Part shown: piece by piece, positions 1 to 64,000 of the stretch | Numbering within the stretch: the stretch's first letter is position 1 | Layout: each line of letters starts with the position of its first letter | Origin: Acidiphilium multivorum AIU301 | GTDB lineage: Bacteria > Pseudomonadota > Alphaproteobacteria > Acetobacterales > Acetobacteraceae | Length of the DNA: 64,000 nt | Assembly (NCBI RefSeq): GCF_000202835.1 | Contig: NC_015186.1 | Coordinates: forward strand, 2,481,001-2,545,000 | Direction of reading: 5' to 3' | Made by a program: the position numbers and the translations under genes | Notes under the pieces: generated by a model | What the model was told of the DNA's origin: nothing | Databases searched by the model: none | What the model saw: the letters and a program-made list of their open reading frames with translations, nothing else

Positions 1-671
1 GGCGGCTCCAGCAGTCGAAGCCGCGCGGGCGATGCGGCAACGATTCGCGCCGGGCGGAGTGCGGCAACAAAACCGCGAAGGCCTTGCGCGGCCAGACCGT
101 CGGCGACGTATACGGCGGTAAGATCAGGATGCGCGCGCCGCACCGCGCGGACAGCGGCCGCAGCGGCGGCACGGTCCGTCGGCCAGGCCTCGGGACGAAG
201 CCCGCCGATCGCGGCCAGCGCGGCGGAGCGGTCCAGCAGGGCGCTGGCGCGAGGCAGATGCCCCGCGGCATCTCGTGCCGTCGGCAGCACGATCACGCCG
301 CGCCGGCCCGATTGATCGACGATGCGCCGCGCCGCCTCCTGCCGCGCCGGAAAGTCGGCCGCGCTGGCCCAGCCATTGTCGATCGCCAGCAGAACCGGGC
401 CTGCGCCGCCAAGGATTGGAGGCGGTACGATCTGCGGGCCGGCGAAGCCGATGATGATTGCGGCAGCCGCAACCAGTCGCAGAAGCAGCAGCCAGAGCGG
501 CATGCGCGCCGGGCTCCGGGCGGTGGGCGGGACGTCGCGCAGCAGTCGGATCGCCGGAAACAGCTGCCGGCGCGGCGCCGGCGGGGTCGCACGAAGGATG
601 AAATATAGTCCCGGGAGCAGCAGTAACCCGGCGAGGACGGCAGGAGCAGCGAAACTGACCGGGCCGATCAT
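1..671 (-). CDS. BatA/DUF4159-type membrane protein, N-terminal part (runs off left edge)
   Basis: The product starts MIGPVSFAAPAVLAGLLLLP, followed by the 'FPAIRLLRD' stretch typical of the aerotolerance-regulator N-terminal (BatA) domain. A second hydrophobic segment lies near residues 60-80 (PLWLLLLRLVAAAAIII). From about residue 90 there is a vWA-like region (GPVLLAIDNGWASAADFPAR). About 223 codons are visible; the C-terminus, expected to hold a DUF4159 domain, lies outside the window. The ATG at 671 overlaps the DUF58 stop by four bases (ATGA), so the two are translationally coupled. With the upstream MoxR and DUF58 genes this is the usual MoxR/BatA locus, thought to act as a membrane-linked chaperone or metal-insertion assembly. 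That role is inferred from context. Confidence 0.8.
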   Translation of the reverse strand, partial: MIGPVSFAAPAVLAGLLLLPGLYFILRATPPAPRRQLFPAIRLLRDVPPTARSPARMPLWLLLLRLVAAAAIIIGFAGPQIVPPPILGGAGPVLLAIDNGWASAADFPARQEAARRIVDQSGRRGVIVLPTARDAAGHLPRASALLDRSAALAAIGGLRPEAWPTDRAAAAAAVRAVRRAHPDLTAVYVADGLAAQGLRGFVAALRPARIVAASPARLRLLEP

Positions 672-1511
672 CGCGCCGGTTCAAGCGCAGACCGCAGGGC
701 GGCGAGCGCCGGGCCGGCAGGAGTGTCGGTGCGGTGGAACAACGGACGCAGCCGCGCCGTTTCGGCGGCACGGACGACGGCGGCACGTTGCGCGGCCAGG
801 CGCGCGCGATAGGCGACGGCAACATCCTCGGCAGAAGCGACATCTTCCGGACGCCCTCCCGCCGGATCCTCGAACAGCACACGACCGCGGAACGGAAAAT
901 CGCATTCGGCGGGATCAAGCACCTGAAGCAGGACGCCACCCCGCAGACTGGCCCCCATGGCCGACAGCGCGGCCGCGACCTCCTCCGGAGGGTCGAGGAA
1001 GTCTCCGATCAGCGCAAGGCGGCCGGGGCCGGGCGCGACTGTCTTCGGCAGCAGAAAGCCGGCAGCGAGGCGTTCAAGCGCCCCGGGTCCGCCAAGCGGT
1101 GCCGTGCGGCGCCAGGCAGCGACGCGTTCGCCGCCATCGAGCGCGAGCGCGGCCAGGGCGAGACCGAGCACCAGCGCGCGGTCGAATTTCGGTTCGCTCG
1201 CGCCGGCGGAGTGGAACGCCATGCCGGGATGATCGGCGATATCCAGCATCAGCGTTTCGATGGTTTCCCACTCCCGCTCGCGGACATACAGCCGTTCGCC
1301 GCGTGCGCTGCGCCGCCAGTCGATGCTGCGGGCGGAGTCGGCCTCGTGGAGTTCGCGATATTGCCAGAACTGCTCGCCGGCGCCCGCACGGCGGCGGCCA
1401 TGCCGGCCCGGCGCCACTCCCGCGGCCAGGCGCCGCGCGGCGAGCACCAGGGCCGGTAGCCGCGCGGCCAGTGCAGCGGCCGCCGCGACCGCCGCGACGC
1501 GGGCATCCGCT

Positions 1512-1531
<20 letters not shown>
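668..1531 (-). CDS. DUF58 domain protein of the MoxR locus
   Basis: This 287-residue protein carries the DUF58 signature in its first third: GRHGRRRAGAGEQFWQYRE, then DSARSIDWRRSARGERLYVREREWE. The 'xIDWR-S' and 'REREWE' motifs are the family hallmark, and the rest resembles a degenerate vWA fold. It overlaps the MoxR gene upstream by 20 bases and the BatA-like gene downstream by four, giving one polycistronic unit. No enzymatic activity is known for DUF58 proteins; they accompany MoxR ATPases and probably act as their adaptors. An AGG-like Shine-Dalgarno for the ATG at 1531 lies inside the MoxR reading frame. Confidence 0.85.
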
Positions 1532-2540
<1,009 letters not shown>

Positions 2541-2623
2541 TTGTGATCGCCTGCGTGGTTTTCCCGGAACGGCGCGCTGCCTATATCCAATGTATTGCAT
2601 ATGAGGATGTTGGATAGGGGCTA

Positions 2624-3295
2624 GTGGTGGACGATCCTCGACACGTGGCGGGAATATCTTCGAAAGCGGCCTCCGCGGCCCTGCGAAGTCCTGCCAGCGA
2701 CGTGAATGCGATAACCGGCGGCGGCATCGTGCCCTTGCGTCCGCCCGGTTGCGACGGGGTCACGGCTCCGGCCAGAACCCGCACGCCGGTGGATTGCGGC
2801 GATCTGCCGTTCCTGATCAGGCGTGACGGAACCTGGCTCTATCGCGGTAGCCCGATCGGGCGCAAATCCATGGTCTGCCTGTTCGCCAGCGTGCTGAAGC
2901 GGGACCCGACAGGCGCCTTCCTTCTCGAAACACCGGTGGAGCGCGGCCGGATCGAGGTGGAGGATGCGCCGTTCGTCGCTGTCGAGCTCGACTGGCATGG
3001 CCAGGGGCGCGACCAGGTTCTCTATCTTCGGACCAATGTCGACGAGACGATCGCGATCGGACCGGACCATCCGCTGCGCGTGGCGCACGACCTGCTGACC
3101 TGCGAGCCAACACCGTATGTGGTCGTGCGTGCCGGCCAGGGTCCCTTCCCGATTGAGGCGCGGGTCAGCCGCTCGGTCTACTACGAACTCGTCGCGCTGG
3201 CGGAGCCGGGGGTGCAGTTCGGCAAGCGGGTGCTGGGGGTCTGGAGCCAGAGTGCGTTCTTCTCGCTGGGCGAGATCGCCCATCCGGTCGAGTGA
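2624..3295 (+). CDS. DUF1285 protein
   Basis: This protein has 223 residues from GTG 2624 (a second GTG follows at 2627). The conserved part begins around residue 55 (PVDCGDLPFLIRRDGTW, then GSPIGRKSMVCLFASVLKRD), which matches the DUF1285 family. The first ~50 residues are low in conservation, so the true start may lie further downstream. Function is unknown. It is followed after four bases by a Nudix hydrolase, suggesting co-transcription. It is divergent from MoxR; the short AT-rich stretch at about 2581-2605 between them is the only visible promoter-like DNA. Confidence 0.8.
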   Translation: MVDDPRHVAGISSKAASAALRSPASDVNAITGGGIVPLRPPGCDGVTAPARTRTPVDCGDLPFLIRRDGTWLYRGSPIGRKSMVCLFASVLKRDPTGAFLLETPVERGRIEVEDAPFVAVELDWHGQGRDQVLYLRTNVDETIAIGPDHPLRVAHDLLTCEPTPYVVVRAGQGPFPIEARVSRSVYYELVALAEPGVQFGKRVLGVWSQSAFFSLGEIAHPVE

Positions 3296-3299
3296 TCCG

Positions 3300-3893
3300 G
3301 TGACGATCGACGAGACCACGCTGCGCCGCCTGCTGCGCGAGCGCAAGGCGCGGCGGAGCGCGGGGCCGGGAACGGCACGCGCCGCTGCGGTGCTGGTCGG
3401 AATCGAGCCGGCGCGCGGCGTCTGGCTGACCCGGCGCTCCGCGCATCTCGTCCATCATGCGGGACAGGTGGCACTGCCGGGCGGCACTGTCGATCCGTCC
3501 GACGCATCGCCGGAAGCGGCGGCGCTGCGCGAAGCCGAGGAGGAGATCGGCCTCGATCCCGGCGCCGTCGAGCTACTGGGCCGACTCGACGATTTCGGAA
3601 CCGGCACCGGATTTCACATTACCCCGGTCACCGCGCTGATCCACGGCACACCGGAGTTTCGCATGGCGCCGGACGAGGTGGTGGCGGTGTTCCCGCTCCG
3701 TCTTGAACATCTGCTCGATCCGGCCCTGCCGGAGTGGCGCAAGGGCACCTGGCACGGCGGCACGCGGGAGTTCCCCGTCTGGCCGCACCCGGACCATGTG
3801 ATCTGGGGCGCGACAGCGTGGATTCTCTATCAGCTCGCCCTCACACTGCGCGAAGGTGTCTCCGCCGCCGCCGCCGAAGCGGCCAGCGCCTGA
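3300..3893 (+). CDS. Nudix hydrolase, CoA/ADP-ribose pyrophosphatase type
   Basis: About 197 residues from a GTG at 3300, four bases after the DUF1285 stop. The Nudix box reads GGTVDPSDASPEAAALREAE followed by EEIGLD, preceded by the 'RSAHLVHHAGQVALPGG' segment that is typical of the CoA-pyrophosphatase (NudL/YeaB) branch. These enzymes cleave nucleoside diphosphates linked to another moiety. The longer reading frame in the same phase begins at 3117 inside DUF1285, but the conserved start region favours 3300. The next gene, a tRNA nucleotidyltransferase, begins about 90 bases downstream, giving the common alphaproteobacterial DUF1285-Nudix-CCA order. Confidence 0.85.
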   Translation: MTIDETTLRRLLRERKARRSAGPGTARAAAVLVGIEPARGVWLTRRSAHLVHHAGQVALPGGTVDPSDASPEAAALREAEEEIGLDPGAVELLGRLDDFGTGTGFHITPVTALIHGTPEFRMAPDEVVAVFPLRLEHLLDPALPEWRKGTWHGGTREFPVWPHPDHVIWGATAWILYQLALTLREGVSAAAAEAASA

Positions 3894-3986
3894 GCGGACG
3901 ACTCGCCCTGCAAACGCGCCATCCGATCGAGTAGAGATGCGCGCATGGTCAAGCGGACAGAGCGCGTGGAGCAGGAACCGAATCCC

Positions 3987-5156
3987 ATGATCGCCGACGA
4001 TCCGCAGCTCGAACGGCTGTGGACCGTCTTGCCCGAGGCGCGGGTGGTTGGCGGCGCGGTGCGCGACCGGCTCGCCGGACGGCCGATCAGCGACATCGAT
4101 CTCGCGAGCCCGCTACCACCGGAGGCGGTCGCGACGCGGCTTGCGAAAGCCGGTATCCGCGCGGTGCCCACCGGTCTCGATCACGGCACAATCACCGCGG
4201 TTCTCGACGGACGGCATTTCGAGATCACCACCCTGCGGCGGGATCTCGAGACGGACGGCCGCCACGCCGTCGTCGCCTTCACCGATGACTGGCGGGAGGA
4301 TGCGGCACGGCGCGATTTCACCATCAACGCCATGTCGATGGCGCGGGACGGCACGATCCACGACTATTTCGGCGGGCGGGACGATCTCGCCGCCGGCATC
4401 GTTCGCTTCGTGGGCGACCCAACGACACGGATACAGGAAGATTTTCTCAGAATCTTGCGGTTCTTCCGCTTCCACGCGAGATACGAAGCGGGTCCTCCAG
4501 ACCAGGCGGCGGTCGCGGCGATCCGGGCGTTGAAGGGCGGACTTGCCCGGCTCTCGGCGGAACGGGTGTGGCAGGAAATCAAGCGCATTCTCGCAGCGCC
4601 CGACCCGCTGGCGGCGCTCAACCTGATGGCGGAGACAGGCGTGCTGCAAGTCGTTCTGCCGGAAGCGGCCGGGATCATGGCGCTCCAACGGCTCCAGACA
4701 CGCGGCGCACCGGCCGATCCGTTGCTCAGGGTCGCGGCGCTGATCGGTGGGGCGGTGCGGCCGTTGGCCCGCCGCCTCAGGCTCGCCGAAGCCGAACGCG
4801 CGCGGCTGGAGGCGATTGGCACGGCACCGGACCTCGCCGCTGATGCGGGCGAGGCCGTGCTACGCCACGCGTTGGCCGACTGGCCGGCGGAAACGCTGAT
4901 CGATCGAAGCTGGCTGGCGGCGGACGATGCCGATCGCTCGGCGCTGCGGGCACGCCTTGCGACGATGGAGCGTCCGGTCTTTCCGCTCAAGGGACGGGAT
5001 GCGGTAGCCATCGGTGTTGCCCCAGGGCCCGCGATCGGCGCCGCGCTCGCCGCGGTGCGCAGATGGTGGATGGCGCACGATTGTCTGCCGGACGGGGATG
5101 CGTGCCGCGCGGAACTGCGGCGGCATCTCGCGTCTCAGGATGCGTCGGGGCGGTAA
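3987..5156 (+). CDS. cca: tRNA nucleotidyltransferase / poly(A) polymerase family (CCA-adding)
   Basis: About 389 residues from the ATG at 3987 (MIADDPQL); an upstream in-frame ATG at 3945 is possible but adds an unconserved leader. The class II nucleotidyltransferase head is present: VVGGAVRD, then metal ligands in DIDLA, the RRDF element (AARRDFTINAM), a flexible-loop region, and the RNA-binding EDFLRILRFFRFHARY motif. It adds or repairs the 3' CCA of tRNAs. The last 22 bases overlap the 3' end of the convergent rlmE gene. The nearby tRNA-Gln has an encoded CCA, so repair may be part of its work. Confidence 0.9.
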   Translation: MIADDPQLERLWTVLPEARVVGGAVRDRLAGRPISDIDLASPLPPEAVATRLAKAGIRAVPTGLDHGTITAVLDGRHFEITTLRRDLETDGRHAVVAFTDDWREDAARRDFTINAMSMARDGTIHDYFGGRDDLAAGIVRFVGDPTTRIQEDFLRILRFFRFHARYEAGPPDQAAVAAIRALKGGLARLSAERVWQEIKRILAAPDPLAALNLMAETGVLQVVLPEAAGIMALQRLQTRGAPADPLLRVAALIGGAVRPLARRLRLAEAERARLEAIGTAPDLAADAGEAVLRHALADWPAETLIDRSWLAADDADRSALRARLATMERPVFPLKGRDAVAIGVAPGPAIGAALAAVRRWWMAHDCLPDGDACRAELRRHLASQDASGR

Positions 5157-5812
5157 CCGGTGGCGACGAGGTAAAGCTCGCGGCTATCCTTGCGGCTTGC
5201 CTCGGGCTTCGCATGGCGCACCTGGGCGAAGCGGCGCTTGAGCAGGTTCAGCATGTCGCCCTGCGCCCCACCCTGAAACAGCTTGGTCACGAAGGCACCG
5301 CCAGGCGCGAGATGCTTGAAGGCGAAATCGAGCGCGAGTTCGGCGAGGCCCATGATCCTGAGATGGTCGGTCGCGGTATGGCCGGTGGTGTTGGGCGCCA
5401 TGTCGGACATCACGACATCGGCAGGTCCGCCCAGTATCTCGGCAAGTGCCGTCTCCATCGATTCGTCCTGGAAATCACCCTTGATCAGGGTTGCCCCCGC
5501 GATCGGGTCGATGTCCAGCAGGTCGATGCCGACGACGCGTGACGCGCCGCGCTCAAGTGCGACCTGCGTCCAGCCGCCGGGAGCGGCACCGAGATCCACC
5601 ACCCGCGCCCCCTTGCCGATCAGTCCGAATTTCTCGTCGAGCTCGATGAGCTTGAACGCCGCTCGGGAACGGAACCCCCGCTCCTTCGCCGCGGCGACAT
5701 AAGGGTCGTTCAACTGGCGGAGCAGCCATTTCTGCGACGAGGGCTTGTGCTTGCGCGCGGCCTTGAGCCGCACGGCGGCGCGGCGGCGCGAGCCGATGGT
5801 TTCCTCGGTCAT
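5135..5812 (-). CDS. rlmE: 23S rRNA 2'-O-methyltransferase RlmE (FtsJ)
   Basis: 225 residues from the ATG at 5812, whose first four bases overlap the ppx/gppA stop (ATGA), so the gene is translationally coupled to it. The RrmJ fold is complete: SAM motif VVDLGAAPGGWTQVALERG, the acidic VMSDMAPN, GGAFVTKLFQG, and the terminal SRELYLVATG. These supply the K-D-K-E catalytic tetrad (first Lys in RSRAAFKL). RlmE methylates a U in helix 92 of 23S rRNA during late 50S assembly. The N-terminal basic stretch (RRRAAVRLKAARKHK) is common in alphaproteobacterial members. A longer reading frame reaching 6373 is an artefact of overlap with ppx/gppA. Confidence 0.93.
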   Translation of the reverse strand: MTEETIGSRRRAAVRLKAARKHKPSSQKWLLRQLNDPYVAAAKERGFRSRAAFKLIELDEKFGLIGKGARVVDLGAAPGGWTQVALERGASRVVGIDLLDIDPIAGATLIKGDFQDESMETALAEILGGPADVVMSDMAPNTTGHTATDHLRIMGLAELALDFAFKHLAPGGAFVTKLFQGGAQGDMLNLLKRRFAQVRHAKPEASRKDSRELYLVATGYRPDAS

Positions 5813-6903
5813 GCCTGGCAGCGGCGCGGACGTGAACGCGCGTTGCGGATGAGGCGCATCAGCATCCCCTCGCGCAGGCCGCGGTCGGCCACAGCGAGAT
5901 CGGCGGCCGGCCACATCTCCTCGATCGCCGCGAAGATCGCGCAACCGGGAAGGACGAAATCCACCCGGTCGGCGCCGATGCAGGGATGCTCGGTCAGGCG
6001 GGCCCGGCCCATTGCGCGGATCGACTCGAGACCGGCGGCGACGACATCGTGCGGCAGCACCGTGCCGTCGATCGCGCCACGGCGATATCGGTCGAGATTG
6101 AGGGCAATTCCCGCGATAGTGGTCACGGTGCCGCTGGTGCCGACCAGACGGACACCGCCCATGCGGATTTCCTGGCTGATGCGGTGGGTTTCCTCGAACG
6201 GGCGGAGCAGCGCCTTGACTTCGTCCACCACGCCGGCGAATCCGGCTTCCGTCTCGCACCAGCCAGCGCAGCGCTCCGAGAGCGTGACGACTCCGACGGG
6301 AATTGTGTGGTACCCGATCAATTGAGGCGTTACGCGGTCGGACCCACCATGCGCGGCGGGCACGCGGACCCATGCGATCTCGGTGGATCCGCCGCCGATA
6401 TCGAACAGGAGAGCCCTCCGTTCCGCCTGGGTGATGAGCGAGGCGCAGCTCTCCATGGCAAGGCAGATTTCTTCACGCGGAGAGATCGTCTCGATCGGCA
6501 GGCCGGTTTCGGTACGCGCCCGGGCGATGAAGGCATGGCCATTCTCGGCCTGACGACACGCCTCGGTGGCGATCGCCCTGGTGGCGCTCACCTGCCAGCG
6601 GCGCTGCCGGTCCGCACAGATGGAGAGGGCCTCGATAGCGCGGTCCATCGCCGCATCCGAGAGCATGCCGGTGCGATACAAGCCCTCGCCCAGACGAACG
6701 ACCCGGCTGAAACTGTCCAGAACGTGGAAACCGCCGCCGCTCGGCACGCCGATGAGCATCCGGCAGTTATTGGTGCCGAGATCAATCGCCGCGAAAGCCG
6801 GCGGCCGCGCCCGGCGGTCAGGTGCGCCACGCCCTTCACCGCGCCGTTCTGCACCGGCGGGCGTTGAGTCGGACAAGCGCGGAACGGCGACGTTGGTTGC
6901 CAT
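5809..6903 (-). CDS. Ppx/GppA family exopolyphosphatase / pppGpp phosphatase
   Basis: About 364 residues from the ATG at 6903. The actin-like ATPase fold motifs are AAIDLGTNNCRMLI near residue 38 (phosphate 1), LLFDIGGGSTEIAW near 165 (phosphate 2) and VGTSGTVTTIAGI. A ~30-residue basic/Gly-Ala leader precedes the domain. Short alphaproteobacterial members of ~360 residues lack the C-terminal HD domain of E. coli Ppx and may act on polyphosphate or on pppGpp; the sequence does not decide between them. rlmE follows with a four-base overlap. The frame stays open to 7122 across the tRNA gene, but that extension is not coding. Confidence 0.88.
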   Translation of the reverse strand: MATNVAVPRLSDSTPAGAERRGEGRGAPDRRARPPAFAAIDLGTNNCRMLIGVPSGGGFHVLDSFSRVVRLGEGLYRTGMLSDAAMDRAIEALSICADRQRRWQVSATRAIATEACRQAENGHAFIARARTETGLPIETISPREEICLAMESCASLITQAERRALLFDIGGGSTEIAWVRVPAAHGGSDRVTPQLIGYHTIPVGVVTLSERCAGWCETEAGFAGVVDEVKALLRPFEETHRISQEIRMGGVRLVGTSGTVTTIAGIALNLDRYRRGAIDGTVLPHDVVAAGLESIRAMGRARLTEHPCIGADRVDFVLPGCAIFAAIEEMWPAADLAVADRGLREGMLMRLIRNARSRPRRCQA

Positions 6904-7047
6904 GACATTGATATAATGGGCAGACCCATGGGCTGAGAGCAAGACAGATTTGCACGCACCTCGGGGACCGACAACGCGGCCAGTCGGTGATTGCCTCATA
7001 TCGCCGAGGGTGCTAAAGGCCCGACAAGACATCGCTGACGATCTGCA

Positions 7048-7121
7048 TGGGGGATAGTTTAGCGGTAGAACTCCCGGCTCTGACCCGGGCAGCCTTGGTT
7101 CGAATCCAGGTCCCCCAGCCA
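7048..7121 (+). tRNA. tRNA-Gln (CTG anticodon)
   Basis: A 74-nt cloverleaf: acceptor TGGGGGA (7048-7054) pairs with TCCCCCA (7111-7117), followed by discriminator G and an encoded CCA (7119-7121). The anticodon stem CCCGG/CCGGG encloses the 7-nt loop CTCTGAC, giving anticodon CTG for codon CAG. The T-arm carries the GGTTCGAATCC core. The weak T-A first acceptor pair is characteristic of tRNA-Gln. It stands alone between the divergent ppx/gppA and the E1-like gene. Confidence 0.95.
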
Positions 7122-7493
7122 CACAATCAGGCAGATCACGGTTGCGACCGGTGGCGTTTGGTCATAAAATTATTTTCCATTCACGTTTCTGGATTTCGAA
7201 GTTGATCGCATCCGCGGACATGGGCGCCGGGTAATTCCGGCGATCCGCGGATGCGTGGAAAGCGCGGCGCTTTGTTCTGTCGGCACGCCTTGCCGATTAT
7301 GGGTCGATCAAATCAGGGAGGCGGGAACCTCTTCGAGTCTGCTTTTGTCGTGAATACCACCTTGTGTGGTTTTCTGTTAGCCGATTTACACGAAAACGAA
7401 ACGTGATTGAGGTCACGCCGGCCACAAAGCGCATGAAGCGCGCCTGATTTTTGGTTATACGGATCAAGGAAACGGACAGGACGGGATTCAGGC
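7122..7493. other. Intergenic stretch between tRNA-Gln and the E1-like gene
   Basis: 372 bases with no supported reading frame. AT content rises compared with neighbouring genes. It contains a two-tier inverted repeat at 7208-7254 (entered separately), a weak -10-like TTATAC at 7455-7460 without a convincing -35, and a purine-rich stretch before the ATG at 7494 that may serve as the ribosome binding site. Confidence 0.6.
7208..7254. repeat. Two-tier inverted repeat upstream of the E1-like gene
   Basis: GCATCCGCGGA (7208-7218) is perfectly complementary to TCCGCGGATGC (7244-7254). Nested inside, CGCCGG (7225-7230) pairs with CCGGCG (7237-7242) across a 6-nt loop. No T-run follows on the plus strand, so an intrinsic terminator for the tRNA is possible but not typical. 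It could also be a protein-binding site or a structured leader. Confidence 0.6.
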
Positions 7494-9878
7494 ATGAATG
7501 AGTTGCTCGCTCCCGGCGAACGGTCGGGCAGCAACATTGCGGGCATCGCCGACTATGCGGCCCTGCGTCAGATTGAACGCAAGCTGCTCTGGCTTTCAGC
7601 CTGGATGATCCACCATGCAAACAATATCCGGCCCAATCGCGACGGACTGAAAGTCGGCGGTCATCAGGCTTCCTGCGCGTCCGCCGTCACCATCATGACC
7701 GCGCTCTATTTTCATGTGCTGCGGCCGCAGGACCGTGTCGCGGTAAAGCCACATGCAGGGCCGGTTTTGCACGCGATCAACTACATGTTCGGTCGGCAGA
7801 CGGTCGAGAAGATGGCCAGGCTGCGCAGCCTCGGCGGGGCCCAGGCCTATCCGTCACGCAGCAAGGACGGGTCCGAAATCGACTTTTCGACTGGTTCGGT
7901 CGGACTTGGCGTCGCCATCACGTCATTTGCGGCCCTGGTTCAGGATTACCTGCGGGCGCATGGCATGGTCGGACAGAACCGGATTGCGTCACGCCACATT
8001 GCGGTCGCGGGCGACGCCGAGCTGGACGAAGGCAACATCTACGAGGCGCTGCTCGAGGGCTGGAAACACGATATCCGCGATGTCTGGTGGGTGGTGGATT
8101 ATAATCGCCAGAGCCTCGACTCGGTGATGCCCGACCGGCTGTTCGGCCGCTTCGAAGGCCTGTTCCGCGATATGGGCTGGAACGTCGTCAGCCTGAAATA
8201 TGGCAAGGCCCTCGAGGCCGCCTTTCGCCAGCCGGGCGGGGCGGCGCTGCGTGCGTGGATCGACGATTGCCCTAACAGCCTCTACTCCGCCCTCACCTTC
8301 CAGGGAGGAGCGGCATGGCGGCAGGCGCTGGTCACGGACCTCGGGCGCTCGCGGGGGGTTCGCGCGATCATCGACCCGATGAGCGACCAGGCCCTGGCGT
8401 CGCTGATGACCAATCTTGCCGGTCACGACCTGCCCACACTTGTCGAGGTGTTCGGGAAAGCGGCTCAGTCGGACCAGCCCACCTGTTTTCTGACCTATAC
8501 GACCAAGGGGGCCAACCTGCCTTTCGCGGGGCACAAGGACAATCATTCGGGACTGATGAACGCGGAGCAGATGGAGGCATTCCGCCGCCAGATGCGGATC
8601 CGCGAAGGTCATGAATGGGACCCTTTCGAGGGGCTCGACGATCCTGACGGAGTGGCCCGGTTCATCGCCGGCGTACCCTACGCGACGCCATTGACGCCGT
8701 CAGGGCGCATGCTTGAGGCGCCGCGAATACATGTGCCGGCCACCCTGCCGCACACGCCCTTCGCCGGACGGCGGCTATCGACGCAGGGCGGCTTCGGTGA
8801 AATCCTGTCCGAAATCGGCCGTGGCGCCGGTGAGGCGGCCGAACTGGCACGGCACGTCGTCACCATGAGCCCGGATGTGACCGTTACCACCAGCCTCGGC
8901 CCATGGGTCAATCGTCGGGGCATCTTTGATCGGCACACCCGCAACGATGTCTTCCGCGACTCGAAACTCGCCTCGGCGCAGCGCTGGGGCATGAGCCCCG
9001 AAGGTCAGCATATCGAGCTCGGCATCGCTGAGCAGAATTTATTCCTATTACTGGCCGCGGCCGGGCTTGCGGCGCCACTTTATGGCGCGCGCATTCTGCC
9101 GGTCGGCACCGTGTACGACCCCTTTGTCAATCGCGGTCATGATGCCCTGGTTTATGGTTGCTATCAGGATGCGCGGTTCATGCTGGTTGCAACCCCGTCA
9201 GGCATCAGCATCGCCCCGGAGGGCGGGCAGCACCAGTCGAACAACACGCCGTTGCTCGGCATGGTGCAGGACGGCATCGCTGCATTCGAACCGGCCTATT
9301 GCGACGAGCTTCTTCTCCTGATGCGCTACGGCTTCGACTGGATGCAGCGGCCGGAGGGGTCGTCGATCTGGTTCCGCCTTTCGACCCGTGCGATCTGCCA
9401 GCCGGACCGGCGGATCGAGCCAGCGGACGTAATCGCCGGCGGCCACTGGGTCTGTCCACCCGAACCGGGGACGCGGATCGCGATTGTCTACCAGGGAGCG
9501 GTGGCGCCGGAGGCGGAGGCCGCCCATGCCGCGCTGCTGGAGGATGTGCCCGGTGCCGGTCTTCTCGCCCTGACCAGCCCGGACCGCCTGTTCGCCGACT
9601 GGCGGGTGGCGCAGCAGGCCCGGCAAAGCGGCAGGGCCGACGCCACCTCGCATATCGAACGCTTGCTCGCCCCGCTTGCGGCGGATGCCTCTCTCGTGAC
9701 GGTGCTGGACGGACACCCTGGAACGCACGCCTGGATCGGCGGCGTGCGCGGCCAGCGGGTGCAGACACTGGGGGTCGACCGGTTCGGCCAATCGGGCGAC
9801 ATCCCTGACCTTTACAGGATTTATGGCATCGACGCGGACTCGATCCTCAATGCCTGCGCGGCGGCCCTGTTGGGCTGA
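7494..9878 (+). CDS. Orphan thiamine-dependent 2-oxoacid dehydrogenase E1-like protein (AceE/transketolase family)
   Basis: 794 residues in one chain. The ThDP-binding motif is GDAELDEGNIYEALLEG followed by WVVDYNRQSLD (about residues 174-205). This matches the pattern of homodimeric pyruvate dehydrogenase E1 (GDGEMDEP...N-x-N-x-Q-LDG) better than classical transketolase. The pyrimidine domain has HIELGIAEQNLFLLLAAAGL near 505 with the conserved Glu, and the C-terminal domain follows. AceE is ~890 residues, so this is a shorter relative; Pseudomonas MdeB, which acts on 2-oxobutyrate, is in the same broad family. No E2 or E3 gene is nearby. The substrate is therefore unknown: pyruvate, 2-oxobutyrate or a sugar phosphate are all possible. 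Confidence 0.8.
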   Translation: MNELLAPGERSGSNIAGIADYAALRQIERKLLWLSAWMIHHANNIRPNRDGLKVGGHQASCASAVTIMTALYFHVLRPQDRVAVKPHAGPVLHAINYMFGRQTVEKMARLRSLGGAQAYPSRSKDGSEIDFSTGSVGLGVAITSFAALVQDYLRAHGMVGQNRIASRHIAVAGDAELDEGNIYEALLEGWKHDIRDVWWVVDYNRQSLDSVMPDRLFGRFEGLFRDMGWNVVSLKYGKALEAAFRQPGGAALRAWIDDCPNSLYSALTFQGGAAWRQALVTDLGRSRGVRAIIDPMSDQALASLMTNLAGHDLPTLVEVFGKAAQSDQPTCFLTYTTKGANLPFAGHKDNHSGLMNAEQMEAFRRQMRIREGHEWDPFEGLDDPDGVARFIAGVPYATPLTPSGRMLEAPRIHVPATLPHTPFAGRRLSTQGGFGEILSEIGRGAGEAAELARHVVTMSPDVTVTTSLGPWVNRRGIFDRHTRNDVFRDSKLASAQRWGMSPEGQHIELGIAEQNLFLLLAAAGLAAPLYGARILPVGTVYDPFVNRGHDALVYGCYQDARFMLVATPSGISIAPEGGQHQSNNTPLLGMVQDGIAAFEPAYCDELLLLMRYGFDWMQRPEGSSIWFRLSTRAICQPDRRIEPADVIAGGHWVCPPEPGTRIAIVYQGAVAPEAEAAHAALLEDVPGAGLLALTSPDRLFADWRVAQQARQSGRADATSHIERLLAPLAADASLVTVLDGHPGTHAWIGGVRGQRVQTLGVDRFGQSGDIPDLYRIYGIDADSILNACAAALLG

Positions 9879-9889
9879 TCCGCGCAGGC
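9852..9889. terminator. Hairpin at the end of the E1-like gene
   Basis: GCCTGCGCGG (9852-9861), inside the last codons of the E1-like gene, is perfectly complementary to CCGCGCAGGC (9880-9889) just past its stop. The loop is 18 nt and there is no long T-run. It lies between two convergent genes and is a plausible bidirectional terminator. Confidence 0.5.
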
Positions 9890-9902
9890 ACGCAAATCAG
9901 GT

Positions 9903-10502
9903 TCAACTCGCCGCGGAACTGTCGATCCAGCCGATATTGCCGTCACTGCGACGGTAGACAACGTTCAACGCCCGATTGGCGGAGTTGCGGAACATCAGCA
10001 CCGGCTGGTCCGCGAGGTCCATCCGCATCACCGCCTCGCTGACCGAAAGAAAAGCGATTTCAGCCGGCGTTTCCGCGACGACCGCCGCGTAAGGCCCGGC
10101 ATCCGGCTCACCCGACCCGTTGCCTTTCGGAACCTCGGCTTGTTCGGAAACCTCTTGGAGGACGTATTGGCGCGCGGTTTCCGGGCGATCACGTGTGGCG
10201 CTCTCGCGGGCATGGTCGTTCACCCGGCGCCGATAGCGCCGGAGCCGCTTGGCAATGTGCTCGGCGGCATCGTCGAACGCAGCATGAGCATCGGCCGCCT
10301 CGCCTTCCCCGCGCAGGGTCAGGCCTCGCCCGGCATGGACGTTGATGTCACACGTGAAGAAGCTTCTGGCACGACTGAAGGTGACATTCGCTTCGAGCGC
10401 GTGATCGAAATACTTGTTGGTGATGGTGTCGAGCTGGTTCGCAACATGGACGCGCAGCGCGTCTGAGAGGTCAACCTGTTTGCCGGAGACCGTGATCTGC
10501 AT
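9903..10502 (-). CDS. hpf: Ribosome hibernation promoting factor, long form
   Basis: 199 residues. The N-terminal S30AE/YfiA domain begins MQITVSGKQVDLSDALRVHV and includes the basic helix HIAKRLRRYRRRVNDH. A linker is followed by the C-terminal dimerisation domain (about residues 145-199: ADQPVLMFRNSANRALNVVY and RRSDGNIGWID), which defines long HPF. Long HPF drives 100S ribosome dimers in stationary phase. It lies 131 bases downstream of rpoN on the same strand. This is the familiar rpoN-hpf neighbourhood of proteobacteria, though ptsN is not next to it here. Confidence 0.92.
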   Translation of the reverse strand: MQITVSGKQVDLSDALRVHVANQLDTITNKYFDHALEANVTFSRARSFFTCDINVHAGRGLTLRGEGEAADAHAAFDDAAEHIAKRLRRYRRRVNDHARESATRDRPETARQYVLQEVSEQAEVPKGNGSGEPDAGPYAAVVAETPAEIAFLSVSEAVMRMDLADQPVLMFRNSANRALNVVYRRSDGNIGWIDSSAAS

Positions 10503-10633
10503 AGCGAGATCCTTTTTGTTAGAGCCTTACCCGAGCATTGTAGGGCCGCCAGGTGAAGCGGGCGTTTACGTCGGCACGGATACGTCTCAATAATCGACAA
10601 GTCTTTATGACGCCGGCCCTCGCGCGACGCGCT

Positions 10634-12106
10634 TCAGCCTCCTGCCAGAAGCCCTTTTTCGCGCTTGCGTTGCGCCGAGCCGGGAATGCGCAACGCTTCC
10701 CTGTATTTGGCCACAGTTCGGCGGGCTATGTCTATGCCTTCCTTTTGTAACATTCTGGCAAGCGCATCGTCGGAGAGGATTCGGTTCGCCGCCTCACCCT
10801 CGATCAGCGTCGAGATGCGATGGCGCACCGCCTCGGCGCTGTGGCTTTCGCCATTCGCGCCCGCAAGCGCGGTCGTGAAGAAAAATTTCATCTCGAAAAT
10901 GCCGCGCGGTGTGGCGATCACCTTGTTCGACGTGACACGGCTAACCGTACTTTCATGTATCTCGAGAGCGGCGGCAATTTCGCGCAGGGTCAATGGCCGG
11001 AGAAACCCGATCCCATGGCGAAAGAAGGCGTCCTGGTGTCGCACAATCTCGCCGGCGACGCGCAGGATCGTCTCCGCGCGGGACTCGAGGGCACGTACCA
11101 GCCAGTTCGCGCTTTGTACGCGTTCGGAAAGAAATTGCCGCGTCTCGCGGGACGCACGAGCGACGATTTGGGCGTGGAACCCTCGGCGGATGAGCACGCG
11201 GGGCATGGTCTCGGGGTTCAGTTCGAGAAAATAGTCGCCATCCGGCCCCGGGCGCATCAGGACATCAGGGATCAACGGCGTCATGGGGGTGACATCGAAG
11301 GTCGCCCCCGGCTTGGGGTTGAGGCGGCGGATTTCGGCAATCATGTCGCGCAGATCTTCGGCATCGACGCCGCAGATCTCCATCAGTGACCGAAGATCGC
11401 GCCTGGCAAGAAGTTCGAGATTGGCAAGCAGCGCGCGCATGGCAGGGTCCAGCCTATTGCGCTCGTCGAGCTGAACCGCGAGACATTCGGCCAGATCGCG
11501 GGCAAACATGCCGGTCGGGTCGAAACGCATCATTGTCTGACGCACCGCCTCCAGCATGTCGGGGGCGACTGCAAGACGTTCGGCGATCTGCTCGGGCGGG
11601 TCGGCCAGGCGTCCGGCAGGGTCGAGCGCCATGATGAGTGCGAACGCAATCCTGCGGCGCACCGGGTCGGCAAAGGCGAGCCTCGCCTGCTGATCGAGGC
11701 TTTCCCGCAACCCCGGCGGCCGGTCGGCAATCTGGCCGATCCAGTCATCCCGCTCCGGCGAAAGGCCGGAACTGGTTCCATCACCCACGCCGCCAGCGTC
11801 ATAGACATTCGAAAAATCGACATCGAGCGGCGTGCTCGCGCCGGAGGGATCCGGATCGACCACATGTTCCGCGCCAATATCGCCCGTCGGCTTCTCGGTG
11901 GAAGCAGCGTCGTTCCTCGGCACGGGCAGCGCCGCGTCGGCTTCGGGCTCCACCCGTTCGAGCAGCGGGTTCTTGAGAAGTTCATCCTCGATGAACTGGC
12001 TGACCTCGGCATTCGTGAACTGCAGCAACTGGATCGCCTGCCGCAGCTGAGGCGTCATCACCAGCGACTGAGTATGTCGCAGATCGAGACGAGGTCCTAT
12101 TGCCAT
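10634..12106 (-). CDS. rpoN: RNA polymerase sigma-54 factor
   Basis: 490 residues with all three regions. The Gln/Leu-rich activator region I is at the N-terminus (QSLVMTPQLRQAIQLLQFTN, then FIEDELLKNPLLE). An acidic region II follows at about 60-120, and the core-binding and DNA-binding domains end in the RpoN box ARRTVAKYRE near residue 465. It directs transcription from -24/-12 promoters together with AAA+ activators such as the NtrC encoded at 29.4 kb. The start at 12106 (MAIGPRLDLRHTQSL) fits family N-termini. About 120 bases without a gene separate it from tadC. Confidence 0.96.
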   Translation of the reverse strand: MAIGPRLDLRHTQSLVMTPQLRQAIQLLQFTNAEVSQFIEDELLKNPLLERVEPEADAALPVPRNDAASTEKPTGDIGAEHVVDPDPSGASTPLDVDFSNVYDAGGVGDGTSSGLSPERDDWIGQIADRPPGLRESLDQQARLAFADPVRRRIAFALIMALDPAGRLADPPEQIAERLAVAPDMLEAVRQTMMRFDPTGMFARDLAECLAVQLDERNRLDPAMRALLANLELLARRDLRSLMEICGVDAEDLRDMIAEIRRLNPKPGATFDVTPMTPLIPDVLMRPGPDGDYFLELNPETMPRVLIRRGFHAQIVARASRETRQFLSERVQSANWLVRALESRAETILRVAGEIVRHQDAFFRHGIGFLRPLTLREIAAALEIHESTVSRVTSNKVIATPRGIFEMKFFFTTALAGANGESHSAEAVRHRISTLIEGEAANRILSDDALARMLQKEGIDIARRTVAKYREALRIPGSAQRKREKGLLAGG

Positions 12107-12228
12107 GCATGGATCATACCAAAGCCATCAGCAATGCGGAACGGGCAGAACGCGCATGGTGCGCTTTTTGCATCAAGAATTGTTGCCACTGTAGCGGCGC
12201 GCAACAAAAACGCGACAGGCCTTTTGGA

Positions 12229-13152
12229 TCAGAAAGACGCCAGCAATTTGAGCACCGCGGGTCCGCCCACCACCAGGAACACGCAGGGCAGGATGAAGAT
12301 GATCATCGGCAGCGTGAGCAGTACGGGCAGGCGTGCCGCGCGCTCCTCGAACCGGGTCAGCTGTTCCTGCCGCAATTCCGATGACAGGGTGCGCAGGGCC
12401 TGAGTCAGTGGCGTGCCGTATTGCAGGGTCTGGATCAGAGTCGACGCCAGACGTTTCAGACTGTCGAGACCCGTCCGAACACCCAGGGCGTTCAGCGAAT
12501 CACGAATATTGCCGCCGATCCGCATTTCCTGGGCCGTCAGAGTGAACTCCTGCGCCACAGCCGGATGGGTCAACTGCAATTCACCGGCAACGCGAACCAG
12601 CGCCGATTCGAGACTCAAGCCAGCATCAGCGCAGATCACCATCAGGTCGAGCGCATCGGCGAGCCCCCCCTCGACCTTCTGGATGAAGCGCTTGCGCCGC
12701 TGCTGGATGATAATGTCGGGCAACAGCAGCCCCCCGATGGCTCCCACCACGGCAGCTATCACGGCATGGCCCGCGGTCATGTGCAAGAACCGGGACATGA
12801 GCAGGGACAGGACAGACAAGCCGGTCAATGAAAGAAGCTTGGTGCCGACGAACAGGGCAAGCGCTCCCTTGTCGCGAATACCGGCCATGCGCAGTGTATG
12901 CCGCAATTCCTCGAGGGTGCGGGGACTGAGCAGGCCGCTGCGCGCCACCGCGAGACCGAGACCCATGACGATCCGCACATGGATGGGCTGAGCAGGTTCG
13001 CCCCCCTTTTCCGCCGCCCCGGAAGCCGTGCCTGCCGCACGATCGATCCGCCGCTGGAGCTTCTCCTCGACGATAACGAGCCGAAGCATCAGCACCGCCG
13101 TGACGGATACCAGCAGGAACAGGGCGGGAACCCAGAGGATGGCGGCTCTCAT
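12229..13152 (-). CDS. tadC: Tad pilus inner-membrane platform protein TadC
   Basis: 307 residues with a type II secretion F (GspF) domain in the middle: GLADALDLMVICADAGLSLE, then RVAGELQLTHPAVAQEF and the RIGGNIRDSLNALGVRTGL segment. Hydrophobic segments lie at the N-terminus, near residues 105-145 and at the C-terminus (LPMIIFILPCVFLVVGGPAV). TadC and TadB form the platform on which the CpaF ATPase drives Flp pilus assembly. It is the last gene of the tad operon, one base after tadB. Charged and alanine-rich spacing near residue 40 (AAGTASGAAEKGG) is variable in the family. Confidence 0.9.
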   Translation of the reverse strand: MRAAILWVPALFLLVSVTAVLMLRLVIVEEKLQRRIDRAAGTASGAAEKGGEPAQPIHVRIVMGLGLAVARSGLLSPRTLEELRHTLRMAGIRDKGALALFVGTKLLSLTGLSVLSLLMSRFLHMTAGHAVIAAVVGAIGGLLLPDIIIQQRRKRFIQKVEGGLADALDLMVICADAGLSLESALVRVAGELQLTHPAVAQEFTLTAQEMRIGGNIRDSLNALGVRTGLDSLKRLASTLIQTLQYGTPLTQALRTLSSELRQEQLTRFEERAARLPVLLTLPMIIFILPCVFLVVGGPAVLKLLASF

Positions 13153-13153
13153 G

Positions 13154-14113
13154 TCAGTTCAGACTGCGACGGATGATTTCACGCATGACCAGCGCTCCGC
13201 CAGCGAGGAGCCCCACCGCGGCCGCCAGCACGATATTGCCGCCATGGGTCACGAACAGGACGCGGAGATAAGCCGGCTGGATAACCTCGATGGCGAGGGC
13301 GGCAACGAGCGGAATGATGCCGAGGATGAGAGCGCTGGTCCGCGCTTCCGACGCCAGGGCATAACCGCGTGCCTTCATCGCCACCCGCTTGCGGATGACT
13401 TCGGCCAGGCCCTCCAGCGTCTGCGCGAGGCCACCGCCATACCGGGCCTGCAGGCTAATTGCCGTGGCAAAAAAACCATATTCCGCAAGATGCGCCCGGT
13501 CCGCCATCTGACGAAGCGCCAGTTCGAGCGGCGTGCCGATCGCCACCTGGTCCGCAATCCGGCCGAATTCCCTGCTGGTCGGCGCTGGCATGTCTTGCGA
13601 GACCACGCGCAGGGCCTCCTGCACCGGAATGCCAACGCGAACACAGCGCACGATCGTCGCCAGCGCATCGGGGAACTGGTTCAGCAACGCAGTCGCCCGC
13701 CGCGCATGAACGGCGCCAAAGGCGAGACGTGAAGCAAGAAGAAACAGCGGCGGCCAGACGATCCAGCCGAGCCCGGGGATGAGGGCACCGACGAGATAGG
13801 CAATGCCGCGGGATATCACCGCAGCGGCAATGACAATCGCCCACCAGGGCATCGGGTAGTCCGGAGCCCGCACCAGATCGACCCCCAGAAGCAACAGGGC
13901 GGAATTGAGCGGCCGGCGGAATCGCGCCAGGGGATCGCTCGCAGCAGCCGCATCCTGGGAACTGACGACCAGCCGTCGTCCGGAAACCCGCGCCAGCCTC
14001 GCGTCGAGCGCCTTTTGCATCCGGTCGGCCCGCACGAAATTCAATCCGAGCAGCACGAGTGCGCTCGCCATGACTGCGGAAAGCGGCAGGATGAGCGAGA
14101 GGAGGCCGGTCAT
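13154..14113 (-). CDS. tadB: Tad pilus inner-membrane platform protein TadB
   Basis: 319 residues. An N-terminal membrane segment (GLLSLILPLSAVMASALVLL) is followed by a basic linker and two more hydrophobic segments at about 95-125. The GspF domain lies at 130-250 (NQFPDALATIVRCVRVGIP, then VQEALRVVSQDMPAPTSREF), and two C-terminal segments complete the protein. It partners TadC in the Flp pilus basal platform. Its start overlaps the cpaF stop by four bases (ATGA), indicating coupled translation. Confidence 0.9.
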   Translation of the reverse strand: MTGLLSLILPLSAVMASALVLLGLNFVRADRMQKALDARLARVSGRRLVVSSQDAAAASDPLARFRRPLNSALLLLGVDLVRAPDYPMPWWAIVIAAAVISRGIAYLVGALIPGLGWIVWPPLFLLASRLAFGAVHARRATALLNQFPDALATIVRCVRVGIPVQEALRVVSQDMPAPTSREFGRIADQVAIGTPLELALRQMADRAHLAEYGFFATAISLQARYGGGLAQTLEGLAEVIRKRVAMKARGYALASEARTSALILGIIPLVAALAIEVIQPAYLRVLFVTHGGNIVLAAAVGLLAGGALVMREIIRRSLN

Positions 14114-15447
14114 GCCGCTGCCTCTTCCAGTGCGGCCTTCCAGGCACGAAGCAGGCCGAAATAATTGAGTCGTTCGTGGAAGCTCGCCCGCGTATGGGAA
14201 ATCGCATAGCGACCGATGATCCGGCCCGTCGCATCTTCGCCCAGCACTTCGAACTTGAAGATGTCGTTGAGAAGAGGCGTTTCCCCTTCGATTCCGGCGA
14301 TCTCGGTGAGTTGCACGAGGCGCCGGCCGCCGTCGCGCTGGCGCTCGACCTGGACGATCAGGTTGACGGCCGAGACGACCTGCATCCGGATCGCACGCGG
14401 CGAAAGACCCATGCTGGCCATCTGCACCATGTTTTCGATGCGGGCCAGCGCATCCCGCGTGTTGTTGGCGTGGATCGTCGACATCGATCCGTCATGGCCG
14501 GTGTTCATCGCCTGCAGCATGTCGAATGCCTCGGGGCCACGCACCTCCCCGATGATGATCCGGTCGGGCCGCATGCGCAGCGCGTTGCGAACGAGATCGC
14601 GCTGGGTAATCTCTCCCTTGCCCTCGAGATTCATCGGGCGGGTCTCAAGCCGGACCACGTGCGGCTGCTGGAGTTGCAGTTCCGCGGCATCCTCGACGGT
14701 GACAACCCGCTCGGTCGGATCGATGAAGCTGCTCATCGCGTTCATCATCGTGGTCTTGCCCGAGCCGGTGCCCCCGGAAATGATGACGTTGAGCCGGCAA
14801 CGGGATGCAATTTCCAGCAGCCGGGCAACGGGCGGCGTGAGCGAGCCATACTCGATCAGCTTGCCGAAATTGATCGGCTTTTTGGCGAATTTGCGGATCG
14901 ACAGGCAGGGGCCGTCGATCGAAAGCGGAGGCAGCACGATATTCACGCGCGAGCCATCCTTGAGCCGGGCATCGACCATCGGGCTCGATTCGTCGACGCG
15001 CCGGCCGACAGAGGCGGCGATCCGCTGGCAGATGTTCGCGAGATGGGCGGAGTCACGGAAGCGCACCGCAAGCTGCTCAAGCCGGCCGCGCCGCTCCACG
15101 AAAACCCGTTCCGGACCGTTCACCATGATGTCGGTGATCGTTTCGTCCTCCAGCAGCGGCTCGAGCGGTCCCAGGCCAAGCATGTCGTCCACAAGCTCGG
15201 CGGCAATCTGGTTCTGCTCGTTCCGGTTCAGCTGGATCCTGTGCTCGGTGGCGAGTTCAGCGACCATGCCCTCGACGCGCTGCAACAGCCGCGCATGGGT
15301 CAACCCGGCGATCGACGAAGCGTCGATATTCGACAGGCAGAGCGCGCGGATCATCTCGACGTCTTCCAGCCGTAACCGGATCGTCTGCTGGACCGGGGCG
15401 GAAGGTTCGACGGCACGTCGGCCGAACACGGGCAGGGCGTCCATCAT
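14110..15447 (-). CDS. cpaF: Tad pilus assembly ATPase CpaF/TadA
   Basis: 445 residues from the ATG at 15447 (MMDALPVFGRR). The secretion ATPase has Walker A IISGGTGSGKTTMMNAM, an Asp box region (VVTVEDAAELQLQQPHVVRL), Walker B RPDRIIIGEVRGPEAFDMLQ and the His box GHDGSMSTIHANN. It is the hexameric motor that powers assembly of Flp pili. The start overlaps the cpaE stop by four bases and the stop overlaps tadB by four, so the operon is tightly coupled. The frame can be extended upstream to 15711, but that part lies inside cpaE and is not family sequence. Confidence 0.95.
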   Translation of the reverse strand: MMDALPVFGRRAVEPSAPVQQTIRLRLEDVEMIRALCLSNIDASSIAGLTHARLLQRVEGMVAELATEHRIQLNRNEQNQIAAELVDDMLGLGPLEPLLEDETITDIMVNGPERVFVERRGRLEQLAVRFRDSAHLANICQRIAASVGRRVDESSPMVDARLKDGSRVNIVLPPLSIDGPCLSIRKFAKKPINFGKLIEYGSLTPPVARLLEIASRCRLNVIISGGTGSGKTTMMNAMSSFIDPTERVVTVEDAAELQLQQPHVVRLETRPMNLEGKGEITQRDLVRNALRMRPDRIIIGEVRGPEAFDMLQAMNTGHDGSMSTIHANNTRDALARIENMVQMASMGLSPRAIRMQVVSAVNLIVQVERQRDGGRRLVQLTEIAGIEGETPLLNDIFKFEVLGEDATGRIIGRYAISHTRASFHERLNYFGLLRAWKAALEEAAA

Positions 15448-16646
15448 GTTGCCAGCGCCGCGGTGCCGACGCCGAGCCGGCCGGCAAGATCGAGGAGCAC
15501 CTTTCGAAATGGCCCCTTGCGCGCGACGGGAGGTTCGCCCAAGTCGCTGCCCTTCGCAACGATGGTCCGAAGTTCTGGCACAACGACGGCGATTTCGGTG
15601 CCGAGGGTCGAAGCGATTGTGCTGATCGGGGGGCAGCGCTTGCGCTGGTAGCGATTGAGAACCACGATCGGCGCCGACGTCTGCATCTGGCCCGGGGGAA
15701 GAGCCAGCCACCGGGCGGCGTTGCCGAGACTTCGGGGGGCCCCGGTCGTCACGATCACCCGCATATGCGCAAGGGCGAGCAGTTCGGCAGCAAAGCCCGT
15801 CGGGCGGGCCGGTATGTCGGCAACCACGAGATTGTAGCGCTGGCGCAGGGCATTGAGCAGCGCGCGCCCGCCACCGGGATGATATTCCCAGGGTTCGGTG
15901 AGCGGTTCCTCCGCGCCCAGGACATGAAGCCGGCCGATCGAGGGCTGCGCCGCGCGCTCGATCAGCAATGGGTCAATGCGGTCAGGAGTGTCCAGTGCGT
16001 TGCGCAGGCCCGTGCTGGGTGGGGCATTGGATGCAAGCGCCGCACTGCCGCGCTGCAAATCCGCATCGAGCAGGATTGTGTGACGCCGGATTTCGCCGCC
16101 GATGAGCCATGCGAGGCCGGTCGCGATGGTGGTGGCGCCAACCCCGCCCGCAGCACCGCATACCGCCACCATCGATCCGCCGCGGGACGTCTCGAAGGCG
16201 GGAACCTCGCCAACCGCCCAGGGCGCCAATTCCCGGCTGACCAGCGCCGCGTCGAGCGGCTTGGAGAGATATTCGCTGACCCCGAGCGTGCGCGTAAGGC
16301 TGCGGTAGAAGCCGATACTCCGTTCCTCGCCGATGATCAGCACCCTGGTTCCCGGATCGATCACCGGCTCGAGCCGATGCACGGCGCTCATCGGCTGCTC
16401 TTCACCGGAAATGTCGATCAGAACCGTTCGTGGGGTGTCGACGCGGGCGAGATAGTCCAGCGTCTCGGCGAAGGATACGCGCTGCAACGGCACGCCGGTC
16501 GGAAAAGCCGAAGCCAGTGCCGAGCGGATGACCTGCAGGCTGGCATCGTCCCGCACGAAGCCCATGAAGGCCGGTCGTCCGCCGCCCCGTTCGCTATGGT
16601 GCCGCGAGGTGGGCTCTGCCGGGCCAGGAAGCGCCAGTTCGTTCAT
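15444..16646 (-). CDS. cpaE: Tad pilus localisation protein CpaE/TadZ
   Basis: 400 residues: an N-terminal receiver-like domain (LQVIRSALASAFPTG to LSKPLDAALVSREL, about 35-145) and a MinD/ParA-type ATPase domain from about 155. The nucleotide motif VCGAAGGVGATTIATGLAW lacks the lysine of the deviant Walker A (KGGVGKT), giving GGVGATT; this is common in TadZ/CpaE proteins, which act in polar positioning of the pilus machine. Following motifs are HTILLDADLQRGSAAL and YNLVVADIPA. Overlaps of four bases with both cpaB and cpaF. Confidence 0.9.
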   Translation of the reverse strand: MNELALPGPAEPTSRHHSERGGGRPAFMGFVRDDASLQVIRSALASAFPTGVPLQRVSFAETLDYLARVDTPRTVLIDISGEEQPMSAVHRLEPVIDPGTRVLIIGEERSIGFYRSLTRTLGVSEYLSKPLDAALVSRELAPWAVGEVPAFETSRGGSMVAVCGAAGGVGATTIATGLAWLIGGEIRRHTILLDADLQRGSAALASNAPPSTGLRNALDTPDRIDPLLIERAAQPSIGRLHVLGAEEPLTEPWEYHPGGGRALLNALRQRYNLVVADIPARPTGFAAELLALAHMRVIVTTGAPRSLGNAARWLALPPGQMQTSAPIVVLNRYQRKRCPPISTIASTLGTEIAVVVPELRTIVAKGSDLGEPPVARKGPFRKVLLDLAGRLGVGTAALAT

Positions 16647-17470
16647 TGAGGATGATACTCTGTCGTGCCTTTGTCACCCTGAAACACGGTGATTCCCGTC
16701 TGGCCGGGCACATTCAGGGCGGCAAGAGCAGGGGAAACCTGACCGCTGAACACGGGCGGCGGCTTCGGAGTCGGACCGCGCGCGGCCTCGCTCGGGCGGA
16801 CAATCAGCGAAAGAGGCCCGAGATGCGCCGCGACCTCGACCCGCTCGGCCTGTTCGGGCGTCACTTCAAGGGTTACGGTCCGGGCAGTGTTCTTGGCGGC
16901 CGGATGGGTACCGCTCGCCCCCTGCACCAATCGCTGATCAATCGCGATCACGCGGACATCGGACAACACCGTCTCCGCCGCAACGCGCTGGGTGGGCAGG
17001 AGATTGGCGCCGGTCAGGTGCTGGGTCAGAAGCAGGTCGACATGATCGCCGGGCCAGATCAGACCGGCCGCCCCCGTGATCGCATCGACACCGACAGATA
17101 CGGCGCGCATGCCGGGTTGCAGCACCGCCGCGAGAAAGCCGTGATCACCGGGCCGGATGACAATGTCGGTTGCCAGCAAGTCTCCCGCGCTGAGCCGGTG
17201 ACGGACCATCGCCCCCGTGTAGGCCGCCCGGTTCGCCGGCGTGTCGGGGACGGCGTCCGCCGGCACTTTCGACGGCGGTCGGTTTTCAGCGACGAAATCC
17301 GCGGGCTGCAGCAACGTGCCCGGCGCCAGCGGCCGCCCGGTCGCGAGCAACGCCACCATTTTCGGCGCCTTTGCATGAGGATGCGACGGATGCATGTCGA
17401 GCCACGCGACGGTTCCGAACCCGGCAAGTCCCAATGCGAGGAGAATGAACAGGGCAATACGCAGCAGCAT
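16643..17470 (-). CDS. cpaB: Flp pilus assembly protein CpaB/RcpC
   Basis: About 275 residues from the ATG at 17470 (MLLRIALFILLALGLAGFGT). One N-terminal membrane anchor is followed by a periplasmic SAF domain (PLAPGTLLQPADFVAENRPP, then GAMVRHRLSAGDLLATDIV). The RcpC-type region comes next (GMRAVSVGVDAITGAAGLIWPGDHVDLLLTQ). CpaB is usually encoded next to the outer-membrane secretin CpaC/RcpA, which it supports, but here cpaE follows directly and no secretin is present. Four-base overlap with cpaE. The frame is open back to 17563, but the hydrophobic anchor marks the likely start. Confidence 0.88.
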   Translation of the reverse strand: MLLRIALFILLALGLAGFGTVAWLDMHPSHPHAKAPKMVALLATGRPLAPGTLLQPADFVAENRPPSKVPADAVPDTPANRAAYTGAMVRHRLSAGDLLATDIVIRPGDHGFLAAVLQPGMRAVSVGVDAITGAAGLIWPGDHVDLLLTQHLTGANLLPTQRVAAETVLSDVRVIAIDQRLVQGASGTHPAAKNTARTVTLEVTPEQAERVEVAAHLGPLSLIVRPSEAARGPTPKPPPVFSGQVSPALAALNVPGQTGITVFQGDKGTTEYHPQ

Positions 17471-17576
17471 TACGACACATCTCGGAAGAAGCGCCTGCAC
17501 GCATAGGCCGCGGCGGCTGATGGCAGGAGGAAGAAATGACACGCACGCATGGTGCGGCCACACTGAACAATACCCC

Positions 17577-17602
17577 GACGTCTCAGCAAAAACTCAGACG
17601 TC
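17577..17602 (-). terminator. Hairpin between flp and cpaB
   Basis: GACGTCTCAG (17577-17586) and CTCAGACGTC (17593-17602) form a 10-bp stem with one C-C mismatch and a 6-nt A-rich loop. It lies 27 bases past the flp stop on the minus strand. There is no good T-run after it, so partial termination or mRNA stabilisation for the abundant pilin is more likely than a full stop. Confidence 0.45.
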
Positions 17603-17628
17603 AGGGTAAAGGGTGGCACCAATTCGGG

Positions 17629-17820
17629 TCAGATAGCGAGCTTGTTATTCAACTCGGTCATGACATTCCCAAGACCATTCCCAAGGATGCCAAACGCCGC
17701 AATGATGACAACCGCCATCAGCGCGGCAATCAGGCCATATTCCATCGCGGTCACGCCGCGATTGTCCTTCGCGAATGTCAGGCCGCGCAGCGCGAGCCAG
17801 GTCTTTGCATAGTCAAGCAT
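17629..17820 (-). CDS. flp: Flp-type pilin
   Basis: 63 residues from the ATG at 17820 (MLDYAKTWLALRG). The prepilin cleavage site NRG|VTAMEYGLIAALMAVVII is clear: Gly at -1, Glu and Tyr at +5/+6, then a ~20-residue hydrophobic helix, the hallmark of Flp/TadF class IVb pilins. An alternative start at 17844 would add MRRTGDLT. It is the first gene of the tad cluster, 158 bases ahead of cpaB, with a hairpin between them. About 185 bases separate it from the kinase gene upstream and must contain its promoter. An AGGAGAC-like ribosome site precedes the ATG. Confidence 0.93.
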   Translation of the reverse strand: MLDYAKTWLALRGLTFAKDNRGVTAMEYGLIAALMAVVIIAAFGILGNGLGNVMTELNNKLAI

Positions 17821-18005
17821 TGTCAGGTCTCCTGTCCGCCGCATGGCAACTGCCTGCGCGGCGATGATGATGACGGCGCCAGAATTTTGCTGGCAGACGG
17901 CCCGCGGCGTCAGCGCACGGGCCGGAAATTCACGGCGCCATCAAACCAAAACAAGCTTTCCAAAACGTTAATATATCAGGATCTACCGATTCTTCGCCCG
18001 GCGGG

Positions 18006-18998
18006 TCAGGCAACAGCGGGCGCGAGGGCAGCCAGCGTCGCCAAATCGGGGCGCGCACCGATCCGCCCGATGACGGCGGCGGCGACGCGGCTGCCAAGGG
18101 CGGCACATTCGGCGAGCGGCGCATTGCGCGAGAAGCCGACCATGAAGCCCGCGGCATAGGCATCGCCCGCACCGGTCGTATCAACGACATCGACCGGCAG
18201 CGCGGCGGCGACATGCCGCTCGGCCCCCGAGACGATCACGCTGCCCGCCTCGCTGCGCGTGAGCACGGCAAGCGGAACGACATGAGCCGCCTCCGCTGCC
18301 GCGCTCTCGAAGGTGTTCTGCTCGAAAAGCGAGCAGATTTCGGCTTCGTTCGCAAACAGGATATCGACATTGCCGGACGCAATCAGGTCGAGGAAGCCGG
18401 AGCGATGGCGATCGACGCAGAACGCATCCGAAAGGGACAGCGCGACCCGACGGCCCGCGGCGCGGGCAATTCGCGCCGCTTCGCGGAACGCGTGCTGGGC
18501 GCGCGGCGGATCGAAGAGATAGCCCTCAAGGTAGAGGATCGACGAGTCGCGGATCGCCTCCGCGTCGAGATCGGTGTGATCGAAATCGATGCAGGCCCCG
18601 AGATAGGTGTTCATGGTGCGCTGGCCATCAGGCGTCACAAGGATGAGACAACGCGCGGTGGGCGCACCTTCGGGAAGCGGCGCATGCGGAAAGTCGACCC
18701 CAATCGCCCGGAGATCGGCGGCGAAGGCCACGCCAAGCTCGTCCCGCGCCACCTTGCCGAGAAAGGCGGTGCGGGCGCCGAGTCCCGCGGCGACGGCACA
18801 ACTGTTCGCGACCGATCCGCCAGAAGCGATCTGGCCAGGCGGCATCGCCGTAAGGATCCGTTCGGCCGCCTCGGCATCGATCAGACGCATCGCCCCCTTG
18901 CGCATGTCATGCCGGTCAAGGAACATGTCGTCGGTGCGGGCGATTACATCGACGATCGCATTGCCGATGCCGATGATGTCGTACCGGGTTGAGTTCAT
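18006..18998 (-). CDS. PfkB-family carbohydrate/nucleoside kinase (adenosine kinase-like)
   Basis: 330 residues from the ATG at 18998, which is preceded by AGGAGAG. The ribokinase fold is complete: N-terminal YDIIGIGNAIVDVIA, the first PfkB signature around GGSVANSCAVAAGLGARTAF, and the second signature with catalytic Asp, VVDTTGAGDAYAAGFMVGFS near residue 275. The order and 'NAIVD' start resemble the adenosine-kinase/Cbhk-like branch widespread in alphaproteobacteria, usually annotated as adenosine kinase; the substrate is not certain. The reading frame extends to 19208, but the ribosome site and conserved start favour 18998. It is transcribed alone, divergent from the bactofilin gene. Confidence 0.88.
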   Translation of the reverse strand: MNSTRYDIIGIGNAIVDVIARTDDMFLDRHDMRKGAMRLIDAEAAERILTAMPPGQIASGGSVANSCAVAAGLGARTAFLGKVARDELGVAFAADLRAIGVDFPHAPLPEGAPTARCLILVTPDGQRTMNTYLGACIDFDHTDLDAEAIRDSSILYLEGYLFDPPRAQHAFREAARIARAAGRRVALSLSDAFCVDRHRSGFLDLIASGNVDILFANEAEICSLFEQNTFESAAAEAAHVVPLAVLTRSEAGSVIVSGAERHVAAALPVDVVDTTGAGDAYAAGFMVGFSRNAPLAECAALGSRVAAAVIGRIGARPDLATLAALAPAVA

Positions 18999-19231
18999 GC
19001 GTCTCTCCTGCCAGTCCCGTCCTGTTAGCCATTCGTGGTATTCACGCGACCGCGTATCATCAGCACGGGCCGGTGCCAAATGCCGCCTTGAGCATGAACG
19101 CCGGATTACCTCGCGGAGAGATGATGGCATTGCGGAACCTTGGGGAAAATGCGCGATTTTTGTCAGCAAGCCGATTGTCCGCAGGCCACGCAGCGTGCTA
19201 GCGGACATGACGTGAATGGTGTGGAGGTTTC

Positions 19232-19873
19232 GTGATCAGCTTCAGAAAACGCGACGAGCAGGCGGCGGAGACCAAATCGCGACTGACCCCTGCACGACAG
19301 GACGGCGCCACCGATGACGGTCTGAGCATGCCGCCCTTCCGCCCCGCTTCCTCCGAATCTGCCCCGCACCAGGCGGGAGACGCAACGGCTAAGGAGATAC
19401 CTATGGCCCGAACCCCCTTCTCGCCCAACCAGCCCTCGGCCGCTCCGTCAACCGGCGGCGCGCCGGCCGTCGCACCGGCCTCTGGCGCCAGCTTCCGGCC
19501 GACCATGCGCAACCCGGAGGCCGCCGAGCGCCGCACGCTGGTGGTGGGGCGCGGGATCAGCCTGCAGGGGGTGGTGCAGGATGCCGAGCGTCTCGTCGTC
19601 GAAGGCACCGTCGAGGCCACGATGATCAAGGCAACCGAGTTGTCGATCAGCCAGGGCGGCGTGTTCAAGGGCGAGGTCGAGGTCGAGGAGGCGGAAGTCG
19701 CCGGCGTGATCGATGGCACGCTGACAGCCCGCCATTCGCTCATCGTGCGCGCGACGGGGCGGGTTCTCGGCACCGCGCGCTGCCGGCGGCTGCAAGTCGA
19801 GGATGGCGGACAGATCACCGGCCGGATCGAAATGATCACCGAAGGCAACGCGGGCGCTTCCTCCACCGACTGA
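19232..19873 (+). CDS. Bactofilin family protein
   Basis: 213 residues from GTG 19232, or 156 from ATG 19403. The bactofilin (DUF583) beta-helix occupies roughly residues 100-205: TLVVGRGISLQGVVQDAERL, VEGTVEATMIKATELSISQG, then GVFKGEVEVEEAEVAGVIDG. Bactofilins polymerise into filaments that scaffold cell-shape and envelope proteins at the inner membrane. The N-terminal ~95 residues are Pro/Ala-rich and disordered. Both candidate starts have strong ribosome sites (GGAGG before the GTG, AAGGAG before the ATG), so two isoforms are conceivable. The downstream lipoprotein and gshB genes run in the same direction. Confidence 0.88.
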   Translation: MISFRKRDEQAAETKSRLTPARQDGATDDGLSMPPFRPASSESAPHQAGDATAKEIPMARTPFSPNQPSAAPSTGGAPAVAPASGASFRPTMRNPEAAERRTLVVGRGISLQGVVQDAERLVVEGTVEATMIKATELSISQGGVFKGEVEVEEAEVAGVIDGTLTARHSLIVRATGRVLGTARCRRLQVEDGGQITGRIEMITEGNAGASSTD

Positions 19874-19911
19874 GTTGCTGACCGTCCTGCGACGGGAGAC
19901 ACCGCCTCCGA

Positions 19912-20259
19912 ATGAAACGCAGCCGCGTTCTGATCTTGCTCGCCTCCGGCGCGCTGGCGGGTTGTGCCGCACCGCACAACCCGAAGACCGGTCTGGCCGA
20001 TACCGGGCCCAAGCCCGCCTCGGCCAGGCTGATCGGGGCAACGCCGGAAACATTGAAGGCTGATCTTGGCGAACCATCCCTTCTTCGCGTCGACGGACCT
20101 GCCGAGGTCTGGCTCTATCATTCGCCGATCTGCAGGCTCGACGTGATTCTGTATCGCGGCGCAAAAGGCGCGCCCGTCGTGCGCCTTGCGCGGGCGGCCC
20201 CTCGCGGCGTCGCGGATGCGACCTGCGTTGCCAGTCTGGAACAGCAGCGCGCCTCCTGA
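19912..20259 (+). CDS. Small lipoprotein, function unknown
   Basis: 115 residues. A lipoprotein signal peptide MKRSRVLILLASGALAGC ends in the lipobox LAG|C, so the mature protein should be lipidated at Cys18. The rest (GATPETLKADLGEPSLLRVD, then EVWLYHSPICRLDVILY) resembles the small outer-membrane assembly-type lipoproteins (SmpA/OmlA-like 'L-G-x-P' pattern), but I cannot assign a family with certainty. It lies 38 bases after the bactofilin gene and 71 bases before gshB, probably in one transcription unit. Confidence 0.75.
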   Translation: MKRSRVLILLASGALAGCAAPHNPKTGLADTGPKPASARLIGATPETLKADLGEPSLLRVDGPAEVWLYHSPICRLDVILYRGAKGAPVVRLARAAPRGVADATCVASLEQQRAS

Positions 20260-20330
20260 TATCCAGCAAGCCGACAAGGCGGAGCGGTTCACGTGGCGCG
20301 AACCGGCGGCCGAAGATCACGGGAGGGCGC

Positions 20331-21284
20331 ATGAGCGGTTTGCGGGTCGCGGTCCAGATGGATCCGATGGAAAGCGTCGATATCGACGGTGATTCGACCT
20401 TTGTTCTGATGCTCGAGGCACAACGCCGGGGCCATGCGCTCTGGCACTATACCGTGCGCGACATGTGGCTCGAGAACGGCGCGCTCAACGCGCGGCTCCG
20501 GCCGGTGACGGTGCGGCGCGAAGCCGGCAACCACTTCGCGTTCGGCCCCGCGGAAACGATGGATCTCGCGGTGATGGACGTGGTGCTGATGCGCCAGGAT
20601 CCACCGTTCGACATGGGCTACATCACGGCGACGCACCTGCTCGAGCACATCCATCCGCGCACGCTCGTGGTCAACGATCCCGCCGCGGTGCGCAACGCAC
20701 CGGAAAAGCTGCTGGTGACGGACTTTCCGGACCTGATGCCGCCCACGCTGATTGCCTGGGACCGCACCGCCATCCGCGAATTCCGCGCCCGTCACAAGGA
20801 CATCATCGTCAAGCCGCTCTACGGCAATGGCGGCATGGGCATCTTCCGCATCAAGCCGGATGACGAGAATCTCGGCGCCCTGCTCGACACGCATTTCGCC
20901 GGCTCGCGCGAACCGCTGATGGTGCAGCGCTACGAGCCGGCCGTGCGGGCCGGCGACAAGCGGATCATCCTGATCGATGGCGAGCCGCTGGGCGCGATCA
21001 ACCGTGTGCCGGCGGAGGGAGACGCCCGATCCAACATGCACGCGGGCGGCATCGCCGCACCCACCGAAATGACGGCGCGCGACCGTGAGATCTGCGCGCG
21101 GATCGGACCGACGCTCAAGGAGCGCGGACTGCTTTTTGCCGGGATCGACGTGATCGGCGACTACCTCACCGAGATCAACGTCACCTCCCCGACCGGGCTG
21201 CAACAGGTCGCGCGCTTCAACGGCCTGCATCTGGAAGCAACGATCTGGGATCGGATCGAGGCTCGCCGAGCTTCTGGCCACTGA
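20331..21284 (+). CDS. gshB: Glutathione synthetase
   Basis: 317 residues with the whole prokaryotic glutathione synthase fold. The N-terminal domain is GLRVAVQMDPMESVDIDGDS, the substrate loop VMDVVLMRQDPPFDMGYITA. The ATP-grasp domain has HKDIIVKPLYGNGGMGIFRI, DKRIILIDGEPLGAINRVPA and the metal-binding end YLTEINVTSPTGLQQVARF. It joins gamma-glutamylcysteine with glycine using ATP. Length matches the family (~315). The next gene begins three bases after the stop with a GTG, suggesting co-transcription with a lipoprotein. Confidence 0.95.
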   Translation: MSGLRVAVQMDPMESVDIDGDSTFVLMLEAQRRGHALWHYTVRDMWLENGALNARLRPVTVRREAGNHFAFGPAETMDLAVMDVVLMRQDPPFDMGYITATHLLEHIHPRTLVVNDPAAVRNAPEKLLVTDFPDLMPPTLIAWDRTAIREFRARHKDIIVKPLYGNGGMGIFRIKPDDENLGALLDTHFAGSREPLMVQRYEPAVRAGDKRIILIDGEPLGAINRVPAEGDARSNMHAGGIAAPTEMTARDREICARIGPTLKERGLLFAGIDVIGDYLTEINVTSPTGLQQVARFNGLHLEATIWDRIEARRASGH

Positions 21285-21287
21285 CCG

Positions 21288-21866
21288 GTGCGGGCAGCGC
21301 TTCCCGCGCTCGCAGTCTTGCTGGTTGCCTGTTCGACGGGGCAGGGATCGGAACCCGTCGGGCACGCCGCATCCGGACCGCTCTCGGCAACATTGCGCCG
21401 CTCTCCCCGCGGGCCGGGAAATTTCCAGTATTTTCTCTCCGTCCGGAACAACGGAAGGGTCATCTTTTCAAGCCCCGGCGACCCCACACAGCTGATCCCG
21501 CGCCTTGTCCGGCCGGCCGGCGCGCCGCGCTGGTTTCCGCAGCAGCGCGCGCATCTGGCCGGCATCGCCGTGCTTGGCGGACGGCGCTTCGCGATTGTTG
21601 CCGAGCACAACACCGGCGCGGATTGCGGCGAGGGAACCGTTGGGCTCGTCGGTTCACGCGGCGAACTCGTCACGGTCCGGAACCCGTGCGCGCTGGATGT
21701 CGCGATCGGGCATGGCGAGGTTCGCCTTGCCGGGCCCTACTACGCGCCGGGTGCGCCCCTCGTCGATCCAACAATCGTCCGCGCCGCGGCGATCCTCACC
21801 TTTCGAGGCGGCAAGCCGGTCGAGAGTCCGCCCTATTTCCGGATGCGGACATCATCGCCGCCGTAG
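21288..21866 (+). CDS. Putative lipoprotein, function unknown
   Basis: 192 residues from GTG 21288. A short signal (RAALPALAVLLVAC) ends in a lipobox-like LVA|C at residue 15. The mature part has no family I recognise. It contains SATLRRSPRGPGNFQYFLSV, a Gly/Arg-rich core and the pair NTGADCGEG / VRNPCALDV that could form a disulphide, fitting a periplasmic location. It begins three bases after gshB. Its 3' end is ten bases from the convergent amidase gene. Confidence 0.65.
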   Translation: MRAALPALAVLLVACSTGQGSEPVGHAASGPLSATLRRSPRGPGNFQYFLSVRNNGRVIFSSPGDPTQLIPRLVRPAGAPRWFPQQRAHLAGIAVLGGRRFAIVAEHNTGADCGEGTVGLVGSRGELVTVRNPCALDVAIGHGEVRLAGPYYAPGAPLVDPTIVRAAAILTFRGGKPVESPPYFRMRTSSPP

Positions 21867-21876
21867 GGATATACTC

Positions 21877-22716
21877 CTACAAGTTTGCGACGGCGTGCTG
21901 CCGGGCGAGGAACCAGGCATCGACCGCCGACTTCATCGACTGCGCAACGCGGCGACGGAAGACGGGCGTGCGCAGTTCCGCCTCGTCCTGCGGATTCGAC
22001 AGGAAAGCCGTCTCGACGAGAACACTCGGAATTGCCGAGGACTGGAGCACCGCGAAGGTTGCGTGGCGGGCCGGATTCGGCAGCAACGGCACATGCTGGC
22101 CAAGCGCGCCGACCATTTTCTGCTGCAGAAGATGCGACTCGATCTTGGTGCTGTGCGCCATCAGCGCGAACAGGATTTTTGCCACCTGGGGCGAAACGCC
22201 GCGGAAATTGGGGTTCGATATCCGCTCGACGCTATTCTCCGAACGCGCGATTTTGGCGGCGAGCGCATCGGAGGCATGGTTCGAGAACGTATAGACGCTG
22301 GCGCCCCGCACCGCGGGATCGTGCGCCACCGAGTTCGCGTGGATCGAGAGGAAGAGCGCCGCCTTATGCCGCTCGGCAATATCCACCCTCGTCTGCAACG
22401 GGATGAAGATATCGCGCGAACGCGTCATCACCACGTCATAGCCGGCACGCTCGAGCGCGTGCCGCAGGTCGTATGCCGTGGAGAGCACGACCGTCTTTTC
22501 GTAAATGTCGCCTTGACCGATGCAGCCCGGATCGTGGCCGCCATGACCGGGATCGATGACCACGAGACGCCTGCCGGTGGCCTCGCGCCAGGCGGCCCGG
22601 CTCAGGCGGGGCGCAGGGCCGGGAACAGCACGCGCCAGCGCCGACTGCATCCAGAGCGGCAGGGTGATCGTGGCCTTGACCCCCGAATCGAGCAGGAAGC
22701 GACGGGAGAGACGCAT
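21877..22716 (-). CDS. N-acetylmuramoyl-L-alanine amidase (AmiC-type), Tat-exported
   Basis: 279 residues from ATG 22716, which follows a full AGGAGG at good spacing; an upstream TTG at 22737 is less likely. The N-terminus LSRRFLLDSGVKATITLPLW carries a twin-arginine motif (SRRFLL), so export by Tat is likely, as for E. coli AmiA and AmiC. The Amidase_3 domain has the zinc ligands in VVIDPGHGGHDPG, the Glu in the KTVVLSTAYDL helix region, LFLSIHANS and the catalytic Glu in VLVETAFLSNPQDE. It cleaves peptide from muramic acid during daughter-cell separation. No AMIN domain is present. Confidence 0.92.
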   Translation of the reverse strand: MRLSRRFLLDSGVKATITLPLWMQSALARAVPGPAPRLSRAAWREATGRRLVVIDPGHGGHDPGCIGQGDIYEKTVVLSTAYDLRHALERAGYDVVMTRSRDIFIPLQTRVDIAERHKAALFLSIHANSVAHDPAVRGASVYTFSNHASDALAAKIARSENSVERISNPNFRGVSPQVAKILFALMAHSTKIESHLLQQKMVGALGQHVPLLPNPARHATFAVLQSSAIPSVLVETAFLSNPQDEAELRTPVFRRRVAQSMKSAVDAWFLARQHAVANL

Positions 22717-22906
22717 CGCAAGCCTCCTTTCTGTCAACCTTTAAGACTGGCTTCCGGCATGAAGTGCCACCATGGTATCAGGAATGCACGTTAAATCATT
22801 GAGATTGACAGAAGGTTGATCGAGCGGCGGAATCCACCCTATCGCAATGCGGCTTGTGAATGATCGCAAACCGAGCATATCCGCCAGAACGGTCCGGGAG
22901 ATCCCC

Positions 22907-23323
22907 ATGCGCGCAATCATCGTGTTCTATACGGCCTGCCTGCTGGCTTATCTGCTTCTCGATGCGGTCTGGCTGGGCCTGACCGCGAACGCCATCTATC
23001 GCGCCTCGCTCGGGGGCATCATGATCCCGGGGTTCAGGCCTGCGCCAGCCCTTGCCGTCTATCTGCTGCAAGTGCTCGGGCTCACGATGTTCGTGCGGCC
23101 GCGCGCCGTCGCGGCCGGCCGGGCCGCAGCCTTTGGATACGGGTTCTGCTTCGGCGTGTTCACCTACGGCCTCTACGACCTTACCAATCTCGCCACCTTG
23201 AAATACTGGACTCTCGGGCTGAGCCTGACCGACATTGTCTGGGGTGGTGTGGTTTCCGGTCTCGCCTCGCTGTGCGGCTGGCTGGCGGCACGACGCTTCG
23301 TCCGCCAGCGCATCTTCAAATAG
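22907..23323 (+). CDS. DUF2177 membrane protein
   Basis: 138 residues from ATG 22907, preceded by GGGAG. Four hydrophobic segments are visible (IIVFYTACLLAYLLLDAVWL, ALAVYLLQVLGLTMFV, AFGYGFCFGVFTYGLYDLTN, DIVWGGVVSGLASLCGWLAA). The motifs LLLDAVWLG and GLYDLTNLATL are the DUF2177 hallmark. Function unknown; the family is small inner-membrane proteins. It is divergent from the amidase and its stop is six bases from the convergent icd gene. Confidence 0.85.
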   Translation: MRAIIVFYTACLLAYLLLDAVWLGLTANAIYRASLGGIMIPGFRPAPALAVYLLQVLGLTMFVRPRAVAAGRAAAFGYGFCFGVFTYGLYDLTNLATLKYWTLGLSLTDIVWGGVVSGLASLCGWLAARRFVRQRIFK

Positions 23324-23329
23324 CGCCGA

Positions 23330-24793
23330 TCAGCTTTCGCCCTGGGGCCGTTCGAAGGCGTCCTTGCCATCGAACCGTTGCAGCTTCTCGACATGCATCC
23401 AGGAATGCTTCTGTCCGATCGCCTTCACGAGGTCGGAAATGCCCTGCGGCCCGTTTCCGGCCGCGGGTTCATTGAGCATGAAGCGGCAATCGAAATGGTC
23501 GACGAGGAAGGTCCTGCCGCCGGTCGCCGGCCAGACCTGGACGCCGCGATTCGAGATCGAGTCGAGGCGGAGCGCACTGCCCTCGGCAATCGCGGTGAGG
23601 GAGGCGCCCAGCTCGGCCGCGGAAAGGCTGCTTTCCAGAAAGATGTCGACGCCAAGCAGTTCGCGGCTTGCGGGCTCCGTATGGGCGGTGCGGTCGGGCC
23701 ACGCCTTGAGCTCGAGCGGCCGGTAGGCGCGCGACGGGAGATTGCTCGTGCGGCCGAGATTCTCGATGACCTGGCCGACGAACTTGTCGGTGCCGACGCC
23801 ATGGCCGCGCGGCGAGAGGTCGCCGGTCAGGTTCTCCCCCTCGGCGAGGGTGATGAACAGCGCCTGCTCGATCGTCTCGGCCGTCTCGAAGGCGCCGATA
23901 TGGCGGAGCATCATGATCGCGGCGGACAGCAGCGCGGTCGGGTTGGCGAGCCCCTTGCCGGCGATGGCCGGCGCCGAACCGTGCACCGCCTCGAAAATCG
24001 CCGCGTGATCGCCGAGATTGGAGGATGGCGCGATGCCGAGGCCACCGACCAGCCCGGCGGCGAGATCGGAAATGATGTCGCCATTCATGTTCGAGGTCAC
24101 GATCACGTCGAACTGCTCGGGGGCGATGACGAGCTGGTGGGCGCAGTTATCGATGATGATGTGATCCTGCGCGATATCCGGATAATCGGGACCGACTTCC
24201 TCGAAGACGCGCTTCATCATGCCCTCGGTGAGCTTCATGATGTTCGCCTTGGTGGCACAGGTCAGCTTCCGGCGGTCCTCCGCCTGGGCAAGGCCGAAGG
24301 CGGCGCGGATGATGCGCTCGCAGCCCGGCCGCGTCATCAGCTTGAGGCACTGGGCGACATCCGGAGTCTGCATGTGCTCGATGCCGGCATAGACGTCCTC
24401 CACGTTCTCGCGGACGATGACCATGTCGATCCCGCGCCCGGTGAACGGCGTCTTCACCCCGGGCAGCTCGCGGACCGGGCGGATATTGGCATAGAGCTCG
24501 AAATGCTTGCGCAGGGTGACGTTGGCCGACTTGTTGCCGTAGCCGACCGGCGTTTCCAGCGGCCCCTTGAGGGCGATGCGGTTGCGCGCGATGGAATCGA
24601 GGGTTTCGCGCGGCGCGCCGGAGGCGATGCCCTTCCTGAACACGGCGGCGCCGGCTTCGGCAACCTCCCACTCGACCGGCGCTTCGGCGGCCTCGAAGAT
24701 GCGGCGCGTCGCCTCGAAGACTTCGGGGCCGATCCCATCGCCCGGCAGGGCGGTGACAAGGGTCTTGGCGAGGGCGGGCGAGGTTGCGATCAT
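23330..24793 (-). CDS. icd: Isocitrate dehydrogenase, Thermus-type with C-terminal extension
   Basis: 487 residues from ATG 24793. The isocitrate/isopropylmalate dehydrogenase core is [40 protein letters not shown] (substrate Ser and Arg residues), [20 protein letters not shown], the Lys-Asp pair region [11 protein letters not shown] and [20 protein letters not shown]. After about residue 345 there is a ~140-residue extension ([20 protein letters not shown] to [12 protein letters not shown]), the same arrangement I recall from Thermus thermophilus isocitrate dehydrogenase. The enzyme makes 2-oxoglutarate in the TCA cycle, most likely with NADP. A longer frame to 24868 lacks support. Confidence 0.85.
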
Positions 24794-24921
24794 CGTTGAT
24801 CCCCCATGGTCTGGTTGTGGTTGCGCGTATACGCCTGCCGGTCCGCCGATGCTACCGCAGCGCAACAAATGGCAGCCCCGACGGAATGCCGGGATCCTTG
24901 CACGAAACGGTTAACGAAATC

Positions 24922-24938
24922 TGCGCCAGGCTGGCGCA
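24922..24938. promoter_or_regulatory. 17-bp palindrome between icd and the MFS exporter
   Basis: TGCGCCAG (24922-24929) and CTGGCGCA (24931-24938) are perfectly complementary around a single G. Its size and position in the 220-base divergent region between icd and the exporter gene fit an operator for a dimeric repressor. No regulator gene is adjacent. Confidence 0.45.
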
Positions 24939-24964
24939 TGTTCCCGTTTTCGCAGGGCTGAACC

Positions 24965-25005
24965 CCGCCGCGCCATCTGGACATGGACGGCGGCTTTTCT
25001 ATTTT
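24965..25005 (+). terminator. Hairpin plus T-rich run just before the MFS exporter
   Basis: CCGCCG (24965-24970) pairs with CGGCGG (24988-24993), and inside it CCAT (24973-24976) pairs with ATGG (24983-24986). CTTTTCTATTTT follows directly, and the exporter ATG is at 25014. This is the shape of an intrinsic terminator, in a place where it would act as a leader attenuator or as the end of a short upstream transcript. Confidence 0.5.
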
Positions 25006-25013
25006 CGGGCAGT

Positions 25014-26561
25014 ATGTCTGTCTCATCATCCACACGCGAACTTGATGCCCGCTCGCGCGCGGGCCGGAAGAACGAGGTCGCCCTGGTGCCGATGACGATC
25101 GGCGCCTGCCTCGGCCTTGCCGCGGGCTCATTCTGCGGCGGCTCGCTGCAGAGCATCTACCCCTATGTCGCCGGCCGGCTGGCGACCAGCAGCGATCACG
25201 CGCTGTGGACGCTCACCTACTTCCTCATTCACTGGGCCCTCGGCATCGCGCTGATGCCCTGGTTCGCCCGCAAGCTCGGCTTCAAGCGACTGTTCCTCGC
25301 CAGCATGGTCATGCTGGCGATCGGCGCGGGGATGGGAATCCTGTCCCATTCGCTGATGACGATGCTGGTCGCGCGCGGCGTGCAGGGCATTTCGTCCGGC
25401 CTGCTGGTGCCGCTGGTGCAGACGCTGCTGCTGCGCCATTTCCCGAAGCGCCATCACACGCTGGCGACGGCGCTCTGGAGCAATTCGATGCTGGTGCCGT
25501 TCTTCTTCGGCCCGGCCTTCGGCGGCTGGCTGGCGGTGAATTACGACTGGATCGACCTGTTCTGGCTGGTCATCCCCTTCGCCCTGCTCGCCTTCGTGCT
25601 GATCCGCGTCTCCCTGCCGGAAGACCGCCCGACGGCGCCGCCGCCGCCCTTCGATCTTGTCGGCCTCGCCCTGCTCTGGCTCGGGCTGATCGCGCTGCAG
25701 ATCGTCCTGAACCAGGGCGAGCAGTTCGGCTGGTTCGGCTCGCCCTTCATCCAGCGCTACACGGTCGCCGCGATCCTGTTGCTCGGCTGCTTCATCATCT
25801 GGGAACTGACGAGCGAGGCGCCGCTGCTCGAACTGCGCTTCGTGAGCAACCGGAATTTCGGGTTCGGCCTGCTGCTGCTGTGCCTCGGCTGGTCGATCTT
25901 CGTCGGCTGGAGTTCGATCCTCCCGCTCTGGACCGAGGTCGATCTCGGCTACAATGGCTGGTGGGGCGGCGTGTTGCTGATCCCGCTGGCGCTGACCGCG
26001 ATCCCGGTGGCCTCCGCCATGGGGCGCATCGCCCGGCATGTCAGCCTGCGCATGCTCGCGGCACTGTGTTTCCTGCTTTTCGCGATCGCCTTCGCGATGG
26101 CGGTCTACAATCCCGAGATCGGCCTCGCGGCGACGGTGCCGAGCGAATTGCTGCAAGGCATTGCCGTGGGCATGCTGTTCGTGCCGCTCACGATGATCAT
26201 CCTGTCGGAGATCCCGGCGGACGATCTGGCCGCGGCCTCGACGACGAGCAATTTCATCCGCCTTGCCAGCGACATCGTCGGGGTCACCATGTTGCAGACG
26301 CTATGGCAGCGGCACACCGAATCCGTCGCGGCGCTGACCCGCAGCGCCATGAGCGAGTCGCTGGTTCGCCAGGCGCTCGCCCACGCGCGGCAGGACGGCA
26401 TGTCCCACGCGCAGACCATGGCGATGATCGCCGGCCGGTTGCAACTCGATGCGAGCACCTGGAGCCTCGACGACGCGCTCCGTCTCTCCGCCTGGATCTG
26501 CCTCGGGGCCGCGGCGGTCTCGCTTGTCGTGCTCAAGAAGCCTCGCCCGCAGGGCGGCTAG
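25014..26561 (+). CDS. MFS multidrug exporter, DHA2 (EmrB/QacA) family
   Basis: 515 residues with about 14 hydrophobic segments, as in the DHA2 drug:H+ antiporters. Seen in order: an N-terminal helix with GACLGLAAGSFCGGSLQSIY, motif A region WFARKLGFKRLFLASMVML, motif C region LWSNSMLVPFFFGPAFGGWL, a middle pair of extra helices, and the C-terminal GVTMLQTLWQRHTE loop before the last helix. It probably exports toxic organic compounds across the inner membrane. There is no EmrA-like adaptor gene beside it. Its leader carries a palindrome and a terminator-like hairpin, suggesting regulated expression. Stop is 19 bases from convergent ispF. Confidence 0.88.
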   Translation: MSVSSSTRELDARSRAGRKNEVALVPMTIGACLGLAAGSFCGGSLQSIYPYVAGRLATSSDHALWTLTYFLIHWALGIALMPWFARKLGFKRLFLASMVMLAIGAGMGILSHSLMTMLVARGVQGISSGLLVPLVQTLLLRHFPKRHHTLATALWSNSMLVPFFFGPAFGGWLAVNYDWIDLFWLVIPFALLAFVLIRVSLPEDRPTAPPPPFDLVGLALLWLGLIALQIVLNQGEQFGWFGSPFIQRYTVAAILLLGCFIIWELTSEAPLLELRFVSNRNFGFGLLLLCLGWSIFVGWSSILPLWTEVDLGYNGWWGGVLLIPLALTAIPVASAMGRIARHVSLRMLAALCFLLFAIAFAMAVYNPEIGLAATVPSELLQGIAVGMLFVPLTMIILSEIPADDLAAASTTSNFIRLASDIVGVTMLQTLWQRHTESVAALTRSAMSESLVRQALAHARQDGMSHAQTMAMIAGRLQLDASTWSLDDALRLSAWICLGAAAVSLVVLKKPRPQGG

Positions 26562-26580
26562 CCCCGCAGGCCGTTCCCGC

Positions 26581-27099
26581 TCACGCGGCGAACGGCATCA
26601 GCAGCAGCACCGCGGCCTGGGCGGCGATCCCCTCGCCCCGACCGGTGAAGCCGAGGCGTTCCGAGGTCGTCGCCTTCACGGACACACGATCGAGCGGCAC
26701 GCCGGCAAGCCCGGCCACGCGGGTGCGCATCGCCAGCGCATGCGGGGTGATTTTGGGGCGCTCGCAGATGATGGTGATGTCGATATTCGCGATCGCCCCG
26801 CCCTTTTCCGCGACGAGGCCCGCGGCATGCCGCAGGAAGCGCGCCGAATCGGCATCCTTCCACGTCGCTTCGGAGGGCGGGAAATGCCGGCCGATATCGC
26901 CCTCGGCCATCGCGCCGTAGATCGCATCGCAGAGCGCATGCAGCGCCACATCGGCGTCGGAATGCCCGGCGAGCCCCCTTTCGTGCGGCACCTCGATGCC
27001 GCACAGCATCAGTTTCCGTCCCTCGGCCAGCACATGCACGTCGTAGCCGGTGCCCACGCGGGGCAGCGCGCCGCTGGCGAGAAGGGTCTTGATATCCAT
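26581..27099 (-). CDS. ispF: 2-C-methyl-D-erythritol 2,4-cyclodiphosphate synthase
   Basis: 172 residues from ATG 27099 ([10 protein letters not shown]). The YgbB fold markers are [20 protein letters not shown] with the zinc Asp and His, [30 protein letters not shown], the loop [10 protein letters not shown] and the end [20 protein letters not shown]. It closes the cyclodiphosphate ring in the non-mevalonate isoprenoid pathway. In many alphaproteobacteria ispD and ispF are fused; here IspF is a separate protein and no ispD is next to it. It is divergent from dusB with about 106 bases between the starts. Confidence 0.95.
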
Positions 27100-27205
27100 G
27101 GGCCGGGTTCTCCAGTTGGCTTGCAGGCACAATGTGCGCAGGAACAGCGCGGCTTTGGCAACTGGACGATTGCGCGTCAATGCCCGGGCCTGTAGTGCTT
27201 AATTC

Positions 27206-28267
27206 ATGGGCAACGAGATGAGAAGCTTCCCGAAATTGCACCCGATCCGGCTCAAGGCGCCGGGCGGCGCCGCGCGCGACGTGACGATCGAGACGCCGGT
27301 GATCCTGGCGCCGATGTCCGGCGTCACCGACCTGCCGTTCCGGCGGCTGGTCAAGTCGATGGGTGCCGGGCTCGTGGTGTCGGAGATGATCGCCTCCTGG
27401 GCGATGATCCGCGAGAACGCGGCGACACTTCGCATGGCCTCGGTCGACGAGGGCACGGGGCCGAACTCGGTTCAGCTCGCCGGCTGCGACCCGGCTGCGA
27501 TGGCGGAAGCCGCGCGCATCGCCGTCGCCGGCGGCGCCGATCTGGTCGACATCAATTTCGGCTGCCCGGTGAAGAAGGTGGCGGTGGGACAGATGGCAGG
27601 CTCGGCGCTGATGCGCGACGAGGTGCAGGCCGGCCGCATCCTCGAAGCCACGGCGAAGGCGGTCGACGTGCCGGTGACGCTGAAGATGCGCATGGGCTGG
27701 GACCGGCAGAGCCTGAACGCGCCCACCCTCGCGCGGATCGCCCAGGAAAGCGGCATCGCCATGGTCACGGTGCATGGCCGCACCCGCCAGCAATTCTACG
27801 AAGGCACGGCGGACTGGGATTTCATCGCCTCGGTGAAGGCGGCCGTCGCCATCCCCGTGATCGCCAACGGCGACATCACGACCGAGGACGAGGCCGAGGA
27901 AGCGCTGCGCCGCTCGCAGGCCGACGGCGTGATGATCGGCCGCGGCGCCTACGGACGCCCCTGGTTTCTCGCCCAGGTGGCGCGGTATCTCGCCACCGGC
28001 CAGAAGCTGCCGGCGCCGGACATGGAAATGCGGCGCGATGTGCTCATCGGCCATTACCGCGCGATGCGGGCGCATTACGGCGAACAGCCCGGGCTGCGCG
28101 TGGCGCGCAAGCATATCGGGTGGTATGTGCGCGGCCTGCCGGGCGCCGCCGAATTCCGTGCGGCCGTCAACCGGCAAGACGATTCCGCCGCCGTCGAGGC
28201 GATGATCCACGAAATCCACGCGCGGGCGATGGGCGAGACGGACGCACCGGTGCAGGCGGCCGCATGA
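27206..28267 (+). CDS. dusB: tRNA-dihydrouridine synthase B (NifR3)
   Basis: 353 residues. The TIM-barrel flavoprotein has VILAPMSGVTDLPFRRLVKS (FMN binding), VDINFGCPVKKVAVGQMAGS with the catalytic Cys, VTLKMRMGWD and the end GVMIGRGAYGRPWFLAQVA. It reduces uridines in the tRNA D-loop. It starts the classic alphaproteobacterial nifR3-ntrB-ntrC operon; the stop overlaps the ntrB start by four bases (ATGA). Confidence 0.95.
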   Translation: MGNEMRSFPKLHPIRLKAPGGAARDVTIETPVILAPMSGVTDLPFRRLVKSMGAGLVVSEMIASWAMIRENAATLRMASVDEGTGPNSVQLAGCDPAAMAEAARIAVAGGADLVDINFGCPVKKVAVGQMAGSALMRDEVQAGRILEATAKAVDVPVTLKMRMGWDRQSLNAPTLARIAQESGIAMVTVHGRTRQQFYEGTADWDFIASVKAAVAIPVIANGDITTEDEAEEALRRSQADGVMIGRGAYGRPWFLAQVARYLATGQKLPAPDMEMRRDVLIGHYRAMRAHYGEQPGLRVARKHIGWYVRGLPGAAEFRAAVNRQDDSAAVEAMIHEIHARAMGETDAPVQAAA

Positions 28268-29405
28268 GCGGCCTGCGCGGCGCATTCCGGCGCCGGGGGG
28301 CGGTGACGAGGCAGCCGGAACCGCCGATCGATTCCCGCCAGTTGCTGGCGGCGCTGCCTCTCGCCGTCATCGAACTCGACGCGGACGACCGGTTCCTCTT
28401 CGCGAATTACGCGGCGGAGGAAATGTTCGGCTCGTCGCAGGCCTTCCTTGCCGGCAAGCCGCTGCACGAATTCATCCCGGCCGACCATCCCATCTTCATC
28501 CTGCTCGACCGCGCCCGACGCGACGAAGCGCCGATCGCCGAACACGACCTCGTGCTCGAAGGCCCGCGCTTCGCCCGGCGCGGCGTGTCGATGCAGGTTG
28601 CCGCGATCGTGGATGCGCCGGGCCATCTCGCGGTCACGATGCAGGACAGTTCGGCCGCCCGGGCGCTCGACCAGCAGCTTTCGGCCCGCAACGCGGCCCG
28701 CAGCATCACCGGCATGGCCGCCGTTCTCGCGCACGAGGTGAAGAATCCCTTGTCGGGCATCCGCGGCGCCGCGCAGCTGCTCGAGGCCAACGCGGCGCCC
28801 GAGGACCGCGAACTCGCCGTGCTGATCCGCGACGAGGTCGACCGCATCCGCGAACTCGTCGAACGCATCGAGGTGTTCAGCGACAAGCCGATCGATGTGA
28901 CGGCCGTAAACATTCACCGCGTGCTCGAGCATGTCAGGCGCCTGGCCCAGTCCGGCTTCGGCGCGCGGATCCGCTTCGTCGAGGCCTATGATCCGTCACT
29001 GCCGCCGGTGCTCGGCAATCGCGACCAGCTCGTCCAGGTTCTGCTGAATCTCATGAAGAACGCGGCCGAGGCGATCAGCGAGACGGAACGGCCGGATGGC
29101 GAGATCACGCTGGCCACCGGCTTCCAGCATGGCGTGCGGCTCGCCGCCTCCCCTGCCCGCGGCCAGCGCAACCTGCCGATCTTCATTTCCGTGCGCGACA
29201 ACGGCGCGGGAATCCCCGAGGATATCCGCCGCCACCTCTTCGAGCCCTTCGTCAGCACCAAGGCGGCCGGCTCCGGCCTCGGCCTCGCGCTGGTCGCCAA
29301 GATCGTGGCCGATCACGGCGGGCTCATCAATGTCGACAGCCGGCCCGGCCGCACCGAATTCCGTATCCATCTGCCGCAGTTCGAAGATCGCGCCGAGGGC
29401 CCGCC

Positions 29406-29409
<4 letters not shown>
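28264..29409 (+). CDS. ntrB: Nitrogen regulation sensor histidine kinase NtrB
   Basis: 381 residues from ATG 28264. A PAS domain ([20 protein letters not shown] to [11 protein letters not shown]) occupies the N-terminal third. The dimerisation and phosphoacceptor helix has [20 protein letters not shown] with His near residue 158. The HATPase_c domain has [10 protein letters not shown] (N box), [12 protein letters not shown] (G1) and [18 protein letters not shown] (G2). No membrane segment, so it is cytosolic, as expected for NtrB, which senses nitrogen through PII and controls NtrC. Four-base overlaps with dusB and ntrC couple all three. Confidence 0.95.
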
Positions 29410-30869
<1,460 letters not shown>

Positions 30870-30876
30870 GGGCAAC

Positions 30877-33099
30877 GTGGAACCGCAGGCCGAACTTCTG
30901 AAACTGCCGGCGAGGCCGCGCCGGAGCGGACCGCTGGATTTCCTGCTTGGCCGGGTCTCGACCCTGATCCTGGCGACCCTCGCCCTGCTGCTCGGGATCG
31001 GTTCGTTCGCCTATCTCGCCGGCGGCATCAAGCTCGAATTGCATTCGGGTGCGGCCGTCGGCCTCGCGATCGGCGACATCGCGATCCTCCTGCTGCTGAT
31101 CACCGTGCTGGTGGCGAGCGTCACGCGGGTGCTGATGGAAAGCCGCCGCGGCGCGGCGGGCGCGCGGCTGCATGTGCGGCTCGTGCTGCTGTTCGGCGGC
31201 GTGGCTGCGGTGCCGGCCATCCTGGTCGCGATCTTCGCCGCCGTGTTCTTCAATCTCGGCATCCAGGCCTGGTTCAACCAGCGGGTGCGCACGGCGCTGG
31301 CCGAAAGCCAGCAGGTGGCCGAGGGATATCTCGACGCCAAGAAGAACAGCATCCGGCTCGATGCCCTGGCCATCGCCAACCAGCTCAACCAGAACGGGCC
31401 GATCTTCTTCGGCAATCCGCAGAACTTCTTCGATCAGGGCTTCCTGAACGTGCTGGTCGCGCAGACCGCCCTGCACGGCCTGACCCAGTCGGCGATATTC
31501 GAGCCCCTGACCAACAAGGTGGTCGCCTCGGCCGGGCTGTTCTCCTCGGAAGGCGTGACGCTGCCCCCCGACCGCATCATCGCCGAAGCGGAGAAGCACC
31601 AGGTCGCGGTATGGAGCACGCCCAACTCCATGCTCGAGCGCGCCGTCGTCGAACTGGAGGCGACGCCGACGCTCATGCTGATGGTCGAGCGGCCGATCGA
31701 CCCGTCCATCCTCGCCCATGTCGACCGCACCCGCCAGGCCGTTGCCGAATACAACCGGCTCGAACATCATCGCGCCCAGTTCGAGCTGTTCTTCGCGCTG
31801 ATCTTCGCGACCGTCGCCCTGCTGGTGCTCTCCGGCGCCTCGCTGATCGGGCTGCTGTTCGCCAACCAGATCGCCCGGCCGATCTCCTACCTGATCGAGG
31901 CGGCCGAGCGGGTTCGCGGCGGCGACTATCATGTCCGCGTGCCGGAAGGCGACACGGGAGACGACGTCGCCGGACTGTCCCGGGCCTTCAACCGCATGAC
32001 CGGGCAGATCGCCGAGCAACGCGCCGAACTGATGAACGCCTACGGCCAGATCGACGAACGCCGCCGCTTCACCGAAACGGTGCTGGCCGGCGTTTCGGCC
32101 GGCGTGATCGGCCTCGACCCGCGAGGGCGGATCGAATTGCCGAATCGCGCGGCGTCGGAACTGCTCGGCATCGACCTGCTGAACCATCTCGGAGGAGAGC
32201 TGGCCGGAATCGTGCCGGATTTCGCCCCGCTGCTCGACCAGGCGCGGGACAATCCGAGCCGGCCGGCGACCGGGGAGGTCGACTATGCGAAGGGTTCCGA
32301 GCGGCGCGTGTTCCTGGTCCGGATCGGCGCTGACCTGAAGGGCGAGCGGCCGACCGGCTTTGTCGTCACCTTCGATGACATCACCGAACTGCAATCCGCC
32401 CAGCGCAAGGCCGCCTGGGCCGACGTGGCGCGGCGGATCGCCCATGAGATCAAGAACCCCCTGACCCCGATCCAGCTTTCCGCCGAGCGGCTGAAACGGC
32501 GCTTCGCCCGGGAAATCACCTCGGACAAGGACAGCTTCACCCAATGCGCCGACACGATCGTGCGCCATGTCGGCGACATCGGCCGAATGGTGGACGAGTT
32601 CTCCGCCTTCGCGCGGATGCCGCAGCCGATCATCAAGCCCGAAGACCTCGGCCGGATCGCGCGCGAGGCCGTGATCCTGCAACGCGCGGCACATCCTGGA
32701 ATCGAGTGGTCGGTCGAATGCCCCGATCCCGCGCCGCGCGCCGCGTGCGACGCCCGGCTGATCGGCCAGGCACTGACGAACCTGTTGCAGAATGCCGCGG
32801 ATGCCATCGCGATGCGCCCGGACAATGCCGGGCGCGAAGCGGCCCGGGGCCATGTGAGGCTGCGGATCGACCCGCATGGCGATGAATTCCGCCTGGCGGT
32901 GACGGATGACGGAATCGGGTTGCCGGTGCAGGATCGCACAAGGCTTGCGGAACCATATATAACGCAGAAGCCGAAGGGCACCGGCCTCGGCCTCGCCATC
33001 GTGCGCAAGATCATGGAAGATCACCACGGCAGGCTCGAGCTTGCCGACCGCGAGGACGGGCCGGGCGCCACCGTAACGCTGGTGCTGAAGGCGGGTTAG
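30877..33099 (+). CDS. ntrY: Membrane sensor histidine kinase NtrY
   Basis: 740 residues from GTG 30877, seven bases after ntrC. Hydrophobic segments lie near residues 25-50, 60-85, 100-125 and 300-330. A periplasmic or extracytoplasmic sensor loop lies before the last, followed by HAMP (ANQIARPISYLIEAAERVRG), a PAS-like segment and the kinase core. The H box is IAHEIKNPLTPIQLSAERLK; ATP-binding motifs are NLLQNAADAI, VTDDGIGLP and KGTGLGLAIVRKIMEDHHG. It phosphorylates NtrX; the pair responds to nitrogen and redox or oxygen conditions in alphaproteobacteria. Topology is inferred from hydrophobicity only. Confidence 0.94.
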   Translation: MEPQAELLKLPARPRRSGPLDFLLGRVSTLILATLALLLGIGSFAYLAGGIKLELHSGAAVGLAIGDIAILLLLITVLVASVTRVLMESRRGAAGARLHVRLVLLFGGVAAVPAILVAIFAAVFFNLGIQAWFNQRVRTALAESQQVAEGYLDAKKNSIRLDALAIANQLNQNGPIFFGNPQNFFDQGFLNVLVAQTALHGLTQSAIFEPLTNKVVASAGLFSSEGVTLPPDRIIAEAEKHQVAVWSTPNSMLERAVVELEATPTLMLMVERPIDPSILAHVDRTRQAVAEYNRLEHHRAQFELFFALIFATVALLVLSGASLIGLLFANQIARPISYLIEAAERVRGGDYHVRVPEGDTGDDVAGLSRAFNRMTGQIAEQRAELMNAYGQIDERRRFTETVLAGVSAGVIGLDPRGRIELPNRAASELLGIDLLNHLGGELAGIVPDFAPLLDQARDNPSRPATGEVDYAKGSERRVFLVRIGADLKGERPTGFVVTFDDITELQSAQRKAAWADVARRIAHEIKNPLTPIQLSAERLKRRFAREITSDKDSFTQCADTIVRHVGDIGRMVDEFSAFARMPQPIIKPEDLGRIAREAVILQRAAHPGIEWSVECPDPAPRAACDARLIGQALTNLLQNAADAIAMRPDNAGREAARGHVRLRIDPHGDEFRLAVTDDGIGLPVQDRTRLAEPYITQKPKGTGLGLAIVRKIMEDHHGRLELADREDGPGATVTLVLKAG

Positions 33100-33106
33100 G
33101 AGACAA

Positions 33107-34504
33107 ATGTCCGAGATTCTGATCATCGATGACGAACCCGACATCCGGCTTCTGGTCGAGGCCATCCTGCAGGATGAAGGCTACACGACGCGCAATGCCG
33201 GCAATTCGGATGAGGCGCTCGCCGCCTTTCGGGACCGCCGGCCGTCGCTCGTCGTGCTGGATGTGTGGCTGCAGAATTCCCCGCTCGACGGGATCGACCT
33301 GCTGAAGGTGATGAAGGCCGAGGCGGAAGACGTCCCCGTGGTCATCATCTCCGGCCATGGCACGATCGAGATGGCGGTGAACGCGATCCAGCACGGTGCC
33401 TACGACTTCATCGAAAAGCCCTTCAAGTCCGACCGCCTGCTCCTGGTGATCCAGCGGGCCCTGGAAGCCGCCCGCCTTGCCGCGGAAAACGCCGAACTCC
33501 GCTTGCGGGCCGGCACGGAAACGAACCTGACGGGCGAGAGCGCCGCGGTCACCGGCCTGCGCCATGCGATCGAGAAGGTCGCGCCCACCGGCTCGCGCGT
33601 GCTGCTTTCGGGCGCGGCGGGATCGGGAAAGGAAGTGGTGGCGCGGATGATCCATGCGCGCTCGAAACGCGCCGACCAGCCTTTCGTGGTGCTGAACTGC
33701 GCGACCCTCGCCCCCGAGCGATTCGAGGTGGAGCTTTTCGGCACCGAGGCCAGCGCCGATCCCAAGGCGCCGCCGCGGCGTGCGGGCGTGTTGGAACGCG
33801 CGCATGGCGGCACGCTCCTGCTTGACGAAATCGCCGACATGCCGCTGGAAACGCAGGGCAAGATCGTTCGCGTGCTGCAAGACCAGAGCTTCGAGCGCAT
33901 CGGCGGTTCGACGCGGGTGAAGGTGGACGTGCGGATCATCGCGAGTACCGCGCGCGACCTGCAAACCGCGATCGGAGCCGGCAAGTTCAGGCAGGATCTC
34001 TATTATCGGCTCGCTGTCGTTCCGCTGCGCGTCCCGTCGCTACGGGAACGACGCGAGGACATCCCCGCGCTCGCGCGGCATTTTCTCAACCGCGCGGCCG
34101 AAACCTCGGGCCTGCCGCTGCGCTCCCTGTCCTCGGAAGCGCTGGCGGCGTTGCAGGTGCATGACTGGCCAGGCAATGTGCGCCAGTTGCGCAACGTGAT
34201 GGACTGGCTGATGATCATGCATCCCGGCGAGTCCGGCGAACCGTTCCGCGCAGAGCATCTGCCCGCGGAGATCGGCGCGCACGCCCCCCGCGCGCTGGCG
34301 ATCGATCCGCTTGCCGACATCATGGCCCTGCCCCTGCGCGAGGCACGGGACGTTTTCGAAACCCAGTATCTGCAGGCGCAATTGCTGAGGTTCGGCGGCA
34401 ATATCAGCCGGACCGCCCATTTCGTCGGCATGGAGCGCAGCGCGCTGCATCGCAAGCTGAAACAGCTCGGCATCGGTGCGGAAGACCGTTCCAGCGGCGG
34501 ATGA
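33107..34504 (+). CDS. ntrX: Response regulator NtrX
   Basis: 465 residues, start preceded by TAGGAGA. Receiver with phosphoacceptor Asp52 (SLVVLDVWLQNSPLDGIDLL). The AAA+ domain keeps Walker A (LLSGAAGSGKEVVARMIHAR) and Walker B (GTLLLDEIADM). The GAFTGA loop needed to contact sigma-54 is missing: at its place stands FGTEASADPKAPPRRAGVLE. The Fis-type helix-turn-helix at the C-terminus is NISRTAHFVGMERSALHRKL. Lack of GAFTGA is known for other alphaproteobacterial NtrX proteins, which therefore probably regulate sigma-70 promoters. Last gene of the dusB-ntrBCYX operon. Confidence 0.94.
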   Translation: MSEILIIDDEPDIRLLVEAILQDEGYTTRNAGNSDEALAAFRDRRPSLVVLDVWLQNSPLDGIDLLKVMKAEAEDVPVVIISGHGTIEMAVNAIQHGAYDFIEKPFKSDRLLLVIQRALEAARLAAENAELRLRAGTETNLTGESAAVTGLRHAIEKVAPTGSRVLLSGAAGSGKEVVARMIHARSKRADQPFVVLNCATLAPERFEVELFGTEASADPKAPPRRAGVLERAHGGTLLLDEIADMPLETQGKIVRVLQDQSFERIGGSTRVKVDVRIIASTARDLQTAIGAGKFRQDLYYRLAVVPLRVPSLRERREDIPALARHFLNRAAETSGLPLRSLSSEALAALQVHDWPGNVRQLRNVMDWLMIMHPGESGEPFRAEHLPAEIGAHAPRALAIDPLADIMALPLREARDVFETQYLQAQLLRFGGNISRTAHFVGMERSALHRKLKQLGIGAEDRSSGG

Positions 34505-34641
34505 GAGGGCGGGCTCGCCTCACGATCTTATTCCCCGGCGCGCGGTCGATTCGGGATTTTTTCCCGATACACCACTTGCAGTTTAAGATAAATATTCGAC
34601 GATAAGCATTTGTAGCTGGCTCAGCCGCGGAGGAAACAGGG

Positions 34642-37107
34642 ATGGAAAAGCGGGATTTCCCGAGCGGCGGAATACGCTCGTTTTCATTTTGCGCCATGGC
34701 CGTATCGGCCGGTCTGGCGGCAAGTGCCGGCATCGCCGACGGGCAGGTCGTCCCGCCGGCCCAGAACCCGATCGTGGTCGCGCCGGCAGCCGGTGCCGAA
34801 ACGCCGCCGGCCAAGGCCGCACCATCGAAATCCCCGATCGGGATCCGGACGATCCGCGTCAATGTGGCGCCGCTTGGCGGCGCCGAGATCAATGCAGGAA
34901 AATGGCCGGCGGCGATCCAGCAGTTCGGCAGCAGGCAGATCAACCGGAACGGCAACCCGAGCGTGGTTTCGGCGCTGGACCGCTCCGCCTCGGGCGTGAA
35001 CCTGCAGAACAGCCAGGCCAATCCGTATCAGCCGGACATCATTTATCACGGGTTCACGCTCTCGCCGATCCAGGGAACGCCGGAGGGCATCAGCGTCTAC
35101 GTGAACGGCGCCCGGTTCAACGTGCCGTTCGGCGACCTCGCGCTATGGAGCGTGCTGCCCCAGGTCGCCATCCGGTCCATCAGCGTGCAGGACGCCAACC
35201 CGTTATTCGGCCTCAACGCCCTTGGCGGCGCGCTCGACGTTCAGATGAAGAACGGCTTCACCTATCATGGCGCGGAGGTCGAGGCCTCGGGCGGATCGTT
35301 CGGCACGTTCCGCGGCAACGCGCAATACGGCGTGCAGCACGGCAACGTGGCCGCCTACGCCGCGATCCAGGGAGCGCGGAGTTCAGGCTGGCGCGATGCG
35401 CAATCCTCGGCGCTCGAAAGCTTCTACGGCGATCTTGGCTGGCGCGGGCCCGGCGCGGAATTGCACGTCAACGCCACGCTGGGACATTCGTTCCTGAACG
35501 GCCCGGCCGCGACGCCCGTTCAGCTCCTCGCCGTCAACCCGAATGCCGAATATACCGGCCCCAATTCCATCGAGGACAAATACGCCAAGCTGTCAGCCAC
35601 GCTGACGGACCGGATCAATGCCAGGACATCGCTGCAGGCGGTTCTGTACTACGACAATCTCTGGGAGCATCTGATCAACGGCAACGGGCCGAACGATCTT
35701 CCCTGCGGCGCCGGCCCGTATGGTGGCGACATGTGTCAGGGCGGTTCCAACACGCCCGCCACGCTCGCGGGTGGCGGCTATGTCCCGTATTATGCGTCTC
35801 CGACCGGCCGTTACGGATCGCTCGCCGTCAACACCACCAACACAAACGGCTATGGCGCCTCGCTGCAGCTCACCCGCAAGCAGCGCGTGTTCGGACTGCG
35901 AAACCACATTGTCGCCGGCGTCAGCTTCGACGGAGGTTTCACGAACTACACGGCGGCAAGTTACGACGGCATTCTCAATGCCGAGCGCAACTATGCGCCG
36001 CCGCCGGGGATCGCCTATCCGGGCTACAAATCGGACGAGGCGGGAGCCGTCCCCGTCGGAATCGTGGTGCGCAACGCGTATTACGGCCTCTACCTGCTCG
36101 ACACGCTGGACCTCACCAGACGATTGACCCTGACGCTCGGCGGCCGGTTCAACATCGCGAACATCGCCCTGCACAATCACAATCCGCCGGATCAATATGT
36201 CGGCGGGCAGGGGCTCAACGCGCGGCACTATTACAAGCACTTCAATCCGGATATCGGCTTCGCCTACAAGCTGACGCCGCTCGCCACGCTCTATGGCAGC
36301 TATTCGGAGGCGAACGCGGTGCCGACACCTGCGGAACTGTCCTGTGCGTCCCCCACCGCTTCGTGCACGCTGGCGAACTTCATCGCGACGGATCCGAACC
36401 TGAAACAGGTCGTTGCCCACACGTTCGAAGCCGGTCTGCGCGGCGCCTTCCTGGTGCCGGACAATGGCACGCTAACCTATAACGTCGATTACTATCATGC
36501 CGTCGCAAACAACGACATCGAGTTTCTCCAGTCGCCCTATCTCGGCCAATATACGGGATATTTTGCCAATATCGGCAGCGTTCTGCGACAGGGCGTCGAT
36601 CTGGCGCTGAAGCTCAACGAACGGCGCTGGGACGCGTATTTCACCTACTCGCGCATTCAGGCCACTTACCAGAGCGGCTTTCTGGTTAGTTCGCACAATC
36701 CCTCGGCGGTCGGCGGCGTCATCACTGTCCAGCCAGGCGACTTCCTGCCCGCCATTCCGAAAAACATCTTTAAGTTCGGCGCCGACTACAAGATCACGCC
36801 ACAATGGACGGTCGGACTGGCTGGCAACGCGCAGACCTATACCTATCTGCACGGCGACCAGTCGAATCAACAGCCGCCGTTGCCTGGCTTTGTGACGCTG
36901 AATTTCAACACGAGCTACAAGGTGACGCCTCGCGTCACCGTGTTTGGCGAGGTCGACAACCTCACTGACGCCAAATATTACGAGTTCGGCGGATTCTCCA
37001 GCCCCGCCGGCGAGGCGCTGACCCTCGGTTCCGGCTATAACAATCCCCGGGCCTATTCGGTCGCGGCGCCAATCGGGGGGTATGCCGGTGTCCGTGTCAA
37101 ATTCTGA
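34642..37107 (+). CDS. TonB-dependent outer-membrane receptor
   Basis: 821 residues. Signal peptide at the N-terminus (hydrophobic FCAMAVSAGLAASAGIADGQ). The plug domain lies at about 75-200, with VVSALDRSASGVNLQNSQAN, IIYHGFTLSPIQGTPEGISV, then FGLNALGGALDVQMKNG. A long beta-barrel with alternating aromatic strands follows, ending in the canonical terminal Phe (GGYAGVRVKF). Ligand is not deducible: siderophore, cobalamin or other large solute. A Cys-bearing loop (LPCGAGPYGGDMCQGG, and CASPTASC) is extracellular by position. The 137-base gap after ntrX is AT-rich with an AGGA ribosome site before the ATG; no TonB/ExbBD genes are near. It is followed by the palindromic element nest. Confidence 0.92.
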   Translation: MEKRDFPSGGIRSFSFCAMAVSAGLAASAGIADGQVVPPAQNPIVVAPAAGAETPPAKAAPSKSPIGIRTIRVNVAPLGGAEINAGKWPAAIQQFGSRQINRNGNPSVVSALDRSASGVNLQNSQANPYQPDIIYHGFTLSPIQGTPEGISVYVNGARFNVPFGDLALWSVLPQVAIRSISVQDANPLFGLNALGGALDVQMKNGFTYHGAEVEASGGSFGTFRGNAQYGVQHGNVAAYAAIQGARSSGWRDAQSSALESFYGDLGWRGPGAELHVNATLGHSFLNGPAATPVQLLAVNPNAEYTGPNSIEDKYAKLSATLTDRINARTSLQAVLYYDNLWEHLINGNGPNDLPCGAGPYGGDMCQGGSNTPATLAGGGYVPYYASPTGRYGSLAVNTTNTNGYGASLQLTRKQRVFGLRNHIVAGVSFDGGFTNYTAASYDGILNAERNYAPPPGIAYPGYKSDEAGAVPVGIVVRNAYYGLYLLDTLDLTRRLTLTLGGRFNIANIALHNHNPPDQYVGGQGLNARHYYKHFNPDIGFAYKLTPLATLYGSYSEANAVPTPAELSCASPTASCTLANFIATDPNLKQVVAHTFEAGLRGAFLVPDNGTLTYNVDYYHAVANNDIEFLQSPYLGQYTGYFANIGSVLRQGVDLALKLNERRWDAYFTYSRIQATYQSGFLVSSHNPSAVGGVITVQPGDFLPAIPKNIFKFGADYKITPQWTVGLAGNAQTYTYLHGDQSNQQPPLPGFVTLNFNTSYKVTPRVTVFGEVDNLTDAKYYEFGGFSSPAGEALTLGSGYNNPRAYSVAAPIGGYAGVRVKF

Positions 37108-37201
37108 TGCGCCGGCCGTCGAATATCGAAAGTGCGCGGCCCAGCGACCGATGCGGACCTGGAGTGAACCCCCTGGGCTCGACCACGGAGGTTTATTCGA
37201 A

Positions 37202-37309
37202 CCAGAACATCATCCGGTCAGACGGCTCCATCTGACCGGATCAGGATGCTCTGGTGATCAACATGATAGAGCACGACATCCGATCCGACAGGATCGGAAA
37301 GTGCTCTAG
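37202..37309. repeat. 108-bp palindromic element, family A, copy 1
   Basis: Two hairpins in tandem. Hairpin 1: ATCCGGTCAGA (37212-37222) with TCTGACCGGAT (37231-37241). Hairpin 2: TAGAGCAC (37267-37274) with GTGCTCTA (37301-37308), inner CCGATCC (37280-37286) with GGATCGG (37291-37297). The right end is TGCTCTAG; the left end CCAGAACA is a two-mismatch version of its complement. By hand alignment it differs from copy 2 (37424-37531) at 15 of 108 positions, with no gaps. Confidence 0.9.
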
Positions 37310-37427
37310 TGTCCCGAATCTGAAATCCATCGGATTTCAGATTCAAAGTGGACACTGGGAAAAACAATAGTTTAGTGGCCTGCTTGTCCCTGAAATTCAC
37401 CCACGAATTTCAGGGGCAGGACACTAG
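37306..37427. repeat. 122-bp palindromic element, family B
   Basis: Perfect 9-bp terminal inverted repeats CTAGTGTCC (37306-37314) and GGACACTAG (37419-37427). Inside are two perfect hairpins: GAATCTGAAATCC (37316-37328) with GGATTTCAGATTC (37332-37344), and CCCTGAAATTC (37388-37398) with GAATTTCAGGG (37405-37415). Internal near-copies of the ends (GGACACT at 37350, TAGTGGCC at 37373) suggest two fused half units. It shares CTAG with the family A copies on both sides. Only one copy is seen here. Confidence 0.85.
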
Positions 37428-37531
37428 AGCATCATCCGATCAGATGGAGTCATCTGATCGGATAAAGATGCTCTGTTTATCAATATGATAGAGCACTACA
37501 TCCGATCCGAAAGGATCGGAAAGTGCTCTAG
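37424..37531. repeat. 108-bp palindromic element, family A, copy 2
   Basis: Perfect 8-bp terminal inverted repeats CTAGAGCA (37424-37431) and TGCTCTAG (37524-37531). Hairpin 1 is a 13-bp perfect stem, ATCCGATCAGATG (37434-37446) with CATCTGATCGGAT (37451-37463). Hairpin 2 pairs TAGAGCAC (37489-37496) with GTGCTCTA (37523-37530) and CCGATCC (37502-37508) with GGATCGG (37513-37519). Relative to copy 1 a G-C pair in stem 1 has become A-T on both sides. The right end overlaps the ssb stop codon. Confidence 0.9.
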
Positions 37532-38016
37532 AACGGAATTTCGTCGTCGAGTTCGCCGCCGCCGGCCCGCCCGGCATCCCATCCGCCGGCACGCGGCGCA
37601 CCGCCGCCGCCACCGGAGGGCCGCGATGCCGGGCGCGGCATGTCGTCACCGCCCGCCCCGGCGCCAGCACGGTCGAGCAGCACCAGCTCGGCGCCGATCC
37701 GGCCCAACATGATTTCGGTGGTGTATTTCTCCTGGCCCGACTGGTCGGTCCATTTGCGGGTCTGCAACTTGCCCTCGAGATAGATCTTCGAGCCCTTCTT
37801 CAGGAAGCGCTCCGCCACGTCGGCCAGCCGGTCGTTCATGATGACGACGCGGTGCCACTCGGTGCGCTCCTGCCGCTCGCCGCTCATCTTGTCGTTCCAG
37901 GTTTCCGAGGTCGCGACCGCGAGATTGACGATCTTCATGCCGGACTGGGTCGTCCGCATTTCAGGATCCCGCCCGAGATTTCCAACCAGGATCACCTTGT
38001 TCACACTACCCGCCAT
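37528..38016 (-). CDS. ssb: Single-stranded DNA-binding protein
   Basis: 162 residues. The OB fold covers the first ~110 residues ([20 protein letters not shown], then [40 protein letters not shown] and [19 protein letters not shown]). A Gly/Pro/Arg-rich linker leads to the acidic tip ELDDEIPF, the binding site for replication and repair partners. The TAG stop is part of the CTAG at the right end of the palindromic element 37424-37531, so this element directly abuts the coding sequence. It stands apart from uvrA, which begins about 9 kb away, although the two are adjacent in many bacteria. Confidence 0.96.
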
Positions 38017-38106
38017 CGTCTTCCCCTTTGCATCCGGAACCGCGCGGCAGCGAGTGGCTGCCTGCGGCTATGGTATCAACACGGCTTGGACATGCTGTCC
38101 AGCCAT

Positions 38107-38134
38107 CCCGCCGGTCCGGTGGCGGACCGGCGGG
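38107..38134. terminator. Strong hairpin after cydB
   Basis: CCCGCCGGTCCG (38107-38118) and CGGACCGGCGGG (38123-38134) form a perfect 12-bp GC-rich stem with a 4-nt loop. It starts seven bases past the cydB stop on the minus strand. No T-run follows; it may still end the cyd transcript or shield its 3' end ahead of ssb. Confidence 0.55.
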
Positions 38135-38141
38135 CGCGGGC

Positions 38142-39176
38142 TCAATGATCGAACGCCGCGTGATCAACCTTGCCGTGGAAGATGGTGTAGGCAAAGGCGT
38201 TGTAGGCGATGATGACCGGAATGAGGACGACCGCGCCGACAAGCAGGAATTCCTGCGAGCCGACGGGGGATGCGGCCTGCCAGATCGTCACGCCGGGCGG
38301 GATGATGTGCGGGAACAGCGAGAAACCGAGGCCGAGAAAGCTGGCGAGGAACAGGCCGAGCGCGCAGAGGAAGGCGGTGCTGTCATGCACCGCGCCGCCG
38401 TGGCGCAGGGCGCGGAACAGGAAGAAGGCCAGCGCCGCCACCGCGAGCGGGGCGAGGCCGGTGACGGCGAGGCCCGGCCAGGTGAACCAGCGCACGGCAT
38501 AGGCGTGGTCGAGCAGCGGGGTCCAGACGCTGACGGCGAGGATGCCCGCGAGCATCCCCACGGTGAGACGGGCGGCTTCGCGGCGCATCCGCAGCTGCAG
38601 CCCGCCCTCGGTGCGCCAGACCAGCCAGGCGGCGCCGAGCAGCGCGTAGCCGCAGACCACCGCAAGGCCGGTGAACACCGAGAAGGCGGAGAACCAGGCG
38701 AAGGGCCCGCCGGCGAACTGGCCGCCGGCGACCTTGGTGCCGTGCAGCACGGCGCCGAGGATCGCTCCCTGGCAGAAGGCGGCGATGACCGAGCCGAACC
38801 AGAACCCGTAATCCCAGTTGAGCCGGTGCCGCTCGGTATGGGCGCGGAAGCGGAACTCGAAGGCGACGCCGCGCAGGATGAGGCCGATCAGCATGGTGAT
38901 CACCAGCGGGTAGACCGCCGGCAGGATCACGCTGTAGGCCTCGGGGAAGGCGCCGTAGAGGCCGGAGCCGCCGAGCACGAGCCAGGTTTCGTTGCCATCC
39001 CAGACCGGGGCGATGGAATTGACCATGATGTCGCGCTCGGCGCGGCCGCGCTCGGCCGCGAACAGGATGCCGACGCCGAGATCGAACCCGTCGAGCACGA
39101 CATAGGCGAAGATCACGAAGGCCATGATGCAGCCCCAGATGATCGGTAGGGTATGGGCGTTGAGCATGGCCATCAC
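38142..39176 (-). CDS. cydB: Cytochrome bd-type quinol oxidase subunit II
   Basis: 344 residues with about eight to nine hydrophobic segments. The family start PIIWGCIMAFVIFAYVVLDG, then FDLGVGILF and the heme-pocket motif WDGNETWLVLGGSGLYGAFP are clear. The C-terminal part has FLGLGFSLFPHIIPPGVTIW. CydB scaffolds the CydA subunit of the terminal oxidase. Its start overlaps the cydA stop by four bases (ATGA). The features fit the cyanide-insensitive (CioB) branch common in acetic-acid and acidophilic bacteria. No cydX or cydDC is in the window. Confidence 0.93.
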   Translation of the reverse strand: MMAMLNAHTLPIIWGCIMAFVIFAYVVLDGFDLGVGILFAAERGRAERDIMVNSIAPVWDGNETWLVLGGSGLYGAFPEAYSVILPAVYPLVITMLIGLILRGVAFEFRFRAHTERHRLNWDYGFWFGSVIAAFCQGAILGAVLHGTKVAGGQFAGGPFAWFSAFSVFTGLAVVCGYALLGAAWLVWRTEGGLQLRMRREAARLTVGMLAGILAVSVWTPLLDHAYAVRWFTWPGLAVTGLAPLAVAALAFFLFRALRHGGAVHDSTAFLCALGLFLASFLGLGFSLFPHIIPPGVTIWQAASPVGSQEFLLVGAVVLIPVIIAYNAFAYTIFHGKVDHAAFDH

Positions 39177-40591
39177 TCCGCCGGGCTCGGGGCCGGCGCG
39201 GGATCGTGCAGGCGGTGCGGGCCGTGGCTGCGCAGCGGCTTGTCGTCGCGCAGCGGCGGTTCGCCCACCGTCGGCTCATGCGCCATCAGGCCGAGCACGT
39301 AGCGGATGCCGACGCCGAAGACGAGCGTGTAGAGCACGATGATGATACCGAACGACCAGACGATCTCGCCCAGGGTGAGCGGCGAGGCGCTCTGCACCGT
39401 GCGCAGCACGCCATAGACCGTCCAGGGCTGGCGGCCGGTTTCGGTGACCACCCAGCCGGCGATGATGGTGAGGAAGCCGGCCGGGCCCATCGCCACCGCG
39501 AAGCGCTTGAACCAGGCGTTCTCGTAGAGCCGGCCGCCGCGGCGCAGGGCCAGCGCGCCGAGGGCGAGCAACAGCATCAGCGACCACAGCCCGACCATGA
39601 CGCGGAAGCCCCAGAAGGTGGGGATCAGCACCGGCCAGTCGGACTTCGGAAAGGCATCCAGCCCCTGCACCACGCCATGCAGCTTGTGGGTGATGATCAG
39701 CGAGCCGAGATCGGGGATCTTCACGTCATACAGCAGGCGGCCGAGGCTGCGGCTTGGCCAGCCGAACAGGTGCAGCGCCTGGCCGGCGCGGGTGTGAAAG
39801 TCGCCCTCCATCGCGGCGAGCTTCAGCGGCTGGTCGGTCATCGTCGCGCGGCCGGATTCGTCGCCGACGAAGCCCTGCACCGGCACGGCGATGGTCAGCA
39901 GCCACATCGCCATCGAGAACATCAGCCGGCTGACCGGATTCTTCGGGTTGCGCAGCAGGTGGAACGCGCCGACCGCGCCGACGGCGAGCGCCGTCGCGAT
40001 GAAGGCGGCGAGCACCATGTGCAGCCACATATAGGGGAAGGTCGGGTTGAAGATGATGGCGAGCCAGTTCTTCGGGATGAAGGCGCCATCCGGGGCAAGG
40101 GCGTAGCCGCGCGGCGTCTGCATCCACGAATTCGCGGCGAGGATCCACGAGGCCGAGATCAGCGTGCCGATCGAGACCAGCGCGGTCGCCGCGAAATGCA
40201 GCTTCGGGCCGACGCGCGACATCCCGAACAGCATGATGCCGAGGAAGCCGGCCTCGAGGAAGAAGGCCGACATCGTCTCCCAGGCGAGCAGCGGCCCGAG
40301 GATCGGCCCGACCTTGGCCGAATAGCCCGCCCAGTTGGCGCCGACCTCGTAGGCCATCACCAGGCCGGAGACGACGCCGATCGCGAAGATCACGGCGAAG
40401 ATCTTCAGCCAGTAGCGGTAGGCGTCGAGATAGACCGGGCGCTTGGTGACCAGCCACATCAGCTCGAGCACCGCGAGATAGGCGGCGAGCCCGATCGAGA
40501 AGGCCGGGAACATGATGTGAAAGGCGATGGTGAACCCGAACTGGGCGCGCGCGAGCACGAGCGCCAGTCCGCCGGCATGCAAGCTTGTCAT
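39173..40591 (-). CDS. cydA: Cytochrome bd-type quinol oxidase subunit I, short Q-loop (CIO type)
   Basis: 472 residues. Start MTSLHAGGLALVLARAQFGF; His25 in AFHIMFP is the likely heme b595/d ligand and His in YMWLHMVLAAF a heme b558 ligand. ETGRQPWTVYGVLRT is the CydA signature. The quinol-binding Q-loop after GFVGDESGRATMTDQPLKLA is short, as in cyanide-insensitive oxidases of Acetobacteraceae and Pseudomonas rather than E. coli CydA. The enzyme oxidises ubiquinol and reduces oxygen without proton pumping. Four-base overlaps couple it to the upstream regulator and to cydB. Confidence 0.94.
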   Translation of the reverse strand: MTSLHAGGLALVLARAQFGFTIAFHIMFPAFSIGLAAYLAVLELMWLVTKRPVYLDAYRYWLKIFAVIFAIGVVSGLVMAYEVGANWAGYSAKVGPILGPLLAWETMSAFFLEAGFLGIMLFGMSRVGPKLHFAATALVSIGTLISASWILAANSWMQTPRGYALAPDGAFIPKNWLAIIFNPTFPYMWLHMVLAAFIATALAVGAVGAFHLLRNPKNPVSRLMFSMAMWLLTIAVPVQGFVGDESGRATMTDQPLKLAAMEGDFHTRAGQALHLFGWPSRSLGRLLYDVKIPDLGSLIITHKLHGVVQGLDAFPKSDWPVLIPTFWGFRVMVGLWSLMLLLALGALALRRGGRLYENAWFKRFAVAMGPAGFLTIIAGWVVTETGRQPWTVYGVLRTVQSASPLTLGEIVWSFGIIIVLYTLVFGVGIRYVLGLMAHEPTVGEPPLRDDKPLRSHGPHRLHDPAPAPSPAE

Positions 40592-41229
40592 TCTCTGTCC
40601 GTATCGTCGTTGTTGTGGTTGTCGTCGGCGCCGGCGAGGGTGTCGGCTTCGGTGGCCTCGGGCCGGGAGCGGCCAGCCTTGCCGCGCCCGAGCAGCGGCA
40701 GACGGTTCTTCAGTTCCAGCAGCGCGACGACGCGGCCGCCGAGGCGGAGGAGCTGGACCAGATCCTTGTTGTCGAGCTTCTGCACGTCTTCCGACCAGCG
40801 CATCAGCAGCTCGATCAGGTCGTGCATCTCGGCGAGGCGGCGCTGGGCGCGGCGGTCCGCCTCCGAGCGGGGGGCCTCCATCAGCAGGTCGCGCAGCACG
40901 GTGAGGGTGGGGTCGATCTCGCGGCGGCGCCGCTCCTCGGCGAGGGTGCGGACGATCTGCCAGATATCGTCGGGGGTGGAGAAATGCTCCCGCCGGTCAC
41001 CCGGCAGATGCTGCAGCCGCACCAGGCGCCAGGATTGCAGCTCCTTCAACCCCATCGACACGTTCGAGCGCGAGAAGCCCAGGGTTTCGGCGATCTCGTC
41101 GGCCGGCAGCGGGCGGTCGGAGACATAAAGCAACGCATAGATCTGCCCCACCGTGCGGTTGATGCCCCAATGGCTGCCCATTTCGCCGAAATGCAGCACG
41201 AAGGCCTCGGTGAGGGGGGATAACGGCAT
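40588..41229 (-). CDS. GbsR/MarR-type transcriptional regulator of the cyd operon
   Basis: 213 residues. The N-terminal winged helix is clear: EMGSHWGINRTVGQIYALLY, then ADEIAETLGFSRSNVSMGLK (recognition helix) and LVRLQHLPGDRREHFSTPDD (wing). This is the GbsR subgroup of MarR-like proteins. A helical middle is followed by a polar tail (DDNHNNDDTDRE). It is the first gene of the operon; its stop overlaps the cydA start by four bases. A palindromic site sits over its own promoter (41243-41252), so it probably represses or controls itself and cydAB. The effector is unknown. Confidence 0.88.
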   Translation of the reverse strand: MPLSPLTEAFVLHFGEMGSHWGINRTVGQIYALLYVSDRPLPADEIAETLGFSRSNVSMGLKELQSWRLVRLQHLPGDRREHFSTPDDIWQIVRTLAEERRRREIDPTLTVLRDLLMEAPRSEADRRAQRRLAEMHDLIELLMRWSEDVQKLDNKDLVQLLRLGGRVVALLELKNRLPLLGRGKAGRSRPEATEADTLAGADDNHNNDDTDRE

Positions 41230-41242
41230 TGCCTGAACTTTC

Positions 41243-41286
41243 AGAAATTTCTAAAATCCAAGTAGACATTGATCCAGCCCTGTCAA
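41243..41286 (-). promoter_or_regulatory. Promoter with palindromic operator for the regulator-cydAB operon
   Basis: On the minus strand a perfect -35 hexamer TTGACA (41286-41281) is followed after 16 bases by a weak -10 TACTTG (41264-41259). Just downstream, about where transcription should start, is the perfect palindrome AGAAATTTCT (41243-41252), extendable to 18 bp with one mismatch. Transcription would leave a leader of roughly 20 bases before the ATG at 41229. AT-rich palindromes of this sort suit MarR/GbsR dimers. Confidence 0.6.
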
Positions 41287-41295
41287 GGCGGGCGG

Positions 41296-42207
41296 TCAGG
41301 TCAGGACGTGATCGACCGGCAGAAGCGGCGGCGGCAGGTCGGCCGCGCCGAGCGCCTCGAGCACCGCGATCTCGATCGTCCGCACGAAGGCGTTGAGCGG
41401 CAGCGCGTTCTGCGACAGCGCGAAAGGCTCCTCGAGCTCGTCGCCGAGCGCATCGAGGCCGAAGAACGCATAGGCCAGGATCACGGTGACGACGGGGGTC
41501 GCAAGGCCAAGGGTCTGCACGAAGCCGAAGGGGAGGAAGATGCAGAACAGCCATGCGGTGCGGTGCAGCAGCAGGGAATAGGTGAAGGGTGGCGGCGTGG
41601 CCCGCAGCCGCTCGCACGCGGCCTGGATGCCGGTCATCGCGGCAATCCGCTCGGCGAGGATGCGGTAGAGCATGTCGCTCAGCCTTCCGGCCGCGACCAG
41701 GGCGGCGAGTTCGCCCGAAAGCCGGCGCAGCGCGGCATCGGGCCGGTTCTGCCGGCCGGCCAGCCAGTCCCGCTCGGCGGGCGCGATCCAGTCTTCCCAC
41801 TCCGCCCCCGCCTCGCCGCGCAGATGGTCGCGCAGCAGATGGGCGAAGGCGACGATGCGGCCGCCGAGGCGATGCGCCAGCGCCGCGTCCTCCGGCAGGA
41901 GCGCGCCGACCTCCCTGATCAGGGCGCGCGATTCCGCGATCAGCGCGCCCCATTGCCGCCGCCCCTCCCACCACCGGTCGTAGCAGGCGCTGTTGCGGAA
42001 GCCGAGAAAGATCGAAAGGGCGAGGCCGAGCAGGGTGAACGGCAGCGTCGCCAACGGCCAGCGCGGGAGCGGATAGGCGGCATGGGCGAGCGTCACGCCG
42101 AGCGCGAGGACAAAGACGGCCAGCAGCCGCGGCGCGACGCGCAGCAGGATCGATCCGCGCAGGGTGGTCAGCAGGGTCAGCGTATCGGCACGATCGCGGA
42201 CGATCAT
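41296..42207 (-). CDS. Bestrophin-family channel (UPF0187)
   Basis: 303 residues from ATG 42207, where MIVRDRADTLTLLTTLRGSI matches the usual 'MIVR' start; the frame is open 13 codons further. Family motifs: RVAPRLLAVFVLALGVTLAH, LLGLALSIFLGFRNSACYDR then WWEGRRQWGALI (the FRNSxxYxRWWEGR signature), and LVLLP-type helices near the C-terminus with FGLDALGDELEEPFA. Bacterial bestrophins are pentameric ion channels; cation or anion selectivity varies. It lies 39 bases after the LysR gene on the same strand and 66 bases ahead of the cyd regulator. Confidence 0.9.
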   Translation of the reverse strand: MIVRDRADTLTLLTTLRGSILLRVAPRLLAVFVLALGVTLAHAAYPLPRWPLATLPFTLLGLALSIFLGFRNSACYDRWWEGRRQWGALIAESRALIREVGALLPEDAALAHRLGGRIVAFAHLLRDHLRGEAGAEWEDWIAPAERDWLAGRQNRPDAALRRLSGELAALVAAGRLSDMLYRILAERIAAMTGIQAACERLRATPPPFTYSLLLHRTAWLFCIFLPFGFVQTLGLATPVVTVILAYAFFGLDALGDELEEPFALSQNALPLNAFVRTIEIAVLEALGAADLPPPLLPVDHVLT

Positions 42208-42246
42208 CGCGGGCTTTGTCCTTTGTGCGGTTGACGGGGGCGGCAT

Positions 42247-43179
42247 TCAGCCGGTGCCGGCATCCCAGTAGGGCGGGCGGCCGAACCTGGTCTCGATGAA
42301 ATCGAGAAAGGCGCGCACCTTGGGGGAAATCCGCGCATGCGGCGGATAGATGCCATAGATCCCGCCGGGCCGGGTCGAGATCATCGAGAACCAGTCGGGC
42401 AGCAGGCGGACCAGCCGGCCGCGCGCGATATCCTCGCCGACCAGCCAGACCGGCAGCAGGGCGATGCCGACGCCGGCGAGTGCCGCGTCGAGCAGCGCCT
42501 CGGAATCATCCGAGCGGAGGATGCCGGCGATCGGCACCTCCTCCTCCGGCTCGCCCGCCTCGGTGCCGCGGCGGAAGAACCAGCGGTCGGTCGGCTGCAG
42601 CGTGTAGATCAGCGCGTTGTGCCGCAGCAGGTCGCGCGGCGCGGCGAGCGGCGGGGCGCCGGCGAGATAGGACGGGCTCGCGCAGACGACGCGGCGGTGG
42701 CCGGCGAGCTTGCGGGCGATCAGCGTCGAGTCGATCAGCGGGCCGATGCGGATGGCGAGGTCGGCGCCGCTGGCCAGCAGGTCCATCCGCACGTCGGTGA
42801 AGGAGAGTTCGAGCCTGAGGCCGGGATAGAGCTTCAGGAAGTCGGGAATGAAGGGCACGACATGGCGGCGGCCGAAGGCGCCGGGCAGGTTGAGCCGCAG
42901 CAGGCCTTGCGGCCGCGCCTGCATCGCCGCGACCGAATCGCGCGCCTCGTCGAGATTGCGGAGGATGGCCTGCACCTGGGCATAGAACTGCTCGCCCGGC
43001 TCGGTGAGGTGCAGGCGGCGGGTCGAGCGGTGGAACAGGGCGACGCCGAGATCCGCCTCGAGCGCGGCGACGGCGCGCGAGACGGTCGAGACCTTCGCCC
43101 CCTGCGCCTCGGCCGCCTTCGAGAAACTGCCAAGCTCGACCGCGCGGCCGAACAGGCGCAAGGCTCCCAGGTAATCCAC
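42247..43179 (-). CDS. LysR-family transcriptional regulator
   Basis: 310 residues from GTG 43179, which is preceded by GGAGGTCGGAAC. The N-terminal helix-turn-helix is FGRAVELGSFSKAAEAQGAK then VSTVSRAVAALEADLGVALF, followed by HRSTRRLHLTEPGE. The C-terminal part is a periplasmic-binding-like effector domain. The reading frame continues 93 codons upstream to 43458, but that part is Pro/Arg-rich and not LysR sequence. It is divergent from the FdhF-like gene and may regulate it or the bestrophin gene. Confidence 0.9.
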   Translation of the reverse strand: MDYLGALRLFGRAVELGSFSKAAEAQGAKVSTVSRAVAALEADLGVALFHRSTRRLHLTEPGEQFYAQVQAILRNLDEARDSVAAMQARPQGLLRLNLPGAFGRRHVVPFIPDFLKLYPGLRLELSFTDVRMDLLASGADLAIRIGPLIDSTLIARKLAGHRRVVCASPSYLAGAPPLAAPRDLLRHNALIYTLQPTDRWFFRRGTEAGEPEEEVPIAGILRSDDSEALLDAALAGVGIALLPVWLVGEDIARGRLVRLLPDWFSMISTRPGGIYGIYPPHARISPKVRAFLDFIETRFGRPPYWDAGTG

Positions 43180-43493
43180 GTTCCGACCTCCGGCAGGGGC
43201 GGCACCCGCACGCGGCGCCGGTGCCCTGATGTCGGCCATACGCCGCCGCGCCGCAAGGGGCGGCGGGGCCGCGCGCCCTGCCCCGCCCTGCACAGGAGTT
43301 TTGCTGCCCGAGGGGTTGCGGAGGCCGGCCCGCGGCGTCACGTGCGGGACGCGCCCGGCATCCGGGCCGGCGCGGCCAGCCTGGAGCGTCACCCGCCCGG
43401 ATGGAATCGTCCGGTCCGGTAACGATGCTTTAATTGTCAATATCATAGAGCACGGCATCCGGTCCGGGAGGATCGGAAGGCGCTCTAGCGGAG
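43180..43493. other. Divergent intergenic region between LysR and the FdhF-like gene
   Basis: 314 bases. The first ~200 bases are GC-rich with no supported gene. The last third is a complete family A palindromic element (43381-43488, entered separately). Any promoter for the FdhF-like gene must lie in or before this element. Confidence 0.7.
43381..43488. repeat. 108-bp palindromic element, family A, copy 3
   Basis: Ends CTGGAGCG (43381-43388) and CGCTCTAG (43481-43488) are inverted repeats with one mismatch. It aligns to copy 2 over all 108 positions without a gap, with 25 differences by hand count, most of them AT-to-GC transitions. Hairpin 2 is kept: TAGAGCAC (43446-43453) with GCGCTCTA (43480-43487) and CCGGTCC (43459-43465) with GGATCGG (43470-43476), using G-T pairs. 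Hairpin 1 is reduced to CCGGA/TCCGG. Confidence 0.88.
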
Positions 43494-45791
43494 ATGCTGC
43501 CCATGACCACCCGACGTCGCATCGTGCCCGATCACAACCTGAAGGGAATCCGGCGCTATGACGCGCCGGCCGGCGGCTGGGGCGCGCTGCGCGCCACCGC
43601 CAAGGCGATCCGCACCCAGATGGATGCCGGCGACGCCGCCCGCCTGCTGCTGCGCACCAACAAGCCCACCGGGTTCGACTGCCCCGGCTGCGCCTGGCCG
43701 GACAAGGAACACACCTCGACCTTCCAGTTCTGCGAGAACGGCGCCAAGGCGGTGACCTGGGAAGCGACGCGCAAGCGCGTCGGCCCCGATTTCTTCGCCG
43801 CCCACACGGTCAGCGAGCTGCTCGGCTGGTCGGACCACGCGCTGGAGGATGCCGGGCGGCTCACCCACCCGCTGGCCTACGACCATGAGAGCGACACCTA
43901 TCGCGAGATCGGCTGGGACGACGCCTTCGCCCGCATCGGCGCGGTGCTGCGCGCCCTGCCCGACCCCGACATGGTGGAGTTCTACACCTCCGGCCGCGCC
44001 TCGAACGAGGCGGCGTTCCTCTACCAGCTCTTCGCCCGCGAATACGGCACCAACAATTTCCCCGACTGCTCGAACATGTGCCACGAGGCCACCAGCGTCG
44101 GGCTGCCGCAGTCGATCGGGTTCGGCAAGGGCACCGTCTCGCTCGACGATTTCGACCATTGCGACCTGATCATCGCGATGGGCCACAATCCCGGCACCAA
44201 CCATCCGCGGATGATGGGCACGCTGCACGAGGTCGCGCGCCGCGGGGTGCCGATCATCGTGTTCAACCCGATGCGCGAGCGGGCGCTGGAACGCTTCGCC
44301 GACCCGCAGAACGCGGTCGAGATGGCGACGCGGGGGGCGACGCCGATCGCCTCGACCTACCTGAAGGTGCGGGTCGGCGGCGATGCCGCGGCACTCTCGG
44401 GCATCATGAAGGCGCTGCTCGAACTCGACGCCGAGGCGGGGCCGGACGCCGGCATCCTCGATCGGGCGTTCATCGCCGCGCACACCAACGGGTTCGAGGA
44501 TCTCGCCGCCGACCTGCGGGCGACGCCGTGGGAGCGGATCGAGGCGGCGAGCGGGCTCTCGCGCGCCGATCTCGCCACCGTGGCCGGGCATTACGCGCGG
44601 GCGAAATCGACCATCGTCACCTACGGCATGGGCATCACCCAGCACGCGACCGGCACGCAGAATGTGCGGCAGATCGCCAACCTGCTGCTGCTGCGCGGGA
44701 ATTTCGGCCGGCCGGGTGCCGGGATCTGCCCGCTGCGGGGCCATTCCAACGTGCAGGGCGACCGCACCGTGGGGATCACCGAGAAGCCGGGCGAGGCGAT
44801 GCTGGAGCGGATCGCGCAGCGCTTCGGCTTCACCCCGCCGCGCGCCCACGGGCATGACGCGGTCGCTGCGATGGAGGCGATGCTGCGCGGCGACTCCCGC
44901 GCGCTGATCGCCCTCGGCGGCAACCTCGCCATCGCCATGCCGGATACCGAGGCCTGCGCCGCGGCGATGCGGCGGCTCGATCTCGCCGTGCATGTCGCCA
45001 CCAAGCTCAACCGCTCGCACCTGCTGATCGGCCGGGAGTCGATCATCCTGCCCTGCCTCGGCCGCACCGAGGAGGATATCCAGGAGAGCGGGCCGCAGGT
45101 CATCACCGTCGAGGACTCGATGTCGATGGTGCATGCCTCGGCCGGCAAGCTCGCGCCGGCCTCGCCACTGCTGCGCTCGGAGCCGGCGATCGTCGCCGGC
45201 ATCGCCATGGCCACCCTCCCCGACAGCACCGTGCCCTGGCGCGAGATGGTGGCCGATTACAGCCTGATCCGCGACGCGATCGAGGCGGTGTTCCCCGAAT
45301 TCGCCGATTTCAACGCGCGGATCGCCGTGCCGGGCGGCTTCCGCCTGCCGATCCCGCCGGCCGAGCGCGTCTGGCGCACCGCCTCGGGCCGCGCCGAGTT
45401 CATGCCGCCGGCCGGTGCCGGCGCGGCGCAGGCCCCCCTGCTGCTGACCACGATCCGCAGCCATGACCAGTACAACACCACGATCTACGGGATGGACGAC
45501 CGCTATCGCGGCGTGTTCGGCCGGCGCGACGTCGTGTTCATGAACCGCGCGGACATGGCGCGGCTCGGCATCGAGCATGGCGGGCGGATCGACGTCGCCC
45601 ATGCCGAGGACGGGGCGCATCGCCTCGCCGGGTTCACCGCCATCGAATACGACATCGCGGAAGGCTCGGTCGCCGCCTATTACCCGGAGGCCAACGTGCT
45701 GATGCCGCTGGCCCGGCACGACCGGCAGAGCGGCACGCCGACCTACAAGTCGGTGCCGGTGACGGTGGCGCCGCTCGCCGCCGGGGAATAA
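43494..45791 (+). CDS. FdhF/YdeP-type molybdopterin oxidoreductase
   Basis: 765 residues from ATG 43494 (another ATG at 43503). The N-terminal TGFDCPGCAWPD has only one Cys pair, as in E. coli YdeP and related formate-dehydrogenase-alpha-like proteins. The molybdopterin domains follow: VEFYTSGRASNEAAFLYQLF, DLIIAMGHNPGTNHPRMMG, GICPLRGHSNVQGDRTVGI and the dinucleotide-binding end HDQYNTTIYGMDDRYRGVFG. The substrate is unknown; YdeP was linked to acid resistance in E. coli. No accessory subunit or fdhD is near, and the divergent LysR gene may regulate it. A palindromic element ends six bases before its start. Confidence 0.88.
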   Translation: MLPMTTRRRIVPDHNLKGIRRYDAPAGGWGALRATAKAIRTQMDAGDAARLLLRTNKPTGFDCPGCAWPDKEHTSTFQFCENGAKAVTWEATRKRVGPDFFAAHTVSELLGWSDHALEDAGRLTHPLAYDHESDTYREIGWDDAFARIGAVLRALPDPDMVEFYTSGRASNEAAFLYQLFAREYGTNNFPDCSNMCHEATSVGLPQSIGFGKGTVSLDDFDHCDLIIAMGHNPGTNHPRMMGTLHEVARRGVPIIVFNPMRERALERFADPQNAVEMATRGATPIASTYLKVRVGGDAAALSGIMKALLELDAEAGPDAGILDRAFIAAHTNGFEDLAADLRATPWERIEAASGLSRADLATVAGHYARAKSTIVTYGMGITQHATGTQNVRQIANLLLLRGNFGRPGAGICPLRGHSNVQGDRTVGITEKPGEAMLERIAQRFGFTPPRAHGHDAVAAMEAMLRGDSRALIALGGNLAIAMPDTEACAAAMRRLDLAVHVATKLNRSHLLIGRESIILPCLGRTEEDIQESGPQVITVEDSMSMVHASAGKLAPASPLLRSEPAIVAGIAMATLPDSTVPWREMVADYSLIRDAIEAVFPEFADFNARIAVPGGFRLPIPPAERVWRTASGRAEFMPPAGAGAAQAPLLLTTIRSHDQYNTTIYGMDDRYRGVFGRRDVVFMNRADMARLGIEHGGRIDVAHAEDGAHRLAGFTAIEYDIAEGSVAAYYPEANVLMPLARHDRQSGTPTYKSVPVTVAPLAAGE

Positions 45792-45795
45792 CGGG

Positions 45796-45845
45796 GCCTC
45801 GCTGTCCGGTCGGGTGGACCCATCCGGCCGGAACGTCCCCGAGGC
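45796..45845. terminator. Bidirectional hairpin, a half copy of element A
   Basis: Outer GCCTCG (45796-45801) pairs with CGAGGC (45840-45845). Inside, CCGGTCGGGTGG (45806-45817) pairs with CCATCCGGCCGG (45820-45831) using two G-T pairs. It fills the whole gap between two convergent genes. The 28 bases 45805-45832 match hairpin 1 of element A copy 2 (37435-37462) at 20 positions, seven of the eight differences being transitions. Confidence 0.65.
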
Positions 45846-46925
45846 TCAGCCGCGCTTCGGATAGGCGCGGCTGCGTTCGGCGAGATCGCCGGTCATCCCG
45901 GCATCCGGCGCGTCGTCGGCGATTTCGGCGACCTTCCGCGCCAGCACCCAGGTGCCGACATAGCCGGCGTGACGGGTGATCTCCATGTCCGCCGCCGCGC
46001 GGCCGGGGAACAGCCGCACCAGGCTGACCGGGCTGCGCATGCCGGCATCGACGATCTCGAAGCCGCGCGCCGGGCCGAACAGGATCCGCATCGCCTCGTC
46101 CGAATAGCGCCAGAAATCGTTCGGCGTCTCGTGCAGGGGAAAGGTGTGGTGGGTGATGTGGAAGGTCAGGCCGCCTGGGGTAAGGGCGCGGTTGATCTCG
46201 GCGGCGACGCGCCAGGGCTCGGCGATGTGTTCCATCACCGCGACCGAGAAGATGCCCTCGAAGGCGCCCCGGCCGGTCGCCGCCGACAGGGAGTGCGCGT
46301 CGGCCACGAGGTCCACGCCCGGCGCGGGATGAATGTCGCAGCCGACATAATGGCAGTCCGGTTCGAAATCGCGGGCCCGCGCATAGGCACCGGGGCTGAC
46401 GAGGCGGGCGCCGATTTCCAGCACCCGGCCGCGCCGTTGCCGGAGTTCGTCGATGAAGGGCCGGATCACCAGCGGCGAGGGCGGCGGCGGCGGCAGCGGC
46501 GGCGGTTCGAGCGGGATCGAGACGTCGCCTGCATCGGTCGCGATCTCGAGGCTGGCGGGCTGGAAAGGCGGAGCCTCGAGGTAGAGGCTGAAGCCGCTGT
46601 CGCCGATCTCGGGATAATGCGACTGCACGTCCGGGCGCGGCGCCGGCGGCACCGGATCGGTGCGGCGGTCGCCGACGCGCAGCGCGACCGCGCGCACCTT
46701 CACCGCATGGGCATGGATCCAGCCGCAGACAAACACGCCGCAGCGGTCGCACCAGAAATGCTCGATCGCGTGAACGATCGGGAATGGCGGCGCCGGCGGC
46801 GGCCGCAGGGCGGCGAGCTCGGCTTCGAGGGCGGCGACCCGGTTGTGCAGCGCGCCCTCCCGCGCGGCGATGCGGGCGAGCGGCGGGAAGCGGAGCAGCG
46901 CCCGCTTCCAGGCCGGCAGCATCAC
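45846..46925 (-). CDS. SAM-dependent methyltransferase with N-terminal coiled coil
   Basis: 359 residues. A short coiled coil ([20 protein letters not shown]) is followed by a ~100-residue beta-rich segment with a Cys pair ([20 protein letters not shown]) and a proline run near 150. The class I methyltransferase domain starts about residue 165: [20 protein letters not shown] (motif I, unusual GARLVS), [40 protein letters not shown] and the [20 protein letters not shown] strand. The target is unknown; resembles glycan-associated methyltransferases. The GTG start at 46925 overlaps the uvrA stop by four bases. Confidence 0.75.
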
Positions 46926-49801
46926 GCCACCTTGCGACGCCGCCCGGCGCTCCGCGCCGCCGGCTTCGGCAACAGGGGCGCGAGGAAGCTCGCGGTATGA
47001 GACCGCTCGTTCGTCACGACCTCTTCCGGCGTGCCGGCAGCGACGATCTCGCCGCCGCCATCCCCGCCCTCGGGGCCGAGATCGATGATCCAGTCGGCGG
47101 TCTTGATCACTTCCAGATTGTGCTCGATGACGATCACGGTATTGCCGGCATCCACCAGCGCATGGAGAACCTCCAGCAATTTCCTCACATCCTCGAAATG
47201 CAGGCCGGTTGTCGGCTCGTCGAGGATGTAGAGCGTGCGGCCGGTGGCACGGCGGGCGAGTTCCTTGGCGAGCTTGATCCGCTGCGCCTCGCCGCCGGAA
47301 AGGGTCGTGGCCGCCTGGCCGAGCTTGATATAGCCGAGCCCGACCTTGCCGAGCAGTTCGAGCCGGTCGCGGATGCGGGGTTGGGCGGAGAAATAGCCCA
47401 TCGCCTCGTCGACATTCATGTCGAGCACATCGGCGATGGATTTCTCCCGGAAGCGGATTTCCAGCGTTTCGCGATTGTAACGTTTTCCCTTGCAGGTGTC
47501 GCAGGTGACGAAGACGTCGGGCAGGAAGTGCATCTCGATCTTCAGCACCCCGTCGCCCTGGCAGGCTTCGCAGCGCCCGCCCTTGACGTTGAAGGAGAAG
47601 CGGCCGGACTTGTAGCCGCGCGCGCGGCTTTCCGGCAGTTCGGCGAACCAGTCGCGGATCGGGGCGAACAGGTCGGTATAGGTCGCGGGGTTGGAGCGCG
47701 GGGTGCGGCCGATCGGCGACTGGTCGATCTCGATGATCTTGTCGAGCAGGTCGAGCCCGTCGAGCCGCTCGAACGGCGCGGGCACCTGCCCCGAGCCCAT
47801 CAGCCGGCGGGAGACCGCCTTGTAGAGCGTGTCGATCACCAGGGTGGACTTGCCGCCGCCGGAGACGCCGGTGATGGCGGTGAACACGCCGAGGGGGAAT
47901 TCGCCGGTGACGGTCTTGAGATTGTTGCCGCGGGCGCCGACGAGTTTCAGCATCCGCGCGGGATCGACCGGCCGTCGCCGTTCCGGAACCGCAATGGAAC
48001 GTCGCCCGGAGAGATAGTCGCCGGTGAGCGAACGCGGATTGGCGGCGATGTCCGCGACCGAGCCCTCGGCGACCAGCTCGCCGCCATGCACGCCGGCGCG
48101 CGGGCCGATATCGATCACGTGGTCGGCGCTGCGGATCGCATCCTCGTCATGCTCGACGACCAGCACCGTGTTGCCGAGATCGCGCAGCCGGCGCAGCGTG
48201 CCCAATAACCGTTCGTTATCGCGTTGATGCAGGCCGATCGAGGGTTCGTCGAGAACGTAGAGCACGCCCGTCAGGCCGGAGCCGATCTGGCTGGCGAGGC
48301 GGATGCGCTGGCTTTCCCCGCCCGACAGCGTGGCCGAGCTGCGGGCGAGCGAGAGATAGTCGAGCCCGACATCGACGAGGAATTGCAGCCGCTCGTTGAT
48401 CTCGCGGAGGATGCGGCGGGCGATGTCCTGGCGCTGCGGGGTCAGCGTGTCGAGCACGGTGGCGAACCAGTCGCGCGCCTCGCGGATCGAAAGATCCGAG
48501 GCCTCGGCGATGTTTTTCCCGGCAACCCGGACGGCCAGCGCCTCGTCGCGCAGGCGCGCGCCCTGGCAGCGCCGGCAGGGCTGCTCGGCCTGGTAGCGCG
48601 CCAGCTCCTCGCGCACCCACACGCTGTCGGTCTCGCGCATCCGGCGTTCGAGATTGCGCACCACCCCCTCGAACGGGCGGGTGACGGTATAGGCGCGCAC
48701 CCCGTCCTTGTAGGAAAAGTCGATCTCCGTCTTGCCGGCGCCGAACAGGATCGCCTCGCGAACCGTCTCGGGCAGGTCTTCCCAGGGTGTGGTCAGCTTC
48801 ACCCGGAAATGCTTCGCGAGGCAGGCCAGCGTCTGGTCGTAATAGGGCGACTGCGCGTTGGCCCAGGGGGCGATGGCCTGGTCGGCGAGCGAGCGGCGCT
48901 CGTCGGGCACGATCAGCGCGGGGTCGAACACGGTCTCGGTGCCGAGCCCGGCGCATTCGGGGCAGGCGCCGTGCGGCGAGTTGAAGCTGAACAGGCGCGG
49001 CTCGATCTCCTCGATCGTGAAGCCGGAGACCGGGCAGGCGAAGCGGGCGGAAAACACCGTGCGCTCCCCTGTGTCGGCGTTCTCGGCATAGGCGATGCCA
49101 TCCGAGAGGGCGAGCGCGGTCTCGAAGGAATCGGCAAGCCGCTGTTCCGCGCCCTCGCGCACGACGATGCGGTCCACCACCGCCTCGATCTCGTGCTTGA
49201 TCTTCTTGTTGAGCGCCGGCACCTCGGCAATCTCGTAGAGCTTGCCGTCCACCTTCACGCGGGTGAAGCCGCGGCGCTGCAATTCGGCGAGTTCCTTGCG
49301 GTATTCGCCCTTGCGGTCGCGCACCACCGGGGCGAGCAGCAGCAGGCGGGTGCCGGGCGCCATCGCCATCACCCGGTCGACCATCTGGCTCACCGTCTGC
49401 GCCTCGATCGGCAGGCCGGTCGCCGGCGAATAGGGCACGCCGGCGCGGGCCCAGAGCAGGCGCATGTAGTCGTGGATTTCGGTAACGGTGCCAACCGTGG
49501 AGCGCGGGTTGCGCGAGGTCGTCTTCTGCTCGATCGAGATCGCCGGCGAGAGGCCCTCGATACTGTCCACATCCGGCTTGCCCATCAGTTCGAGGAACTG
49601 CCGCGCATAGGCGGACAGGCTCTCGACATAGCGGCGCTGCCCCTCGGCATAGATCGTGTCGAAGGCGAGCGAGGACTTGCCGGAGCCGGACAGCCCGGTG
49701 ATCACGGTGAGCTGGTCGCGCGGGATGCGGACGTCGATGTTCTTCAGATTGTGCTCACGCGCGCCGCGCACGGTGATGTAGCCCGACCCTGCCATAGCCA
49801 T
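46922..49801 (-). CDS. uvrA: Excinuclease ABC subunit A
   Basis: About 959 residues from ATG 49801 ([20 protein letters not shown]). Two ABC ATPase cassettes: first Walker [21 protein letters not shown] and signature [20 protein letters not shown]; second Walker [21 protein letters not shown] and signature [16 protein letters not shown]. Two zinc modules are present: [24 protein letters not shown] and [23 protein letters not shown]. UvrA finds DNA damage and loads UvrB in nucleotide excision repair. The in-frame stretch up to 49912 lacks family sequence. Downstream methyltransferase overlaps by four bases. Confidence 0.97.
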
Positions 49802-49923
49802 GTTCCCGAAATGTCCCCGCGACGATATGGCCCCGTCCGCGCATGCTGGAAAGGGGGTGGAGGCAGATGCGCGCCCGGCGGACGCATGATGGACAGGCGC
49901 GCGCATCGTCAAGAGGCGGGTTC

Positions 49924-50071
49924 ATGGGCGGGCCGTGGCAGTTCTGGATCGATCGCGGCGGCACCTTCACCCGCATCGTCGGCTTCGACATGGGCGGAAC
50001 CTCGACCGATGTCGCGCTCTGCGACGGCGCCTATGCCCGTTCCTTCGAGACCGAGATCGCCGGCGTGCGGC
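49924..50071 (+). pseudogene. 5-oxoprolinase remnant with internal deletion
   Basis: From ATG 49924 the frame reads MGGPWQFWIDRGGTFT, the N-terminus of 5-oxoprolinase/hydantoinase proteins. It continues at once with IVGFDMGGTSTDVALCDGAY and ARSFETEIAGVR, a segment normally some 270 residues further on. After GVR the similarity stops and the frame runs into the antisense of holA. The two joined stretches are the two related nucleotide-binding GGT motifs of the same protein, so an internal deletion is the simplest explanation. About 50 of an expected ~1,200 residues remain. It is surely non-functional. Confidence 0.75.
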
Positions 50072-50089
50072 GGCTACGGCGCCTGAACC

Positions 50090-51094
50090 TCAGGCGCGGG
50101 CGGCGCGCTGCGCGAGCCCCAGCAGCATCTGCCGCACGATCGCCTCGGGCACCGCCCCGGTGCGCTTGCAGTCCGCCTCGGCGCGCAGGCCCCGTTCGAT
50201 CGCCGCCATGATCGCCGGCTCCCGCCAGCGCGCCACCGCCTTCATCACGACCGGCTGGCGCTTGAAGAACACCGGCGGCCGGCGCGCCGCAACGGCATCG
50301 CGCGGGCTCGCGCCGCCGGCGACCGCGTCGGCCATCAGCCGCAACCCGGCGAGTTCGCCGAGCAGCACGCGGATCACCGCGACCGGCGCGGCGCCTTCCT
50401 CCAGCGCCAGCCCGATCGCGTGGTCCGCCGCCTTCACGTCGCCGGCCAGGGCGGCATCGATCGCATCCTGCATCGAGGCCGAGCCCTGATCATCGAGCAC
50501 CGCCTCGACCGCCTCGATATCCACCGCGCCGTTCGGCCCGGCATAGAGGGCGAGCCGTTCCGCCGCGTCGCGCAGCGCCCCGGTCTCGCCGCCGAGCCGG
50601 CTCGCGGCGAGGGCGAGCGCCTCGCGGCCGATGCCCACGCCGGCCGCCCGCAGCGCCGCCTCGAGCGCCGGGCCGCGGGCCGCGCCATCCGGCAGGTAGC
50701 AGGCGATGGCCGCCGCCTCCGCGTGTTTTTCCGCCAGGGCGCGGAGTTTCGACCGCCCCGGCAGATCACCGCCGATCGCGACGATGAGGGCATCGCCCTT
50801 CCCCTCCAGCGCGGCCTCGACGGGTGCCACCTGCCGGTCGCCGGCATCGCGCAGCAGCACCACCCGGCGGCCGCCGCCGAAGGCCTGCGCCCCGGCTTCC
50901 TCGGGCAGGCGCTCGGCGGTGTCGGCATCGAGTTCGGTGAGCCGGAACGGATCGTCGAGCGATCCCGCGACCAGCTTCGCCAGCCGGCGCGCCCGTTCGG
51001 CAACCAGCGACGTGTCGGGTCCATAGACAAGAACGAACCGCGCGCGGCCCGGATCGGCGAGGAATGTCTCGACGTGGCGGGCGTCGATCTTCAC
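50090..51094 (-). CDS. holA: DNA polymerase III delta subunit
   Basis: 334 residues from GTG 51094 (VKIDARHVETFLADPGRARF), five bases after the lptE stop. The HolA pattern is RFVLVYGPDTSLVAERARRL, then FRLTELDADTAERLPEEAGA and QAFGGGRRVVLLRDAGDRQ, and a helical C-terminal third with LYAGPNGAVDIEAVEAVLDD. Delta opens the beta clamp during clamp loading. The order leuS-lptE-holA is conserved in many proteobacteria. A longer frame to 51241 overlaps lptE and is not supported. Its 3' end is next to the oxoprolinase relic. Confidence 0.92.
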   Translation of the reverse strand: MKIDARHVETFLADPGRARFVLVYGPDTSLVAERARRLAKLVAGSLDDPFRLTELDADTAERLPEEAGAQAFGGGRRVVLLRDAGDRQVAPVEAALEGKGDALIVAIGGDLPGRSKLRALAEKHAEAAAIACYLPDGAARGPALEAALRAAGVGIGREALALAASRLGGETGALRDAAERLALYAGPNGAVDIEAVEAVLDDQGSASMQDAIDAALAGDVKAADHAIGLALEEGAAPVAVIRVLLGELAGLRLMADAVAGGASPRDAVAARRPPVFFKRQPVVMKAVARWREPAIMAAIERGLRAEADCKRTGAVPEAIVRQMLLGLAQRAARA

Positions 51095-51098
51095 CGGC

Positions 51099-51617
51099 TT
51101 ACCCCCGGTCGGGGTGATTGCGGAAATAGACCGCGAGCTGCTGGGTGATCTGCCGGGCGAGCCGCTTCGCGAAGCGATGGCGCAGCACGCCCTGATCCAG
51201 GGTGCCCGCGAAGTTCTGGTTGTCGATGTTGTCGATCGCATCCATCGCCTGCGTCGAGCCGCGGGCGATGATCCGGCTCCGGTCGCCTTCGGGCGTCAGC
51301 GTCCATTGCGCGGTGGCGATGTAGCGGTTTCGGGTGTTCGAGCTGTCCGGCTGCACGCCCACGATCTGCACGTTCCAGCCATAGTCGACCGCGAGATGGT
51401 AGCGATAGAAGGACGGCGCGCCGGCGCGCTGCAACTCGGCTTCGAGCGCCTGGCGCAGCAACTGCCCCTGCCGGTCCGGCAGCAAGCCGACATCGATCTC
51501 GTCGAGCTGCGAGACGACGGCGGTTCCCGCCTGGCCGCCGCCATATAGCGGGCGGAACCCGCACCCCGCGAGCGCGAGCAGGCCCGCGAGGGGCAGGATC
51601 TTAAGGACGGACGACAA
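51099..51617 (-). CDS. lptE: LPS-assembly lipoprotein LptE
   Basis: 172 residues from a TTG at 51617, overlapping the leuS stop by 17 bases. Lipoprotein signal [17 protein letters not shown] followed by GFRPLYGGG, the pattern 'CGFxPLYG' typical of LptE/RlpB. The rest fits LptE ([38 protein letters not shown], and a C-terminal [15 protein letters not shown]). LptE plugs the LptD barrel that places LPS in the outer membrane. The TTG start is unusual but no ATG or GTG lies before the signal peptide. Confidence 0.9.
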
Positions 51618-54195
51618 AGTTCACGATCCGGTCGGGAACGTGGATGCGCTTGACGATCGTCGCCCCTTCCAGAAGTTGCGCGATGCGCGGCTCGGCCATC
51701 GCCGCCGCGATGGCGGTTTCGGCGTCCGCCCCCGGCGGCAGCTCGATCGTGCCGCGCAGCTTGCCCATGATCTGCACCGCCAGCGTCACCGAATCGCGCC
51801 TGAGCAGCTCCGGCTCGGCGACCGGCCAGGGCTGGTTGACGACCAGCCCGGCCTCCGGCGAGACCTGCGCGTTCGCCTCTTCCGCGACATGCGGGATGAT
51901 CGGCGCGGCGAGGCGGATCAGCGCCGACATCGCCTCCCGCCGCGCCGCCGGCAGCCCCGGCGCATCCCGCCCCTCGGTCTCGGCGATGGCGTTCGCCAGC
52001 TCGTAGAGCCGGGCGATGGCGACGTTGAAGGCGAAACCGTCGATCGCCTCGGTCACCGCGGCGATGGTGCGATGCGTCGCCTGCCGCAGCTTGCGGGCCT
52101 CGCCCTCGGCGCGCTCCAGCGCCACGTCGTCGGCCCGGTCGGCGGCGACGCTGCGGGCGAGACGATACAGCCGCTGGACATAGCGGAACGCGCCCTGCGC
52201 CCCCGCCTCGGTCCATTCCACGTCGCGCTCCGGCGGATTGTCCGACAGCACGAACCACCGCGCGGTGTCGGCGCCGAAGCGGGCGATCACGGCCGAGGGA
52301 TCGACCGTGTTGCGCTTCGATTTCGACATCTTCTCGATCGGCCCGACGATCACCTTGCGGCCATCCAGCGTCGTCGCGTGATCGGCGTGGCGGATCACCT
52401 CCTCGGGGTAGAGCCACTTGCCGTCCTCGGTGCGGTAGCTCTCATGCGTGAGCATGCCCTGGGTGAACAGGCCGGCGAAGGGCTCGGCGACGCCGACCTG
52501 GCCGAGCCGGTGCATCGCCCGGGTGAAGAAGCGGGCGTAGAGCAGGTGCAGGATCGCGTGCTCGATGCCGCCGATGTAGTGATCGACCGGCATCCAGTGC
52601 GAGGTCGCCGCCGGGTCGGCCGGCACGGGCGCGTGCGGCGCGCAGAACCGGGCGAAATACCACGAGGAATCGACGAAGGTGTCGAACGTGTCGGTCTCGC
52701 GCTGGGCGGCCGCGCCGCATTGCGGGCAGGCCACGTGCTTCCAGCTCGGGTGATGGTCGAGCGCGTTGCCCGGCCGGTCGAACGGCAGGTCGTCCGGCAG
52801 CCGCACCGGCAGGTCCTTTTCCGGCACGGGAACGGTGCCGCAGACCTCGCAATGGATCATCGGGATCGGGCAGCCCCAGGCGCGCTGGCGCGACACGCCC
52901 CAGTCGCGCAGGCGCCAGTTGACCACGCCCTTGCCGGCGCCGCGCGATTCGAGCTCGGCGATGGCGCGGGACTTCGCCGCCGCGACGTCGAGCCCGTCGA
53001 GGAAGCCGGAATTGACGATCACGCCATCGCCGGTGAAGGCGACATCCCCCACCGCGAGGCCCGGATCGTCCTTCGGCGCGACGACGACGGTGACGTCCAG
53101 CCCGTATTTGCGGGCGAAATCGAGGTCGCGCTGGTCATGCGCCGGGCAGCCGAAAATCGCGCCCGTGCCGTAGTCCATCAGCACGAAATTGGCGATCCAG
53201 ACCGGGTGGGTCCGCGACGGATCGAAGGGGTGGACGACGCGCAGCCCGGTATCGAACCCGCGCTTCTCGGCCGCCTCGATCGCGGCTTCGGAGGTGCCGG
53301 CGCTCTGGCACTCGGCGATGAAGGCGGCGGCCTCGGGATTGGCCGCGGCAACGGCGGTGGCGAGCGGATGATCCGGCGCCAGGGCGACGAAGCTCATCCC
53401 GAACAGCGTGTCCGGCCGCGTGGAATAGACCGGCACGCTCTCGATGCCGCCGCACGGCGCCGCCAGCCGGATCGTGAATTCCGCGCCCTCGGAGCGGCCG
53501 ATCCAGTTGCGCTGCATGGTCCGCACCCGCTCGGGCCAGTTCTCCAGCGTGTCGAGCCCGGCGAGCAGGTCCGCGGCGAAATCGGTGATGCGGAAGAACC
53601 ACTGGCGCAGCTTGCGCTTTTCCACCGGCGCGCCGGATTTCCAGCCCCGCCCGTCGATCACCTGCTCGTTGGCGAGCACGGTCATGTCCACCGGGTCCCA
53701 GTTCACCGCCGATTCGCGCCGATAGGCCAGGCCGGCGCGCCAGAGGTCGAGGAAGAGTTTCTGCTGGTGCCCGTAATATTCCGGGTCGCAGGTGGCGAAT
53801 TCGCGCGACCAGTCGACCGAGAGGCCGACGCGCTTCAGGTCGGCCTTCATCGCCGCGATGTTGTCGCGCGTCCATTTGGCGGGATCGACATTGCGCTCCC
53901 GCGCCGCGTTCTCGGCCGGCAGGCCGAACGCGTCCCAGCCCATCGGGTGCAGCACGTCATAGCCCTGGGCGCGGCGGGCGCGGGCGATCACGTCGCCGAT
54001 CGCGTAGTTCCGCACATGGCCCATATGGATCTTCCCCGACGGGTAGGGGAACATCTCCAGCACGTAGCATTTCCGCCGGCCGCCCTGCGGCGCGTCGGCG
54101 GTGGCGAAGCAGTTCCGCGCCTCCCACGCCGCCTGCCAGCGCGCCTCGGCGGCGGTGAAATCATAGGCGGAGGCGTCGTGCGTGGTCTGGTCCAT
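51601..54195 (-). CDS. leuS: Leucyl-tRNA synthetase
   Basis: 864 residues. Class I motifs HIGH as [19 protein letters not shown] (about 51-69) and KMSKS as [14 protein letters not shown] (about 625). The CP1 editing domain lies between, and the zinc-type [20 protein letters not shown] region and [20 protein letters not shown] are visible. It charges tRNA-Leu. Length is standard. It is followed by lptE and holA in an overlapping unit and preceded, four bases away, by a DUF3576 lipoprotein gene on the same strand. Confidence 0.97.
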
Positions 54196-54199
54196 GGTC

Positions 54200-54733
54200 T
54201 CAGCCGTTCAGCTGCCCCGCCGCCTTCAGCTGGGCGGCGCGGGCGAGGATGCGATCCTCGAGGCCGTTGGCAACCGCGGGATCGACCGGCTGGTCGACCC
54301 AGGCGCCGTCCTGGCGATCCTGCTCGAAGACCGAAACCTTCAGGTTGTTGGCGGTCAGCGTGGTGCCGAGCACATAGGCGGACACCTTGAAGCGCCGGTC
54401 CGGCTTGGCCGGCGGCGAATACCAGTCGGTCACGATCACGCCGGCGAAGGGGTCCGCCGAGGCCAGCGGCATGAAGCTGAGCGTGACGAGCGAGGCGCGC
54501 CAGAGATAGGCATTGACCGCCACACCGGTCTGCTCCGCGTGGCTCTTGCCGCCGAAGGTGAACAGCGTGCCGAGCCCGCCATTGCCGCTTGAGGCCATCG
54601 CCTGCGGGGTTCGATAGGTTTCCATGTTCGGCAGGTTGGGCTGCTTCGCGTTGCTGCACGCCACGAGCGCGAGCGCGGAGCCCAGCGCCGCGGCTTTCAG
54701 AGCAGGCCGGAGGAAGTTGTTCGGGCAGGTCAT
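54200..54733 (-). CDS. DUF3576 lipoprotein
   Basis: 177 residues from ATG 54733 ([20 protein letters not shown]), with lipobox LVA|C. The mature part has the alphaproteobacterial DUF3576 pattern [60 protein letters not shown]. In alphaproteobacteria it lies next to leuS and the LPS-assembly gene lptE, which suggests an outer-membrane biogenesis role, but its function is unknown. The frame is open to 54964, but the upstream part is Arg/Ala-rich noncoding sequence. Confidence 0.88.
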
Positions 54734-54837
54734 GTCTGGAAAGCGCACATTCGTCTCCGCAGTTCGGACCGGAGGATCCGGCCGGCAACGATGGTCTTTA
54801 ACCTTGCCGCGCGGCCGCGCCAAGGCCCGCGCGGCCA

Positions 54838-54900
54838 TCAAGGCCGCCAAACTACGGCCCTCAAGGCCGCCAAACAACGCCCTCAAGGCCGCCAGGCGAC
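54838..54900. repeat. Three direct repeats of about 22 bp upstream of the DUF3576 gene
   Basis: TCAAGGCCGCCAAACTACGG starts at 54838, TCAAGGCCGCCAAACAACG at 54861 and TCAAGGCCGCCAGGCGACA at 54883; periods are 23 and 22 bases. They lie in the 244-base gap between the DUF3576 gene and the porin, where I see no gene. Confidence 0.7.
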
Positions 54901-54929
54901 AACCGCCACGCGGCACCGGCAAATGAAAA

Positions 54930-54953
54930 GGGCGGCGGATCGCTCCGCCGCCC
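54930..54953 (-). terminator. Intrinsic terminator of the porin gene
   Basis: On the minus strand GGGCGGCGGA and TCCGCCGCCC form a perfect 10-bp stem with a 4-nt loop, followed by TTTTCATTT. It starts 24 bases past the porin stop. Confidence 0.85.
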
Positions 54954-54977
54954 CACCTGAACACCTTTCGGGTCAGA

Positions 54978-56297
54978 TTACCACTTCAGAGCGGCACCGA
55001 GGCTGAACGCCTGGGACTGCACGTTGTTCGTCAGAGCAACGCCGTTGTTTGTTCCGAAAGTGTAACCATCCTGATGACGGTGACCATAAAGGTAGGTCGC
55101 ATACACGCCGAGATTCTTGCTGAGCGCATAGTTCGCGCCGACGGCTATGCCGTAATCGGTCTCGGTGCGGCCGATGTTCGAACCCGGCGTGTAAGCACCA
55201 GCGGCCTGGTTGTTGAAGTAGTAGGCACCGACTGTATAGGGGCCGAAATCGTAGATACCCGTCACTTCATAGAAGAACAGGTCGCGCTGGCCCGGCGTCA
55301 GGAAGGTGTAACCGTTGTTCACCTGACCGGTCTTGACGTTCGCACCCAGCGTGAAGCCGGCGTATTTCACCTGACCGGAGAACTCGGCGATGCCCATCGA
55401 CTTGTATCCAACCCCCGTGCCGGTGCTGTCGCCGATTGGAGCGGCGTGCAGGTAGTCGACAGCTAGCGTCACGCCCGTTCCACTAAACTCGCCCGAATAT
55501 TCAAGACCGCCTGTGATGGTGTTCTTGCGGCGTGACTTCACCCCTCCCGGAGCGCTGGCAAGCGTTGCGCAATTCGTGCTTCCGATTGTGCAAAGCGCAC
55601 CCTCGTTAAAGGCGTTAGAATTAGGCTCGAAGTCGAAGCCAGCCTTGAAGCCGTCGACGTCAGGCGAGATGTAGACGATCTTGTTGGTCGTGTAGAGCGC
55701 ACCAGATGACGTGAAGAGCCCCTTTGGTGCATCAGGAGACGGCACAGCCGTACCAACACCACCATCAGAAGGAGACGGCACAGCCGTACCAACACCACCA
55801 TCAGAATTCCACAAATTGCCATCGCCGAAATTATAGTATTCGCCGGTCGCCAGCAGCCACCAAATACCATCAGTCTGCCCAAATCGAACGAAACCGGTCT
55901 GAGGTGTTCCGATATATCCGTAAGCACGACGGATAGCTAGGGTAGTATAACCATTACCACCTTCAGCCCCGAAACCTTCGTGTGTACCGACGCCAGCGGG
56001 CGTGTAAGTGGTGCGCAACTCTGTCGCGACACCATATTGAATTCCATTCTCAGTCGTACCGTCGAAGCCCGGATACAGGCGCAGGAAGCCGGACATGCCG
56101 ATCGGGTTCAGCTTGGTGCCGCCCTGGACGCTATCACCCGTCGCGCCGATCATGTTGATCTGGTCGTTCAACAGGCCGTTCAGGTGGACGACGATCTGAC
56201 CCGGAGCGGGGGCCTTGGCAGCCTGGGCGTGAGCGGCACCGGACGCGGCGACCATCAAGCCGAGCGATGCGGCAGACGCCAGAAGATACTTGCGCAT
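54978..56297 (-). CDS. Outer-membrane porin
   Basis: 439 residues with a clear signal peptide (MRKYLLASAASLGLMVAASG, AAHAQA). The mature protein opens with VVHLNGLLNDQINMIG and consists of alternating beta-strands (YTTLAIRRAYGYIGTPQTGF, then VRFGQTDGIWWLL) and ends AFSLGAALKW, a terminal aromatic as in trimeric Gram-negative porins. It allows passive diffusion of small solutes. The start ATG follows a GGAGG. A perfect 15-bp palindrome GCCGGTC-a-GACCGGC (56313-56327) sits just before the ribosome site. A 12-residue tandem duplication marks one loop (entered separately). Strong terminator downstream suggests high expression. Confidence 0.9.
   Translation of the reverse strand: MRKYLLASAASLGLMVAASGAAHAQAAKAPAPGQIVVHLNGLLNDQINMIGATGDSVQGGTKLNPIGMSGFLRLYPGFDGTTENGIQYGVATELRTTYTPAGVGTHEGFGAEGGNGYTTLAIRRAYGYIGTPQTGFVRFGQTDGIWWLLATGEYYNFGDGNLWNSDGGVGTAVPSPSDGGVGTAVPSPDAPKGLFTSSGALYTTNKIVYISPDVDGFKAGFDFEPNSNAFNEGALCTIGSTNCATLASAPGGVKSRRKNTITGGLEYSGEFSGTGVTLAVDYLHAAPIGDSTGTGVGYKSMGIAEFSGQVKYAGFTLGANVKTGQVNNGYTFLTPGQRDLFFYEVTGIYDFGPYTVGAYYFNNQAAGAYTPGSNIGRTETDYGIAVGANYALSKNLGVYATYLYGHRHQDGYTFGTNNGVALTNNVQSQAFSLGAALKW
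55735..55803. repeat. 36-bp tandem duplication inside the porin gene
   Basis: 33 bases at 55735-55767 recur exactly at 55771-55803, giving a 36-base period. It encodes DGGVGTAVPSPS followed by DGGVGTAVPSP near residues 167-190, a Gly/Pro-rich stretch that must be a loop. The frame is kept. Confidence 0.9.
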
Positions 56298-56467
56298 TCA
56301 AACCTCCATGTTGCCGGTCAGACCGGCGTGAATTCTTTGCCGCCTGCGCCGCTTCAAGGCCCGAAAGCCGTCGCGGCGAGGCGTCAGACAGGCGGATAAA
56401 AGGCATTTCAGTCTCAGGAAGCAACATCCGAAAGCGCCGGTGAAGGCTATTTGGCTGCGCTGTGGTA

Positions 56468-57070
56468 TCAACGCCACACTGTATGACACTGATTTGACAA
56501 AGCCCCGATCGCCGCAACACCGCGGCAGGCCGGGCCAAGCGCCCGCATCCGCCGCCCCTCGATGCCGCCAAGGGCCACCACCTGAACCCCGCCGGCCAGC
56601 CGCGCCAGCGCCGCCCAGCGCACCGGCCCGAGGGCGGGCGCCCCAGGATGGCTCGCCGTCGGGAAGGCCGGCGAGAGAAACACCAGCCCGGCGCCGGCCC
56701 GGCGCGCGCGCACCAGCTCCTGCCGGCCATGCGCCGAGGCGGTCACCAGACCCGGCTTGCGGCCCGGCGCAACCCTGCCCCGCCGCAGGTGCAGCCCGGC
56801 GTGCAGACGGGCCGCCAGCCGCGCATCGCCGGCGACCACGAGGGCGATTCGCCGGCGCCGGCAGAGCTTCGCCACCGCCGCCGCGAGCGCGGCCCGGTCC
56901 GGCGCCGCATCGTCGCGCAGCACCACGCCGGAGAGTCCCGGCGGCAGGCGGGCGATCGCGCCGAGCGGGTCGGGCAATCGGGCCCGATCGGTGAACAGCC
57001 AGAGCGTGGGGTGGCGGCAGCGACGGCGCCGCTTGACCGCCCGTGCCGCCGCGATCAGTTGTTCATCCAT
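56468..57070 (-). CDS. Thiamine-phosphate synthase-like (ThiE/TenI) protein
   Basis: About 200 residues from ATG 57070 (MDEQLIAAARAVKRRRRCRH). TIM-barrel markers of the ThiE/TenI family: LWLFTDRARLPDPLGAIARL, ALVVAGDARLAARLHAGLHL, LVTASAHGRQELVRARRAGA then GLVFLSPAFPTASHPG and VVALGGIEGRRMRALG. It would join thiazole and pyrimidine phosphates, but several ThiE residues look altered (for example VLRDDA in place of the usual RxK region), so a TenI-like role is possible. Its start codon overlaps that of yggS on the other strand. It is Arg- and Ala-rich. Confidence 0.72.
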   Translation of the reverse strand: MDEQLIAAARAVKRRRRCRHPTLWLFTDRARLPDPLGAIARLPPGLSGVVLRDDAAPDRAALAAAVAKLCRRRRIALVVAGDARLAARLHAGLHLRRGRVAPGRKPGLVTASAHGRQELVRARRAGAGLVFLSPAFPTASHPGAPALGPVRWAALARLAGGVQVVALGGIEGRRMRALGPACRGVAAIGALSNQCHTVWR

Positions 57071-57758
57071 GAGCGAATTCAGCCCCGAGACGATCAGGCC
57101 CGAGACGATCAGGCCCGCCCTCGATTCCATCCGCGCGCGCATCGCCACGGCCGCGCAGGGACGCGCGGTCACGCTCATCGCGGTGTCGAAAACCAAGCCG
57201 GTCGCGGCGATCGAGGCGGCACTCGCCGCCGGGCAACTCGTGTTCGGCGAGAACCGGGTGCAGGAGGCGGCGGCGAAGTTCCCGCTCCTGCGCGCGGCGC
57301 ATCCGGGCCTCGCGCTGCACCTGATCGGGCCGTTGCAGACCAACAAGGCGCGCGAGGCGGTGGCTTTGTTCGACTGCATCGATTCGCTCGACCGGCCGAA
57401 ACTCGCCGATGCGCTGGCGGCGGCGGCCGAGCGCGCCGGGCAAATGCCGCGGCTGCTGGTGCAGGTGAATGTCGGCGACGAGCCGCAGAAGGCCGGGGTG
57501 AGCCCGGCCGAGGCGGATGGCTTCATCCGCGCGATGCGCGCCCGGTTCGGCGAGCGGTTGCGGGGGCTGATGGCGATTCCCCCGCTCGGCGAGGACCCCG
57601 CGCCGCATTTCGGCACCCTCGTCGCCATGGCCGACACGCACGGGCTGCCGGTGCGCTCGATCGGCATGTCCGACGATTTCGAGACCGCGATCGCCTGCGG
57701 GGCGACCGAGGTGCGCGTCGGCTCGGCGCTGTTCGGCGCCCGCCACGCGCCTCAGTAG
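57069..57758 (+). CDS. PLP-binding protein of the YggS/PROSC family
   Basis: 229 residues from ATG 57069. The alanine-racemase-like barrel has TLIAVSKTKPVAAIEAALAA with the PLP lysine, LVFGENRVQEAAAKFPLL, LHLIGPLQTNKAREAVALFD, LLVQVNVGDEPQKAGV, GLMAIPPL and IGMSDDFETAIACGATEVRV. The family keeps vitamin B6 and amino-acid pools in balance. The first residues hold a duplicated PETIR-PETIR from a 15-base tandem repeat. Start overlaps the divergent ThiE-like start within the same CATG; stop overlaps the convergent dehydrogenase by seven bases. Confidence 0.93.
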   Translation: MSEFSPETIRPETIRPALDSIRARIATAAQGRAVTLIAVSKTKPVAAIEAALAAGQLVFGENRVQEAAAKFPLLRAAHPGLALHLIGPLQTNKAREAVALFDCIDSLDRPKLADALAAAAERAGQMPRLLVQVNVGDEPQKAGVSPAEADGFIRAMRARFGERLRGLMAIPPLGEDPAPHFGTLVAMADTHGLPVRSIGMSDDFETAIACGATEVRVGSALFGARHAPQ

Positions 57759-58732
57759 CCTCTCGCGAAATCGACCAGCGTGGCCGGGACGCGCCCGGCG
57801 GCCAGCGCCCGCAGCGCGGCGAAGAAGCTGGCCAGCGTCGCCGCGTTGTAGCGCGCCGGATCGTCCGACGAGATATGCGGCGTCATGACCAGGTTCGGCG
57901 TGTCCCACACCGGATCGTCCGGCGGGACCGGCTCGGTCGTGAACACGTCGAGCACCGCGCCGGCGATGCTGCCCGCGCGCAGCGCAGCACAGAGTGCCGG
58001 CTGATCCACCAGCGCGCCGCGGCCCATGTTGATCACCCCGGCATGCGGCGGCAGCAGCGCCAGCCGCCGCGCATCGAGCAGGTTGCGCGTCGCCGCGGTG
58101 AGCGGGCAGGTCAGCAGCAGGAAATCGGTGTGCGGCAGGATCAGGTCGAGATCGCCGACCGGCCGCGTCGCGTCGCAATCGGGGTGCGGCGCGGCGCCGT
58201 TGCGCACGCCGGTGACATGGATGCCGAACTGCCGCGCCCGCCGCGCCGCGCCGCCGCCGAGCCCGCCGACGCCGACGATCGTCGCCCGCATGCCGGCCAC
58301 CGTGCCGGAGGACCGGCGCTGCCAGCGATGCGCCCGCTGGTCGGTCGCGAAGGCGGGCATGTGGGTCGCCAGCATCAGCATCGCCATGATCGCGAACTCG
58401 CCGGCGCGGTCGGCATGCACGCCGCGATTGTTCAGCAGCATCACCCCGTCGGGGATCATGTCGAACGGGGCGAGCGGGTCGACGCCGGCGGAGGTGGACT
58501 GGATCAGCCGCAGCTTCGGCGCGATCGAGAGGTCGAGCCGGCGGATCGCGGCGGGCGTGGCGATCAGCGCCTCGATCCCGGGTGCCGCGGCGGCGAACTC
58601 CGCCTCGGTCTCGCCCACGGTCAGCGTATGCCCCTCGCCGATCCCGCCGGCCAGCGCGGCGGCCTCGTGAAATTCGGCCGCCGTCAGCTTGAGATAGGGG
58701 CTGTCGGCGAATTCCTGGATGTGGATGTGCAT
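57752..58732 (-). CDS. D-2-hydroxyacid dehydrogenase family protein
   Basis: 326 residues from ATG 58732. NAD-binding fold: MRATIVGVGGLGGGAARRAR (GxGxxG), catalytic Arg in NMGRGALVDQPALCAAL, Glu in VLDVFTTEPVPPDDPVWDTP, and His in NLVMTPHISSDD. The N-terminal catalytic domain has LRLIQSTSAGVDPLAPFDMI. Substrate is unknown; candidates are glyoxylate, hydroxypyruvate or phosphoglycerate-like acids. It starts three bases after the DUF445 stop, so the two are probably co-transcribed. Confidence 0.88.
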   Translation of the reverse strand: MHIHIQEFADSPYLKLTAAEFHEAAALAGGIGEGHTLTVGETEAEFAAAAPGIEALIATPAAIRRLDLSIAPKLRLIQSTSAGVDPLAPFDMIPDGVMLLNNRGVHADRAGEFAIMAMLMLATHMPAFATDQRAHRWQRRSSGTVAGMRATIVGVGGLGGGAARRARQFGIHVTGVRNGAAPHPDCDATRPVGDLDLILPHTDFLLLTCPLTAATRNLLDARRLALLPPHAGVINMGRGALVDQPALCAALRAGSIAGAVLDVFTTEPVPPDDPVWDTPNLVMTPHISSDDPARYNAATLASFFAALRALAAGRVPATLVDFARGY

Positions 58733-58734
58733 GC

Positions 58735-60012
58735 TTACCCCGGCTGGTGAAATCCGAAATGCAGGACAAGGAAGATCAGCCCGCCGATCAGGAAGCCGAC
58801 CAGCGTGCCGTTGACGCGGATATATTGCAGGTCCTTGCCGACGCGCAGTTCCAGCCGCTCGGTGATCGTCGCGGCGTCCCAGTTGCCGATCACGCGGCCG
58901 ATGAACCCGGCGATCTCGGCCTGCGCCCCCGGCAGCAGGCGGGTGACGACCATGCCCGCGCCGGCGGAAATGCGCGCGCGCATGGTGGGATCCCCGGCGA
59001 GCAGCGCGCCGAAATTGGCGAGGGCGCCGGCGATCAGCTGCTGCGCGTGCCCGCCCGGCCGCGCCGCGTCCGCCGCGATCGCGGCGCGCAGCCGCGACCA
59101 CAGCTCCGCCCCCCAGGCGCGCACGCTCTCATGCCCCACCACCCCGCGCAGCGCGGCGCCGAGTTCGGCGGCGCGTTCGGGGTCCTCGGTGAGGCGGACG
59201 ATCTCGCGGCGCACCCATTCGTCGAAGGCGGCGCGCAGCTCGGAGCCATCGGGGTCGACGCGCTCCAGCTCGGTATTGAGCGCGGTGACGACGCGCGCGG
59301 CGATGTTCGCCCCCACCGCCCAGCCGACCAGCGCGCCGCCCTGCTCGCGCACGCGCTCGCGCACCGCCTGCTTCAGCTCGGCCTCGCGGCTTTGCAGCAG
59401 CAGGCGGAGCTGGCCGAGGATGAAGCTGAACACCTCCTGGTGCCGCCCGCTCTCGACCAGCGAGGCCAGCGCGCGGGCGACGAGGCGGCCGGCGGTCGGC
59501 CCGCCCGCCATGCGCGGCAGCAGGCGGCCGAGCACCCGCCGCGCCCGGCCATCCTCGACCGAATCGAGCAGGCGCGGCAGCGCCCCGGCGATGGCCTCCG
59601 CCAGCGGTGTGGACATCGCCGGATCGGCGAGGAACCGGCCGAGCAGGGCGGGAATGTCGAGCCCGGCGAGAAACCGCGTCACATCGGCGCCGGTGAACAC
59701 GTGGTTGGCGACGAACCGGCCCAGGGCGGCGCCGAGCCGCTCCTTCTGCGCCGGCAGGATGGCGGTGTGCGGAATCGGCAGGCCGAGCGGGTGGCGGAAC
59801 AGCGCGGTCACGGCGAACCAGTCGGCGATGCCGCCGATCAGCCCGGCCTTGGCGGCATCGCGCAGGAACAGGGCGGCGGGGTCGGGCGGCATGGCGTATC
59901 CCGCCGCCATCAGCGCCGCCATCAGCGCCAGCAGCCCGGTCGCGAAGGCACGATGCCGGAAGAGCGAGCGACGGAGCGCGGCTTCAGGGTCGTTTTCGGT
60001 CATCGCGTCCAT
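58735..60012 (-). CDS. DUF445 family membrane protein
   Basis: 425 residues from ATG 60012 (MDAMTEN; another ATG at 60003). The family pattern is clear: two N-terminal hydrophobic segments (RAFATGLLALMAALMAAGYA and FLRDAAKAGLIGGIADWFAV), the conserved ADWFAVTALFRHPLGLPIPH then TAILPAQKERLGAALGRFV, long amphipathic helices, and a C-terminal segment LVGFLIGGLIFLVLHFGF. Function unknown (YjiN-like). A frame upstream to 60102 is not conserved. Divergent from pncB with ~90 bases between. Confidence 0.9.
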   Translation of the reverse strand: MDAMTENDPEAALRRSLFRHRAFATGLLALMAALMAAGYAMPPDPAALFLRDAAKAGLIGGIADWFAVTALFRHPLGLPIPHTAILPAQKERLGAALGRFVANHVFTGADVTRFLAGLDIPALLGRFLADPAMSTPLAEAIAGALPRLLDSVEDGRARRVLGRLLPRMAGGPTAGRLVARALASLVESGRHQEVFSFILGQLRLLLQSREAELKQAVRERVREQGGALVGWAVGANIAARVVTALNTELERVDPDGSELRAAFDEWVRREIVRLTEDPERAAELGAALRGVVGHESVRAWGAELWSRLRAAIAADAARPGGHAQQLIAGALANFGALLAGDPTMRARISAGAGMVVTRLLPGAQAEIAGFIGRVIGNWDAATITERLELRVGKDLQYIRVNGTLVGFLIGGLIFLVLHFGFHQPG

Positions 60013-60100
60013 GTGGCCCGATCCGCCGACCCGGGCAAGCCGCGGCGTCGGTTGACGAGAATCAACGACACACACCACCCGCGCCGCGCAGAATTCCGCC

Positions 60101-61438
60101 ATGCCGGACGCCAGCGCATTGCTGACCGACCTCTACGAGCTGTCGATGCTCGAAGCCTACGCGGCGCGGGGCATGACCGGCAGCGCGGTGTTCGAGCTGT
60201 TCTTCCGCCGCCTGCCGCCCGAGCGCGGCTTCCTGCTCGCGGCAGGGCTGGACCAGGCGGTGACGTTCCTCGAGGGCATGCGTTTCGACGCCGAGGATCT
60301 GGCCTGGCTGCGCGATACCGGCCGGTTCGCGCCGGGCTTCATCGACAGTCTCGCCGGGTTCCGCTTCACCGGCGACGTCGATGCGGTGCCCGAGGGCACG
60401 GCCGTCTTCGCCGACGAGCCGGTGCTGCGGGTCACCGCGCCGCTGCCCGAGGCGCAGTTCGTGGAAACCCGCCTCCTCAACATCGTTCATTTCCAGACCG
60501 TCATCGCCTCGAAGGCGGCGCGGATGGTGCTCGCGTCGGGCGGGCGCCAGCTCGTCGATTTCGGGCTGCGCCGCGCCCATGGCGGCGAGGCCGGGCTGTT
60601 CGCCGCCCGCGCCGCCTGGCTCGCCGGCTTCGACGCCACCGCCACCGTGCTCGCCGGCCGCCGGTTCGGCATTCCGCTCATGGGCACGATGGCCCATGCC
60701 TTCGTCGAGGCGCATGACGGCGAGACCGAGGCCTTCCTCGACTTCGCGCGCACCCGCCCCGCCGGGCTCTGCCTGCTGATCGACACCTACGACACCGAGC
60801 GCGGCGCCGCGCGGGTCGCGGCGCTGGCGCCCCGCCTCGCGGCGGAGGGCATCGCGATCGCGGCGGTCAGGCTCGACAGCGGCGATCTCGCCTATCACGC
60901 AAGGGCGGTGCGCGGCATTCTCGACGCGGCGGGATGCGGCGCGATCCGGATCTTCGCCAGCGGCGGGCTCGACGAGGCGCGGATCGCGCGCCTCGCCGGC
61001 GCGCCGATCGACGGGTTCGGCATCGGCACCGCGCTGACCACCGCGAGCGACGCCCCGGCGCTCGACTGCGCCTACAAGCTGCAGGCCTATGCCGGCCGGC
61101 CGCGGCGCAAGCGCAGCGAGGGCAAGGCCACCTGGCCCGGCGCCAAGCAGGTCTGGCGCCGCCTCGCCGCCGACGGAACCATCCTCGGCGATACCGTCGG
61201 GCTGCACGACGAACCGCCCACCGGCACGGCGCTGCTGCGCCCGGTGATGCGCGCCGGCCGGCGCGTCGACCCGGCAACGGCGGATCTCGCCGCCGCCCGG
61301 CAGCGGGCCGCCGCCGCGCTCGCCAGCCTGCCCCCGGCGCTGCGCCGGCTCGAACCCGGCACGGTGCCGGTGACGATCAGCCCCGCCATCCGCGCCCTCG
61401 CCGCCGCGGCGGACCGCGCGGCGGCCGGTGAACCCTGA
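60101..61438 (+). CDS. pncB: Nicotinate phosphoribosyltransferase
   Basis: 445 residues. The family start ALLTDLYELSMLEAYAARGM is typical; FELFFRRLPPERGFLLAAGL, VDFGLRRAHGGEAGLFAARA, GIPLMGTMAHAFVEAHDGET and the PRPP site IAAVRLDSGDLAYHARAVRG, then IFASGGLDEARIARL. It makes nicotinate mononucleotide from nicotinate and PRPP, with ATP hydrolysis, in NAD salvage. Two genes further on is a PRPP-synthetase paralogue, which would supply its co-substrate. The next gene starts two bases after the stop. Confidence 0.95.
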   Translation: MPDASALLTDLYELSMLEAYAARGMTGSAVFELFFRRLPPERGFLLAAGLDQAVTFLEGMRFDAEDLAWLRDTGRFAPGFIDSLAGFRFTGDVDAVPEGTAVFADEPVLRVTAPLPEAQFVETRLLNIVHFQTVIASKAARMVLASGGRQLVDFGLRRAHGGEAGLFAARAAWLAGFDATATVLAGRRFGIPLMGTMAHAFVEAHDGETEAFLDFARTRPAGLCLLIDTYDTERGAARVAALAPRLAAEGIAIAAVRLDSGDLAYHARAVRGILDAAGCGAIRIFASGGLDEARIARLAGAPIDGFGIGTALTTASDAPALDCAYKLQAYAGRPRRKRSEGKATWPGAKQVWRRLAADGTILGDTVGLHDEPPTGTALLRPVMRAGRRVDPATADLAAARQRAAAALASLPPALRRLEPGTVPVTISPAIRALAAAADRAAAGEP

Positions 61439-61440
61439 GC

Positions 61441-62784
61441 ATGTCGCCGCACCCCGAGGATCAGCGGCGCGTCATCGCCTTCCTCTCCCGCCCGGAGAGC
61501 CACGGCCTCGCCACCGGCACGGTGGAGCGGATCGAGACCCATTGCTCGATCGTCTTTCTCGCCGGTCCGCACGCCTTCAAGCTCAAGCGGGCGATCCGCT
61601 ATTCGGCGCTTGACTACACCACGCCCGCCGCCCGCCGCGCCGCCTGCGAGGCCGAGCTGGTGCTCAACCGCCGCACCGCGCCGACGCTCTATCTCACCGT
61701 CCGCGCCATCACCCGCGACGAAAAGGGCCACCTCGCCTTCGATGGTCCGGGTACCGCGGTCGATCATGTCGTCGTCATGCGGCGCTTCGACCAGTCCGAC
61801 CTGTTCGACGCGATGGCCGCGCGCGACGCGCTCACGCCGGCGCTGATGCGCGAGCTCGGCGCCGCCATCGCCCGCTTTCATCTCGCCGCCGAATCCCGGC
61901 CCGACCACGGCGGCAGCGAGGCGATCGAGCGCGTGATCGCCGCCAACGAGCGCGAACTGGCCCTGACCGCCCGCACGCTCGACGGTGCCGCGGTCGACAC
62001 GCTGAGCCGCCACGCCCGCGCCACCCTGGCCGGGCTCGCGCCGCTGCTCGACTGGCGGCGCTCGAGCGGCCGGGTGCGGCGCTGCCACGGCGATCTGCGG
62101 CTCGCCAATATCTGCCTGTTCGGCGGCCGTCCGACGATGTTCGACTGCATCGAGTTCAGCGACGAGATCGGCTGCATCGACCTGCTCTACGACCTTGCCT
62201 TCCTGCTGATGGACCTCGAGCTGCGCGGCCGGCGCGACCTCGCCAACGCGGTGTTCAACGCCCATGCGGATGTCGCGCCGGATGCGATGGGGCTGCGCGC
62301 CATGCCGCTTTTCCTCGCCCTGCGCGCCGCGACCCGCAGCTACGCGCTGGCCGGCGGCGCGCGGCGCCAGACCGATTCCGCGCGGGCGCTGCTGCTGGCG
62401 GCGCAGGCCAGGCGCCATGTCGCCGCCGGCCTCGATTTCCTCGCCCCGGCCCGGCCGCGCGTGATCGCCGTCGGCGGCGGCGGCGCGGACCGGAGCCACC
62501 GTGCCGCGGCATGCGCCGGCCGCGCCGCGCCCGCGCCCGGCGCGCGGATCGTGAGGCCGGATGCGGCGGGCGACGCCGCCTGGCACGAGGCGGCGGAAAC
62601 CCTCGCCGCCGGCTGCTCGGTCGTGATCGATGCGGCGTTCGGCGACGAAGCCACCCGCGCCCGCGCCCTCGCCCTCGCCACCGCCCACGCCGCGCCGTTC
62701 GAGGGGCTGTGGAGCCTCGGCCCGGTGCCGCCGGATGCCGCCGCCTGGCGCCCGCCCGATGCCGCGAAAAGGACATCCCCATGA
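61441..62784 (+). CDS. APH-like kinase with degenerate C-terminal ATP-binding domain
   Basis: 447 residues. Residues about 1-335 form an aminoglycoside-phosphotransferase-like kinase: HAFKLKRAIRYSALDYTTPA, the catalytic loop RRCHGDLRLANICLFGGRP and TMFDCIEFSDEIGCIDLLYD. Relatives have a second P-loop domain after this; here VIAVGGGGADRSHRAAA stands where GxxGxGKST is expected, and the domain is shortened (ends AAWRPPDAAKRTSP). So the C-terminal domain has probably lost ATP binding. The substrate of the first domain is unknown. It sits two bases after pncB and overlaps the prs-like gene by four. Confidence 0.82.
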   Translation: MSPHPEDQRRVIAFLSRPESHGLATGTVERIETHCSIVFLAGPHAFKLKRAIRYSALDYTTPAARRAACEAELVLNRRTAPTLYLTVRAITRDEKGHLAFDGPGTAVDHVVVMRRFDQSDLFDAMAARDALTPALMRELGAAIARFHLAAESRPDHGGSEAIERVIAANERELALTARTLDGAAVDTLSRHARATLAGLAPLLDWRRSSGRVRRCHGDLRLANICLFGGRPTMFDCIEFSDEIGCIDLLYDLAFLLMDLELRGRRDLANAVFNAHADVAPDAMGLRAMPLFLALRAATRSYALAGGARRQTDSARALLLAAQARRHVAAGLDFLAPARPRVIAVGGGGADRSHRAAACAGRAAPAPGARIVRPDAAGDAAWHEAAETLAAGCSVVIDAAFGDEATRARALALATAHAAPFEGLWSLGPVPPDAAAWRPPDAAKRTSP

Positions 62785-63740
62785 CCCGCGCCCCGCTCTC
62801 GCTGTTCGGCCTGCATGGCAGCCGACCGCTCGCCGAACAGGTCGCCGCCCGGCTGGAAATCGCCCTCGCCGCGCACGAGGAGCGCGACTTCGAGGATGGC
62901 GAGCACAAGGCCCGCCCGTTGCAGGACGTGCGCGGCCACGACGCCTTCGTGCTGCACACCCTGCACGGCGGCGAGGGCGATTCGGCGAATGACCGGCTCT
63001 GCCGCCTGCTGTTCTTCTGCGGCGCGCTGCGCGATGCCGGCGCCGCGCGGGTCACGGCGGTTGCGCCCTATCTCTGCTACGCGCGGAAGGACCGGCGGAC
63101 CAAGACCAACGATCCCGTCACCACCCGCTACGTCGCCGCGATGTTCGAGGCGGTCGGCATCGGCCAGGTGATCACGCTGGAGGTGCACAACCTCGCCGCG
63201 TTCGAGAACGCCTTCCGCTGCCCGAGCCTGCACGTCCCCGCCGCACCGCTGTTCGCCGCGCATTTCGCGCCCCTGCTGCGCCGGGTTCCGGCGGTGGTGG
63301 TGTCGCCGGATACCGGCGGCGCCAAGCGCGCCGAACAGGTCCGCGAGGCGCTGGAATCCCTGCGCGGCGCGCCGGTGGGCGCCGCCTTCATGGAAAAGCA
63401 CCGCTCCGGCGGGGTGGTGACCGGCACGCTCTTCGCCGGCGACGTGCGCGGCCGCGTGGCCATCATCGTCGACGACCTGATCAGCACCGGCGGCACGCTG
63501 CTGCGCGCGGCCCGCGCCTGCCGCGAGGCCGGCGCCGCCGAAATCCACGCCGCCGCGGCGCACGGCCTGTTCACCGGCGGCGCCGAAGACCTCTTCGCCG
63601 CCGGCCTGTTCGAGAGCGTCGTGGTCAGCAGCACGGTGCCGCCGTTTCGCCTCGCCGGGGCGGCCAGGGCGCGGCTGACGATCCTCGACGCCGCCGAGCC
63701 GCTCGCCCGGGCGATCGCCGCCTGCCACGATGCCGGCTGA
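62781..63740 (+). CDS. Ribose-phosphate pyrophosphokinase paralogue
   Basis: 319 residues from ATG 62781. Prs fold motifs: EERDFEDGEHKARPLQDVRG, DAFVLHTLHGGEGDSANDRL, TAVAPYLCYARKDRRTKTND (ATP-binding region), LEVHNLAAFENAF (in place of canonical DLHxxQIQGFF), and the PRPP loop VAIIVDDLISTGGTLLRAAR. Departures from canonical Prs at the metal-binding and flexible-loop regions place it among divergent paralogues. It probably makes PRPP from ribose 5-phosphate, and pncB upstream would use it. Stop overlaps the next gene by 11 bases. Confidence 0.87.
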   Translation: MTRAPLSLFGLHGSRPLAEQVAARLEIALAAHEERDFEDGEHKARPLQDVRGHDAFVLHTLHGGEGDSANDRLCRLLFFCGALRDAGAARVTAVAPYLCYARKDRRTKTNDPVTTRYVAAMFEAVGIGQVITLEVHNLAAFENAFRCPSLHVPAAPLFAAHFAPLLRRVPAVVVSPDTGGAKRAEQVREALESLRGAPVGAAFMEKHRSGGVVTGTLFAGDVRGRVAIIVDDLISTGGTLLRAARACREAGAAEIHAAAAHGLFTGGAEDLFAAGLFESVVVSSTVPPFRLAGAARARLTILDAAEPLARAIAACHDAG

Positions 63741-64000
63741 CCCTCCCCTCCCCGCCGCGGCGGACGCCATCGCGGCGCTGGCGGCGCGGGGCGACATCGC
63801 GGTCCGGGCGCTGCTGCTCGGCGAGCGGCTGGACCTGCGGCGGCTCGACCGGGCGAAGCCATTGGCGACGGCGCCGCTCGCGCTCGCGCTTCCGGCGGCC
63901 GGCGGCGTCGCGGTCCTGTTCCGCTACGGCGCCGCGGTGCTGTTCGGCGCCGACGAGGGGGCAACGGCCCGCCTTCTCGCCGCGCTCGCGCCCTTCGTCG
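63730..64000 (+). CDS. RMND1/DUF155 family protein, N-terminal part (runs off right edge)
   Basis: About 90 codons are visible: MPADPPLPAAADAIAALAAR, then IAVRALLLGERLDLRRLDRA and VAVLFRYGAAVLFGADEG. This is the start pattern of the RMD1/Sif2 (DUF155) family, in which a beta-rich N-terminal domain precedes a C-terminal membrane segment. The role in bacteria is unknown. The start overlaps the prs-like stop by 11 bases, so it is probably part of the pncB operon. Confidence 0.75.
   Translation, partial: MPADPPLPAAADAIAALAARGDIAVRALLLGERLDLRRLDRAKPLATAPLALALPAAGGVAVLFRYGAAVLFGADEGATARLLAALAPFV

Follow-up and report, generated by a model that had tools for sequence, protein, structure and literature searches.

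A two-armed, GANTC-bearing repeat of Acidiphilium multivorum as a probable IS630-type MITE

What is the 108-base sequence that recurs in a 64,000-nucleotide stretch of the Acidiphilium multivorum AIU301 genome (NC_015186.1, positions 2,481,001 to 2,545,000; hereafter ‘the window’), and how does it move, if it moves at all? The original prediction, made from the letters alone, offered three readings: a miniature mobile element, a REP-like element linked to a distant nuclease, or an RNA-level device. We consider it probable that the repeats are MITEs which insert at TA and are moved by an IS630-family transposase.

The repeat, its two arms and its spread

Three gap-free copies of 108 bases each are present in the window (Table 1), differing from copy 2 at 15 and 25 positions, exactly as had been counted by hand; this corresponds to 93 and 83 identities, against 49/108 for the best other 108-mer in the window and 52/108 when copy 2 is compared with its reverse strand. 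The stretch that separates copy 1 from copy 2 is itself a second two-armed element. Further copies, on which the idea of a family depended, were found at about 43 places in the genome, and of the 150 Acetobacteraceae genomes sampled, our own among them, 50 have matches to the family. Genome G004 has 86 listed matches, from which 40 regions were taken, best first with some skipped, to yield 41 full copies. The phages searched held no match to the element and the plasmid collection a single one, on an Acidiphilium multivorum plasmid; one plasmid copy adjoins an IS200/IS605 element with a Y1 transposase.

Table 1. Positions of the repeat copies and associated features in the window
Feature	Position	Strand	Remarks
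Copy 1 of the two-armed repeat (probable MITE)	37202..37309	+	older; left TA now CA; GANTC lost
Copy 2 of the repeat	37424..37531	+	intact; identical sequence at C6:3326823-3326930
Copy 3 of the repeat	43381..43488	+	decayed; the same place in genome G004 holds it, more decayed
Second two-armed element	37306..37427	+	CTAGTGTCC...GGACACTAG; terminal CTAG shared with copies 1 and 2
Arm 1 of copy 2, hairpin	37426..37474	+	from folding and alignment
Arm 2 of copy 2, hairpin	37489..37530	+	from folding and alignment
GAGTC (GANTC, CcrM-type methylation site), apex of arm 1, copy 2	37447..37451	+	from sequence and conservation
GAATC (GANTC), apex of arm 1, copy 3	43404..43408	+	from sequence
TAG stop of the gene ending DDEIPF (37528-38016, -; ssb by sequence)	37528..37530	-	supplied by copy 2 at its right end

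The two internal hairpins attributed to every copy, with arms of ~49 and ~42 bases and a linker between them, hold for copies 2 and 1, which fold far better than shuffled sequences (z -10.2 and -7.8), but the decayed copy 3 does so weakly (z -2.4). The exchange of a G-C for an A-T pair seen in stem 1 falls at columns 16 and 35 of our alignment (A1), and covariation extends to 15 of the 21 pairs in arm 1 (0/500 shuffles), which bears out the proposed selection on structure. Saying this, stem covariation alone is no proof of an RNA role, and DNA palindromes can also be preserved by copying between their own arms.

At the apex of arm 1 sits a GANTC site, conserved across genera within a stem that has been rewritten around it by compensatory changes: it is present in 22/26 copies of the own genome, in 22/41 G004 copies and in 17/20 relatives, the last being hand-picked high matches from 20 genomes and 18 genera and not a random sample. 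Through this apical site, we suggest, the element is probably coupled to the CcrM methylation cycle.

Ends and empty sites

Inverted, CTAG-like ends had been ascribed to all three copies; in general this is correct, but copies 1 and 3 have decayed on the left (CCAGAACA and CTGGAGCG). The conserved unit is TAGAGCA...TGCTCTA, and the commonest outermost base is found in only 81% (left) and 54% (right) of 26 copies. IS870, an IS630-family element, targets CTAG. Strict targeting of CTAG, with all four bases duplicated, was considered for the present repeat and rejected, as the outer base is variable, the left and right 4-mers often differ within a copy and the fixed core is TA.

The mapping of empty sites, proposed as a check, gave six comparisons of occupied with empty alleles, in each of which the empty allele carries a single TA (TG in one) and the element has TA, or a decayed form of it, at both ends. 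Four G004 loci (L161, L165, L168 and L175) are empty in the own genome, whilst the own loci L026 and L022 are empty in G004 and G010 respectively. The queries comprised nine own copies, eight of them with both flanks, and six G004 copies, of which four proved empty in the own genome, one gave a one-flank match and one was unmatched. Outside the six comparisons the element is absent, with an unalignable junction, at L015 and L010 in G004, at L168 in G010 (where the aligned place is without TA) and at L026 in G011.

The unit runs GAGCAT...TGCTC, with its two hairpin arms and linker, and is flanked on both sides by TA; an IS630-family (Tc1/mariner-like) transposase most likely recognises the TAGAGC ends and inserts at TA.

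IS630 ends as a candidate source of movement

The ORFs listed around the copies include no transposase, as was originally observed, and the suggested search for one with matching ends led to an IS630-family element elsewhere in the own genome (1056 bp, ends TAGAGCGTATTTCGATCAG and TAGAGCGGCTTTCGACCGG). When the 1338 TA-starting 20-mers of the window are ranked against these ends, the three best are ends of the copies; the agreement is only 13-15/20. Eleven of 12 IS630s of the same clade from other plasmids (hand-chosen loci among 40 of 650 records, scanned with TA required at the ends) yielded paired inverted repeats that begin with TAGAGC, TAGAGT or TAAAGC. Among the IS630-like loci, TAGAG-starting pairs came only from the own IS, G011 and G018; the other loci were truncated, lay at contig edges or were ambiguous.

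A matrix was built from 21 IS630 ends, two from each of 10 ISs plus the right-hand one of the S. medicae IS, with A. multivorum record L142 left out. On it both consensus ends of the repeat outscore all 3886 background sites, and the own right IS630 end scores 9.9, within the background range. Presence of the own-type IS630 is not matched to that of the repeat, this IS being found in 5/9 genomes with the repeat and 3/4 without. Short, transposase-free and dispersed in many copies, with TA on both sides and IS630-like terminal inverted repeats, the repeat has the features of an IS630-type MITE; its copy number, the six site comparisons and these ends uphold the miniature mobile element of the original prediction, and on the strength of end similarity the mover is most likely an IS630 transposase.

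It could instead be that a TA-targeting transposase from outside the own IS630 clade is responsible, and that the likeness at TAGAGC arose by convergence or is very old. Genome G004, for all its copies, gave no hit to the own-type IS630 at E 1e-12, and the second two-armed element, built to the same plan and likewise ending in CTAG, scores -8.5 and 2.3 on the IS630 matrix and so fails to match it, such that another mover must exist for elements of that kind. We nevertheless think this unlikely for the 108-base repeat: the end match extends past TAGAGC, with shuffled sequences equalling it at positions 7-17 in just 1.5% (left) and 0.045% (right) of cases, and the IS of Bradyrhizobium LCT2 matches the copy ends at 16-17/20.

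Gene ends, stop codons and known relatives

The stop codon of a flanking gene overlaps an end of the element at 14/23 own loci (12 TAG, one TAA at L027 and one TGA at L039) and at 14/37 in G004, against an expected 11/150 (~7%); the gene caller was home-made, the own loci are those whose copies are complete or almost so, with composites counted once and partial-copy loci left out, and 4/41 G004 copies have one side without a called gene. Each end reads TA followed by G, such that a TAG or TAA stop would be rebuilt as TAG by insertion at its TA and the protein hence left unchanged, which would account for the many copies that lie exactly at gene ends. In element-free relatives, at four sites and the ssb-like gene, the stop is at an unchanged codon or displaced by one, from which we infer that insertion into a stop codon is harmless.

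Such placement might also be expected of an element selected by the host, kept at gene 3' ends where its hairpins end or protect transcripts, or where GANTC marks the chromosome for CcrM; 13/23 own loci lie between convergent genes, compared with 8/51 gene pairs in the window, and both GANTC and hairpins are deeply conserved. We regard this as highly improbable, given that sites are polymorphic between species, that GANTC is lost in old copies and the structure in copy 3, that 8/12 other genomes of the genus are without a match at E 1e-5, and that no terminator-like site was found at the window copies. The position at gene ends would follow from the TA target within stop codons, and an IS630-type MITE would account for the intergenic, 3'-end distribution without any host function.

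An RNA-level device found no support either, as Rfam models gave nothing at the copies up to E 1 (window positions 36900-43900) and the same lack of a terminator-like site there, conserved though the hairpins are. The remaining suggestion, a REP/REPIN-like element spread by a REP-associated tyrosine transposase (RAYT), is very unlikely in spite of the palindromes, the intergenic position, the many copies and the IS200/IS605 neighbour on a plasmid, as the element terminates in transposon-like inverted repeats at a TA, of which empty alleles have just one, and arms of ~49 and ~42 bases exceed the 20-40 bp palindromes given for REPs in the description consulted.

In anatomy the probable IS630-type MITE is one of the two-arm GANTC repeats long known from alphaproteobacteria (CIR, RIME and Bru-RS), with ~110 bp, a pair of hairpin arms, a linker between them and an apical GANTC in one arm. 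Repeats on pSymB of Sinorhizobium meliloti, which we take to be those labelled RIME, share with it a CTAGAGC start, a far end of CTAG or CTAA, two arms with a linker and a GAATC, but carry their GANTC in the linker and not at an apex. No nucleotide match to rhizobial plasmids was found at E 0.001 in the plasmid collection, pSymB included, and TAGAGC ends and plan are all that the two have in common. The ends of the RIME-like repeats match those of ISRm2011-2, an S. meliloti IS630, and with this second match of the same kind the two-arm GANTC class (CIR, RIME and Bru-RS) may therefore consist of IS630 MITEs.

The Caulobacter CcrM-associated intergenic repeats (CIR1-4), as outlined in a 2007 review, are likewise ~110 bp and built of two arms either side of a linker, with GANTC at one terminal loop, TA termini and a mainly intergenic position; unlike for the Acidiphilium element, the review's entry lists no terminal inverted repeat, gives the target duplication as unknown and holds that more information is needed on mobility (PMC2229807). 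Bru-RS1/2 of Brucella, grouped with CIR in that entry (PMC2229807), are palindromic repeats of 103-105 bp in 35-40 copies (PMC2267715), and by these descriptions resemble the Acidiphilium element in size, palindromes and copy number. From another phylum, RUP of Streptococcus pneumoniae is a 107 bp MITE, and so in the same size range, with IS630-Spn1-like ends and a TA target; its description in the review makes no mention of stop-codon placement, GANTC or a two-arm plan (PMC2229807).

The two-arm GANTC repeats of Caulobacter, Brucella and rhizobia have no known mover, and IS630-like ends suggest how they may move; TA empty sites, IS630-like ends in two separate orders and stop-codon placement make the question of mobility directly testable. 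More tentatively, and with considerable doubt, we speculate that CIR, RIME, Bru-RS and the Acidiphilium family form one class of IS630 MITE that has reached a ‘truce’ with its hosts, in which ends that rebuild stops on both sides would make insertion costless and the apical CcrM site would limit movement to the short hemimethylated period after replication. Finally, a pattern scan of genome contigs returned 10 stretches, seven from MAG SKS3.bin60 and three from other bacteria.

Structure and spread of the two-arm repeat

The 108-base repeat is a new family of IS630-type miniature element (MITE) with CIR-like anatomy. The original prediction had offered a miniature mobile element, a REP-like element tied to a distant nuclease, or an RNA-level device; the mobile-element half holds, and its mover is best sought in IS630. 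A recount of the three window copies agrees with the earlier figures: all align gaplessly over 108 bases, and the other two depart from copy 2 at 15 and 25 positions and from each other at 33. The best non-copy 108-mer of the window is identical to copy 2 at 49/108 positions, and copy 2 to its own reverse strand at 52/108. Folding predicts two strong hairpins in copy 2 (z -10.2) and copy 1 (z -7.8); copy 3, a decayed copy, gives z -2.4.

Repeats and related loci (window coordinates unless stated)
Feature	Position	Strand	Description
Copy 1	37202-37309	+	
Copy 2	37424-37531	+	
Copy 3	43381-43488	+	
Arm 1	then linker		TAGAGCATC-ATCCGATCAGATG-GAGT-CATCTGATCGGAT-aaa-GATGCTCT
Arm 2	3' of linker		TAGAGCAC-tac-ATCCGATCC-gaaa-GGATCGG-aa-AGTGCTCTA
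Element 2	37306-37427		ends CTAGTGTCC...GGACACTAG; terminal CTAG common to copies 1 and 2
L038	C6:1018333-1018555 (own genome)		arm-2 half four times in tandem, spacing ~53 bases
L083	3001-3588, Acidiphilium multivorum plasmid		MITE copy adjoining IS200/IS605 with Y1 transposase

Among own-genome copies, 7 of 38 base pairs have changed on both sides, above every one of 500 shuffles. Across genera (copy 2 and 20 relatives from 18 other genera) such changes occur at 15/21 pairs of arm 1 and occupy 51 cells (mean of shuffles, 11.8); 93.6% of cells are paired. Arm 2 varies in sequence among genera, and is longer in genomes G111 and G071 (among loci L221, L224 and L232). Within the own genome, the arm-1 loop is better conserved than the arm-2 loop (mean column identity 0.89 and 0.63), but less so than the stems (0.95 and 0.98).

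The apex of arm 1 carries GANTC in 22/26 own copies, in 22/41 copies of the compared genome G004 (counted within a 26-base segment) and in 17/20 relatives; its ‘N’ is A or C in those 17 and mostly G in the own genome, and G24 and A25 are invariant across all 20. GANTC is missing from old copies, copy 1 included, which counts against a strict need for it. A RAMA domain gives one match in the own genome (among 14 control genomes, in Caulobacter only), consistent with the presence of a CcrM homologue. At L024 and L030 the top of arm 1 has gone, and GANTC with it, apparently by deletion within the palindrome; a relative in G051 (also among L221, L224 and L232) has GANTC twice at the apex, in palindrome.

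With copy 2 as query, BLAST returns 64 own-genome matches. The search for further copies that the original prediction proposed, here by a covariance model built on 26 complete or almost complete own copies (alignment A1), gave 54 matches at E 1e-3, or 43 distinct places by our count once 11 overlapping opposite-strand matches were removed. At E 1e-5, 9 of 40 genomes (own and 39 relatives) match: the own genome, G001 (11 matches), G004 (86), G009 (5), G010 (1), G013 (1), G014 (1), G016 (8) and G018 (1); at that threshold 8 of 12 other same-genus genomes and all 16 outside the family have no match. When the family was sampled evenly, own genome included, 50/150 genomes matched at E 1e-7, representing 38/102 genera. 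A 19-base element pattern has one exact match each in Stieleria (L206), Flavobacteriales (L209) and Ruegeria (L211) records.

Element 2, a second two-arm repeat, has 18 own-genome matches, 10 of them full or nearly full length. Seven of these 10 share CTAG with a first-family match, in both orientations, so that each of the two apparently inserts at the ends of the other.

Empty sites and stop codons

When six G004 copies were used as queries, the own genome lacked four, with both flanks aligned; its empty alleles read AAAACTAGCCC, GAAATAGCGTT, CCGCTTAACCC and CGATTAGCCC, and the occupied G004 alleles TAG...CTA, one decayed to CTG. Own L026 is missing from G004 (GGGC-TGA-CGG versus occupied GGGC-TAGAGC...GCTCTA-ACGG), and own L022 from G010 (empty allele GGTTAATCC, the junction alignable only in part), which makes six occupied/empty comparisons in all. 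Absences with unalignable junctions were left uncounted: L015 and L010 in G004, L026 in G011, and L168 in G010, with no TA at the aligned place. Other insertions are held in common (L016/L159, 95%; L023/L182, 87%; also window copy 3). Insertion turns one TA into two, the symmetry of the ends making a duplicated TA indistinguishable from one carried along.

The stop codon of a flanking gene overlaps an element end at 14/23 own and 14/37 G004 loci, against a background in which 11/150 (7%) non-coding TA sites of the window, copies excluded, fall in stop codons; TGA accounts for 38 of the window's 50 called stops. Convergent genes flank 13/23 own and 13/37 G004 loci, against 8/51 neighbouring pairs in the window. 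We read this placement as a consequence of the TA-G ends, which regenerate TAG upon insertion into a TAG or TAA stop. At L161, L165 and L026 the stop falls at the same codon in occupied and empty alleles. At L022, where two convergent genes terminate within opposite ends of one element, it shifts by one codon between the two alleles; the G010 site has, in our reading, a shared TTAA. One end of copy 2 lies within the stop codon of a gene ending DDEIPF, whose counterparts in six relatives keep the stop in that position (as TGA, TAA or TAG), with no element beside it in the stretches read. At four of 12 IS630 loci (L142, L148, L150 and L152, near 1619) an annotated opposite-strand neighbour terminates exactly at the IS end, so that full IS630 transposons, too, sit at stop codons.

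IS630 as probable mover, and the likeness to CIR

A 17-base end pattern, with three mismatches allowed, has a match directly behind an IS630 (DDE_3) transposase. This own IS is 1056 bp, with ends TAGAGCGTATTTCGATCAG and TAGAGCGGCTTTCGACCGG, and is present in three near-identical copies, both ends being seen in one only; at E 1e-25, 650 plasmid records contain matches to its clade. In 11 of 12 IS630 loci retrieved from four alphaproteobacterial orders, an end scan that demanded TA found an end pair 1047-1058 bp apart, beginning TAGAGC, TAGAGT or TAAAGC. A matrix built from 21 such ends gives the consensus MITE ends scores of 17.0 and 21.3, against a maximum of 16.7 among 3886 masked sites; for their positions 7-17 alone, 1.5% and 0.045% of shuffles do equally well. 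Scores for the own IS ends are 17.7 and 9.9, the latter placing its second end inside the background range. Element 2 ends do not fit this matrix.

Compared with the own IS ends, the top three of 1338 TA-starting window 20-mers are copy ends (15, 14 and 14/20), a fourth copy end (13/20) tying with three other sites; with the Bradyrhizobium LCT2 IS ends, the best three are again copy ends (17, 16 and 16/20), a fourth (14/20) tying with one other. Against an IS630 mover we count the distribution of this IS630 over 13 genomes searched: it is found in 5/9 MITE-bearing and 3/4 MITE-free genomes, and G004 has no match to it at E 1e-12.

The likeness to CIR is one of anatomy: according to a review (PMC2229807), CIR elements measure ~110 bp, have two arms joined by a linker, carry GANTC at a terminal loop and end in TA. 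It calls for more information on their mobility, and has RUP as the sole case linked to IS630. Four stretches of S. meliloti pSymB, each of 50 kb, contain repeats CTAGAGCGGGATGAGG...GTGATCTAG, with GAATC in the linker. We take these to be RIMEs, the pSymB record being without annotation; among the papers listed, none ties these repeats to IS630 in its title or abstract opening, a weak indication since subscription literature is mostly uncovered. Another S. meliloti plasmid carries an IS of the ISRm2011-2 family. Of the six among 6813 TA-starting pSymB 20-mers that best match its ends, five fall within the repeats, four at outer ends and one at arm 1's inner foot. The best is a repeat's right end (16/20), and the second best (15) is unrelated to the repeats.
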